From a virus, in the IMG/VR virus record IMGVR_UViG_3300021178_000007, positions 1-39,353 of that record: a stretch of DNA of 39,353 bases; one strand, written 5' to 3'. Positions 1-39,353 of the stretch are shown here, in pieces. Positions within the stretch are counted from its first letter, which is position 1. Each line of letters starts with the position of its first letter. The notes under the pieces were generated by a model. It was not told the origin of the DNA. It searched no databases and was given only the letters and a program-made list of their open reading frames with translations. A program made the translations under genes and the position numbers.

Positions 1-127
1 CATCTCTTGGCCATTTTTAGACTCAATGACTTCTTTAGGAATGTAATCTAAAATACGTTTTCCGTCATTCGTAGAACTATCCCAAATGACCTTTTTGGCT
101 TGACTGTAAGTAGGTAATATATGAAAA
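1..127. repeat. Terminal direct repeat, left copy (assembly overlap)
   Basis: Bases 1-127 are identical to 39227-39353. The length of 127 is a common maximum k-mer of short-read assemblers, and the terminase frame continues through the joined ends. I therefore read it as the overlap of a circular or circularly permuted genome of 39,226 bp rather than a biological terminal repeat. A true short terminal repeat at this site is unlikely because it would cut the terminase gene. Confidence 0.93.
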
Positions 128-303
128 GCTGTCCAACCTGGGTTAGCTAATAGTTGAAGTATGCACCAATTGAAAGCAGTAACATCTTTCCCTCCCCGTC
201 TATGTACTACCCATACTGCTCTTTTTGTACCAGTATTAAGAGCTTGAATTATCCTTCTTTGATAGTTCCTTGGATGAAAGGTTAAGTCCAGTTGCAAGGC
301 CAT
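1..303 (-). CDS. terL: Terminase large subunit, N-terminal part (continues at the right end)
   Basis: This is the ATPase start of the DNA-packaging motor. The ATG is at 303 and the frame runs off the left end, continuing at position 39226 and stopping at 38174, for 451 residues in all. The first 100 residues hold the adenine-binding Q motif (HPRNYQ, residues 10-15) and a Walker A-like P-loop, HRRGGKD (34-40). It overlaps the end of the small-subunit gene by 68 bases in another frame, so the two are translationally coupled. The break is only an artefact of opening the circle. The upstream overlap and the P-loop make this start convincing. Confidence 0.93.
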   Translation of the reverse strand, partial: MALQLDLTFHPRNYQRRIIQALNTGTKRAVWVVHRRGGKDVTAFNWCILQLLANPGWTAFHILPTYSQAKKVIWDSSTNDGKRILDYIPKEVIESKNGQEM

Positions 304-697
304 CAGGAACCACCAGATTTATTACAGTTTTTTTGTTAGACTCTTCTTCTTTTTTTAGAGACGCATCGTAAGCTTTTTCTTTTCTTTCATATTCGTGATA
401 AAGAGGATCGTACATTCCTTCGCACCTAGTATAAAATACTTGTGGCATAATATCGTTACAAGCTGCTTTAAATCTATTTAAACCTATATTTTCTTTAGCT
501 AATACTAAGGCCTCCGAAAACTCTTCATCAATAGAAGCATAATCAGGCAATCTAGTAACGCTAAATCTTCTCGGCGAACTAAAGCCCGCTAGATTTAAAG
601 CATCCGATTGATATGACCATTCAACTAGCTCTTTTGCAAGTTTTTTTAAGTCTCTGGGAGGTCTTCCATTGGGTTTTTCGTGAATTATTTCTTCCAT
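236..697 (-). CDS. terS: Probable terminase small subunit
   Basis: This 153-residue protein is encoded directly upstream of and overlapping terL, the usual place of the DNA-recognition subunit of the packaging motor. The N-terminal half (about 10-60) starts with a GRPP-type basic turn followed by helices, as in the helix-turn-helix domain of small terminases. The middle is helical and the C-terminal 40 residues are lysine- and serine-rich and probably disordered. No family motif can be named with certainty, so the call rests on position, size and the N-terminal pattern. The ATG at 697 is preceded by a short AT-rich spacer after the 747-959 gene. Confidence 0.7.
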   Translation of the reverse strand: MEEIIHEKPNGRPPRDLKKLAKELVEWSYQSDALNLAGFSSPRRFSVTRLPDYASIDEEFSEALVLAKENIGLNRFKAACNDIMPQVFYTRCEGMYDPLYHEYERKEKAYDASLKKEEESNKKTVINLVVPDGLATGLNLSSKELSKKDNSSS

Positions 698-746
698 GCT
701 TTACATCATACATATATAAAGTTTTTTTTGAACCAGTAAGTTCTAA

Positions 747-959
747 TTACTTCTTGACCTTTAGCTTCTTCAAGAGCTCGTCGGCTTTTTTAAGAACTTC
801 TCTCGTCTCTTCAATCAATTCATTCCTAATGTGAGGATTATCATCCAAAGATAGACGAAATTTGCCTCCCCATGATCTTATAGGCTCTGGACATTTGTGC
901 TCTAATTGACAAACGCATTCTAAATTATGTTCTCTACATTTATCGCATTCATCTGACAT
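747..959 (-). CDS. Cysteine-rich small protein
   Basis: This 70-residue hypothetical protein begins with MSDECDKC and has six cysteines and two histidines in its first 24 residues, which looks like a small zinc-binding knuckle. The C-terminal half is charged, helical and lysine-rich. The first residues strongly resemble the start of the protein at 1181-1345 (MSNECDKCG), so the two may be paralogues. It belongs to the run of minus-strand accessory genes that precede the terminase genes. No function is recognised. Confidence 0.6.
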   Translation of the reverse strand: MSDECDKCREHNLECVCQLEHKCPEPIRSWGGKFRLSLDDNPHIRNELIEETREVLKKADELLKKLKVKK

Positions 960-989
960 TTTTTTCCTTTTTGAATCAATAGGTTTTAT

Positions 990-1184
990 TTAACTACTGC
1001 ATCCCTCTTTACACTCATGAACAATTTCCCATTGATATTCTTTGAAAGCCTCATTCCAAATTTTATTGCCCGTAAACTTTGGAACTCTAGAATGCAATAA
1101 ATTGCATGATAAATATTTTTTTACATTCTCAGGAATATCGCTAATAGAGGTAAGTCTTTCTTTATCTTTTTTTTTATGATTCAC
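990..1184 (-). CDS. Hypothetical 64-residue protein (GTG start)
   Basis: The frame starts with GTG at 1184, whose TGA-containing overlap (GTGA) with the stop of the upstream gene at 1181 is typical of coupled phage genes. An AGGAA lies upstream of it. The product is basic at the N-terminus, with a central hydrophilic helix and two C-terminal cysteines. No domain is recognised. The overlap arrangement is the main support for its being real. Confidence 0.5.
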   Translation of the reverse strand: MNHKKKDKERLTSISDIPENVKKYLSCNLLHSRVPKFTGNKIWNEAFKEYQWEIVHECKEGCSS

Positions 1185-1345
1185 TTTGATCTAGTTCCTA
1201 ACTTAATAAAGTTGTTCATTTTATCCACAACGTTAGTTAATTTTTCCATTTCATCTTCTAAAAATGAAATTCTTTCTTCAAATTCTTTGACATGGCATCT
1301 ACAGAAATCATATTCTATGCCACATTTATCGCACTCATTACTCAT
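1181..1345 (-). CDS. Cysteine-rich coiled-coil small protein
   Basis: The preferred start is the ATG at 1345, which overlaps the stop of the 1342-1620 gene as ATGA and has AAAGGA 7 bases upstream. A TTG 24 bases further up would be an alternative. The 54 residues begin MSNECDKCG with five cysteines and a histidine in the first 18 residues, then form a heptad-like helix (EFEERISFLEDEMEKL). It looks like a small zinc knuckle followed by a short coiled coil and is similar at its start to the 747-959 product. Function unknown. Confidence 0.6.
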   Translation of the reverse strand: MSNECDKCGIEYDFCRCHVKEFEERISFLEDEMEKLTNVVDKMNNFIKLGTRSK

Positions 1346-1620
1346 TCGGCATCCTTTAAATACTTCCAAGCTACAACATTAGGCAAATTTTCCTTAGTTG
1401 TGCAATCCCAAAAATAAGATAAATTTTCCACATATTCAGCGCATAACCCCTTGTCTTTATAAAAATACGCATATGTTTCGGAATCGTCCTTCAATTTAAC
1501 TATAACTTTAGTGCCTGTACACTTTGTTTTAGGCAATCCATCTTCGATTTTATTCCAATCCCCTTCTACAGGTTCTCTAAGATGTGAGCAGAATAAATCC
1601 ATAACTAAATGTCTTTTCAT
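1342..1620 (-). CDS. DUF551-like small protein
   Basis: This 92-residue protein contains the pattern W-N-K-I-E-D-G-L-P followed by VIVKLKDD and a late tryptophan (AWKYL), which resembles the DUF551 layout (W..V.D.LP...G..V.V......W.PLP) found in many phages. It is more divergent than the copy at 2113-2340 because it lacks the terminal W-M-P-L-P. It overlaps its downstream neighbour by four bases (ATGA). The role of DUF551 proteins is unknown. Confidence 0.55.
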   Translation of the reverse strand: MKRHLVMDLFCSHLREPVEGDWNKIEDGLPKTKCTGTKVIVKLKDDSETYAYFYKDKGLCAEYVENLSYFWDCTTKENLPNVVAWKYLKDAE

Positions 1621-1766
1621 AAAATCACCCTCACAGGTTTATTGACAGGTTCGTATCTTTCGTTTACGTGGCTTGCATTCACATCGGTAATACCAAAAAT
1701 AGGATTATAAAATTTTCCGTTATCATAGTTCTTCTTTCCTAAATCTTTCCTCAACAAATTTGTCAA
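1617..1766 (-). CDS. Possible small gene without ATG start
   Basis: The interval between the 1342 and 1723 genes is open in one minus-strand frame from about 1766 to a TGA at 1617 that overlaps the next ATG (ATGA), the same coupling used by its neighbours. It has no ATG. The only in-frame starts are TTG at 1766 (49 residues) or a GTG giving about 21 residues. The encoded peptide ends in a proline- and valine-rich tail. It may be a true gene with a rare start or the remnant of one. Confidence 0.25.
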   Translation of the reverse strand: MTNLLRKDLGKKNYDNGKFYNPIFGITDVNASHVNERYEPVNKPVRVIL

Positions 1767-1944
1767 CCCATTGAATAACGTCTAAGTTTGTCTTACATTC
1801 ATTATTTTTGAAAAATTCTATAAACTCGACTATAGACATCAAAATGATTTCCTTCATTTTACTTTTATAGGACTTGTGAAGCTCATCACGATCGTTAAAA
1901 GTGTTTACAAGGTCTCTCACTAATTTTTCTTTGTCTTTAAGCAT
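1723..1944 (-). CDS. Hypothetical helical protein
   Basis: This 73-residue, mostly helical, charged protein contains a central hydrophobic stretch (IILMSIVEFIEFF). Its ATG overlaps the TAA of the upstream small gene by one base (TAATG), so it is probably translated by re-initiation. No family is recognised. It belongs to the accessory run at 747-4284. Confidence 0.5.
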   Translation of the reverse strand: MLKDKEKLVRDLVNTFNDRDELHKSYKSKMKEIILMSIVEFIEFFKNNECKTNLDVIQWVDKFVEERFRKEEL

Positions 1945-2111
1945 TATTCATCCATTTTTCTTTTAACAATCTTTAGGTCAACAAAATTTGAAGTGCCTCC
2001 CATTTCCATCGTTAAACTTTTTTTAGCTTTCAGTGCTTTTTCTTCCGTGGAATATATACCAATACATTCTACAAATGTTTCGCATAAATAAATAAGCATA
2101 TAAACTTCCAT
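1944..2111 (-). CDS. Hypothetical 55-residue protein
   Basis: This short frame runs from ATG at 2111, just below the stop of the DUF551 gene at 2113, to TAA at 1944, which overlaps the next ATG. The product starts with a hydrophobic beta-like segment (VYMLIYLCETFVECIGIYS), followed by a lysine-rich part and a glycine pair. The tight packing on both sides is the main evidence that it is coding. Function unknown. Confidence 0.5.
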   Translation of the reverse strand: MEVYMLIYLCETFVECIGIYSTEEKALKAKKSLTMEMGGTSNFVDLKIVKRKMDE

Positions 2112-2112
2112 G

Positions 2113-2340
2113 TTAATTCTTAGGTGACTTTGGTAATGGCATCCAATATTTCACTTCTTGGTTTACATCGAATCTATCAAAAAAATTCACGGTATCTACT
2201 CCGTAGTCAAGATGAACGAGAACTCTTTCTCCGCAATTGGGAAGTTTATCTTCGACTCTAACCCAATTTGGTTTACTCATTTCACATTTAATACAAATTG
2301 GCTCGTAATGACCATTGCAATTTTTATTTAAACATTGCAT
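2113..2340 (-). CDS. DUF551 domain protein with zinc knuckle
   Basis: This is a 75-residue protein. Residues 1-20 hold C-x4-C-x8-C-x2-C with a histidine, which looks like a zinc-binding loop. Residues 26-71 match the DUF551 layout: W-V-R-V-E-D-K-L-P, then a glycine-containing turn with V-L-V-H-L, then Y-W-M-P-L-P near the end. DUF551 proteins are common in early or accessory regions of phages and have no known function. The 1342-1620 gene is a divergent relative. Confidence 0.75.
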   Translation of the reverse strand: MQCLNKNCNGHYEPICIKCEMSKPNWVRVEDKLPNCGERVLVHLDYGVDTVNFFDRFDVNQEVKYWMPLPKSPKN

Positions 2341-2353
2341 ATAAGCTCACTAA

Positions 2354-2635
2354 TTATTTCCCTTCTTTATGCATATGAATGATGTGATTCTTAAATTCCT
2401 GGTCTTGTAATGCTAGCCTTCCCTTAAATTCAGCGTCTTGTCTTTCAAGTTTTCCATGGAAATCCTTAATCTCTTCCTGTATGGTCCTTATCAAATTTAA
2501 AATGTCTCTTCTGTCTGCAGCTGAATCTCTCCTATCTGCAGAAGCTTCACTCCGGTTCAAAGCGATGTCCTGTTTCAACCAGATAAACATGCCCAAAAGT
2601 GCTATTAATAAAATTGCAAATTGTCCCCATTCCAT
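2354..2635 (-). CDS. Membrane-anchored coiled-coil microprotein
   Basis: This 93-residue protein has one hydrophobic segment (residues 5-20, FAILLIALLGMFIWL) and a long charged amphipathic helix. The helix contains a duplicated heptamer (ASADRRD, SAADRRD) and a duplicated LxxQDxEFK motif. The last part, LQDQEFKNH, recurs almost unchanged in the plus-strand gene at 16560-16805, which marks the two as homologous although they lie 14 kb apart on opposite strands. The topology suggests a short membrane anchor with a cytoplasmic or periplasmic oligomerising helix. A holin or spanin role is possible but not shown. Confidence 0.65.
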   Translation of the reverse strand: MEWGQFAILLIALLGMFIWLKQDIALNRSEASADRRDSAADRRDILNLIRTIQEEIKDFHGKLERQDAEFKGRLALQDQEFKNHIIHMHKEGK

Positions 2636-2637
2636 AT

Positions 2638-3060
2638 TTATTCCTTAGGTAATGCTTCTTCAACTTTTCTTAAATCCTCAATATTTTCTAAATAATATTT
2701 TTTGAACCCTTCCAAATCTTCTTTTACGTCTGTTCTTATACGACCTTCCAAAACATTTTTTCCCTCGTAAAGATCCAATAAAACCTTAAGAGTCATTTGA
2801 GGTATTATATCCGAAACTTTACTATTCGTAGATTGACTAATTCCAGCCAATGAATAAACCATTTCATTGAACATCCTACCATATAAGGATACCATTAGTG
2901 ATACATAGCCATCCTGATTATTCATATTGGGAGTTATATCTAATTTTCTTCTCATTTCAGATATCATCTTCGTTTGAATCAACTTAAAGTTTTCATGTAC
3001 ATATCGTGATAATTCTTGAATTTTTTTTTCGTCTCTATAGTAATTTGCAAATTTATCCAT
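2638..3060 (-). CDS. Hypothetical helical protein
   Basis: This is the first gene of the minus-strand accessory run behind the 3061-3227 intergenic region. It has 140 mostly helical, charged residues with no signal peptide and no motif I recognise. The stop is two bases upstream of the next ATG. The ATG at 3060 is preceded by AAAGGAATTT, a good ribosome binding site. Confidence 0.6.
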   Translation of the reverse strand: MDKFANYYRDEKKIQELSRYVHENFKLIQTKMISEMRRKLDITPNMNNQDGYVSLMVSLYGRMFNEMVYSLAGISQSTNSKVSDIIPQMTLKVLLDLYEGKNVLEGRIRTDVKEDLEGFKKYYLENIEDLRKVEEALPKE

Positions 3061-3227
3061 AAATTCCTTTAAGTTGATTTTAATTCGTTTTTATTCCATA
3101 TCTTTTAACGTCTGATAATATACACTATGTTACTTTTCAACTGTACGAAATTACCGTACAATTGGTTGTGAGCCATTGTGGAAAACTCTAAACAAAAATC
3201 GTACACTTATGAACAGTAAAATCTTGA
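3061..3227 (-). promoter_or_regulatory. Intergenic control region with TGTACG inverted repeat
   Basis: This AT-rich gap lies before the 2638-3060 gene. It holds an inverted repeat TGTACG-N7-CGTACA (3142-3160) and a lone GTGTACGA half-site at about 3200. On the minus strand, TTGAAA followed by GTGTATATTAT about 20 bases downstream of the repeat could supply -35 and -10 elements, with rather short spacing. This fits a promoter controlled by a dimeric repressor, but the protein is unknown. Confidence 0.4.
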
Positions 3228-3638
3228 TCATTTTTCATATAATTCCTTTTGTAAGGATTCTTCAAGCACTTCAAAAGCCAAATTCATTTCTCCGAACAAT
3301 CTTGCCACAAATTTAGGTCTGTCCTTCATAGGAACGCTATCAAATATGCTCTCTACCAATATTGCAGTAATCGCAGTGCAAAAAAGATTGTGATTATCGC
3401 ATTCGTGTGAAATCTTCAATATTTTATCTTGAATATCTAAAACTACATCCACTTCATCTTTAGATATATTAGATGGTTTCATAAGACTTCCATATTTTAT
3501 CATATACCTCTCCTTATTAAAGCAATCGGCTTCCGGCGATAACCTTAGGTTTTTTTGATCGAAAATAGGCCTAATTTCATGTACGAAGTATCCTTCCTTT
3601 CCAATAACGATAGCACTTTCATAAAAGTAGTGAATCAT
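3228..3638 (-). CDS. Hypothetical protein related to 4410-4655 product
   Basis: This is a 136-residue soluble protein. The C-terminal half (about 80-130) has the pattern TAITAILVESIFDSVP..R, which resembles PAVTALLAKFILDTIP..R in the 81-residue protein at 4410-4655, so the two share a helical domain. The N-terminal part has short beta-like segments. The gene has its own upstream gap with a palindrome at 3745-3761. No function is recognised. Confidence 0.6.
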   Translation of the reverse strand: MIHYFYESAIVIGKEGYFVHEIRPIFDQKNLRLSPEADCFNKERYMIKYGSLMKPSNISKDEVDVVLDIQDKILKISHECDNHNLFCTAITAILVESIFDSVPMKDRPKFVARLFGEMNLAFEVLEESLQKELYEK

Positions 3639-3744
3639 TTTACCTTGATACAGAGCAATTTAGCAAAAACTTTTTAATTAATTGAAAACTTTATTTGGTT
3701 ATGATATTTTCCTCTTGAGAAAAGACCCATTCGATTTGGCGCGG

Positions 3745-3761
3745 CGCTACACAGTGTAGCG
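3745..3761. promoter_or_regulatory. 17-bp palindrome, possible operator
   Basis: CGCTACAC-A-GTGTAGCG is a perfect palindrome with 8-base arms, in a locally GC-rich spot of an otherwise AT-rich gap between the 3228 and 3771 genes. No run of T follows on either strand, so it does not look like an intrinsic terminator. A repressor operator for the 3228 gene is the more likely reading. Confidence 0.4.
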
Positions 3762-3770
3762 TTCGTGCTT

Positions 3771-3938
3771 TTACTTTTTCATCTCCATCTCTGCATCACC
3801 TTTAAACATACTTCTACAACAGAAGTGATCATCGCAGAAGCATGGATCATCAATACCCGAAATCCAAGTAGCCTTTTCGTCACAAAAGCTGCATTTCCTT
3901 TCAAATATATCAAATAGATCCTCTAGCAAAGACATCAT
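3771..3938 (-). CDS. Cysteine-rich small protein
   Basis: I start this gene at the ATG at 3938, five bases after the stop of the 3943-4284 gene. An in-frame ATG at 4016 would overlap that gene by 74 bases and is less likely. The 55 residues hold CSFC, then C-x-C and CC with two histidines, a pattern that fits one treble-clef or ribbon-type zinc site. The C-terminus is acidic and methionine-rich. Function unknown. Confidence 0.5.
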   Translation of the reverse strand: MMSLLEDLFDIFERKCSFCDEKATWISGIDDPCFCDDHFCCRSMFKGDAEMEMKK

Positions 3939-3942
3939 TAAT

Positions 3943-4284
3943 TTATCTGGGCTTTTTCTTATTTCTAGGCCATCCACAGTAGGTACACTTATCTCCATGA
4001 GACTGAAACATGTCACACTTGTTGCAGTACCAACCTGCTCCGGGAACTTCTATAGCTTCATGTTCAAAAGTCACACAATTTAAATGTAAAGCGGCTTGAC
4101 ATTCAGGACACTGTAGGCTAACTCTCACTTCGTAATCATCGGCAAAACTTGAGGCTACTAATAGTATGCCTATCAATAGCATGAATCGAAACAAAACACT
4201 GTTCTCATATAGCCTTGAGTGATTTTTTCTTCTTTTCTTCATGTCTTTTCTAATGTTATTAATTTCTTCATTTAGCCATGACAT
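3943..4284 (-). CDS. Membrane or exported zinc-ribbon protein
   Basis: This is a 113-residue protein. A strongly basic N-terminus (RKDMKKRRK) precedes a hydrophobic segment at about 30-47 ending SSFA-DD, which reads as a signal peptide or membrane anchor. Three CxxC knuckles follow (CPEC, CNKC, CTYC), enough for one and a half to two zinc ribbons. Zinc ribbons are normally cytoplasmic, so attachment to a membrane segment is unusual. It lies in the accessory run and has no recognised family. Confidence 0.55.
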   Translation of the reverse strand: MSWLNEEINNIRKDMKKRRKNHSRLYENSVLFRFMLLIGILLVASSFADDYEVRVSLQCPECQAALHLNCVTFEHEAIEVPGAGWYCNKCDMFQSHGDKCTYCGWPRNKKKPR

Positions 4285-4307
4285 GGTTTAGTCCTTTGTT
4301 GTGAATA

Positions 4308-4328
4308 TATAACATGCCTGATGTTATA
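4308..4328. promoter_or_regulatory. Candidate operator TATAAC-N9-GTTATA
   Basis: TATAACAT-GCCTG-ATGTTATA is a perfect inverted repeat with 8-base arms upstream of the 3943-4284 gene. Its half-site TATAAC/GTTATA is the same as in the repeat at 6043-6062 in the divergent promoter beside the Cro-like gene, suggesting that one repressor binds both. On the plus strand it is followed by six T, so a terminator role is also possible. Confidence 0.45.
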
Positions 4329-4409
4329 AATTTTTTCAATTTATTGTAAACCTCCCGTTAGTTTTATAGGATATTTTGTTTTTTTCTCGTATGTAGATTT
4401 CACAAATTT

Positions 4410-4655
4410 TTACTTACCATTCTTTATCAGGTTATCCAAATGATCTACCATATGGTCTCTATATTCTTTTCTTTCTTCAAATGGTATGGTATCCAGTATA
4501 AATTTAGCTAATAGAGCAGTTACAGCCGGTCCAGTAGCTGGATCATCATTATATCTATGCCTAATCAATGAAAGATCCATAAATATTTCAAATGACTTTT
4601 CAAAGGTTTCTTGTATAAATTCCTCTTCTTCAGTGAGCTGTTTTTTATTTGCCAT
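4410..4655 (-). CDS. Hypothetical protein related to 3228-3638 product
   Basis: The ATG at 4655 is chosen because AAAGGAGAAG lies directly upstream. The frame stays open further up but would overlap the neighbouring gene. The product has 81 residues, acidic at the start (LTEEEEF) and helical, with PAVTALLAKFILDTIP..R near the end, shared with the 3228-3638 protein. Function unknown. It is probably cotranscribed with the winged-helix gene upstream. Confidence 0.6.
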   Translation of the reverse strand: MANKKQLTEEEEFIQETFEKSFEIFMDLSLIRHRYNDDPATGPAVTALLAKFILDTIPFEERKEYRDHMVDHLDNLIKNGK

Positions 4656-4722
4656 ATGAACTTCTCCTTTTAAATTGCGCATCAATGATATATAAAGTTT
4701 ATTTGTTGTTGTAAAGGATTCT

Positions 4723-5373
4723 TCAAGCAACTTGTCTGTAATACATTTTCGCAGCCATGGCTCTTTTGTACATAAATCCAAAGGGACTAACAATTTTTTT
4801 GCCCTGGCCTTCGTACCAAATGTAGTCTTCATAAGCTTTTATAATCTCAGCCTCAGAAAATTTCTTGGTAAGAGTTTGTTTTTCATCTTCATTCAAAGGC
4901 AATTTTTCAAGAATTGAATAGGGTTGGACTTTGGCATAGAGTTTTTGGACTTTTTCAGCATTTTGTAAATGCGTACCATTAGTACTAATACCTTCTTTTT
5001 CTTTAATAGTATTATATATAGCGACATTCTTAGCGACATTCTTAGCGACATCAGCAGGCAAAACAGAGGCCTTTTTTTCCTTTGCAAGTCTTAGGTATTT
5101 TGGCTCATCAAAATCTACATCTATCAGGTCACTTGGGATAGAATAAATATTAGAGGTATAAGCCCGTCTCTGACTTACCAAAAATCCTAATTGTATGAGA
5201 TTTTTTAATGCCCTATTTACCGTTCTAGTAGAGCACCTACAGTATTCGGCTATATAATATATTGAAGGAATAACCTTATCTAAGTTACGGATCATCGATT
5301 GAAGAAGTCGGTATATAGATTTCGTTTTTAAAGAAAAAAGATTCCACAGAGAAAATAAAGAAATTTCTTTCAT
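4723..5373 (-). CDS. Winged-helix DNA-binding protein, possible replication protein
   Basis: This is a 216-residue protein. Residues 25-80 form a winged helix-turn-helix: a recognition region STRTVNRALKNLIQLGFL followed by a wing, as in HTH_36/GntR-type domains common in phage and plasmid replication initiators. A linker contains a short repeat (AKNVAKNVA) encoded by a 12-base tandem repeat at about 5019-5050. The C-terminal third is helical with aromatic residues (YEDYIWYEGQ), reminiscent of DnaD-like replication proteins. AAAGGA precedes the ATG at 5373. A role in replication start or early regulation is inferred, and no polymerase or helicase is present beside it. Confidence 0.6.
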   Translation of the reverse strand: MKEISLFSLWNLFSLKTKSIYRLLQSMIRNLDKVIPSIYYIAEYCRCSTRTVNRALKNLIQLGFLVSQRRAYTSNIYSIPSDLIDVDFDEPKYLRLAKEKKASVLPADVAKNVAKNVAIYNTIKEKEGISTNGTHLQNAEKVQKLYAKVQPYSILEKLPLNEDEKQTLTKKFSEAEIIKAYEDYIWYEGQGKKIVSPFGFMYKRAMAAKMYYRQVA

Positions 5374-5407
5374 AACACAATCCTTTTATGTTTTTTGTTG
5401 CAAAAAA

Positions 5408-5554
5408 ACAAAGATTGGATATATGCTATGGGCAACTTTTGTTTGTCCATAACATACTTTGCGATGTAGTAGGATTTTTGAGGGTCCTATTATAACACAT
5501 ATCCAAAGTTTGTATCTTCGAGGGCTAGGATTCAGTTCCTGGCCCTTATTTTTT
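5408..5554 (+). ncRNA. Candidate structured small RNA with terminator
   Basis: No gene fits 5374-5708. On the plus strand 5408-5425 pairs with 5496-5513 in 15 of 18 positions, closing a domain that contains hairpins 5427-5435/5443-5451 (TATGGGCAA with TTGTCCATA) and 5470-5474/5485-5489. An intrinsic terminator follows at 5521-5554. Several pairs are G-U on the plus strand and would be A-C mismatches on the other, so the plus strand is the likely RNA; one position in the outer stem favours the opposite reading. I see no clear promoter. Function unknown. The shape of a long closed stem with side hairpins is 6S-like only in the broadest sense. Confidence 0.55.
5521..5554 (+). terminator. Intrinsic terminator of the small RNA
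   Basis: AGGGCTAGGA, a 6-base loop and TCCTGGCCCT form a 10-base-pair stem with one G-U pair, followed by TATTTTTT. No plus-strand gene lies upstream, which is why I infer a non-coding transcript. Confidence 0.75.
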
Positions 5555-5619
5555 AAATGTACTGTCTAAACTAATATCCTAAATCATTATTTTCAACCAA
5601 ATTCACATTTCGCTTTCCA

Positions 5620-5711
5620 TTTTCACACGGGTATCGTAGAATCTTTCGCATGCAATGTTTCTGTGTCGTTTGTTTGTGAAAATTATGCCCATCGAAAGGT
5701 GGGCATTTTTA
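5620..5711 (+). terminator. Second plus-strand hairpin region and strong terminator
   Basis: TTTTCACA (5620-5627) pairs with TGTGAAAA (5675-5682). Right behind it ATGCCCATC-GAAA-GGTGGGCAT (5685-5706) forms a 9-base-pair stem with a GAAA tetraloop followed by five T. The U-G pair exists only on the plus strand. It may end a second small RNA starting after 5554, or act in both directions and also terminate the Cro-like gene, whose stop lies at 5709. Confidence 0.65.
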
Positions 5712-5972
5712 TTCATCTTTTTGGTTTTCGCTTTCTACCCAAGCCTGTAATTTCTTTTCAAAACAGAACCTAATCAAGTCTTCTGCCGAAATTGCTCCGT
5801 TAGTAGCTTCTGAGAGAATCTTTGCCGTCCTGTATTCCGGAACAGTTTTTCCATTACAAAAGTTGCCTATCATTGAAGGATTCATCCCGCACTTCTTAGC
5901 AAACTCTCGATATGTAATATAGTTAAAGTGTAAATAGTCTTTTAAAGTATTAATATTTTTTGTAATTTTCAT
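5709..5972 (-). CDS. Cro/YdaS-like helix-turn-helix repressor
   Basis: This small DNA-binding protein of 87 residues from the ATG at 5972 has a helix-turn-helix (TYREFAKKCGMNPSMIGNFC) followed by a stabilising helix and an acidic tail. It resembles the YdaS/Cro family of phage repressors that use the same fold with host-supplied promoters. An ATG at 5993 is in frame but overlaps the predicted -10 box, so the transcript would start after it; AGGT precedes 5972. It faces the recombination operon across a divergent control region with an inverted repeat and is the best candidate for the early-gene repressor. Confidence 0.7.
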   Translation of the reverse strand: MKITKNINTLKDYLHFNYITYREFAKKCGMNPSMIGNFCNGKTVPEYRTAKILSEATNGAISAEDLIRFCFEKKLQAWVESENQKDE

Positions 5973-5991
5973 TTTATACCTATGATGGGAC

Positions 5992-6020
5992 ATTATGAAT
6001 GGACTTACAATTTAATACAA
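5992..6020 (-). promoter_or_regulatory. Promoter of the Cro-like gene
   Basis: On the minus strand, TTGTAT (6020-6015), a 17-base spacer and CATAAT (5997-5992) form a sigma-70-type promoter. Transcription would start near 5985 and supports translation from the ATG at 5972. Confidence 0.5.
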
Positions 6021-6034
6021 CGAGAAAAAAACAC

Positions 6035-6063
6035 TTGCGGGCTATAACTTTATTGTGTTATAT
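6035..6063 (+). promoter_or_regulatory. Early promoter with overlapping operator
   Basis: TTGCGG (6035-6040), 17 bases and TTATAT (6058-6063) fit a sigma-70-type promoter for the plus-strand recombination operon. The inverted repeat TATAAC-N8-GTTATA (6043-6062) covers the spacer and the -10 box, so a bound repressor would block it. The same half-sites occur at 4308-4328. Confidence 0.55.
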
Positions 6064-6131
6064 TTCAATACATAACAAAAGTTTAACCTAAAAGTAAAAC
6101 AATTGTTTACACAAACAAACACAGGAAAAAT

Positions 6132-6608
6132 ATGGCTACATTACAAAATTTACAAGCAGAGTGGGATAACTTAGAACCTTCAGATTTCGAAAATAATTAC
6201 TCAAGGAATCTTGACGAGACTATTTATAACCCTGAAATAGCTTTAAAAAATCTTAAAAAAGTTCTATTCGAAGATGAGTCTTACATTGAAGACGGGGTAA
6301 TCTGGGAATCTTTAAGGTGTGTATCTAGATCATTAGACATAGAAAATGTGATAGATGATGAATTTCCAATATCGGGTATGTCAGTTATTCAAAAAACTGT
6401 TATGAGAAGAGAAATGGAAGCTTTCAAAAAAGATCACAAAGAGATGCTTTCTAGAATGAGCAGGCACCTCATCACATTGAAAGAAGCCTTCTATGGAAGC
6501 GAATCCATCAATACTTTTGAGGTAAACAATGCTATCAAAAATATTGAGTACATGGTCTATGGATACCCTATAGAGTCGAAAAAACTTAACATTGTAAGGA
6601 AAGGATAA
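6132..6608 (+). CDS. Hypothetical protein, first gene of the recombination operon
   Basis: This 158-residue acidic, helical protein is encoded directly before recT, behind the divergent early promoter. It has no motif I recognise. In comparable phage operons this place is held by a small regulator, an SSB-like protein or an unknown accessory factor, but no OB-fold pattern is evident here. The stop at 6608 is four bases before the recT ATG, so expression is surely linked. Confidence 0.6.
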   Translation: MATLQNLQAEWDNLEPSDFENNYSRNLDETIYNPEIALKNLKKVLFEDESYIEDGVIWESLRCVSRSLDIENVIDDEFPISGMSVIQKTVMRREMEAFKKDHKEMLSRMSRHLITLKEAFYGSESINTFEVNNAIKNIEYMVYGYPIESKKLNIVRKG

Positions 6609-6612
6609 TTTT

Positions 6613-7428
6613 ATGACAGTAGCAGTAAGAGAAGAACACAATTTCGACATGATTTTACAAGACGTAGAGACGATGCAGCGTATGTGCTCTGCATTAATGA
6701 AGACTAAGCACTACCAAAAGATGGGGGAAGATGGAGTTTTTGCAATAGTCCAGAAAGCTAAATCTTTAGGAATATCCCCTCTAGAGGCTCTAAACGGTGG
6801 TTTATACTATGTTCAGGGAAAAACTGGAATGTCATCGGAAATGATGGCTTCCTTAATTCGTCAGAAAGGGCATAGCGTTATAAAAGACGATCGTTCGAAT
6901 GATAAAATTTGTATTCTGAAAGGCAAGAGGGCTGATAATGGAGATACCTGGACAATTTCTTTTTCTATGGAAGATGCAAGGCGTGCGGGTTTAGCTAAGA
7001 ATATGTATGATAAATACCCTGCTATCATGCTTTACAATCGCGCTATGTCTATGTTGGCCAGGCAACTATTCCCAGACGTAATTAAAGGCGCTGGATACAC
7101 TATGGATGAGCTCAAAGAGATATCAGAAAGCAAACATATCCCTTTTAAGCCAGAGCCAATAAAAAGCGAATCTTTGGAGTATGCAGCCTTTGAAGTCTCT
7201 ACTGTAGTTTCTGAAGATGACGCAAATCTGTTACAAGAATATTTTGACGGTTGTTCGTCAGATTATCAAGAGAAGTTCAATGAATGGATGTCAAAAACCC
7301 TTGGAATAAATTCGATAACTAAATTGAACTCTCAAGATTATGAGAGGGTAGAACGAGTATTGAAGACTAAGTACGAAGAAAACAAAAAATCACAAGACAA
7401 CCAGGAATTAGAACATGCAACAGGTTAA
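6613..7428 (+). CDS. recT: RecT-family single-strand annealing protein
   Basis: This 271-residue protein binds single-stranded DNA and anneals complementary strands in phage homologous recombination, together with the exonuclease encoded next. The central part has the family pattern: FAIVQKAKSLGISPLEALNG, a conserved G-x-Y-x-V-Q-G-K turn, and a downstream R-A-x-M-x-A-R-Q-x-F-P-D-V motif (about 145-158), followed by an acidic linker and a helical C-terminus. Size and order are normal for RecT proteins. AAGGA precedes the ATG, and the 3' end overlaps the exonuclease gene by 14 bases. Confidence 0.88.
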   Translation: MTVAVREEHNFDMILQDVETMQRMCSALMKTKHYQKMGEDGVFAIVQKAKSLGISPLEALNGGLYYVQGKTGMSSEMMASLIRQKGHSVIKDDRSNDKICILKGKRADNGDTWTISFSMEDARRAGLAKNMYDKYPAIMLYNRAMSMLARQLFPDVIKGAGYTMDELKEISESKHIPFKPEPIKSESLEYAAFEVSTVVSEDDANLLQEYFDGCSSDYQEKFNEWMSKTLGINSITKLNSQDYERVERVLKTKYEENKKSQDNQELEHATG

Positions 7429-8266
7429 TTTAAAACAAAGAAGCCCTGAGTGGTACGAATTCAGAAGAAATCATATAGGTGGCAGCGATGCTGCCGTATG
7501 TTTGGGTGAAAGCCCTTATATGAGTGCACATGAATTATATTTAGAAAAATTAGGGTTAGGAAAGCCTAAACAAGTAAATAGCTACATGCAACAAGGAATT
7601 GACCTTGAAGAACCAGCTAGAAGCGCTTTTGAAAATATAATGGGAATATCTGTATTTCCAGTATGCCGGAAATCCCGACATACTGATTTCATGATGGCTA
7701 GCCTAGACGGTTTAGATATGGATGAAAAGATAGCCGTAGAAATAAAGTGTCCCTCCAATATGACCTACCACCAAATGGCTTTAGACGGTCAAGTTCCAGA
7801 TCACCATATGCCTCAGTTACAACATCAACTTTCTGTTTTAGGGCTTGATGTCGTTTACTTTTTTAGTTATACTCTATCGTCACATGCAATTGTGGAAGTG
7901 AAAAGAGATGAAAAGTATATAAAGAATTTAATTGAAAAAGAGAAGGCTTTTTGGGATTACGTTCTTAAAAAAGAGCCTCCACCTTTAACAGAGAAAGATT
8001 ATGTTTTTTGTGAATCACCCGAATGGAAGGAGCTTACAGATGAATGGAGAACCCTCAGCGACCTCGAAGATAGAAAAGAAGTCATTAGGAATCGTCTCAT
8101 CGCTATTGCGGGAGAAAAAAATGCGAAAGGCAACGGCTGCACTCTTACGAAAGTCCACAGAAAAGGAAACGTTGTTTACTCCAAGATCGAATACCTGAAG
8201 ACAATAGATTTAGAACCATATAGGTCACCCCCTGTAGAAAGTTGGAGGTTATCTATGAATGGTTAA
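7415..8266 (+). CDS. YqaJ-type phage recombination exonuclease
   Basis: This is a 283-residue double-strand exonuclease of the lambda-Exo/YqaJ fold, which produces the single strands used by RecT. Visible landmarks are R-S-P-E-W-Y near the start, GGSDAA (22-27), G-x-x-x-E (61-65), catalytic D98 and the E109-x-K111 pair in AVEIKCPS, then the HMPQLQHQL helix. Residues after about 200 form a helical, charged extension. The overlap with recT supports a stoichiometric exonuclease/annealase pair. The start ATG at 7415 begins the N-terminal motif. Confidence 0.9.
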   Translation: MQQVNLKQRSPEWYEFRRNHIGGSDAAVCLGESPYMSAHELYLEKLGLGKPKQVNSYMQQGIDLEEPARSAFENIMGISVFPVCRKSRHTDFMMASLDGLDMDEKIAVEIKCPSNMTYHQMALDGQVPDHHMPQLQHQLSVLGLDVVYFFSYTLSSHAIVEVKRDEKYIKNLIEKEKAFWDYVLKKEPPPLTEKDYVFCESPEWKELTDEWRTLSDLEDRKEVIRNRLIAIAGEKNAKGNGCTLTKVHRKGNVVYSKIEYLKTIDLEPYRSPPVESWRLSMNG

Positions 8267-8293
8267 ATAACCATGTACAAGTAAGGATAACAT

Positions 8294-8521
8294 ATGTCAA
8301 CCGCAACACAATTAGACTTCTTCGAGCCATACGATGAGTCTAATGCTTTACGCAACTTAGTAGTATCTGAAAAAGAAAGCAATCGCAAGACCGCTAAAAA
8401 GTTATTTGCATTGAATTCTCAGCTAAGGCTTGAAGTTATGTTGTTGCGGAGTGACCTAGAGTGGTTAAAGGCACAAGTGAATAAAAAGACAGAGATATTG
8501 TCTTTCAACTTAGAAAAATAA
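8294..8521 (+). CDS. Small coiled-coil protein of the recombination operon
   Basis: This is a 75-residue acidic-then-basic protein. The first part contains LDFFEPYDE and the rest is one long amphipathic helix (LRLEVMLLRSDLEWLKAQV) likely to form a coiled coil. Similar small proteins with a DFFEP-like start are common beside phage annealases, but none has a proven role. AAGGATAAC precedes the ATG. Confidence 0.55.
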   Translation: MSTATQLDFFEPYDESNALRNLVVSEKESNRKTAKKLFALNSQLRLEVMLLRSDLEWLKAQVNKKTEILSFNLEK

Positions 8522-8531
8522 AGAACATAAA

Positions 8532-8720
8532 ATGACTCAAGAACAGAAAACAAATCTATTTAAAAAGTACGCAGAAACTATAGTCATCGTATCTACAATA
8601 TGTGGGTCTTTGATATGGATGAATGGAAAATTCAATACAATAGAAAAAGATATAGCGATTATAAAAACAGTACTTATTATGAAAAATATTTTGCCTTCAG
8701 AGATAGCTAAGCAGGAGTAA
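8532..8720 (+). CDS. Membrane-anchored microprotein
   Basis: This 62-residue protein has a charged N-terminus, one membrane segment (about 17-32, TIVIVSTICGSLIWM) and a short helical tail (FNTIEKDIAIIKTVL). It has the same design as the products of 16560, 33929 and 34094: a short leader with a KYAET or HADT-like start, one membrane helix, then a heptad helix. It may be a paralogue of these, with unknown role. Confidence 0.55.
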   Translation: MTQEQKTNLFKKYAETIVIVSTICGSLIWMNGKFNTIEKDIAIIKTVLIMKNILPSEIAKQE

Positions 8721-8840
8721 ATGGATATATTATATCTCTTCGCATCCCTTGGAATCATATACATTCTTTTCGAAATCCTACTAGAATTGAATGACATAAA
8801 ATCTAAAATGACAAAACCAAAAGAGGATGATATCAAGTAA
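8721..8840 (+). CDS. Tiny membrane protein
   Basis: The frame starts directly after the previous stop (TAA-ATG), with GCAGGAG as ribosome binding site, and encodes 39 residues. The first 20 form a hydrophobic helix (ILYLFASLGIIYILFEILL), and the rest is charged (DIKSKMTKPKEDD). Such a protein would sit in the inner membrane. A holin-like or regulatory role cannot be distinguished. Confidence 0.5.
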   Translation: MDILYLFASLGIIYILFEILLELNDIKSKMTKPKEDDIK

Positions 8841-8843
8841 ACA

Positions 8844-8889
8844 TTGACGTTTTTTGACTTTTCCTTACACTAATTTTAAGTAAGGAAAA
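8844..8889 (+). promoter_or_regulatory. Promoter-like boxes and RBS-covering hairpin
   Basis: TTGACG (8844-8849) and TACACT (8866-8871) are spaced by 16 bases as a weak promoter. TTTTCCTTAC (8859-8868) and GTAAGGAAAA (8880-8889) form a perfect 10-base-pair stem with an 11-base loop, and the right arm contains the Shine-Dalgarno sequence of the nuclease gene that starts at 8891. A transcript reading in from upstream would carry its ribosome binding site hidden. A transcript from the weak promoter would start after the left arm and be freely translated. Confidence 0.5.
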
Positions 8890-8890
8890 A

Positions 8891-9313
8891 ATGACCTCTC
8901 AAGCATGGCGTGAAATAGGTGGAAAGAAAATATTCGCTAGAAGCATTTGGGAGGCAAATTATTCTCGATATCTCGAATTTCTAAAACAACACAAAAAAAT
9001 ATTAGACTGGGAACATGAGCCCAAAACATTCTGGTTTGAAGGTATAAAAAGGGGCTGTGTAAGCTATAAACCAGATTTTCAAGTTTTCAACCTTGACGGA
9101 ACATGGGTTTGGTATGAAGTAAAGGGCTATTACGATGCGAAAAGCCTAACAAAACATAAAAGATTTCAAAAATATTTTCCTGAAGAAAAATTAATTTTAA
9201 TAGATAAAAACTGGTTCTCACGCAATAACAGGCAACTTTGTGGCCTTATACCTGGATGGGAAAAAGGTTCTGATCGACAAAATATATTCAAACAAAGTAA
9301 AAAAACATTATGA
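8891..9313 (+). CDS. PD-(D/E)XK endonuclease, resolvase-like
   Basis: This is a 140-residue nuclease of the kind used by phages to cut branched DNA or Holliday junctions (T7 endonuclease I / DUF1064-like layout). Visible residues are the SIWEANYSRYLE helix with a probable metal-binding E21, the beta-strand YKPDF (59-63, catalytic D62), and the Y-E76-V-K78-G motif, followed by a K/H-rich helix. Size is normal for this group. It comes after the recombinase genes and fits processing of recombination intermediates before packaging. The hairpin upstream may limit its translation. Confidence 0.75.
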   Translation: MTSQAWREIGGKKIFARSIWEANYSRYLEFLKQHKKILDWEHEPKTFWFEGIKRGCVSYKPDFQVFNLDGTWVWYEVKGYYDAKSLTKHKRFQKYFPEEKLILIDKNWFSRNNRQLCGLIPGWEKGSDRQNIFKQSKKTL

Positions 9314-9429
9314 ATGAAGATTTTAAAACACAAGTTATCGTCGTGGTAGGAGCAATGATAGTGATGTTATTATTCGCTTCCATAGCTTTGTTCATTTGTG
9401 GATGTACAATATCTTTACCACCAATTTAA
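9310..9429 (+). CDS. Tiny membrane protein
   Basis: This 39-residue protein overlaps the nuclease stop as ATGA. After eight charged or polar residues comes a 22-residue hydrophobic helix ending LFICGC, followed by a short tail. The two cysteines at the outer end could be a lipobox-like site, but the spacing is not typical. Unknown role; holin-like size and topology. Confidence 0.45.
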   Translation: MNEDFKTQVIVVVGAMIVMLLFASIALFICGCTISLPPI

Positions 9430-9438
9430 GGAATATTT

Positions 9439-9606
9439 ATGAAAGAAAGTCCAAAAGCAAAAAAGAAAATTCACAAGGTTATGAAGGAATTTAAAGAAAA
9501 TAAACTCCATAGTGGATCTAAGAAAGGACCATTAGTTACTGATATTAAACAAGCCAAAGCTATTAGCATGTCTGAAGCTGGTGTAAGCAGGAAAAAGAAA
9601 AAATGA
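9439..9606 (+). CDS. DUF6496-like basic protein
   Basis: This is a 55-residue lysine-rich protein with the order K-V-M-K-E-F-K-x-N-K-L-H-S-G-S, then V-T-D-x-K-Q-A-x-A-I-x-M-S-E-A and a lysine tail. It matches the layout of DUF6496 proteins found in phages and bacteria, which have no assigned function. The stop overlaps the next ATG (ATGA). Strongly basic, so nucleic-acid binding is plausible. Confidence 0.65.
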   Translation: MKESPKAKKKIHKVMKEFKENKLHSGSKKGPLVTDIKQAKAISMSEAGVSRKKKK

Positions 9607-9848
9607 ATGAACCGTATGAAATAGCAATGCTAGTAGCTTCTGTTATTTTCTCAGCATTAGTATTATTATTTTTCTATATAGTCGTTTTCGACAAAAAACA
9701 AACACAGGAAATTCACATGGACAAAAAGATAAAGAAGGTTCTTTCTAAAGAGAAAGGAGCCGTAAAAGAGACAAAAGAGTTATTGAAAATGGACAAAAAG
9801 CACGACAAAAAAATGGAAAAGTGCAAAATGAGTATGAAGAAAAAATAA
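9603..9848 (+). CDS. Membrane protein with lysine-rich tail
   Basis: This is an 81-residue protein. A membrane helix at about 7-28 (IAMLVASVIFSALVLLFFYIVV) is followed by a highly basic, methionine- and lysine-rich cytoplasmic tail. There is an internal ATG before MDKKIKKVLSKEKG that could give a soluble 43-residue basic form. It is translationally coupled to the DUF6496-like gene. Function unknown. Confidence 0.5.
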   Translation: MNEPYEIAMLVASVIFSALVLLFFYIVVFDKKQTQEIHMDKKIKKVLSKEKGAVKETKELLKMDKKHDKKMEKCKMSMKKK

Positions 9849-9853
9849 TTTTT

Positions 9854-9949
9854 TGCGAACCCTAGGGTTTTTTGAATGTTTAAACTTTTTTCATGGTATT
9901 CCATATCCATATCAAGGTCCTTTAGGTTGGCCCTAGGGTTCGCATTTTT
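9854..9949 (+). terminator. Long-loop hairpin terminating the early operon
   Basis: TGCGAACCCTAGGG (9854-9867) and CCCTAGGGTTCGCA (9931-9944) are perfectly complementary over 14 bases and are followed by TTTTT. The 63-base loop contains a further small hairpin (ATGG-TATT-CCAT). Position and T-run fit the terminator of the recombination operon, but the loop is far longer than usual, so it may be a structured RNA domain as well. Confidence 0.6.
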
Positions 9950-9953
9950 ACCG

Positions 9954-10163
9954 ATGATAATTTGTTCTCAAGATTTAGAAATTGATCTAAAAATTCTTAA
10001 GTTATTTATCTGTGATGTACAACAGTCTTTATATTCCTGGGAAGATGTACATAATCCACGTGACTATGGATTTGATCCCGAATATGTCAAAGGGCGTATA
10101 GACGCTTATGATGATCTGTTGAGAAGATTCGAAGAAATTTATCGAGAAACGTCTCAGAATTAA
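9954..10163 (+). CDS. Hypothetical acidic protein
   Basis: I choose the ATG at 9954, right after the hairpin (69 residues). The frame is also open from an ATG at 9876 inside the hairpin loop. The product is acidic, with a helical core and repeated aspartates and a tyrosine-rich end (YVKGRIDAYDDLLRRFEEIY). Its TAA shares TTAA with the stop of the convergent fibre gene. No clear ribosome binding site is seen at 9954, which lowers confidence. Confidence 0.45.
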   Translation: MIICSQDLEIDLKILKLFICDVQQSLYSWEDVHNPRDYGFDPEYVKGRIDAYDDLLRRFEEIYRETSQN

Positions 10164-10969
10164 CGTGAGACGGCTAATACATATTTCAGTGTTACCAAGT
10201 CAACATCTAGTGGAACGGCTAAATTTGAACAGGTAAAAAACATGCCTAGATCAACTGTTGGTATATTTGTTGCTAATGGGCTATTAGTAATTTCTGTACC
10301 ATTCACAAAGAAACTAACGCTTGTTCCCCCTGAATTTACAACTATTTTTAATCTATCCCATTGTCCAGCTGTGACAGTATTATTAGAATTTGCAGAACTT
10401 CTAGATGACGCGCTAGATGTTTTTCCTACCCAATTACCCGAATTTGTTCCGCTAGCATAGTTAAAATATACTCCATTTGCTGGCTCAGTCGTTGTGGCAA
10501 CAGTCGTTGTGTCAGATAGTCCCAAATATATGTTATTAGCACCTGTAGAAGGAACTCTGATTACCATTTCCATAGTGACGGTACCATTAGCCAAAAGAAG
10601 TGGGAGATTACTAGTAGCTCCATCAGTTTTTAACATACTACCTGCTGAAGAAGTAGACGCTATTCTAACAATTCCCGGATGATTAGCGACTCCATTTACT
10701 GGTCTTACTCCACCTGAATTTTCCCAGTTGGTATCCCCGGAAACTCCGGATGAAGTAAAATAAAAATCATCAACTATAACTGAAGTGCCAAATGATGTAT
10801 CAGGGGGAGAACTTGAAGCCGAAATAGTAGGATTTCCACCAGTTCCATCCTGATTAGTGATAGTTATGCCTGTTCCTGGAGTCAAAGTTCTTCCGTTCCA
10901 TACTCCTGTAGATGTATTAAGAGATTGAAATCCTTGTGTTTGAGCATTTACTGCGTTATTTAGTGGCAT
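10160..10969 (-). CDS. Tail fibre / receptor-binding protein with lectin-like C-terminus
   Basis: This 269-residue virion protein is the last of the minus-strand structural block. The N-terminus (MPLNNAVNAQTQGFQSL) resembles the start of the next fibre protein (MPAGNAVNATSTGIQTF), pointing to a common attachment module. It is followed by a GTGITITNQDGTGGNPTIS motif common in fibres. Residues 65-265 have the alternating beta pattern of a concanavalin/LamG-like jelly roll, including a W-D-R-L-K-I strand and a V-x-F-F-V-N-G-T-E strand, as in glycan-binding domains. A role in host surface recognition is inferred. Confidence 0.65.
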   Translation of the reverse strand: MPLNNAVNAQTQGFQSLNTSTGVWNGRTLTPGTGITITNQDGTGGNPTISASSSPPDTSFGTSVIVDDFYFTSSGVSGDTNWENSGGVRPVNGVANHPGIVRIASTSSAGSMLKTDGATSNLPLLLANGTVTMEMVIRVPSTGANNIYLGLSDTTTVATTTEPANGVYFNYASGTNSGNWVGKTSSASSRSSANSNNTVTAGQWDRLKIVVNSGGTSVSFFVNGTEITNSPLATNIPTVDLGMFFTCSNLAVPLDVDLVTLKYVLAVSR

Positions 10970-10972
10970 TTT

Positions 10973-12553
10973 TTATCCTACTCTTGTTGCTGAAATTCTA
11001 GCGTTGCACGGAGATGTTGTTGATGAATAAACTACTAACATGACCAAGTAATAAGTTGTACTTGTTGAAATAGTTTTTCTAACAGACGGAACCGCAAGTG
11101 TATTGATGACAAAATTAAGTGAAGCATTGTTTTGTGCAAAATCTATTCCAGCAGTTCCAGTAATTGTATTATCAGTTGTTGATATATTAACTTGCATAGC
11201 TTGTGCGATAGCAGTTCCACCAGTTGCAACTGTATATCCCATCCCTGAAATATCCCAAATTCCTGCAGTCAAAGTAATGCTACATATAGTTTTTGGGGTA
11301 TTAGAGGTAACGGCGACTGCTGTTGCTGTAGCTTCAATTCTTTCTCCTATAAATCCAGCTGGAGGAGCAGTGTTGGTGTTATTTCCCTTCATCTGCACAC
11401 CTGTAGAAAGAACAGCAAAATTCGTAGTATCAATGGCGGGTACTCCGCTAGCACTTGTGGTTAAAACTCCAGAGTTAGCAGTTGCAAGTGCTGACATTAC
11501 ATTTGTAGAAGAAGCATATAGCAAAGTAGAAACGGCATTTGTATTTGGATAGGTAGAGGTAGTATAAACATTATTGGTACCGTCCGATCTTAGAATAGTT
11601 CCAGCACCACCGCTAGCACTAGGATATGTAGGTGTGCTATAAGTAGGATCTGCGGCAGCTCCCCCGCTTTGCAAAACTTGTCCGGCACTTCCTGTCGCCG
11701 TTGCCACAATAGAGCTTGTACCCTCACCTATTAAAACACCATGGGCTGTATAAGTTGACGGTGTATACGGTCCGATCAATGAAATAACTGGTGTTGTAGT
11801 TCCATTAGCTACACTTACTTGGTTAGCAGTTCCTGAAACACTTGTTACAGTTCCTGAAGTAGCTGGAGATATCCACGAAGGAGGAGATCCTGTAGTAGCT
11901 GTCAAAATCTGTCCTGTAGTACCATTAGCAAGCCATGAAGGAACTCCAGTGGTTCCAGAAATCATGGTTCCGTTATTAGCGGCTGTGATTCCTCCAATTG
12001 TATTACTTGCTGAGGAAAAAAGTACCTGATTAATAGTTGTTGTATTTGGATATGTGGCAGTAGTAGCAACCCAGTTTGTTCCGTCTGCTCTTAGTATCGT
12101 TCCTGTGCCTGAAGCTGAATTGGGATAAGTAGGTGTTGATGAAATTATATTAGTTCCGTCTGAAATGTGTATTTTTCCAGACGCTCCAGCTGTAGCCGGA
12201 TAAGTAGGGGTCGATGCTACCCAATTCGTACCATCGCTTTGTATGATTTTTCCTGAAGTTGCAGAAGCATTAGGAAATGTTGGCGTTGATGCTACCCAGT
12301 TTGTTCCATCTGCAACTAATACTTTTCCTGTTCCTGTGGCAGTAGACGGAAAGGTAGCTGTAGAATATGTAGGATCTGCACCGGTATTTGCCTGTAAAAC
12401 CTGTCCTGTTGATCCAACTGATGTAGAAGAAACTGCATTGCTAGCTCCTCCAACTAAAACACCATGCTGCGTAACGGTAGATCCAGTAAAAGCAGTTCCT
12501 GTAAATGTTTGTATGCCTGTTGATGTAGCGTTTACTGCATTTCCTGCGGGCAT
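10973..12553 (-). CDS. Repetitive tail fibre protein
   Basis: This is a 526-residue glycine-, serine- and threonine-rich protein. Residues about 30-180 consist of tandem units of roughly 23-25 residues around SDGTNWVASTPTYP, a repeat typical of trimeric phage fibres. The middle has HGVLIGEGTSSIV and HGVLVGGASNAV modules that also occur in the 15225-16271 protein. The last 140 residues form a non-repetitive beta domain (about 385-526) that may be the receptor-binding or knob part. The N-terminus shares its start with the 10160-10969 protein. Position among fibres and composition support the call. Confidence 0.75.
   Translation of the reverse strand: MPAGNAVNATSTGIQTFTGTAFTGSTVTQHGVLVGGASNAVSSTSVGSTGQVLQANTGADPTYSTATFPSTATGTGKVLVADGTNWVASTPTFPNASATSGKIIQSDGTNWVASTPTYPATAGASGKIHISDGTNIISSTPTYPNSASGTGTILRADGTNWVATTATYPNTTTINQVLFSSASNTIGGITAANNGTMISGTTGVPSWLANGTTGQILTATTGSPPSWISPATSGTVTSVSGTANQVSVANGTTTPVISLIGPYTPSTYTAHGVLIGEGTSSIVATATGSAGQVLQSGGAAADPTYSTPTYPSASGGAGTILRSDGTNNVYTTSTYPNTNAVSTLLYASSTNVMSALATANSGVLTTSASGVPAIDTTNFAVLSTGVQMKGNNTNTAPPAGFIGERIEATATAVAVTSNTPKTICSITLTAGIWDISGMGYTVATGGTAIAQAMQVNISTTDNTITGTAGIDFAQNNASLNFVINTLAVPSVRKTISTSTTYYLVMLVVYSSTTSPCNARISATRVG
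12110..12420 (-). repeat. Tandem fibre repeat (SDGTNWVAST units)
   Basis: At least five consecutive units in the fibre gene encode variants of SDGTNWVASTPTYP, with further partial units beyond. The DNA of the units has diverged, so these are old protein repeats rather than recent DNA duplications. Confidence 0.7.
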
Positions 12554-12572
12554 TATTTTTCTCCAAATTTCT

Positions 12573-13895
12573 TTATGCTAAGGTCCAGTTTCCTACTACA
12601 GACACAGCTCTCCAAGATACTCCAGTAGCATCAAATCTAAGTGTCAAAGAGTCTCCTATCGCCGTGCTAGTAGCGGTTCCCGCAGCTGAACTTACCGCAG
12701 ATCCTATACGTATAGTTTGTCCGGTATTACCAGTAACAACAAGAGCTCCTGCCGTAGTACAGTAATATATAACAAGGTCTCCATCTGCTAATCCTCCTGT
12801 CGCAGGTAATGTCCTTGTCACAGCCGCTGTTACAAATTCACCGCTATTTAAAACACTTGTTGCACTCGCCGCAACCTGAGAAAATGGAGGGCTTTTAATT
12901 GTAAGAGTAGATCCAGAACCAGAAGTTTTGGAACCGGAAAGGCCTACAATATTCCAATTACCTGCTGTTGGGCTTAAAGCCCCTCCAGAATCTCCAGTAA
13001 TCGTATTGGCTACTCCAGTGCCGGAAGTTGATACAAATCCGTTTGCATCAACCGTAAACTGCGTTGAATTGAAATTCGCTAATCCTACCTTTGTAGCATC
13101 TGTGGCCGCTATGGCTTGGGATTTTTGAACATTTACAGTTAAAGTGCTTGCAGCCCCTGAGGTTACAACTGGAGATGTGCCGGCAGCTGTAGAAGCTCCA
13201 AATATATTCCAATTACCACCAGTTGGACTTAATGCACCGCCACTTTGACCTGTTATTGTTTTTCCAGTAGTAGTGCCACCTGCCACTTGAAGGCTTAAAG
13301 TATTTGCCCCCGTAGTAAAGGTGATTGAACTATCAGAACTCGTCAGAGTTGCAAAAGCTGGATCAGCTGCATTGGCTCCAATTAAAACTTGGCCGTTTGT
13401 TCCTACTGCTAATTGAGTTAAAGTAGCGGTTGCCGCTCCTACTTGCACTGAATGATTGGTAAGTCCAGTCAGTTGTGTTGTTAAAGTGCTTCCCGCTCCG
13501 GCAATTGTTATGCTGCCTGTTCCAACTGTATTTATATTACCGGCTACAGGAGATATTGCACCTCCGGAATTTCCCGTTAATGTTTCTATTGCACCTGATC
13601 CTATTAAACTTACGAACCCGTTTCCATCCACAGTAAACTGTGCGGAGTTAAAGTTAGATAAACCAATCTTTGTGGCATCTGTGGCAGCAATAGCTTGAGA
13701 GGTTTGTATTTGATAAGTTACGGTACTTCCTGCGCCAATAGAGCGAAAAGGATTTGTTCCGGCTGCTACAACAGAACCTAAAGTATTTAAATTATTTGCT
13801 ACAGGAACTGCAATGCCGGAATTAGTCGTAAACTGTAAGGGAACAGAAGGAGGCAAAACTCCTGTAGAAACTCTTGCTAATCCTGCTTGTGACAT
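12573..13895 (-). CDS. Repetitive tail fibre protein
   Basis: This 440-residue fibre protein is rich in Gly, Ser, Thr and Ala. A unit of about 130 residues occurs three times in varying completeness. Its markers are TGxSGGAxSPxxGNWNIxG-type strands (about 110, 215 and 295) and SQAIAATDATKVGLANFNS (about 67 and 257). The C-terminal 100 residues form a beta domain with WRAVSVVGNWTLA at the end, a type seen at the tips of phage fibres. The neighbouring fibre genes and the repeat structure support a trimeric fibre function. Confidence 0.75.
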   Translation of the reverse strand: MSQAGLARVSTGVLPPSVPLQFTTNSGIAVPVANNLNTLGSVVAAGTNPFRSIGAGSTVTYQIQTSQAIAATDATKIGLSNFNSAQFTVDGNGFVSLIGSGAIETLTGNSGGAISPVAGNINTVGTGSITIAGAGSTLTTQLTGLTNHSVQVGAATATLTQLAVGTNGQVLIGANAADPAFATLTSSDSSITFTTGANTLSLQVAGGTTTGKTITGQSGGALSPTGGNWNIFGASTAAGTSPVVTSGAASTLTVNVQKSQAIAATDATKVGLANFNSTQFTVDANGFVSTSGTGVANTITGDSGGALSPTAGNWNIVGLSGSKTSGSGSTLTIKSPPFSQVAASATSVLNSGEFVTAAVTRTLPATGGLADGDLVIYYCTTAGALVVTGNTGQTIRIGSAVSSAAGTATSTAIGDSLTLRFDATGVSWRAVSVVGNWTLA

Positions 13896-14249
13896 TTATT
13901 CTCCTTTTCCGTAGACTGCTGCCGCGTAAAAAGTATCGGATTGCACTCCTCCCGTGGATGTCGGAGCTATAATAGATTTAATCCAGAGTTGAGATCCCTT
14001 TTCATATCTAAAAGATTCGTTGTCATCTTGGTCACTTGTTAGATCATATAAAACAAAACCATCAGCTAAGACAGGAAAGTTATCAGTAGTCCCATCAAAA
14101 CTGAGCATATAAGTGCCATTTGAATCATTAGTGAAATGCAAAACTCTCATGGCATGTGTAAAAGCAGTTCCTAGTTTTGTATAAGATCCAGTTATAGAAG
14201 CTATTGCCACAGACCTAGCAGCATCAAAACGTACAATGTTTGATCCCAT
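13896..14249 (-). CDS. Virion-associated protein of the fibre cluster
   Basis: This 117-residue, all-beta protein has patterns such as GSYTKLGTAFTHAMRVLHFTN and YMLSFDGTTDNFPVLADG, which look like a small jelly-roll or capsid-decoration fold. The stop abuts the ATG of the next fibre gene (13895), and AAGGAGA precedes that start. Its place between fibre genes suggests a tail or fibre accessory component. No family is named. Confidence 0.55.
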   Translation of the reverse strand: MGSNIVRFDAARSVAIASITGSYTKLGTAFTHAMRVLHFTNDSNGTYMLSFDGTTDNFPVLADGFVLYDLTSDQDDNESFRYEKGSQLWIKSIIAPTSTGGVQSDTFYAAAVYGKGE

Positions 14250-14251
14250 AT

Positions 14252-14446
14252 TTACTCGCTTTTCACTTCTGAGTTAGGAGTTTTAGACTTATCTGCTTCT
14301 ACGGCAGCGTTTATTTTTTCTGCTACAAAATATCTCATTTCATAGAGGACATCATGTAATTCCCCTAATGATGCGTTATTTGGCAGGGTCAACGTATAGA
14401 TTCTATTTTCTTTTTTAACTTCTAAAATTACATTTGACGTAAGCAT
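14252..14446 (-). CDS. Small protein, possible fibre chaperone
   Basis: This 64-residue acidic protein has short beta strands (NRIYTLTLPNN) followed by a helix (LGELHDVLYEMRYFVAEKI) and a disordered tail. Small acidic helical proteins beside fibre genes are often assembly chaperones, but nothing specific identifies one here. It is tightly packed between its neighbours. Confidence 0.5.
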   Translation of the reverse strand: MLTSNVILEVKKENRIYTLTLPNNASLGELHDVLYEMRYFVAEKINAAVEADKSKTPNSEVKSE

Positions 14447-14453
14447 TTTTCTC

Positions 14454-15212
14454 CTATAGTAATCCGCAAGAATATGATACGAGATCTACTTCTGAGGCTG
14501 CTGCTGCTGAAACGGTATAATGAATCCAAGGAATAAAATTAAGACCAGTTCCCATTTGTGCAGCTACTACAGTTGTTGGGGCGATGAGTAAACCGTTAGC
14601 ATTAGCCCACAAATAAGTGACGTTTCCTGAACCATCAATATTAACTTGAAGAGTAAAGTTAGTGGCAGCTGTCGCAACGTTTGTGGTGTCTGTTTTTACA
14701 TATGCACTGGCTATTCCTGTTTGAGTCTGTATATGGCCAGATGTTCCAGAAACTCCGATAATTGCGTAATCTGTATAAGTTGTGAGCGGAGAAGCTGCGT
14801 AAGTTGCTTGTTTTCTAAAACCAACGCTTAATTCTGTTACGTTAGCGAGTGTATTTATATTGAAAGTAGCTCTAACAAAGAATGATGGGGATGTTCTAGT
14901 GACAAAACAGTTTTTAATTGCTGCGTTGTTTCCTTGGGTGATCTCAATTTCTTTTGAAGCTGCATTGCAAAGAGCTCCAATATTTAAACCATCGTTCAAA
15001 ATGGTTCCCATTGATGGAGCAACTACAGACGTAGCTACTGTGTTATATTGTTCAAAATATCTACCATCTATGTACCACATATTGGTATGGTTTACAGTAA
15101 CAACACCAATTGAAGCTGCTGCGATAGCTTCTTGAACTATCGGAAGACCTGTAAAAGCCACATAATCATTTCTATCATTTGCTAAGTATGGGCCTGGATA
15201 TACGTTTGGCAT
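14454..15212 (-). CDS. Virion protein, probable fibre or receptor-binding component
   Basis: This is a 252-residue beta-rich protein. After an N-terminal segment (PGPYLANDRNDYVAFTGLP) it shows a jelly-roll-like alternation with S-F-F-V-R-A-T-F-N-I and the strand FTLQVNIDGSGNVTYLWANG-like region, comparable with the C-terminal domain of the 10160-10969 protein. A glycan-binding domain is plausible. It sits within the fibre cluster. Confidence 0.55.
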   Translation of the reverse strand: MPNVYPGPYLANDRNDYVAFTGLPIVQEAIAAASIGVVTVNHTNMWYIDGRYFEQYNTVATSVVAPSMGTILNDGLNIGALCNAASKEIEITQGNNAAIKNCFVTRTSPSFFVRATFNINTLANVTELSVGFRKQATYAASPLTTYTDYAIIGVSGTSGHIQTQTGIASAYVKTDTTNVATAATNFTLQVNIDGSGNVTYLWANANGLLIAPTTVVAAQMGTGLNFIPWIHYTVSAAAASEVDLVSYSCGLL

Positions 15213-15224
15213 TTTATTTTCCTC

Positions 15225-16271
15225 TTATACGAATGTTAATGTTCCGGATGAACTGTCTATAACCCAAATAGTTGAAGCTCCACCTACTGTTGCTAGCATT
15301 GTCACAGAATTGTATCTGTTTGTAGAAGATAGACTCCCTGTAGCCCCCGTGGTCGTTGTTTGTGCGTTCATCTTAATTGCTTGGTTAGCATTTTGAGCAA
15401 TTGTCCATCCGCCTGCTCCGTTACCAACCACTGTCATAGTAGTACCTTGGGCGGCTGTGGCTGGTAATGTAAAAGTAACTAGACCCGCATTGTCAGCAAT
15501 ATAAGTTGTATTTACAGCCATTGCCTGAGATGTTCCAGTAACATCGACAACGTTTAAAGAAGGAATTGCTTGAAAAGTTGGGTTTGCTCCTGTATTTCCT
15601 GCTAAAACTGTACCCGTTGCACCTACGGCAGTTGATCCAACTGCATTTGAGGCTCCTCCTAAAACAACTCCAAACTGTGTCACCGCATTTGCTGTAACTG
15701 CACTTGTTCCATTTCCTGTGAGAACTCCTGTTAGAGTGACTGCCCCAGTTCCGCCACCTGCAACAACGGCAGTTCCAAAAATAGGATCTGCCGCAACTCC
15801 TTGAGCAATTAAAGGAATTCCAGACGTTGCATTAGGGCCAGCTGTGCCAATTGAACTAGTTCCTTCTCCAAGGAGAACACTATGAGCTGTATAAGTCGTA
15901 GGTGTATAGGGTCCTGCTAAAGTAAATGTTAAAAGATGAGCTCCTGCTACAATGGTTAAGTTACCGTTAGCACTTGTTAATTGGATATTTCCTGCTATTG
16001 GCGTCACAACTGTTCCAGCAGTATCAGTAAGAGTGTCAACGTTACCTGACGCAGTTCCTAAAAGTTCCCACTGAGGAACGCCACTTGAAAAACCTGCTAG
16101 AAAATATAAATTTCCAGTACCTGCGGGCTCAGCATTAAGCCATAGAGTTCCGGGTGAATATTGATTATCATTTGAGTTAGGTGCTCTTGATGCGACTTGA
16201 ATAGTTTCAATTGCTGCCCCGGAAGGAGAATCCCCGTAGATGAATGAACTTGGAATAAATGGTGAAGTCAT
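15225..16271 (-). CDS. Repetitive tail fibre protein
   Basis: This is a 348-residue fibre. Residues 1-75 contain SPGTLWLNAEP and a W-E-L-L-G-T-A-S-G-N motif typical of phage fibre attachment parts. Modules TAHSVLLGEGTSS and FGVVLGGASNAVGST (about 130-215) are shared with the 10973-12553 fibre. The last 100 residues form a beta domain common at the tip of such fibres (IADNAGLVTFTLP ... STIWVIDSSSGTLTFV). It is the first gene of the fibre transcription unit behind a divergent intergenic region at 16272-16356. Confidence 0.75.
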   Translation of the reverse strand: MTSPFIPSSFIYGDSPSGAAIETIQVASRAPNSNDNQYSPGTLWLNAEPAGTGNLYFLAGFSSGVPQWELLGTASGNVDTLTDTAGTVVTPIAGNIQLTSANGNLTIVAGAHLLTFTLAGPYTPTTYTAHSVLLGEGTSSIGTAGPNATSGIPLIAQGVAADPIFGTAVVAGGGTGAVTLTGVLTGNGTSAVTANAVTQFGVVLGGASNAVGSTAVGATGTVLAGNTGANPTFQAIPSLNVVDVTGTSQAMAVNTTYIADNAGLVTFTLPATAAQGTTMTVVGNGAGGWTIAQNANQAIKMNAQTTTTGATGSLSSTNRYNSVTMLATVGGASTIWVIDSSSGTLTFV

Positions 16272-16291
16272 AAAGCCTCGTTTTTATTTTG

Positions 16292-16306
16292 ATTTCACTA
16301 TGAAAT
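16292..16306. promoter_or_regulatory. ATTTCA-N3-TGAAAT inverted repeat before the fibre genes
   Basis: ATTTCA-CTA-TGAAAT lies between the divergent 15225-16271 (-) and 16357 (+) genes. The minus-strand text ATAGTGAAA here also occurs before the scaffold gene and, as ATAGTGTAAA, before the 19574-20131 gene. It may be part of a late promoter or activator site. A second repeat, ATAATCC ... GGATTAT, lies at about 16325-16357. Confidence 0.35.
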
Positions 16307-16356
16307 ATTAAATATTTAATTTACATAATCCCGATTAAGCATGATGATGCAGGATT

Positions 16357-16563
16357 ATGCATTCTGAGTTTTATTCAATCAAAGAAGCTGCTATAGTGTT
16401 TGGGGTTCATCAAAGCACAATACGAAGAGCCCTGAAAAAAGGGTTCTTGATAGCTATAAGGATAGGCAATGGACCTAAAAGCCCTTATAGGATATCTCGT
16501 AAGAGTATAGAGGCTATACATCACTCGATTTTGAAGGACTTAACACAAAGGGCACAAAAATGA
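16357..16563 (+). CDS. Excisionase/MerR-like helix-turn-helix protein
   Basis: This 68-residue DNA-binding protein has the HTH_17 pattern: YSIKEAAIVFGVHQSTIRRALKKG, then a basic wing region (IRIGNGPKSPYRISRKSIEAI). Members act as excisionases or small regulators. No integrase is present in the window, so a transcription regulator of the neighbouring fibre genes or of the small plus-strand operon it leads is more likely. It overlaps the following ATG by four bases. Confidence 0.7.
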   Translation: MHSEFYSIKEAAIVFGVHQSTIRRALKKGFLIAIRIGNGPKSPYRISRKSIEAIHHSILKDLTQRAQK

Positions 16564-16805
16564 ATGAAAATAAACAAAAAATACAATGGCAGCCTTTAGT
16601 AGAGCTTATTGTTGTTCTGATGACTATTCTTGGATCAACGATACCTTTGTATATACACACAGATAGCAAATTGACAGACGCTATGTCCAAAATTGATGCT
16701 ACTTTACAAGGAATGAAAGAAGATATGAGGGATTTTCACACTAAACTAGTATTACAAGACCAAGAATATAAAAATCATTTACTCCAATTTCATAGGGACA
16801 AATAA
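16560..16805 (+). CDS. Membrane-anchored coiled-coil microprotein
   Basis: This is an 81-residue protein. After a short polar leader comes a membrane helix (residues 13-30, LVELIVVLMTILGSTIPL) and then a long charged helix ending DFHTKLVLQDQEYKNHLLQ. This end is nearly the same as in the 2354-2635 product (DFHGKL ... LQDQEFKNH), showing common descent. It is coupled by overlap to the HTH gene upstream. The repeated occurrence of this design suggests a real but unknown phage function. Confidence 0.65.
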   Translation: MNENKQKIQWQPLVELIVVLMTILGSTIPLYIHTDSKLTDAMSKIDATLQGMKEDMRDFHTKLVLQDQEYKNHLLQFHRDK

Positions 16806-16806
16806 A

Positions 16807-17052
16807 ATGCAAGAGTTAATTATTGATTTTTTAAAGGCTGTAAATATAGCTGAACTATTGGCTATAGGAGGAATGTTTTGGTTTTTTTATAATAGATTAG
16901 ATAAAAAAATAGAAAAACTAGAAGAAAAAACAGATAAACTTGCACAAAAAGTTGAAGATATTGACAAACGTCTTTGTCGTATAGAGGGAAGCTTATCAAC
17001 CCAGGGACATTGTCTTTTCAATCAGAATAAATCGGAACAAAAGGCACTATAA
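16807..17052 (+). CDS. Membrane-anchored coiled-coil microprotein
   Basis: This is an 81-residue protein. Residues 15-28 form a short hydrophobic helix (ELLAIGGMFWFFYNRL), followed by a textbook heptad coiled coil of about 35 residues (DKKIEKLEEKTDKLAQKVEDI) and a tail with two cysteines. Same design as its neighbour, with one base between stop and start. Function unknown. Confidence 0.6.
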   Translation: MQELIIDFLKAVNIAELLAIGGMFWFFYNRLDKKIEKLEEKTDKLAQKVEDIDKRLCRIEGSLSTQGHCLFNQNKSEQKAL

Positions 17053-17127
17053 TAAACTATATTTTATGAATTATTTAATTGTATTTTAATATTATTCCAG
17101 ATATCCTAACTATATAGGAGTATATAA

Positions 17128-17214
17128 ATGTTTTTAGCTTTTTCGGTTTCCATCCTGTATTTAATAGGAAGTTTCATTTGTGAGAGATTAGATGAATACT
17201 ATGAAGAATTCTAG
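17128..17214 (+). CDS. Possible 28-residue membrane peptide
   Basis: A short frame with TAGGAG upstream encodes a hydrophobic helix (MFLAFSVSILYLIGSFIC) and an acidic, tyrosine-rich tail. Its TAG shares CTAG with the stop of the convergent 17211-18482 gene. Size makes it uncertain. Confidence 0.35.
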   Translation: MFLAFSVSILYLIGSFICERLDEYYEEF

Positions 17215-18482
17215 CGAATTTTTTCTGCGATTTTATCTTCATATTTCCTTAAAGCCGAAGCATCTTGCGCCGCTGCGGCAGACATTGCTTTAATATAATA
17301 TTTTTGTAACTCAGGACTTTTCATAATTCTAGTGATGAAATCAACTCCTTTTGCTGATGCTTTAGTTCCCATAGCAACTCCTAAAGATGGCAATATATAT
17401 TCAGGATGGCCTAAAGCTGCTTCTGCTAAAACAGTTCCTATGATCGATTTCGTTCCTAAAACCTTATTGATAAAATTAGATGCTTTACTTCCTTGCATTA
17501 CAGCTCCATAAATCTCATTTGCTGGTCTATATGCTTTCGAAAATTCGGGATTCAATTTTTCATAAGGTTTGATAGCTTTATCAATTTCACCACCCAATTT
17601 TTTTAGGAGGATTTTTTCTCTTCTTAAAAGTTCTGGGTCGCCCATCAGTGTACTAATATCTCTTTTTGCTGCTGTCAATTCATCTACAGGCAATTTTCCA
17701 TTCTTAATTTTTGATAAAAGTTTTTCTGTTGGTTTCAGAACTAAATTTTTAGCAGTGGTCTCAACTCCCTTTTCAAGATCTGTTTTTAAATTCACCAAAT
17801 TATTTTCAAAATTTCTTACTTGAATAGAAGCCCCTTTTGCTAATTTATTTGCCTTGTCATACTGACTACTAGCGTATTTCATGGCCCCTTTGGGATTCAA
17901 AGTAGAAAGCATAAACATAGTTCCCAGTTTGCCTGCTTCTTGACCTCCTTCTCCAACTCCTAATATTTCAAGACCTTTTTTCGCTGCAATTGCTCCTAGA
18001 CCAACACCTAAAGCTTTTCTAAATTTCATTGGACCAATTAAACTAGTCACTGTTTCTGCAATTTCGTCAGAAGTTTTTTCTGTAGGAGTTTTAGCGGATG
18101 TGTAACCACCTGTTAATTCCTCAGAAATTCCTTTTAACTCAGAAGAAGTAGGCTGTCTGTATTCTTTTAATTTTTCTCTTCCTTCTTCTGAAAGTTTATG
18201 TCCTATAGCTTTTTCCAGTCCAAAAATAACTCCACTCTGTACAATACTTCCTATATCTCCAGGAATACCACCTATTGTTTCAGCTACTCTAGAGACAGTT
18301 CTTGCTGCATGTCTAGGAATCTTTTGTGAAATAGTTTCTTCCTTTTTTGGTTCATGGTCTTGTTCTTTAAATTGATTCCAGTCGAAAGGTTGTTGCGATT
18401 GATTTTCAACATCAATTTCAGATTTCGTTGAAGATTTAGGTTCCACTACTTCAAACTGATTCCAATCAAAATTTACACTCAT
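17211..18482 (-). CDS. Probable ejection (internal virion) protein
   Basis: This is a 423-residue protein. The N-terminus carries the motif FDWNQF twice (about 4-9 and 33-38), which may be a docking peptide. A disordered, charged region is followed by glycine- and alanine-rich hydrophobic stretches (about 65-90, 155-185, 345-380) separated by charged helices. This layout suits proteins packed in the head and injected into the host envelope, as for P22 and T7 ejection proteins. It is cotranscribed with the two preceding genes and overlaps the next by four bases. The specific family is not recognised. Confidence 0.6.
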   Translation of the reverse strand: MSVNFDWNQFEVVEPKSSTKSEIDVENQSQQPFDWNQFKEQDHEPKKEETISQKIPRHAARTVSRVAETIGGIPGDIGSIVQSGVIFGLEKAIGHKLSEEGREKLKEYRQPTSSELKGISEELTGGYTSAKTPTEKTSDEIAETVTSLIGPMKFRKALGVGLGAIAAKKGLEILGVGEGGQEAGKLGTMFMLSTLNPKGAMKYASSQYDKANKLAKGASIQVRNFENNLVNLKTDLEKGVETTAKNLVLKPTEKLLSKIKNGKLPVDELTAAKRDISTLMGDPELLRREKILLKKLGGEIDKAIKPYEKLNPEFSKAYRPANEIYGAVMQGSKASNFINKVLGTKSIIGTVLAEAALGHPEYILPSLGVAMGTKASAKGVDFITRIMKSPELQKYYIKAMSAAAAQDASALRKYEDKIAEKIR

Positions 18483-19561
18483 TTGATGAGTTCTCCACCA
18501 GATTCTATAGCCTGTTGCAACATAGATCTTGGAACGATTCTTATTTTTCCATCAGGACTTTTAATATTCACATTTTCGGATTCATTTATACTTTTGAATT
18601 GATCAGCTAATTTATCTAGTTTGTCTTCTGATTTGTCCAAAACTTTCTCGTGTAAATCAGGAGGTAATCTTTTTGGATTTTCTTTTTTTATTTCTCTATA
18701 AGCATCGTAGTATATTCTTTTTCCTTCATTCAAAAGTTTCCATTGTTTTATAAGTTTTTTTTGTCCTTCTTCACTATTTAAAAGAGAAGGAATTGACTTC
18801 ATAAAGCTTTGGACTTCAGACTGAAGAATTCTAGAACCATAAGTACCTTGAATATTTTTCATTAGCTCCTGTGAAAGTTTTTCAAACTGTTCTGCTCCAG
18901 GATTTTCTAAAACTCCAATAGGTATCCCTAATTTATTTAAAAAAGCTACGGATATTGGTTTAGGTAGGTTTCCACTAGAGGAAATATTTTCCATCTGATC
19001 CAGTATCATTTTGTCTCTTTTATATCCTTCAAATCCCCCCAATACTTTTTCCACATAATCTTTATTATCTTTAAAACTTTGATAGTCTATTTTTTCTTCA
19101 GCTCTTTTTTGAGATATAGCGGAATCCTTCTGTTGCTGGATGATTTTAGCTAAATTTGGATTGATTGTAGAAATTTGTGCAATTTGCTGATCAGAAATTT
19201 GGGAGGGATCAAATTGTTGTTGTGGTGTCTGTGTTTGTTGTGGCTCTTGATTTTGTTGTGATTGTTGATTTCTAGAATCTCCATATAGATTTTTAATCAT
19301 ATCGAATTCTTGTTGTTGTCTCTGACCTTTTAATAAATCTTGAGCGAAAACTTTCTGTAATTCGGGCGGTAAACCTGCGATTTCTGGTCCTAATTTTTCT
19401 TGAATCGATTTTTGTTGCTGTTGACGAAGAGCTTCTTGCTGTTTTTGTTGTTCTTGAATATTTTGCTGTTTATAAAGTTCCGGAAAACGGCTTCCAAACT
19501 GACTCAAGGCCTCTGCAATTCCAGAGAACATATTTCGTTTTGGAGGTAAAATCGATACCAT
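18479..19561 (-). CDS. Glutamine-rich probable ejection protein
   Basis: This is a 360-residue protein. Residues 30-150 are dominated by glutamine runs; a helical C-terminal half follows. The start MVSILPPKRNMFSGIAEALSQ contains a short amphipathic helix. Glutamine-rich helical proteins between hub and fibre genes in short-tailed phages are commonly internal virion proteins. It overlaps the 17211-18482 gene by four bases, so the two are probably made together and may form one ejection complex. Confidence 0.55.
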   Translation of the reverse strand: MVSILPPKRNMFSGIAEALSQFGSRFPELYKQQNIQEQQKQQEALRQQQQKSIQEKLGPEIAGLPPELQKVFAQDLLKGQRQQQEFDMIKNLYGDSRNQQSQQNQEPQQTQTPQQQFDPSQISDQQIAQISTINPNLAKIIQQQKDSAISQKRAEEKIDYQSFKDNKDYVEKVLGGFEGYKRDKMILDQMENISSSGNLPKPISVAFLNKLGIPIGVLENPGAEQFEKLSQELMKNIQGTYGSRILQSEVQSFMKSIPSLLNSEEGQKKLIKQWKLLNEGKRIYYDAYREIKKENPKRLPPDLHEKVLDKSEDKLDKLADQFKSINESENVNIKSPDGKIRIVPRSMLQQAIESGGELIK

Positions 19562-19573
19562 AAAATTATTCCT

Positions 19574-20131
19574 TTAATAACTTGAGGGCTGGTAAGTGTT
19601 CTTTGTGGGTTGCAAAGCAGTCTGAAGTTGTTGCATATAGTTCATAAATGGTTGTTGCGCATACTGTAGACCTTGATTGACTCCTTGCTGTTGCATTCCG
19701 CCCCTGAGAGCTGCAATATTCGTGTGCAGATTAGATCCTTCACGAGCTAACTGGTTTCTAAAACCTGTAGATCCTAAAGATCCTCCCGATCCCATACCTG
19801 CAAATCTATTGGCCAAACCTGGAATAGTTTCTTCTTCGAATTGCCTTTGTAATGGCGCTTCGAAACTTTTAAAGAAGTTTGGATCATTGAAAAGATTTGA
19901 AAGCCAATCTTGACCCTGCTGGAAGTTCTGATTCTGGTTAATGTCCGGGGCTCCACCTTTCAGTTTGGATAACATATCATCTAAAAATCCCAATTGATTT
20001 TTATTGAAAGTCGATCCGGAACCACCAGCGTTTCCCGTTATTCCTTTTAAAAGCGGTCCCATAATAGACGCAATTGCAGAAAGTATTGCTGGATCAAATG
20101 CCGCTGCTGCTGCTACCGGTGCTGCTGCCAT
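19574..20131 (-). CDS. Probable ejection protein with hydrophobic N-terminus
   Basis: This is a 185-residue protein. The first 35 residues are alanine-rich and hydrophobic (AAAAFDPAILSAIASIMGPLLKGI), then come a glycine linker, an aromatic region and a glutamine/asparagine-rich C-terminus (QQQGVNQGLQYAQQPF). Similar proteins occur as internal core or injected proteins in T7-like and related phages. It lies first in a minus-strand group with the glutamine-rich and FDWNQF proteins. ATAGTGTAAA occurs upstream as in other late genes. Confidence 0.55.
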   Translation of the reverse strand: MAAAPVAAAAAFDPAILSAIASIMGPLLKGITGNAGGSGSTFNKNQLGFLDDMLSKLKGGAPDINQNQNFQQGQDWLSNLFNDPNFFKSFEAPLQRQFEEETIPGLANRFAGMGSGGSLGSTGFRNQLAREGSNLHTNIAALRGGMQQQGVNQGLQYAQQPFMNYMQQLQTALQPTKNTYQPSSY

Positions 20132-20183
20132 AAAAACCTCATAATTTTATTTTTACACTATCATTTATTTCTTTTTAAGTGTA

Positions 20184-20696
20184 TCAAGTTCCGTTTCTAA
20201 TATATTCGATGATGATGAAGCCCTGATAAGCAGCTCTATTCCCATCTGTATTTATCACTAGTTGAGTATCAGACATAGAAAAACCTATCCTAGCATCACC
20301 TCGGCTAAAAAAACTAAAGTAGTCTCCATCCCCTGCGCCAACTGCTGAACATGGCTTAGAAGCACTTCCGTATACCAAAGAAATTATAAATTGAGAGTTA
20401 ACGTTAGGAATAGGCAAAGTGATTGTTTGAGGAATAAAACTCTTAATTCTTGCTATAGCCTGATATCCATTACGAACTATTTTGGTAGTATCATAGATAA
20501 ATTTATTACCGTTAAAATTTTCTGTGTCTTGAGTATAGGCGCCTATCTTCTTATCATTGACCACATCAGAAATGGCGCTGAGCTTGTCATTTAAAAATAT
20601 TCTTTGCCTATCATCTTCCTCAGGTATATTAAAAGTAGCCGGAAGGAATGGCGTAAATAAGTTGCTAGGATCTGTAGGTTCAACAGGAGCTGTCAT
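20184..20696 (-). CDS. Tail-associated protein
   Basis: This 170-residue protein is encoded directly after the hub gene and overlaps it by four bases. It has an N-terminal proline-rich leader, a helix, and then a beta-rich domain with RIGFSMSDTQLVINTDGNRA. Position suggests a tail component attached to the hub or needle, but no family is recognised. Confidence 0.5.
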   Translation of the reverse strand: MTAPVEPTDPSNLFTPFLPATFNIPEEDDRQRIFLNDKLSAISDVVNDKKIGAYTQDTENFNGNKFIYDTTKIVRNGYQAIARIKSFIPQTITLPIPNVNSQFIISLVYGSASKPCSAVGAGDGDYFSFFSRGDARIGFSMSDTQLVINTDGNRAAYQGFIIIEYIRNGT

Positions 20697-23188
20697 ACTA
20701 ATCTTCCACCTTTTCTCATGGTGAATATCATGCTTAATATTTCGATATTTTCTGAATTTATACGATTTACTGCCATTTGTTGATCAGAAAGAGTGATTTG
20801 TATCTGTAAACTTTGAGCTATTACATCACAAAATAGTCGGTTAATAGACTGATCTCCTGAACCTATTTGATATGGATTAGCTGAAGTTAATAATACATTT
20901 GATTGTAAATTGTCAGGCAATGGAGCATTAGCAGAAAGATTTGAACTATCGGGAAATACGTTTACCGTAAATTGACCTGCTTCTGTCAAGTCTGTGTAGA
21001 AATCAATCTTGCTTAGCCTAGCCCGTTGATCTTCCTTAAAGAAATTGAATATTTTAGTCTGTATGTCTATTCCAGAAATCTTTGTTATTAGTCCACCGCC
21101 ACCGTAAGCGCCTGTTAAATTTACCGGGACAATCTTTTGATCAGGATTAACGGAGACCACTCTTACGTATACAGCAGTAGAAACACCTAACACGGGGTTA
21201 AAAGTTAATGAAATTTGTCCTGTCTTATAGTTAATAGTTCCCACTGTGTTTGCCACATTTGATGTAAGAATTCCATCTAAGTTAGGATCTGTAAATACAA
21301 TCGTTCCGACGTTTATTTGTACAGATCCGGATAAAATTGGCACAAAGTTGATCACAGTGCTAAATGTTGCTCCTATGGCATTTCCTGCTAAAACAGGTTC
21401 GAATTCAGTTAAACCAAACGTGCTGACAGCATTAGTAGGATTAACAATTTGAAAATTCCTTCCATTTAGAGAAACTCCGTCATCACTTGTGGTTCCTGTA
21501 ACTCCACTTAAACTTATCCAATAACCAGGTTGTAAATTGTGATTGGTGCTAGTTAAAAGATTGCCTGCAATAGATAGAATGAAAAGACTTGCGCTATTTG
21601 GACCATTAGTTTGATCTAGCAATAGAACAAACCCTTGCTGATTTCCTGCAACAATCGTTTCTTGACCTGCTGCAACTCCTTGTATTTGACTACTTCTATT
21701 TCCGTAAGATGACCATGGATCTACCAAAGAATTCCATGTGTCACCAGCATTTGAATTAGAAGGATAGAAATATCCAAAACAGGTAAAACAATCATCAAAA
21801 TATGCCCAATTTTTTGTATCATAATTGTAAACCAATACTAAATCTGGGTATATTCCAGTGCTATTCACAACGCTAGGAATAGTCCAATAAGTAAGTCTAG
21901 TCTCAAAAGTTCTTATTCCATAGACGCGGTTATTTCCGTTATTTGCTTCTCTGATATCGAAAATGTCGTTGGGTATTTTTTCATCAAATCGGATGACATC
22001 ATTTGCATCACTAATCACTATCCCTCTATTTCCTATGGCCATTAGGCCTTTATCAAAGGGTATAGTACTGAAGGGAGAGCTTGCGCCCAATTCCACATTT
22101 ATCCTCTCCCAAACAAAAGGGTTCTGGGCATTGTTAACGAATCTTAGGCGCCAAGTACTTCTTTCAAAATAAACGATCAAAACATCTCTTATAAATCCTG
22201 CCCCAACAATGACTTCTTGAGTTGGTGCGTCATTTGCTCCACCTCTTCCAAATAAGTCATCTCTAGCCGTTTTAAAGTCTGCCGTTTGAAGATTTGGAGT
22301 GACGGGAACAGGCTGGGAGTAATAAGGAGTACCAATCTGCGTCCAACGGGCCCGATTTCCGAAGTTTTGTACTCCTGCGTCATTTCCTTCTGTCGTATTC
22401 AGAAAAACTAGATATCCCCTATATGGAAATATTAGTAGAGCCCCAGCTAGTGCATTATTTGGATCGAGTGGAGGATTATAATTTGCCCATCCCGTACCAT
22501 TCGTGAGAACTCCGTAATATCTAATTCCATCTTGTCCAGCTATGCTCACAAAAGAATTTAAAGCTAATCCCCCACTGGAATAAACGTTTGTAGTTTGAAA
22601 AGGAATGGTAAATGTAGAGGCCCCTGTAACAGTTATAACATAAGTATTTCCGTTTAGGTCATCCACGCCGCCCGTAGCTGTACTTGTGATATTTATTATG
22701 GTTACCGTTTGACCTGAAGTAAATCCATGAGGCGAACTCGTCGTAATTGTTGTAAATCCAGCGCCTGCTACAGCGTTGGAAATTGCTATACCATTTAAAC
22801 CAGGTTTCGAATTCGTAGTCCAAAAAGCCCCGGCATAATTTATTGTGTAAAAAAATTGCGAATCAGTCCCACTCCATGTAACTGGCATAACACTCGGAAG
22901 AGAAACAAAAGTTGCAGATCCTGAATCATATCTATAAGCTTGTGTAGTATCGAAAGCGATTAAATCCTGAACATTTACCCCAAAAATTTCCCTAGTTCTA
23001 AGACCCATTACCGGAGTGTTATTTGCTAATCTTCCTAACAGAGTATAGCCCGATCTTCTTACAATTCTGCCTCTAAATTGATAAGCATTAACTAAAGTTT
23101 CAAAAGAATCCTCAGGAGTAGCAAAAGGTTTTAAGTCTTTTCTTAATCCTTCTCCTATGGGTCCAATCATGAATTCTTTTATTGTCAT
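20693..23188 (-). CDS. Tail hub / needle-type stabilisation protein
   Basis: This 831-residue protein has a long beta-rich body, like P22 gp10-type hub proteins of short-tailed phages. The start (LRKDLKPFATPEDSFETLVN...) is followed by repeated blade-like strands (GLRTREIFGVN, YRGYLVFLNTTEGNDAG, RVYGIRTFETRLTYW). At about 150-200 sits an FCCH-type small beta domain (SSPHGFTSGQTVTI ... NGNTYVITV). Size, the absence of tape-measure genes and its place after the connector and three tail proteins support a short-tail hub. Homology to P22 gp10 is inferred from layout only. Confidence 0.6.
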   Translation of the reverse strand: MTIKEFMIGPIGEGLRKDLKPFATPEDSFETLVNAYQFRGRIVRRSGYTLLGRLANNTPVMGLRTREIFGVNVQDLIAFDTTQAYRYDSGSATFVSLPSVMPVTWSGTDSQFFYTINYAGAFWTTNSKPGLNGIAISNAVAGAGFTTITTSSPHGFTSGQTVTIINITSTATGGVDDLNGNTYVITVTGASTFTIPFQTTNVYSSGGLALNSFVSIAGQDGIRYYGVLTNGTGWANYNPPLDPNNALAGALLIFPYRGYLVFLNTTEGNDAGVQNFGNRARWTQIGTPYYSQPVPVTPNLQTADFKTARDDLFGRGGANDAPTQEVIVGAGFIRDVLIVYFERSTWRLRFVNNAQNPFVWERINVELGASSPFSTIPFDKGLMAIGNRGIVISDANDVIRFDEKIPNDIFDIREANNGNNRVYGIRTFETRLTYWTIPSVVNSTGIYPDLVLVYNYDTKNWAYFDDCFTCFGYFYPSNSNAGDTWNSLVDPWSSYGNRSSQIQGVAAGQETIVAGNQQGFVLLLDQTNGPNSASLFILSIAGNLLTSTNHNLQPGYWISLSGVTGTTSDDGVSLNGRNFQIVNPTNAVSTFGLTEFEPVLAGNAIGATFSTVINFVPILSGSVQINVGTIVFTDPNLDGILTSNVANTVGTINYKTGQISLTFNPVLGVSTAVYVRVVSVNPDQKIVPVNLTGAYGGGGLITKISGIDIQTKIFNFFKEDQRARLSKIDFYTDLTEAGQFTVNVFPDSSNLSANAPLPDNLQSNVLLTSANPYQIGSGDQSINRLFCDVIAQSLQIQITLSDQQMAVNRINSENIEILSMIFTMRKGGRLV

Positions 23189-23189
23189 A

Positions 23190-23834
23190 TTATGCCTGAG
23201 CTATTGCCATCCAGTTAAAATTATATGTTGCTGGTCCATTTGATAAATTTGTGTAAACTTTAAACCCTGTAGGACTATTATTTACCACAGACATCTTTAA
23301 TGGGTTGTGTACAGAGTTAGCCTCTACTGTGTTTGGAAATGCAAAACACGCGATTATTGATGTTGGAGTTGGTGATAAGGTAACTGTGTATGGATTTAAT
23401 GCCGTTCCAGTAACATTTCCAAAATAAAATATATATCCTCCTGGCAAAAAGCTATAATATATAGGTCCCGTCGTATTAACCGTGCTGTATGTTAACTGCA
23501 TTGGATTATTAGGAGCATTTGTAGAATCGAGATTTGTAGGAAGAAATTTAGGTATCTGAACAAATAATTGAGGCTCAGTAGAAACCGAAGAAGTAGCATT
23601 TTTAGCATATAAAACATCATAATCATCGGTTACACCGGGATCTAGTGTCTGATTCTGAAATATTACAGCTCCATGTTTTCCTTCGTTGGTGTCGTTCAAA
23701 GGCATATGGTTATAGTTAACAGTGGCTGAAAGACTAGAAAAAATTGATGCAAACTGAGAAAAATTGACCTGTATAGGAAGAGCCGAATCTTTTGGGGCTG
23801 CGGTTACTAGCGGTATTTCTGGATTGTATGTCAT
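23190..23834 (-). CDS. Tail protein, paralogue 3 of 3
   Basis: This 214-residue protein belongs to a tandem triplet with the next two genes. It starts MTYNPEIPLVT and has the shared N-H-M-P-L-x-D ... G-K-H-G-A-V-I-F-Q-N-Q segment (about 42-62), then beta strands with the PGGYIFYFGNVTG motif (about 128-141) common to all three. It overlaps its neighbour by four bases. The N-x-V-P-L ... G-x-H motif occurs in phage tail and appendage proteins. Three sequential paralogues could form a heteromeric ring or fibre adaptor. Confidence 0.6.
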   Translation of the reverse strand: MTYNPEIPLVTAAPKDSALPIQVNFSQFASIFSSLSATVNYNHMPLNDTNEGKHGAVIFQNQTLDPGVTDDYDVLYAKNATSSVSTEPQLFVQIPKFLPTNLDSTNAPNNPMQLTYSTVNTTGPIYYSFLPGGYIFYFGNVTGTALNPYTVTLSPTPTSIIACFAFPNTVEANSVHNPLKMSVVNNSPTGFKVYTNLSNGPATYNFNWMAIAQA

Positions 23835-24448
23835 ATATTTGCTACCACCACATAAAAAACTGCTTTAGGAAAAGGTAAAACTAATGATGGGTTTGCTATT
23901 ACAGAATGTATTATTCCATTTCCATCAGGTGTACTAACAAATACTCCTGGGGCATTATCTGCTGTTGTTCCTGATAAAGTAAATTGAGTGCTTATTACAT
24001 GCTTAGCTACTGGAGGTTTTAAAAAAATAGTATTACTAGGTACTGTTCCACCTTTTATAAGAAATGTTCCAAAGTAAACTAAAAGTCCTCCTGGCAAAAA
24101 TGTGAAATAAAATGTTTGCACATCACTAGGGAGAATAGAATAAATTTGATAATTCGTAAATTGCACAACTGGGCTATTTCCTGGATACACAAAATACAAT
24201 TGATCAGTTTGAGTAGCTATATCTTTGCTAAAAATAGAAAACTCCGAAGCTCCAGTTTGAGGGTTCGCAGACTGTTCCGGAAATTGTACATACGTATGGT
24301 TTCCTGCGTTTGAAGCAGAAGTTAAAGGGACATGATTAGCCGAAAAAGCATTGTTTAATTGAGCAAAGTTTTGAACAAATTGAACTTGCCAGTCCGAATA
24401 TGGAAGGGCCGCGGTTGGAGTATTAGGATTGTAATTAGGTGTAGTCAT
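23831..24448 (-). CDS. Tail protein, paralogue 2 of 3
   Basis: This is a 205-residue protein of the same family: N-P-N-T-P near the start, then SANHVPLTSASNAGNHTYVQF (shortened motif NHVPLT ... GNH) and the PGGLLVYFGTF strand at about 124-134. It is coupled to both neighbours by one- to four-base overlaps. Beta-rich with no membrane segments. The shared structure with the other two argues for duplication within the phage lineage. Confidence 0.6.
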   Translation of the reverse strand: MTTPNYNPNTPTAALPYSDWQVQFVQNFAQLNNAFSANHVPLTSASNAGNHTYVQFPEQSANPQTGASEFSIFSKDIATQTDQLYFVYPGNSPVVQFTNYQIYSILPSDVQTFYFTFLPGGLLVYFGTFLIKGGTVPSNTIFLKPPVAKHVISTQFTLSGTTADNAPGVFVSTPDGNGIIHSVIANPSLVLPFPKAVFYVVVANI

Positions 24449-25062
24449 TATTTACCTATCGCTAAATACATTATTTCAAAAGTAGGAGACGAACTAGTAA
24501 TTCCTATTCTTACGTTAAATTGGTTCTGTGCATTTCCTCCACTTCCAACGTTTGTAGCAGCTGCATTAGTAAAAGCTGTGACGGTATTTGCCATAAGCAT
24601 CACTCCTACATAAATTAACGCTGTCGATGGTAATATTGTGATTTGTTGATTGTCTATCACTCCTGTTACAATACCTATGTAAAAAACAAATGGCCCAGCT
24701 AAAAAAGAATATTGCCTAGGTAAATATACATCTGGATTTGTCGATTGTAATCCTGTTGAGATTGAAGGATAAGTGAGCTGAATAGGAGTTTGGTTATTGC
24801 TTGGTCTAAAAAATAGTTGAGGAACATTACTCACTAATTTCGTGTATAATGCTACTTGAGATGTTGTAGTAGATGGATTTGGCGTGATTCCTATTTGAGG
24901 ACGAAATATCATGAAGTTATGCATTCCAAGGTTATGTTTGGAAGTCAATGAAACATGATTTTTTGACCATACGGCGTTTATAGTTTGAAAATTAGTACGA
25001 CACTGAATATTAGATATTGCCATGAAATCAGTAGCAAGAGGTATATTAGGATTATAAGCCAT
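24448..25062 (-). CDS. Tail protein, paralogue 1 of 3
   Basis: This 204-residue first member of the triplet begins MAYNPNIPLATD and carries the motif K-N-H-V-S-L-T ... N-L-G-M-H-N-F-M-I-F and the AGPFVFYIGIVTG strand. It follows the connector gene with only three bases between. Conservation of the N-terminal attachment motif in all three suggests that each binds an equivalent site, probably on the connector or hub. Confidence 0.6.
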   Translation of the reverse strand: MAYNPNIPLATDFMAISNIQCRTNFQTINAVWSKNHVSLTSKHNLGMHNFMIFRPQIGITPNPSTTTSQVALYTKLVSNVPQLFFRPSNNQTPIQLTYPSISTGLQSTNPDVYLPRQYSFLAGPFVFYIGIVTGVIDNQQITILPSTALIYVGVMLMANTVTAFTNAAATNVGSGGNAQNQFNVRIGITSSSPTFEIMYLAIGK

Positions 25063-25065
25063 TTT

Positions 25066-26148
25066 TTATCCTGAAGTTCCACTATATTCGGTGCCCCAAA
25101 ACCAACTTGCAAGAGGCCTTCCCGGCTGACTAAATATTGTAGATGCTCTTTGACTTCCCATTTGTCTTAAGGATCTTCTCTGTGCGATTTGAAGCTGTTC
25201 TTGCCATATCGGCATTAGATATGCCATTCCTTGTTCATCCGGAAAATCAGCGTAAATCAATTTTGCAGCGCCTGCACATATAAAAAGATACCATTCATCT
25301 AGTTCCGGAGCTGAATTTGCAGCAATCAACTGTGTAGGTTGTTGGCTTATTTGAAATTCTACTTGATAAACTTGTTGTGGAACTGGCCTAAATGTAATTT
25401 GTTGGTTGTAAAAAATAACATCAGTGGGTCTTGAAGATTGATAAGGAACAACACTTGCGTAAATAGTTGCGTTGGCTGGTATCACGGCTGAATTTGCCAC
25501 AGTGAAAGAGTATACACCTGTTAAATAATTTACTGTTCCTACAGTATTTCCTTGTTGGTCTACCAGATTGCCTACATTACTACCAGATTGTGGAACATCA
25601 GAAATTGAATAAGTAAATCCACTATTTGCAGCTTGTGAATCATTTACCATAGCTGAAATAATGACTGCTGCTTCCGTAACATTTTGGAAAATGTCTAATT
25701 GTGCTCTCAAAAATGGCGTAGATGGTATTGTTCCTGTATAAGGTCCCGATGTTCCGTTTCCAGTATTTATTTGTTGGTTAACAGTGAGTTTAGGCCATCT
25801 GTTGTAAAATGTTGTTTTATCCTGAAAATATCTTAAAATATATCCTTGGCAATAAACAGGAGGGGTTATTTGAATATTTCCCGGAGATGCTGCCACCCTA
25901 GTTCCAGTTTGAGGATTAGTCGGAGTATCTTCATAGATAAAATCATAAGTGTCCACGTTTGGAGTCGTTAAAAATACATAAGGCTTAGTCAATTTGAGGT
26001 TCTTAAATTGTTCCGGAAATTGCAATGTGTAAAATAAATTTATGTAGTTATCAATCTGGGCCGTTGTCATCTGTTCTTCAGTGTATCTAGCAGTCATTCT
26101 ACGGACTGTATTTTCCATCTGAGTTAGACTAACAAGTTGAGCAGTCAT
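25066..26148 (-). CDS. Head-tail connector / tail accessory protein
   Basis: This is a 360-residue protein. The N-terminal helix region (MENTVRRMTARYTEEQMTTA, then INLFYTLQFPEQFKNL) is like that of the adaptor proteins that close the portal in short-tailed phages (P22 gp4 / T7 gp11 role). It is followed by a beta domain, and residues 265-330 form a helical ELDEWYLFICAGAAKLIYADF segment typical of such connectors. Placed between capsid-side genes and tail genes, as expected. Homology is inferred from layout, not from a clear motif. Confidence 0.55.
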   Translation of the reverse strand: MTAQLVSLTQMENTVRRMTARYTEEQMTTAQIDNYINLFYTLQFPEQFKNLKLTKPYVFLTTPNVDTYDFIYEDTPTNPQTGTRVAASPGNIQITPPVYCQGYILRYFQDKTTFYNRWPKLTVNQQINTGNGTSGPYTGTIPSTPFLRAQLDIFQNVTEAAVIISAMVNDSQAANSGFTYSISDVPQSGSNVGNLVDQQGNTVGTVNYLTGVYSFTVANSAVIPANATIYASVVPYQSSRPTDVIFYNQQITFRPVPQQVYQVEFQISQQPTQLIAANSAPELDEWYLFICAGAAKLIYADFPDEQGMAYLMPIWQEQLQIAQRRSLRQMGSQRASTIFSQPGRPLASWFWGTEYSGTSG

Positions 26149-26555
26149 TGAGGTACTCCGTTATTGTATATCGTCCCTTCAAAACTTATTTGATTGCCGA
26201 AAGGTAACGGCAATGGTGGTAAATAAGGCCCAGAGTTATTAGGAATAACGCTAGGAGGTGTATAAGCCGATGGTAGAGGACTCGGATAAGAAAATACAGA
26301 AAAATTTGTTGAATCCAAATTTATAGTTAACGTATTAGTCGTTAGAGATATCACTTGTCCAATCAAATTATTTAGCTGAACCATTCCAAATTGATTAGGG
26401 ATAAAGAATCTAACTGCCATTCCTATTACATAGTCATGATCATCAACGGTCGTTAAAACCATGGGGTTTGCTTTTGTAATCGATGCAATTGTCTGAACTC
26501 TTAAGTTTTCCTGCACCTGAACTTGGCTATATCCTGGGTAATAGATAACACTCAT
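26145..26555 (-). CDS. Small virion protein sharing a module with 30071-31165
   Basis: This is a 136-residue protein. Residues 28-80 (ITKANPMVLTT ... IGMAVRFFIPNQFGMVQLN) are closely similar to a part of the 30071-31165 protein (ITQANPMVVTT ... VGDVVRFAIPTAFGMQQLN), and both end with a P-L-P-x-G-N-Q turn. The fold looks like a small all-beta FCCH-type barrel. The four-base overlap with the connector gene suggests a role at the head-tail junction. It is the last minus-strand gene before the 26680-29048 island. Confidence 0.55.
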   Translation of the reverse strand: MSVIYYPGYSQVQVQENLRVQTIASITKANPMVLTTVDDHDYVIGMAVRFFIPNQFGMVQLNNLIGQVISLTTNTLTINLDSTNFSVFSYPSPLPSAYTPPSVIPNNSGPYLPPLPLPFGNQISFEGTIYNNGVPQ

Positions 26556-26679
26556 ATTACTCTTATAAATTCATTTTTTTAATCTTACAAGAAAATATTG
26601 CTTAACAATTTGCAATGCATTTGCCTAGGAAAAAATCTTCAAACATTTTATTCTTCTTACACCAATACAAAGGAATGGT

Positions 26680-27426
26680 ATGCAAAATATAGAAAAAACA
26701 TCAGATTATGACAAATTCAGATTATTAGATGGCAATAGGCCGATAGAAAAATACCACATTAAGAAACTCATTAAATCTATAGAAAAAGACAATCGGCTTA
26801 ATCTTCACCCTATTATAGTAAATAAAGATTTCTGTGTTATAGACGGTCAACATAGGCTAGAGGCTGCCAGACAACTAGGAATTGAAATATTCTACATTCA
26901 ATCCAATTCCATTTCAGATATGCATGTAATCGAATGCAACGTTAATCAAAAATCCTGGCAGGTCGAAAATTACATAGATTATTTTGCTATCAAGGAAAAA
27001 AAACCTGAATATATAAAGCTGAAAGACATGATGAAATCATCAAATCTACAACCTAAAGCACTTTTAACTTTGATTTTGGGCATGGTTACCACAAACATTT
27101 TGGATTTTTTGAAGACAGGAAAATTTCGGTTTCCTCAAAAAGACAATTCATCTTATATACTTTGTTTTTACTTGGATTATTTAGCCTACGTGAGAGACAA
27201 ACGAATTAAACCTATTTCTATGTTTACCAATCACAACTTCACGAGGTCTTTGAGATGGGTTTTCATGACATCAGGATTTGATCAATCTATTTTTTTTAAA
27301 AAACTTGACCTCCGTTGGTTTGATTTAAAGCCCCAAAGATGTGCTGAGGATTGGTATTCACTTTTAATTTCTATATACAATTTCAAGAATCACAACAAAC
27401 TTGCTGAAGAATATGCCGACTTATAA
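26680..27426 (+). CDS. ParB-like nuclease-domain protein
   Basis: This is a 248-residue protein. Residues 12-75 match the ParB/sulfiredoxin-like domain: D-G-N-R-P-I-x3-H-I-x2-L-x2-S-I, then P-I-I-V-N and the signature V-I-D-G-Q-H-R-L-E-A-A (about 53-63). The rest (75-248) is a helical domain of unknown type with many aromatic residues. Phage proteins of this kind are CTP/ATP-binding regulators or nucleases of unclear role. The gene lies in a plus-strand island inside late genes, AAAGGA precedes the ATG and the next gene overlaps it. Confidence 0.75.
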   Translation: MQNIEKTSDYDKFRLLDGNRPIEKYHIKKLIKSIEKDNRLNLHPIIVNKDFCVIDGQHRLEAARQLGIEIFYIQSNSISDMHVIECNVNQKSWQVENYIDYFAIKEKKPEYIKLKDMMKSSNLQPKALLTLILGMVTTNILDFLKTGKFRFPQKDNSSYILCFYLDYLAYVRDKRIKPISMFTNHNFTRSLRWVFMTSGFDQSIFFKKLDLRWFDLKPQRCAEDWYSLLISIYNFKNHNKLAEEYADL

Positions 27427-28333
27427 AGATTATTCAGGAAAAAAGTTTGGAAATTGGACTATTTTAAAAAGAATATTACCACATCGACCAGCAAAATATC
27501 TCTGCAAATGTGACTGTGGAAAAGAATCAGAGGTTTTTCTAACGAACCTCATTAGAGGATATTCCAATAATTGCAGAGATTGCCAGTCATTAAAACCTTC
27601 TGCATGGTTAGTCGGTAAAAAATTAAATCACTTAAATATTCTAGCGATAGAAAAGATTAACAATAAAGCCACAGCAAAGGTTTTATGTGACTGCGGAAAT
27701 CTATTATACATGGATATTGGTAAAATCCAAAAACATGAAGGAAGTCAGATAACTAGCAAGTATATTGCATGTGGTAAATGTAAATTATCTAAACCTAAAA
27801 TAGTCAATTTTAACATAATTAAAGTAGGATTCAAAAAAGGAACATTAACTGTAATAAAAGAATTAAATAAAAAGGAATCTTTAGCTTTATGCAGTTGTGG
27901 GAATGAAAAAATAATCAAATTTCATCATATGAAAAGAGAATTTCCCCATTGTGGTTGTCTTTTAACCCAAAGAAATATAGATAGAGCTAAGAAACTTGAA
28001 GGAACAACATATTTTTATTTGAAAGTCATTAAATTTCTAGGAATGGGTTCAGATAAAAGATCTCTGTATTTAATTAAATGTAAATGCGGTAAAAAATTCG
28101 AACAATCCATATCTTATTTATTCGGATCTAAATCTTGTGGTTGTTTACATAAAGAAAATGTGCCGAGGGGATCAAACAATTCAAACTCCAAACTTACTGA
28201 AATAGAAGTGAAATCAATGAGAAATTTATATGAATCTGGATTATATACGCGAGTAGAACTTTCTAAGATGTATGAAGTGGAATTATCAAATGTTTGCAAT
28301 ATTATTAGTCGGAAAGGATGGAAACACGTCTAG
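27413..28333 (+). CDS. Four-module zinc-ribbon protein with C-terminal HTH
   Basis: This protein has 306 residues from ATG 27413, which overlaps the ParB-like gene. Four modules of about 60 residues each consist of a W/L-T-I/V-L-K-type strand, a C-x-C-(D)-C-G or C-x-C-G knuckle and a later C-x-C-(G/L) or C-x-x-C pair: about 24-56, 81-126, 153-188 and 207-245. The modules resemble the zinc ribbons of phage HNH/AP2-type proteins, but no HNH catalytic motif is seen. The last 45 residues form a helix-turn-helix (EIEVKSMRNLYESGLYTRVELSKMY). This is probably a multi-site nucleic-acid binding protein. Confidence 0.65.
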   Translation: MPTYKDYSGKKFGNWTILKRILPHRPAKYLCKCDCGKESEVFLTNLIRGYSNNCRDCQSLKPSAWLVGKKLNHLNILAIEKINNKATAKVLCDCGNLLYMDIGKIQKHEGSQITSKYIACGKCKLSKPKIVNFNIIKVGFKKGTLTVIKELNKKESLALCSCGNEKIIKFHHMKREFPHCGCLLTQRNIDRAKKLEGTTYFYLKVIKFLGMGSDKRSLYLIKCKCGKKFEQSISYLFGSKSCGCLHKENVPRGSNNSNSKLTEIEVKSMRNLYESGLYTRVELSKMYEVELSNVCNIISRKGWKHV

Positions 28334-28406
28334 GACAGCAAAGCTCTTGCTAAGAAATACCAATATATACAGTATGGGAATATCACTCTAAATAAGGAGA
28401 AATCCC

Positions 28407-29048
28407 ATGGGCTGCGATTTGAAAAAGGACATAAGATTAGTTTTAAAAAACACAACATCTTTAGCTGAACTTGAGCAGATCAGCAAAAAAGCTACGCAAA
28501 ATATAACTTTTTGTGGGTATAGGTACTTAGCCTTTAGTGGATATAAAGGAACCACATCTCTTTACAAGATTCAAGAAAAATTAAATTTCATATTAGATAA
28601 CAATCCAGCTAAGAGTGATCCAGCTAAGATAACTGAAAAAAACCACACTTTAGCTATAAGAAGAATAATACTAGAGCTAGGCGTAGAGAATTTTGAAAGA
28701 AAAACGAACATCATAACACGTATAATGCTGATTATTAGGGATTTTTTTCGTAAATGGACTGCTGCTGGAAATGAAGTCCACTATATTTTGAAGAAAAATT
28801 TATTAAAGCAACAGGAAGATAAGTTCTTAGAAAATGTCAGGATTCAGGTTAGGGATCAGATAATACAGGAAGTAAGGAACGAAGTTAGAAGAGAGCTTAG
28901 GGAGCCTAGAGAAGGAGAAATCCGATTAAGAGTTCCATCAAATCAAGAATCTCCAAGATTTGCAAACCGAAATGCTGATTCCCCAATACCTTCTACTAGT
29001 GAAGATATAGCACCAGGTCTAAAAGTCTTAAGTGACGTATCTTCTTAA
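28407..29048 (+). CDS. Unknown protein with its own promoter and terminator (moron)
   Basis: This 213-residue protein has AAGGAG before the ATG and a terminator directly after. The N-terminal 90 residues are mixed with a tyrosine-rich FCGYRYLAFSGY segment. Residues 95-125 have a hydrophobic helix (NIITRIMLIIRDFFRKW), residues 130-170 a charged coiled coil, and the tail from 170 is disordered and proline/serine-rich. It does not resemble any virion or replication family I know. As a free-standing unit within late genes it fits a moron that may act on the host. Confidence 0.55.
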   Translation: MGCDLKKDIRLVLKNTTSLAELEQISKKATQNITFCGYRYLAFSGYKGTTSLYKIQEKLNFILDNNPAKSDPAKITEKNHTLAIRRIILELGVENFERKTNIITRIMLIIRDFFRKWTAAGNEVHYILKKNLLKQQEDKFLENVRIQVRDQIIQEVRNEVRRELREPREGEIRLRVPSNQESPRFANRNADSPIPSTSEDIAPGLKVLSDVSS

Positions 29049-29054
29049 ATCATA

Positions 29055-29080
29055 AAATCCGGCTTTAACACCGGATTTTT
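29055..29080 (+). terminator. Intrinsic terminator of the 28407 gene
   Basis: AAATCCGG-CTTTAACA-CCGGATTT forms an 8-base-pair stem followed by TT. Its plus-strand run of five T at 29076-29080 ends the transcript just before the convergent gene. The A-rich left arm allows some action on the minus strand also. Confidence 0.75.
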
Positions 29081-29100
29081 AATGTAAAGCCGCTTTACAA
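29081..29100. repeat. 17-bp palindrome, copy 1
   Basis: TGTAAAGCCGCTTTACA with identical flanks occurs here and again at 29412-29431. The copy spans the stop codon of the 29095-29379 gene. On the minus strand it can form a hairpin directly at the gene end, but the T-run is weak. It is a possible RNA-processing site, terminator or protein-binding site. Confidence 0.6.
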
Positions 29101-29379
29101 CTCAGATTTTTTTGTCTTCTTTGTGTCTTTTTTTGGTTTGATTTCTAATGAACTCTCAATCAAATTTATCTTGATTGAAAGATTCATTACGGTTTCGTCT
29201 AAGTTTTTTACATAAGATTTTAACTTAGAAAGTTCGTCATTTAATTTTTCCATATTGTTATTCAAATGATTATTCTTTTTGTAAGAGTCATCTATTAATA
29301 AATTGGACTTGTTCAAAAGCAAGTGCATCACCTCTGAGCATTTCTCTAACAACTCTCTATCCGGCTGTGTAAAAAACAT
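29095..29379 (-). CDS. Coiled-coil protein of the head region
   Basis: This 94-residue, almost entirely helical protein has long heptads (NNMEKLNDELSKLKSYVKNL) and a lysine-rich end. It lies between two copies of the same palindrome and downstream of the 29432-30010 gene. It may be a small head protein or a regulator. No family is recognised. Confidence 0.5.
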   Translation of the reverse strand: MFFTQPDRELLEKCSEVMHLLLNKSNLLIDDSYKKNNHLNNNMEKLNDELSKLKSYVKNLDETVMNLSIKINLIESSLEIKPKKDTKKTKKSEL

Positions 29380-29411
29380 TTTGTTCCTTTGTTTGTGTGA
29401 TAAAAAATCCT

Positions 29412-29431
29412 AATGTAAAGCCGCTTTACAA
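29412..29431. repeat. 17-bp palindrome, copy 2
   Basis: A copy of the palindrome TGTAAAGCCGCTTTACA, immediately after the stop of the 29432-30010 gene. On the minus strand it is followed by TTAGGATTTTTT, which would make a passable intrinsic terminator. Confidence 0.6.
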
Positions 29432-30010
29432 TCAATAATTCACTGCCACAAATGCATATTTTTTGTTGCTAGAATCTATGGAATGAATTGCAGATTGAGG
29501 TTTATTGGGATCCATTTCCCCTTGCTTCTGAGTAAATTTAGGAGTGTAATAACAAGGATCGTCGTCAGTTCCCCCATTCAATTGATCTGCAAAGCCCCTA
29601 GGAATGGTGTACACTTTTCCATCCTCGAGAGGATACCATTTTACAGGGTCAGTAACATGCTTAAGATAAGGAAGTTTTACCGATTGTCCAGGAGCTCTTC
29701 TATTCATAAATCTTCCTGTAACAAGTTCGCTATCTTTAATACGTTGTCTTTCTATTTTGTCTTTTAATGATGATCTTTCATCACTCATAGAAATTTGCTT
29801 TTCTGAAATTTCAAGTTCTTTTTGTGAGTATTCTCTATTGTTTAATTTTTTTTGAGCCTGCTTAGTTTCCTCAATTTCTCGTTTGGTATTTTCTAGCTCT
29901 ATGCGAGCTTTATCAATTTCTTGTTGCAGAGATTCGTATACTTTTTCTTCCATATCTTTCATTCCTATATCTATTACGGATTTTTCTTGGATTTTTTTAT
30001 TTTTCTTCAT
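29432..30010 (-). CDS. Head-associated protein with coiled coil
   Basis: This is a 192-residue protein. The first 90 residues form a charged coiled coil. The second half (about 98-190) is a compact domain with VTGRFMNRRAPGQSVKLPYL, DPVKWYPLEDGKVYTIPRGF and FADQLNGG, patterns seen in conserved proteins near the capsid genes of other podovirus-like phages. It is located two genes after the capsid. A role as minor head or internal protein is inferred. Confidence 0.55.
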   Translation of the reverse strand: MKKNKKIQEKSVIDIGMKDMEEKVYESLQQEIDKARIELENTKREIEETKQAQKKLNNREYSQKELEISEKQISMSDERSSLKDKIERQRIKDSELVTGRFMNRRAPGQSVKLPYLKHVTDPVKWYPLEDGKVYTIPRGFADQLNGGTDDDPCYYTPKFTQKQGEMDPNKPQSAIHSIDSSNKKYAFVAVNY

Positions 30011-30023
30011 TACTTATACCTTT

Positions 30024-30056
30024 AAAAGGGCAGAGACAAATTGTCCCTACCCTTTT
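30024..30056 (-). terminator. Terminator after the capsid-side genes
   Basis: On the minus strand AAAAGGGTAGGGACAA and TTGTCTCTGCCCTTTT pair over 16 positions with two G-U pairs. The same positions on the plus strand would be A-C mismatches, so the minus strand is the functional RNA. It lies between the 30071-31165 and 29432-30010 genes and may lower expression of the latter relative to the capsid genes. Confidence 0.6.
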
Positions 30057-30070
30057 GGGTTACCTAATTG

Positions 30071-31165
30071 CTAAGTATTATTTGGGAAAGATTGTAAAGC
30101 TGTAGTAGCTTCCCATTCCCAAGCATCTGCGGTAGATCCTATGATCCCGCCAGTTGTAGCACTATTTGTGCCGTCTCCTGCTCCGATCAAAATTCCATTG
30201 AATCCCTGATTTTGTTTTGTAAAACCTAGGATATTTTGGTTCCCGTAAGGTAAAGGAGTTGGAACAACGTTAAGTAAGTTGTTCGTATTTCCTTCCCCTT
30301 GAGGAATCATTTGAGGGAATGATGTGGGATATTGAGAGGCAAGCAATGACACTAAAGCAGTGAAATTAGTGCTATCGGTATTTGCAAACGTCACCGTTTG
30401 AGTTCCAATAGCGTTATTTACAGATGATACAGTGAATTGCAGGGGCAATCCGTTGGTTGTGGAATTAAGCTGCTGCATACCGAAAGCGGTAGGAATAGCA
30501 AATCTAACCACATCTCCTACTTGATAGTTCTGTTGAACTAATGTAGTAACAACCATAGGATTTGCCTGAGTAATCTTTGCTACTACCCTATTTTCCGGAT
30601 AATAGAGACTTCTCATTGGCAAATTGGCATTTCCAACTTTATATACTGTGAAAACGCTTGTTAAAGCATTTGTGGTATCTAATAAAGTGGTAAATGTATT
30701 TGTTGTAACTGCTGTAACAGTCATTGTTAAACCAGCAATTTGAGGTGCTGATGTAACGTTAACAATTCTAACATTATCTCCCACCTGAAAACCGTGTGCC
30801 GCTGCTGTGAAAACAGTAGGTTGCCCAGGAACAAAACTTGCACCTGAAACGTTCGGACCATTTGCTTGGGTTGATGCATTAAAGATTGTAAATCCATTAA
30901 TTGCACAAATGCCGTTATTCAGAGGTGCTAAAATTCCTGAAACAGTTCCGTTTTGTCGAATTAAAGCTGTCCCCGCAGCATAAACAGGATTAAAATAAGC
31001 TTCTACAATTCTTGTAGAAGTTAAAGATCCTGAAACTCCCAAAGCTGTAATGCCAGATCTTGTGAGATTCCTTAGGACAAATCTATTGATTTGCTGTTCT
31101 AAAGGAATGAAAAAAGGTGTAGAAGCAACGTTTACAAAGCTTCCTGTAGTAATTTGTGTACTCAT
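30071..31165 (-). CDS. Capsid-associated (decoration or head) protein
   Basis: This 364-residue protein is encoded directly after the capsid gene behind a strong GGAGGT ribosome binding site, so it is probably made in large amount. It is beta-rich. Residues 120-175 form an FCCH-type domain (AAHGFQVGDNVRIVN ... AGLTMTVTAVTTNTFT), and residues 195-260 are the module shared with the 26145-26555 protein. A glycine-rich end follows (GAGDGTNSATTGG). A decoration or minor head protein is the best fit. Confidence 0.6.
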   Translation of the reverse strand: MSTQITTGSFVNVASTPFFIPLEQQINRFVLRNLTRSGITALGVSGSLTSTRIVEAYFNPVYAAGTALIRQNGTVSGILAPLNNGICAINGFTIFNASTQANGPNVSGASFVPGQPTVFTAAAHGFQVGDNVRIVNVTSAPQIAGLTMTVTAVTTNTFTTLLDTTNALTSVFTVYKVGNANLPMRSLYYPENRVVAKITQANPMVVTTLVQQNYQVGDVVRFAIPTAFGMQQLNSTTNGLPLQFTVSSVNNAIGTQTVTFANTDSTNFTALVSLLASQYPTSFPQMIPQGEGNTNNLLNVVPTPLPYGNQNILGFTKQNQGFNGILIGAGDGTNSATTGGIIGSTADAWEWEATTALQSFPNNT

Positions 31166-31176
31166 ATATTACCTCC

Positions 31177-31846
31177 TTAAATTGCTACCGAGAGCGTGCA
31201 ACGTAAGTTGACGATCCAGCTTGTGTTAGTGATATTGAATACTTGTGCCATTTTCCAACCGGCTGTCTGATAAAGTCTCAAACGTGGGCTGGCAATTTCT
31301 GGTGGTGCATAGATGAATTGAGCGGAATAACCGTCTAAATCAACCATGTCGTAGCTTTCTTGACCCGGCAAGAAGATGTTGTAAACATCAGCTCCGTTTG
31401 CAGAAGCAGCAGGAGAAATGGAACCAACTGAGGACAATAGGAAACGAATGTTTCTTACGGAACCCCATTCAGCTTGCAACAGATTACTGTTATTTGCGTA
31501 ATTGGCTACGTTGATAAATCCAAGCATTTGATCCAAGTCAGCGGACAGGTTTGTATGGCCTAAACCAAAAAACGCTGTACGTACTGGAGCAGTACCGAAT
31601 TTATTTTCGCCTTCAATCAAATCCTGTATGAACTGAGCATTAGCTGTACGTAATAAACGTACTGCTTTAGAACAGTCAAGAGGAGTGATGTTAGTTGGGT
31701 TGTCTCCGTTTGTACCTGATGTACAATTAATTGGAGGCGCTCCCCCTTCCATCATAGATCTTGCTAATTGATCTTCGGTTTCTCTTAAGGATTGTCCCAA
31801 AGTAGAAACGGCAGAATTTAGCACAGGATCTTCGTTGATAAGCATT
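31177..31846 (-). CDS. Major capsid protein, 3' exon
   Basis: This is the C-terminal 222 residues of an N4-gp56-like HK97-fold capsid protein. Recognisable parts are NEDPVLNSAVSTLGQSLRET, FIQDLIEGENKFGTAPVRTA, AEWGSVRNIRFLLSS, and ADVYNIFLPGQESYDMVDLD with the final W-x-V-N-L-R strand. The frame has a stop (TGA) just before the first ATG at 31845, so translation must come by joining to the upstream exon at 32595-32888 after splicing. The join lies within a few bases of 31843-31847. The two exons together give about 317 residues, a normal size for the family. Confidence 0.85.
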
Positions 31847-32604
31847 CATTCTGTTACTTTATGACCTAGTTACATCGTGCTACATTGCTCACAACTAGGC
31901 GGAGGGTCTTGTTATTCCCCTCTCAATGACTTTCGTCATTGTTCAGACTATCGCTTCAACCTCTCGGCTGTTTTTGGGCTTAGTCGTTGCGGCTACTCCA
32001 ACAGCATTCAGCTCTTTACATTTTATGTAAAAGTCCTGTCTGCGCTGTATTTCTTCAGGATATGTACCCAACTTCTTTGAATGGGCTAAAACCCATCCCA
32101 AGCACATTTCTTTAACCAATAGAGCTTGTTTTCTCTTTACGAGTAGGAAAGGTAATATTAGATCTATAACCTTCACAACATCATCCCTATTTGTAACAAC
32201 CCATCTAAACATGGGGTTTTGGTTTGGTCTATCCTGTCGAAAGCCTTCGTAGTATATTTTTCCGCATCCAAATGTTTCTTGAAGAAACTTCATTGGGTTT
32301 TCTTCTTTCATTCCCACACGGATTAAAGGAGCATGTAGAGGATTCGTTCTGTTTTGCATGGGTTTTGTTTTCGTCACACATATAGAACCTTCTCCATCTA
32401 TAAGCCCCGAACAATATGCTATTCGAAGCGTTTGCCTCTGGTTGCCTTGCATTTTTATCTCCTTTATGTTAGTCCCGTCACATACTAACATAATATTGAT
32501 TAAATGTTTAGGTTTTCCAAGTAATCACCAAAAATTTATAGCAGGCAATGTCATCTACCTGCTCTTGCAGAATCAAGTAAGTACCGTCAAGTTCTTACGC
32601 TGCA
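31847..32604 (-). ncRNA. Group I intron in the major capsid gene
   Basis: The capsid frame is interrupted by about 750 bases containing a homing endonuclease gene. Core-like elements on the minus strand are GTGACGGGACTAAC (R/P7-like, 32481-32468) before the endonuclease gene and GATAGTCTGAAC (S/P7'-like, 31952-31941) overlapping its stop. A GAAA-capped hairpin (31925-31940, P9-like) and CCTAGTT/AACTAGG (31865-31899) follow. At the 5' end a 9-pair stem joins 32563-32570 to 32600-32607. The exact splice sites are not settled; the coordinates use the in-frame choice ...CTTCT / AATGCTT. Confidence 0.75.
31943..32452 (-). CDS. LAGLIDADG homing endonuclease (intron-encoded)
   Basis: This 169-residue endonuclease starts at the ATG at 32452, which has AAAGGAG upstream; the frame is open further up. 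It carries a single LAGLIDADG motif near the start (SGLIDGEGSI) and a downstream VKRKQALLVKEM helix typical of the family, so it probably works as a homodimer. It cuts intron-less capsid genes and thereby spreads the intron. Its stop codon lies within the P7'-like intron element, an economical overlap often seen in such introns. Confidence 0.85.
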   Translation of the reverse strand: MQGNQRQTLRIAYCSGLIDGEGSICVTKTKPMQNRTNPLHAPLIRVGMKEENPMKFLQETFGCGKIYYEGFRQDRPNQNPMFRWVVTNRDDVVKVIDLILPFLLVKRKQALLVKEMCLGWVLAHSKKLGTYPEEIQRRQDFYIKCKELNAVGVAATTKPKNSREVEAIV

Positions 32605-32888
32605 AGAAGATTGGCACGGTCATTTAACCAATCTATACGGGCATCAATATCCAATGCAGTCAATTGCTGCGCTGGAGGATCTACAATTCCATTACCAAGT
32701 GGTACAGGAGCTGTAAGTAAGTTCTGATATCTACGTCTGCGTAGAATATCTCCAGCCTGTTGATCCATAGTTATAGGATATCCCATAGTTGTATGAATCA
32801 AATCAGGCATAGGACGAGCAAGCAATTTCATGCTCAACTGTTGTTGTACAGCTGGAGGCAGAATGCTTGTTGTTGTAGGACCTGACAT
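32595..32888 (-). CDS. Major capsid protein, 5' exon
   Basis: This is the N-terminal part (97 codons before a stop) of the capsid protein: a helical N-arm (LPPAVQQQLSMKLLARPMPD), then PITMDQQAGDILRRRRYQNL and PPAQQLTALDIDARIDWLND, which match the first beta strands of the N4-gp56 family. Homology to the family ends near W84-N86 (DWLND...). The last few residues and the TAA at 32595 are probably intron read-through. The scaffold gene lies directly upstream, as usual. A hairpin covers the ribosome binding site. Confidence 0.85.
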   Translation of the reverse strand: MSGPTTTSILPPAVQQQLSMKLLARPMPDLIHTTMGYPITMDQQAGDILRRRRYQNLLTAPVPLGNGIVDPPAQQLTALDIDARIDWLNDRANLLAA

Positions 32889-32910
32889 TGTCTTAACCTC
32901 ATGTTAAGAC
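32889..32910 (-). promoter_or_regulatory. Hairpin with the capsid ribosome binding site in its loop
   Basis: On the minus strand GTCTTAAC-ATGAG-GTTAAGAC is a perfect 8-base-pair stem ending one base before the capsid ATG. The Shine-Dalgarno GAGG lies at the loop/stem border and would be partly hidden. It may set or time capsid translation relative to scaffold. Confidence 0.5.
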
Positions 32911-32914
32911 GAAG

Positions 32915-33634
32915 TCACTTTCGAGCTGCTGCTAGAGTTTCCTTCCAGAGTGAATTTCGCATCTCTTTAGTCATAGTTGAGTTCGAAAGTTTAGCCGCTA
33001 CGGTTACAGCTTCGGATCTTACGCCTAGGCTTCCGGTTTTAGGCTTTCCTTCCTTATCATCAACTCGCTTTTGTTCCTGGGATACAGGCTTATCTTTCAC
33101 AGCTTTTGAAGCTAAATCAGCTTGGTAAGCGGCGCTCTTTTTTATGAGGTTATAAACCTTTCTCAAAGGATTTTTAGCAGTCTCAACAGCCTCTCGATTG
33201 TCTTCGTCTGATTTTATATATTTTTCAATATTTTCAGGCGTAACAACGTCTCTAAAGTCTGAGAATTCCGTAGCAGTCTCAAGTATTTGAATCTTTTGAT
33301 CTTTTTGGGCTAGTTGTTGCTCATATCCGCTTAATTTTTTGTTGAACGAATTTAGAGCTTTTACAAGCTTTTTTCCGTCTGGAAATTCTTCTTGTTCTAG
33401 CTGTCTATAATCAAAGTCTTCTTCCTGCGGTTGTTGAGGCTTCTGCATCGTTTGCGCTTGTTGATACATCTGCTTTTCAAGTTCCCGCTCTTTCTGAGCC
33501 TGCCAAAGTTCTCGCTCTAAGCGCTCTTTAGCCTGTCGAAGCTCTGCAAAACTTTCTTGCGGAGACTTCTTTTCATGTGTTGTTTCAGCCTGGTCGACCA
33601 CTTCAGGTGCTTGGGTCTCTACTGTTGAACTCAT
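32915..33634 (-). CDS. Capsid scaffolding protein
   Basis: This protein has 239 residues from the ATG at 33634, chosen because AAAGGAAAAAC lies before it. Highly charged and helical: an acidic N-terminal tail, a coiled coil with REL..QKERELEKQMYQQAQTM, a central FPDGKKLVKALNSFNKKL region and a basic C-terminus (LSNSTMTKEMRNSLWKETL), the end that binds the capsid protein in many phages. Encoded immediately before the capsid gene. It has the composition and position of a scaffold; no protease motif is seen. Confidence 0.8.
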   Translation of the reverse strand: MSSTVETQAPEVVDQAETTHEKKSPQESFAELRQAKERLERELWQAQKERELEKQMYQQAQTMQKPQQPQEEDFDYRQLEQEEFPDGKKLVKALNSFNKKLSGYEQQLAQKDQKIQILETATEFSDFRDVVTPENIEKYIKSDEDNREAVETAKNPLRKVYNLIKKSAAYQADLASKAVKDKPVSQEQKRVDDKEGKPKTGSLGVRSEAVTVAAKLSNSTMTKEMRNSLWKETLAAARK

Positions 33635-33676
33635 GTTTTTCCTTTGAGATTGGCGAGATCTCATATTGCGCCTTGA

Positions 33677-33696
33677 AGTGAAAATTTTATTTCACT
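33677..33696. promoter_or_regulatory. AGTGAAA-N6-TTTCACT inverted repeat before the scaffold gene
   Basis: A perfect 7-base inverted repeat in the divergent gap between scaffold (-) and the 33754 gene (+). The half AGTGAAA/TTTCACT also occurs before the fibre gene at 16271. A site for a late regulator or part of a promoter. Confidence 0.4.
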
Positions 33697-33753
33697 ATCC
33701 TTCGTATATATCAAATTTTAATTTATCTACAACAAATTTTTTAAAAGGATTCA

Positions 33754-33936
33754 ATGTCAAAAGAACTAGAAACAATGACTTACATGATGGCAGCTGAAAA
33801 GATGGGAAATCTAATCTTTACGATGGAAAATACTCTTGAGTTTCTGATAGAATACCAAGTCAAACCTGATGAAGAAGTGAAAAAGGCTTTGATTCCTCTG
33901 GTTGAAAAATTTAAAAAATGGACTTCAAATGAATGA
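33754..33936 (+). CDS. Hypothetical small helical protein
   Basis: This 60-residue protein is encoded at the start of a three-gene plus-strand island between scaffold and the alpha-CTD-like gene. It is mostly one or two amphipathic helices (MENTLEFLIEYQVKPDEEVKKAL) with a basic end. AAAAGGA precedes the ATG. It overlaps the next gene by eight bases. Confidence 0.5.
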   Translation: MSKELETMTYMMAAEKMGNLIFTMENTLEFLIEYQVKPDEEVKKALIPLVEKFKKWTSNE

Positions 33937-34093
33937 TACACGGCATTGGACTATACATGCAGAATTTATTGTTTTGCTAATGACGTTACTTGGAGGTTTT
34001 TATCTTCTAGATGGAAAAATAGAGCGCCAAGGAGAAAGAACTGATAAATTATATGAAATGTTCATAGATCTCATTAAAGATGGTAAGAAATAA
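33929..34093 (+). CDS. Membrane-anchored microprotein
   Basis: This protein has 54 residues from ATG 33929. The N-terminus MNDTRHWTIHAEFI leads into a membrane helix (VLLMTLLGGFYLLDG), and a charged helix ends FIDLIKDGKK. The ending matches that of the next gene (LELLKEGRK), and the overall design matches 8532 and 16560. Function unknown. Confidence 0.55.
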   Translation: MNDTRHWTIHAEFIVLLMTLLGGFYLLDGKIERQGERTDKLYEMFIDLIKDGKK

Positions 34094-34288
34094 ATGAAGG
34101 AAGAATCAAAACAAAGTTTTATAAAAAACCACGCTGACACAATAGCTATAATAGGTGTTAACTTAGCTGCCATGGCTATTTTGACAACCATGTGGATATC
34201 CAATTCTCATAGGATTGATGCTTGCAATTCTAGGATAGATGCAACTTATCAAATTATATTAGAACTTTTGAAAGAAGGTAGGAAATAA
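34094..34288 (+). CDS. Membrane-anchored microprotein
   Basis: This is a 64-residue protein that starts directly at the stop of its upstream neighbour (TAAATG). After FIKNHADTIAII, similar to KKYAETIVIV in the 8532 product, comes a membrane helix (GVNLAAMAILTTMWI) and a helical tail with a repeated RIDAxxSRIDAT pattern. It ends convergent with the alpha-CTD-like gene. Confidence 0.55.
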   Translation: MKEESKQSFIKNHADTIAIIGVNLAAMAILTTMWISNSHRIDACNSRIDATYQIILELLKEGRK

Positions 34289-34289
34289 T

Positions 34290-34859
34290 TCAATGTCCTC
34301 TTCTATCACCTAACAATTTAGAAAGCTTAGAGATCAAGTATAAAATCTCATTATCCGTCCAGTTATTATAATCCGTTCTGATAAATTTTTTTCCGTACTT
34401 AGGTTCTTTGACTTCTTCTGGAAAACGCAACGAAAATCCCAAATCTTCAATATATTTTTGTATTTCATCTATGCTTTCTTTTCCGAGATTCCTATATTTT
34501 ATCAATTCAGATACTGAAAAATTATTAAAATCTTTTAGATACCTGAGTTTTTCTACATGAGAACAGACATTTTTTATTCTTACACCCAAGGTTGTCTCTG
34601 AAATTAAGGTAAGAGGAGTTTTTGGATTTAGGTGAAGTCCAATTGATTGAACTGATTTTTGTATGATATTTTTCACCTGAGGAGGACTTTTATTTATCTT
34701 TTCTGAAATCCTTTTAAAGTTTAATTTTTCTCTATAATGTAATAGTAAAGTTTTTCGTTGTAAATGATTTATAAATAAACAATTTGAAAATTCTTTAGAT
34801 AATATAAAATCTTGTATCGACTTGGAAATTTCTATCATATGAGGATAACATGATAACAT
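34290..34859 (-). CDS. Sigma-4-like HTH joined to an RNA polymerase alpha-CTD-like domain
   Basis: This is a 189-residue protein. Residues 33-75 resemble sigma-factor region 4: LQRKTLLLHYREKLNFKRIS, then KINKSPPQVKNII as helix-turn-helix. Residues 89-145 closely follow the alpha C-terminal domain of RNA polymerase: LGVRIKNV.., a helix, then SVSELIKYRNLGKESIDEIQ and KYIEDLGFSLRF, including the N/K-L-G-x-x-S helix-hairpin-helix core. The last 40 residues are helical and basic. This could target host polymerase to late promoters or compete with alpha. The start is uncertain (ATG 34859 or 34838). It lies in the late operon before the scaffold. Confidence 0.7.
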   Translation of the reverse strand: MLSCYPHMIEISKSIQDFILSKEFSNCLFINHLQRKTLLLHYREKLNFKRISEKINKSPPQVKNIIQKSVQSIGLHLNPKTPLTLISETTLGVRIKNVCSHVEKLRYLKDFNNFSVSELIKYRNLGKESIDEIQKYIEDLGFSLRFPEEVKEPKYGKKFIRTDYNNWTDNEILYLISKLSKLLGDRRGH

Positions 34860-34874
34860 TTAATTCGTATAAAG

Positions 34875-35303
34875 TTAAACAACTTTTCCATCAACCAAAT
34901 AATCTTCGATTTTATCAATTTTGCCGGAGACATATTTTTTAAGATCACTTACATAATCTGCATCGAATTCACTAGGATTATTTAATACATAAGCAAGCGT
35001 CTCTTTCTTAGGAATACACCACTCAAAAGTTACTTTCCCACCATCTTCTACCGACCAAAGGTAATGATCCTCTGTTTGATAAGGGCTTGGTCTTGTTCTT
35101 CTGCATTGGTAATTTGGAGCATATTGTTCGCCCTGAGGCTGAAACCAAAAATGGATGTAGTATTTTCCTCTAGTACCTTGATCGTAGTTCTTTTGTACGA
35201 TGTTATTTATAACATGCACGATTCTTCTTTGGGCATATTTTAGCATTTCGCCAACTTCTACGCCGTCTATTTCTTTGTGAAGAATCTGAGCTATTTTACT
35301 CAT
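34875..35303 (-). CDS. Hypothetical protein of the portal-capsid region
   Basis: This is a 142-residue soluble protein with a helical N-terminus, then a beta part with aromatic residues (YYIHFWFQPQGEQYAPNY, HYLWSVEDGGKVTFEWCIP) and a helical end. Its ATG directly follows the stop of the 35304-35438 gene. Its place between portal and scaffold suggests an assembly role, but no family is recognised. Confidence 0.55.
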   Translation of the reverse strand: MSKIAQILHKEIDGVEVGEMLKYAQRRIVHVINNIVQKNYDQGTRGKYYIHFWFQPQGEQYAPNYQCRRTRPSPYQTEDHYLWSVEDGGKVTFEWCIPKKETLAYVLNNPSEFDADYVSDLKKYVSGKIDKIEDYLVDGKVV

Positions 35304-35438
35304 TTACTTAATCATTTTAGCGCCACCCATATAGAGCGAACGATTACTATTTGAAGATGCCTGTTGAGGCTTAGAAACGTAACCCTTTGGTTTAGTTAGT
35401 TTGGAAAGTTTCTTGATTTGAGGACGAATCATTGTCAT
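35304..35438 (-). CDS. Small basic protein (44 residues)
   Basis: This frame is packed exactly between neighbours: the ATG at 35438 follows the upstream TAA without a gap and its own TAA abuts the next ATG. The product is basic (IRPQIKKLSKLTKPKG) with a serine/asparagine linker and a C-terminal GGAKMIK. Possibly a small DNA-binding virion protein. Confidence 0.55.
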   Translation of the reverse strand: MTMIRPQIKKLSKLTKPKGYVSKPQQASSNSNRSLYMGGAKMIK

Positions 35439-35654
35439 TTAACCACCATGTTTTTTCATATGCATGTGAGCTTTATGAAGATCTTCTTTTGAATGCTTCT
35501 TTGAAGAACCATGAGGTTGTACATTTAATGCTTTTTTTTCTGATGTACTCATATTGTGCAAATGTAAAGTTCTTTTTACTTTTGGTTTACCTTTATATGG
35601 TTTTCCATGTTCATCTTTTCTCAATTCTTTTAGATCTTTTTTTGTAATATTCAT
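35439..35654 (-). CDS. Histidine- and lysine-rich small protein
   Basis: This is a 71-residue, extremely basic protein with many histidines, especially at the end (HKAHMHMKKHGG). The motif MNITKKDLKELRKDEHGKPYKGKP contains a DEHG turn. It could bind DNA or metal. It is one of four small genes in tandem between portal and the 34875 gene. Confidence 0.55.
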   Translation of the reverse strand: MNITKKDLKELRKDEHGKPYKGKPKVKRTLHLHNMSTSEKKALNVQPHGSSKKHSKEDLHKAHMHMKKHGG

Positions 35655-35656
35655 AA

Positions 35657-35836
35657 TTAACCCATATTCTTTTTGTTAGCCACTGCGCCGTCTGTTCCCT
35701 GACGATTATAAGACTCTTGCAAAGGCAAAGGAGGCTTTCCACCTGGAGGAGTAAACCTAGGTCTTGTATCTGAAAGATTGTTGTTTTTAGGAACAAAAGG
35801 CTTTTTAGCCTCTGGAATTATCTTAATATTTGGCAT
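35657..35836 (-). CDS. Proline-rich small protein
   Basis: This protein starts at the ATG at 35836, preceded by AAGGATATAT. A start at 35893 is in frame but less well placed. The 59 residues are rich in Pro, Lys and Asn (IPEAKKPFVPKNNN, FTPPGGKPPLPLQESY), so probably disordered. It belongs to the small-gene group next to the portal. Confidence 0.5.
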   Translation of the reverse strand: MPNIKIIPEAKKPFVPKNNNLSDTRPRFTPPGGKPPLPLQESYNRQGTDGAVANKKNMG

Positions 35837-35896
35837 ATATATCCTTTTAGATGTGGCTTGAGAAAATATCTCTAAATTGTGCAGCCACGACACTTG

Positions 35897-36109
35897 TTAT
35901 TTATTCGACATCTTTTCACGAGTATAAGGCTTATGTGCCAAAGACTTCGCGTCATGATGGTCAATCTTTTTCCTTACTTGCTCATAGCTATTGCTAGCTC
36001 CCGCAGGTGGTTTTGGATCGTGGTTTTCTTTGATCTTTACAAAGTCAGTTCCGGAATTTCCGTGACCTTCTCTTCCACCCATTGATGTATTTTTATGACT
36101 GTGGGCCAT
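35897..36109 (-). CDS. Histidine-rich small protein
   Basis: This 70-residue, hydrophilic, histidine- and glycine-rich protein (MAHSHKNTSMGGREGHGNSG, then VRKKIDHHDAKSLAHKPY) overlaps the portal gene by 17 bases. Its composition is close to that of the 35439-35654 product. Small phage proteins of this type are often in the virion; nothing here proves it. Confidence 0.5.
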   Translation of the reverse strand: MAHSHKNTSMGGREGHGNSGTDFVKIKENHDPKPPAGASNSYEQVRKKIDHHDAKSLAHKPYTREKMSNK

Positions 36110-38117
36110 TTTTAACCTCTTGTTGTTTCAACTGTTTTTCATCTTCACGATTTCTAATATTTTCTATCAAGCTAAAAACCTTTACAAAGTCATCTATTCC
36201 CATAGATTCAACTTCTTTAGCGGCTTTTACCTTATCTAGGATTGCTAGATTCTTCATATGCTCGGATTCATTAAGCTTAGTCATTATGGAAAACTGTTCT
36301 AATTGTCCTTTCTGTGTTCTTTCTTCAGCTAATGCCCTGTCACTCATGGCCTTTGATTGTAGGCTTTCGTTGACAATCTGTTGGTTCTGCATTTGCAGTT
36401 GAGCCATCTGTTGCTCTTGCTGTTGCTGAGCTTGTTGCTGCTGTTGAATTGCCTGAACAAGCTTGTCTTTGTCTTGTATGACGAGATCTTCCAACAATTG
36501 ATCTGGAGGTATTGGCAATCCATCTTTCCAAAGTGTGTACTTCTGTAAGAACGAAAGTTGTTTTGTAGTGGCTGTAAGAGGAGCATTTGAGATTACAGCA
36601 TCATATTTCTGGAAGGATTTATCTCGGAACTCATTAGTGGGTTCCTCTTGGATCATCTTTTTTATCTTTCCGAGTGTATAGTTCTTTTGAATAAGCGCCC
36701 AATGTAATCTGCCCGCATTACGCTGGCTAAGATCAAGGTTGTCGAATAGCTCTTGGAGCGTGGTGAGAGCCGCTCCTTGACGGAGTTGCTCTGTGATACC
36801 GACATCACTATCCTCGGCCTGACCCAAAAGTTCTGGGGTAACTCCAGCATTTGATTGTATATCCTGTTTCAGAAGTTCTGTAACATTGAAATTAGCCGGG
36901 TTAATATTTGCGCCTGGCTTGTCTACGATAGCTTGTAAACGACCTTTTTTAAAGAATCTTACCTTTCCAGGCCCAACTTTGAAAGCATCTTGGTCATCAA
37001 TGAGGGCATCTTCCTCAACATCCACCCCAGAGAATTGAGCTGCGAGGAGGTCCATTTCAAGCTGTTTTCTGTAGTTATACAAATACTGAGGGTCGCGAAT
37101 ATTTCGTATAATACCTTGATAGCGGAACGAATAATTATTGTTAGCAAGATCGTGATACCCCACAAAAGGAGTGAAAGGATAAAGATCAATCCCAAGAGGA
37201 TTAGGACCGTCATAAAAACAGGTGTTGTTAACAATAATTGCAAGATTGACAGTCGGCACCTTCTCTTTAACTACTACTACTTGGGGAAATTGGACTTTCA
37301 TCCTGTCCATTTCTTCTTTTGTCAAATCAACTTCAGTTGACTCATACGTGTCAGGATCAACGACAAATGTACCCATTCTTTCACTTAAGTACCAGTATTC
37401 ATCGTATGCTAAAAAGTCTTTACGTCGGATATTGTATTGCTGCGGCATGAAAGTAAATTTGGTATCGAAATATGCCTGATCATTAAGCATATCAATATCG
37501 TGCTCTCTGCCTTTAAGCATTTGCTTGACTTGAGCTTTATGCAAGTATTTGCGCGTTCTTATAAACTGACAATCGGAAAGATCCATTTCACGCCAAAATG
37601 CATCCATCATCACCATATCAGCACTAAAGCACTCTGTTCTTAAGTCACCGCATATAGGATCACGTCTGTAATCTATCCAGGAGTGCATCAAAGCAAGTCC
37701 AGTAATTCCGGCAGCTTCTTTAAAACAATTACTTACTTGATTGTAAGTGTCATCGAAATAATAGGCGGATTGTATAACTTTTGTAGCCTGAGAAGCTGTA
37801 TGATCGCTAGATCCATGCACAGGAATCATTTGAGTAGCTTTTCTATGCTGTCTTTGACGACCGCATACCATATTTACTACTGGCATGGAAGCATTGAATA
37901 CGTATTTTTGATGCTCGTAGTTGAGCCCAGAATAAAGATTTAGGTACCTTTGATCACCAAGATAGACTTTTCTATCAATCAATTGTTCCCAGAAATACAA
38001 TTGCCAAGCGGAAAGATTCTGTTGGTAGCGTTCGTCTGCTTCTGCGACTATATCGCGCTTTCCGTCTTGATAGTAGCCTTGATATATATTCGGAACAACT
38101 TGAGAGCGTTCCAGCAT
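36093..38117 (-). CDS. Portal protein, P22-like
   Basis: This 674-residue protein forms the dodecameric DNA channel at one vertex of the head. The family pattern is clear: a WEQLIDRKVYLGDQRYLN... region, N-x-x-x-P-x-V-N-M-V-C-G-R-Q-R-Q-H-R (about 80-97), the T-E-C-F-S-A-D-M-V-M-M-D strand, the FTPFVGYHDLANNNYSFRYQ loop, and DIQSNAGVTPELLGQAE before the long helical barrel end. The C-terminus is a glutamine-rich coiled coil (QQQQAQQQQEQQM), a P22-type barrel. Location directly after TerL is standard. A clear start with a ribosome site is not seen at 38117. Confidence 0.85.
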   Translation of the reverse strand: MLERSQVVPNIYQGYYQDGKRDIVAEADERYQQNLSAWQLYFWEQLIDRKVYLGDQRYLNLYSGLNYEHQKYVFNASMPVVNMVCGRQRQHRKATQMIPVHGSSDHTASQATKVIQSAYYFDDTYNQVSNCFKEAAGITGLALMHSWIDYRRDPICGDLRTECFSADMVMMDAFWREMDLSDCQFIRTRKYLHKAQVKQMLKGREHDIDMLNDQAYFDTKFTFMPQQYNIRRKDFLAYDEYWYLSERMGTFVVDPDTYESTEVDLTKEEMDRMKVQFPQVVVVKEKVPTVNLAIIVNNTCFYDGPNPLGIDLYPFTPFVGYHDLANNNYSFRYQGIIRNIRDPQYLYNYRKQLEMDLLAAQFSGVDVEEDALIDDQDAFKVGPGKVRFFKKGRLQAIVDKPGANINPANFNVTELLKQDIQSNAGVTPELLGQAEDSDVGITEQLRQGAALTTLQELFDNLDLSQRNAGRLHWALIQKNYTLGKIKKMIQEEPTNEFRDKSFQKYDAVISNAPLTATTKQLSFLQKYTLWKDGLPIPPDQLLEDLVIQDKDKLVQAIQQQQQAQQQQEQQMAQLQMQNQQIVNESLQSKAMSDRALAEERTQKGQLEQFSIMTKLNESEHMKNLAILDKVKAAKEVESMGIDDFVKVFSLIENIRNREDEKQLKQQEVKNGPQS

Positions 38118-38173
38118 CCCACTAGTGATAAACCACCTCTCATATTAAAATATCCTTTATACATATAAAGCTA

Positions 38174-39353
38174 TTATCTTCCAACAAATGGTTGCAATGG
38201 CATTTGTCTACCTACATTTTTAGGACCAAAACCAGCTTTTGATTTCATCTCATTTAGTTTATCAGCAGTTAAACTTCCTGGACCTCTTCCAAATTGAATA
38301 CGAGCATTTGCCATATAACGCACAGAGTCCGCAGCGTGAGAGCACCAATTATGTACAGGAGCTTCGCTATAAGATTCCGTCTTCTCGTTATATTTTTTGT
38401 GATAGTTTTCGAGGCATTTCAATAGATGTTTGCATTTCGTTTCGTCGAAATATGCGATGCCAAGCATCGTCCTAGCAGCCTCAATCCCGATCTGAATATC
38501 CATTTCTCTCGGCAAGATGGTTGTCTTAATACCTTGTTCCCATGCCACATCTTGAAGGGTACGTCCGGTCTGAATAGAACCTGATCCTGCATCGTGAGGC
38601 ATATAATGAGTTCCGTAAACGTACGGTTTATTCTGCAGCATTTTAGCATAATGACTTATTCCTTCTCCCTGTGCTTCATAGAAATCAATAATCCTAAGCT
38701 CACCACCAACCTCCTGCCAAAATACTATACTAGTACTATCTCCATATCCGATATCCCACGCACTATGAACCGGTGTTCTGGTGTCGTAAGGAACCGAACA
38801 GATTCTTCTTTCCTGTCTTGCTTTTTCAATAAGTCGTCCATAATAAGATCCTTGTACTCCCCTATTAAAGCTGCAATAATATTCTTGTTGAATAAGTTCT
38901 TCTGAAACACCTTCACTGCGGATTTTTTCAATATCTTGTTCTGTCAAAACATCAGTATCTTTAACTGAAAGCACTTCGCAATACCAGTTAGCATTTCCTC
39001 TAGCCATGTTAACTAAATCATAAAAATGGTTCTTCCCTCTAGGAGTAGAAATAAACAAAGCATAGCCTTTATTAACATCAAGAATAGGACGAAGATATTC
39101 CCAAGCAGCAGGACTCTGGATGGCGTATTCGCTAAATATAATAATCTTAGGGTTAGTGCCCACAAGACTATCAATGTTATCTGATCCAATAAGCTGATAC
39201 ATACTTCCATTCGTAAACCTTATTTTCATCTCTTGGCCATTTTTAGACTCAATGACTTCTTTAGGAATGTAATCTAAAATACGTTTTCCGTCATTCGTAG
39301 AACTATCCCAAATGACCTTTTTGGCTTGACTGTAAGTAGGTAATATATGAAAA
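38174..39353 (-). CDS. terL: Terminase large subunit, main part (continues at the left end)
   Basis: The frame enters from the right end and joins the N-terminal part at 1-303, giving 451 residues. It carries the Walker B-like KIIIFSEYA (about 128-136, with S-E in place of D-E), the coupling motif FISTPRGKNH and the nuclease part: AWDIGYGDS, YMPHDAGS and HNWCSHAADSVRY, which supply the catalytic acidic residues. The enzyme drives DNA into the head and cuts it. The final 20 bases before the join are duplicated by the terminal repeat. It ends 56 bases before the portal ATG. Confidence 0.93.
   Translation of the reverse strand, partial: FHILPTYSQAKKVIWDSSTNDGKRILDYIPKEVIESKNGQEMKIRFTNGSMYQLIGSDNIDSLVGTNPKIIIFSEYAIQSPAAWEYLRPILDVNKGYALFISTPRGKNHFYDLVNMARGNANWYCEVLSVKDTDVLTEQDIEKIRSEGVSEELIQQEYYCSFNRGVQGSYYGRLIEKARQERRICSVPYDTRTPVHSAWDIGYGDSTSIVFWQEVGGELRIIDFYEAQGEGISHYAKMLQNKPYVYGTHYMPHDAGSGSIQTGRTLQDVAWEQGIKTTILPREMDIQIGIEAARTMLGIAYFDETKCKHLLKCLENYHKKYNEKTESYSEAPVHNWCSHAADSVRYMANARIQFGRGPGSLTADKLNEMKSKAGFGPKNVGRQMPLQPFVGR
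39227..39353. repeat. Terminal direct repeat, right copy (assembly overlap)
   Basis: Identical to bases 1-127. Removing one copy gives a circle of 39,226 bp in which terL is intact. Confidence 0.93.

Follow-up and report, generated by a model that had tools for sequence, protein, structure and literature searches.

The DNA analysed here, the virus record IMGVR_UViG_3300021178_000007 of IMG/VR, whose full 39,353 nt are referred to as the window, carries a major capsid gene broken into two minus-strand open reading frames of 97 (32888-32595) and 222 codons (31845-31177). The arrangement raises the question of how a single protein is made from this gene, and of what becomes of the polypeptide that ribosomes produce when they read past the end of the first exon. 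An initial annotation had described the gene as split by one group I intron with a LAGLIDADG gene inside it. Both frames match the major head protein family phrog_1357 (E 0.008 for exon 1, 2e-18 for exon 3) and, in agreement with that annotation, are parts of one capsid protein; the Pfam profile Phage_capsid_4, run on an intron-less relative, reaches 20 bits, under its cut-off of 27.

Exons and insertions of the capsid gene

Relatives were collected by scanning with the second capsid part, which led to 80 viral contigs, and with the first part, which added more; the comparison set covering the split-capsid region comprises 79 of them. Intron-less relatives read uninterruptedly through ALDIDARIDW-YGTYLILQEQV-MLINEDP, and aligning the exons with these sequences, a check that had been proposed at the outset, locates the residues that appeared to be missing: the bases encoding GTYLILQEQV sit within the supposed gap of the window, at 32587-32557. 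The single-intron model was consequently rejected. A splice-aware protein-to-DNA alignment of a 320-aa intron-less capsid protein (L001) against 93 loci and the window resolves the gap into two insertions, of 39 nt (insert A) and 710 nt (intron B), which are separated by a 31-nt exon and both start after a U and end in G. The scoring gave a small bonus to splice-site letters; T^ and G^ are still found at nearly every site.

All features of the gene lie on the minus strand. Exon 1 (32627..32888) comprises codons 1-87 and the first base of codon 88, and ends in GATTGGT (32633-32627), the exon strand of the P1 helix of insert A (P1-A). Insert A itself (32588..32626) has the splice sites T^TAAA and CTTG^ACGG, and is followed by exon 2 (32557..32587), which completes codon 88, extends two bases into codon 98, encodes YGTYLILQEQV and ends in GCAGGT (32562-32557), the exon strand of the corresponding helix of intron B (P1-B). 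Intron B (31847..32556) closes with a 3'-terminal G at 31847, and exon 3 (31177..31846) supplies the last base of codon 98 and continues through codon 320 to the stop. Taking out both insertions leaves every junction in frame and restores a single 320-codon capsid frame, establishing the exon/intron boundaries.

Contrary to the earlier statement that P1, P10 and the reading frame cannot all be satisfied by one pair of splice sites, two pairs do so, namely ATTGGT^TAAA...CTTG^ACGG (39 nt) and GCAGGT^AGAT...AATG^AATG (710 nt). The strong out-of-frame P1 that had caused the difficulty is real but belongs to the separate core-less insert, whose guide hairpin is AGATTGGT/GCCAATCT. Likewise, the suspicion of an unusual splicing mechanism falls away for the long intron, which is ordinary, and retains substance in the presence of that insert. 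Splicing site A directly to the last exon was also considered and discarded, as the junction GATTGGT+AATGC creates a stop codon and loses the conserved peptide.

Introns in capsid genes had further been called rare, which is not so in this clade: 43 of its 59 full-length capsid genes are interrupted, one to four times each and at nine or ten sites overall (36, 78, 87, 97, 105, 117, 133, 145, 182 and 215). Up to four interruptions are seen in capsid genes of about 960 coding bases (L039, L046, L047, L051, L052, L061, L062 and L066).

A group I ribozyme and a core-less neighbour

Intron B has the P1 helix GCAGGT^/GCCTGC, with its internal guide sequence (IGS) at 32546-32541 and a U.G pair at the 5' splice site, and a 3' splice site AATG^AATG with a terminal guanosine, a rule that holds at nearly every intron of the clade. 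Its P10 strand CATT (32550-32547) pairs with the AATG of the 3' exon, 74 of 88 cells being paired over 22 sequences. The core includes P7 (GACTA 31985-31981 / TAGTC 31950-31946), P8 (CAGCC-GAGA-GGTTG, 31970-31957) and the GAAA-capped P9 hairpin noted initially. Among ten related short introns of 196-236 nt, which adopt P1, P4-P7 and P9-type helices, 32 of 46 base pairs show compensatory changes, and this establishes covariation of the core; a covariance model built from these introns (R1) finds as its two best matches in the window the two ends of intron B (28.6 and 23.7 bits), the 23.7-bit match stopping 3 nt beyond the deduced 3' splice site. R1 also matches the T4 nrdD intron, weakly. A search with the Rfam group I model, suggested initially, does match intron B (RF00028, 22.6 bits, E 0.003) but below the gathering score of 50, which is a library threshold and not a defining feature of the group I class; neither the window nor any of 12 related loci yields an Rfam intron at gathering level, and RF00028 under-detects this lineage. 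By its sequence, intron B is a group I intron and is predicted to be self-splicing; that the major capsid gene holds such an intron with a LAGLIDADG gene is borne out by the intron-less relatives, the splice-site rules, P1/P10 and R1.

The LAGLIDADG endonuclease gene in intron B (31943..32452; 169 aa) starts at an ATG at 32452, after AGGAG, within a longer frame that opens at 32491, and matches PF00961 at 29.4 bits (cut-off 23.1) with the motif GLIDGEG. P7-like strands had been placed on both sides of it; a P7 strand is indeed present, but GACTA (31985-31981) is within the 3' coding part of the gene rather than outside it. Given these P7 positions, the 3' end of the endonuclease gene (31943-31990) overlaps P7, P8 and P7', with its stop codon right after P7'. 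The gene shares motif and domain with other PF00961 endonucleases and is unusual only in overlapping P7 and P8 of its own ribozyme. Another LAGLIDADG gene, 34% identical to that of the window, lies just upstream of the capsid gene of Stenotrophomonas phage StenR_269 (L281, 4037-5498). This phage (H5) was rejected as a cultured relative with the same arrangement, its capsid gene being annotated as intact and downstream of a free-standing endonuclease gene.

Insert A, found in 22 contigs at lengths of 36-51 nt, presents P1, the U.G pair, P10 and the terminal G of a group I intron and lacks a core (P3-P9) of its own, so that it carries group I splice-site guides only. P1-A, formed with the IGS GCCAATC (32615-32609), is invariant (100% paired), with U.G at the splice site. 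The CCRT that precedes the guide hairpin (CCGT in the window, 32619-32616) pairs with AYGG at the start of exon 2 in 88 of 88 cells, in the matched forms CCGT/ACGG and CCAT/ATGG; the exon-side change is at a silent codon position, and the P10 type switches about six times on the capsid tree, two to three of these switches being forced by well-supported branches. An 8- to 9-pair stem previously assigned to the 5' part of the intron exists as the 8-bp TCTTGCAG/CTGCAAGA, but its two strands lie in the short insert and in exon 2, and it is not a 5' intron stem. Both insert-exon 2 stems covary, the inner one (GTAAG/CTTAC) with 13 double-change cells compared to about 3 in shuffles (0 of 500 as high), and the minimum free energy fold of the window includes these stems together with P1-B (z -4.0).

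Co-occurrence of the insert with the ribozyme is strict. Among 80 contigs spanning sites A and B, 21 carry both insertions and 58 are uninterrupted at both sites; B never occurs by itself, and the remaining contig (L062) has a full-length intron at A. The 22nd contig with a mini-insert ends just short of the coverage cut-off. Every mini-insert sits 31 nt upstream of the core at site B. The L062 intron, 689 nt long, occupies site A (site 87) with the same exon junction as the mini-insert while site B is empty, and possibly represents the ancestor of the mini-insert or an alternative state. Together, co-occurrence and guide sequences suggest that insert A, which we do not class among the group I introns, behaves as a substrate for the neighbouring ribozyme; intron B, which has the sole group I core identified in the window, would then act twice, removing insert A as well as itself.

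Could the insert be dealt with in another way? That the ribosome skips it unspliced, as in a translational bypassing element of the T4 gene 60 or mitochondrial byp type, might be imagined from its shortness, hairpin and in-frame stop, and from a GAT before the gap and a GAY at its end that could act as take-off and landing codons. Such a jump would nevertheless delete W87 and Y88, which intron-less relatives conserve, so that GAT and GAY do not behave as the matched codons of a bypassing element; moreover, bypassing leaves unexplained the covariation of P1 and P10, the terminal G, the group I intron at the same site of L062 and the co-occurrence with a ribozyme, and we give it almost no credence. 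Removal in trans, by another ribozyme or a protein of phage or host, deserves more attention, as cis catalysis by intron B is itself deduced and many relatives have several group I introns; it is still unlikely, considering that intron B is the one group I core found in the window and that each mini-insert is 31 nt upstream of a site-B core. The proposed removal of insert A by intron B also has an engineered parallel in group I trans-excision splicing and "spliceozymes" (PMC4094466), where a ribozyme likewise removes a core-less segment with its own pair of splice sites. Those systems act in trans with the guide on the ribozyme, whereas the unit of the window would be natural and act in cis, its IGS lying within the excised segment. 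If confirmed, the mini-intron would be a natural counterpart of spliceozymes and an example of an intron that lost its core and became dependent on its neighbour.

In-frame alanine tails of unspliced capsid frames

The most striking feature of the locus, absent from the initial annotation, is how the unspliced frame ends. Read without splicing, exon 1 continues into insert A as ...RIDW^LNDRANLLAA*, its last codons being CTT CTT GCA GCG TAA (32595..32609), and this LLAA* has the appearance of a candidate ssrA-like degron followed by a stop codon. The same ending recurs throughout the clade: at sites 78-215, with site B behind a mini-insert set aside, the unspliced frame ends in AA* in 60 of 64 introns and in VA* or DA* in the remainder (xA* in 64 of 64), compared with 0 of 128 shifted frames of the same introns and 10 of 4091 stops in all frames of the window (null 0.24%). 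The first two positions of the alanine codons are nearly fixed and the third is free, with 15 codon combinations in use; the residue at -3 is loose (L, I, M or K). Mini-inserts come in two sequence-unrelated forms, with LAA* before or after the IGS. At site 36, where the truncated product would be a stub of 36 residues, nearly all introns reach a stop immediately or no more than two codons in, and AA* occurs in 1 of 26 in any frame and in none in frame; site-B introns shielded by a mini-insert show it in 1 of 21.

A direct comparison at one RNA position is offered by the 5' core sequence of the lineage, which is conserved and encodes KxxLIDLE in one of its frames. At the next stop of this frame, AA* is present in 65 of 73 introns whose exon frame extends that far, with VA or TA as the ending of four of the eight exceptions, and in 4 of 74 whose exon frame does not (Fisher P 1.9e-27, although the introns are related and P values thus overstate independence); redundant and false loci were removed, and unreached frames are those with an early stop, another frame or an intervening mini-insert. 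Distances from the 5' splice site to AA* span 6-126 nt and the contexts are unrelated, so the ending arose several times. The in-frame AA* tails are under selection.

Because AA* depends on translation, RNA structure or composition cannot explain it. An RNA by-product, in which GC-rich GCNGC hairpins near P1 or P5 would yield the alanines without selection on the peptide, draws on the location of the alanine codons in or next to helices in two mycobacteriophage introns (BAKA and LittleE, see below) and in the common type of mini-insert; it is largely refuted by the contrast between translated and untranslated frames at the same RNA position, and is made very improbable by the exon-frame phasing, the scatter over 6-126 nt of unrelated context and the free third codon positions. 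Selection on the peptide for something other than ClpXP, be it other proteases, efficient termination or a functional truncated capsid isoform, would fit the loose -3 position, and other proteases also recognise C-terminal alanines. This second explanation remains a minority view, which we regard as rather unlikely: the pattern is that of ssrA-type C-termini (LAA, LVA), the tmRNA tags of the named hosts described below end in AA, and phages already use --LAA proteolysis tags (PMC9262239). The simplest reading of the constrained residues before the stop would be an ssrA-like ClpXP degron that clears truncated assembly proteins.

The following course of events is proposed. Intron B, mobile and bearing a LAGLIDADG gene, would excise itself, and its ribozyme, guided by the P1/P10 hairpin of the 39-nt insert, would also excise the core-less segment 31 nt upstream, the two excisions giving the mRNA for the 320-aa capsid protein. 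Since bacterial ribosomes can begin before splicing, those on unspliced RNA would read exon 1 into insert A and stop after ...ANLLAA; the C-terminus of the truncated capsid would mimic an ssrA tag, and ClpXP or a similar AAA+ protease should for that reason degrade the protein before it poisons head assembly. The stop codon of insert A would also keep ribosomes off the ribozyme, making the mini-insert a stop-and-degron cassette ahead of intron B. We consider this whole explanation, a three-exon capsid gene with both insertions removed by intron B and a degron-tagged unspliced product, to be probable. With slightly more reserve, we favour the wider proposition that one ribozyme removes itself and a core-less mini-intron placing a stop and an ssrA-like degron before it, in a lineage that repeatedly evolved ways of marking the products of failed splicing. 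Resemblance to ssrA tags suggests that the tail would serve this phage's host as a degron. The initial annotation surmised, not unreasonably, that splicing would be coupled to head assembly; what the data indicate is quality control when splicing fails.

Such a mechanism would offer an answer to how introns survive in top-expressed, assembly-critical phage genes where translation precedes splicing: a built-in degron would make failed splicing cheap and explain why capsid genes tolerate up to four introns.

Tails beyond the clade and related systems

A tail-independent core pattern was scanned through viral contigs and then named genomes, exon frames outside the capsid clade being assigned from open reading frame length and P1; a few loci in which no 5' splice site was found were left out, as were false hits to Wzc/ParA-type kinases in bacterial genomes. 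Among 48 confident introns in other viral contigs, 27 end in AA* and 4 in xA*, and most others stop within five codons. The genes interrupted there encode, among others, distant capsid proteins, tape measure proteins and anaerobic ribonucleotide reductase. Roughly one related intron in three reaches a stop after just a few codons, even where the preceding exon is long (320 codons in L165, for example), and the length of the truncated protein fails outside the capsid clade as a predictor of tag versus early stop. Prophages of Bacillus pumilus and Terribacillus aidingensis also show AA* tails, in tape measure genes, as does Peribacillus acanthi, in a capsid gene; the tmRNA tags of these named hosts, Bacillus pumilus, Terribacillus and Peribacillus, end in LAA, AAA and FAA.

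The introns of mycobacteriophages LittleE (capsid gene) and BAKA (tail gene), which RT-PCR has proven (PMC3706429), match R1 (E 7e-13 and 4e-21) and, examined after the hypothesis was formed, have the unspliced tails ...NSVATAAA* and ...SDDLAAAAA*. They share sequence and their alanine codons overlap the guide sequence, so they were counted as one case; with the IGS and a possible hairpin both overlapping these codons, the tails there might conceivably have an RNA origin. Like intron B, these two introns and that in the major structural protein gene of Tuc2009 combine a structural gene, a homing endonuclease and T^...G^ junctions. None of the three has a core-less companion, unlike the window; LittleE and BAKA resemble the window clade in that the unspliced frame reads into an AA* tail, whereas Tuc2009 has an early stop without AA. 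The passages of PMC3706429 on the LittleE and BAKA introns contain no discussion of the tails, and the idea is testable in these tractable phages on M. smegmatis.

In cultured phages, introns of other lineages end without AA* (T4 nrdD and nrdB, Tuc2009, Twort, PSU4, AR9/PBS1), as do those of StB12, IME1318, CRP-118, a Vibrio tape measure gene and others; the AA* tail is accordingly specific to one lineage and not universal. In the Bacillus phages AR9 and PBS1 (L330 and L331, 1179-2207), the unspliced tail of the virion-protein intron, ...FIALLALALP*, is hydrophobic. A direct nucleotide search with a 421-nt stretch containing a site-182 intron of the lineage gave 0 matches in 50,697 phage records, and a literature search combining introns with ssrA, degron or ClpXP returned nothing relevant.

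Two known phenomena come closest to the tails. When a group I intron has an in-frame stop close to its 5' end, this is usually interpreted as sparing the ribozyme from ribosomes (PMC3984707); the residues before such stops were not reported as constrained, whereas in the window clade they are. In integration-dependent immunity, mycobacteriophage integrase and repressor bear ssrA-like --LAA tags (PMC9262239), and there too the arrangement of a phage gene decides whether the C-terminal tag is present. In that system recombination at attP frees the repressor of its tag, while in the window RNA splicing would remove the tag, whose target would be the failed product.

Elsewhere in the window, three plus-strand open reading frames (26680-29048) lie inside the minus-strand late gene block, one of which (27401-28333) has repeated C-x-C-D-C-G motifs with a zinc-binding look. 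Downstream of the capsid gene, the gene at 30071-31165 shows weak similarity to an E1_FCCH-like repeat domain (PF16190), its 26.8 bits falling just below the cut-off.
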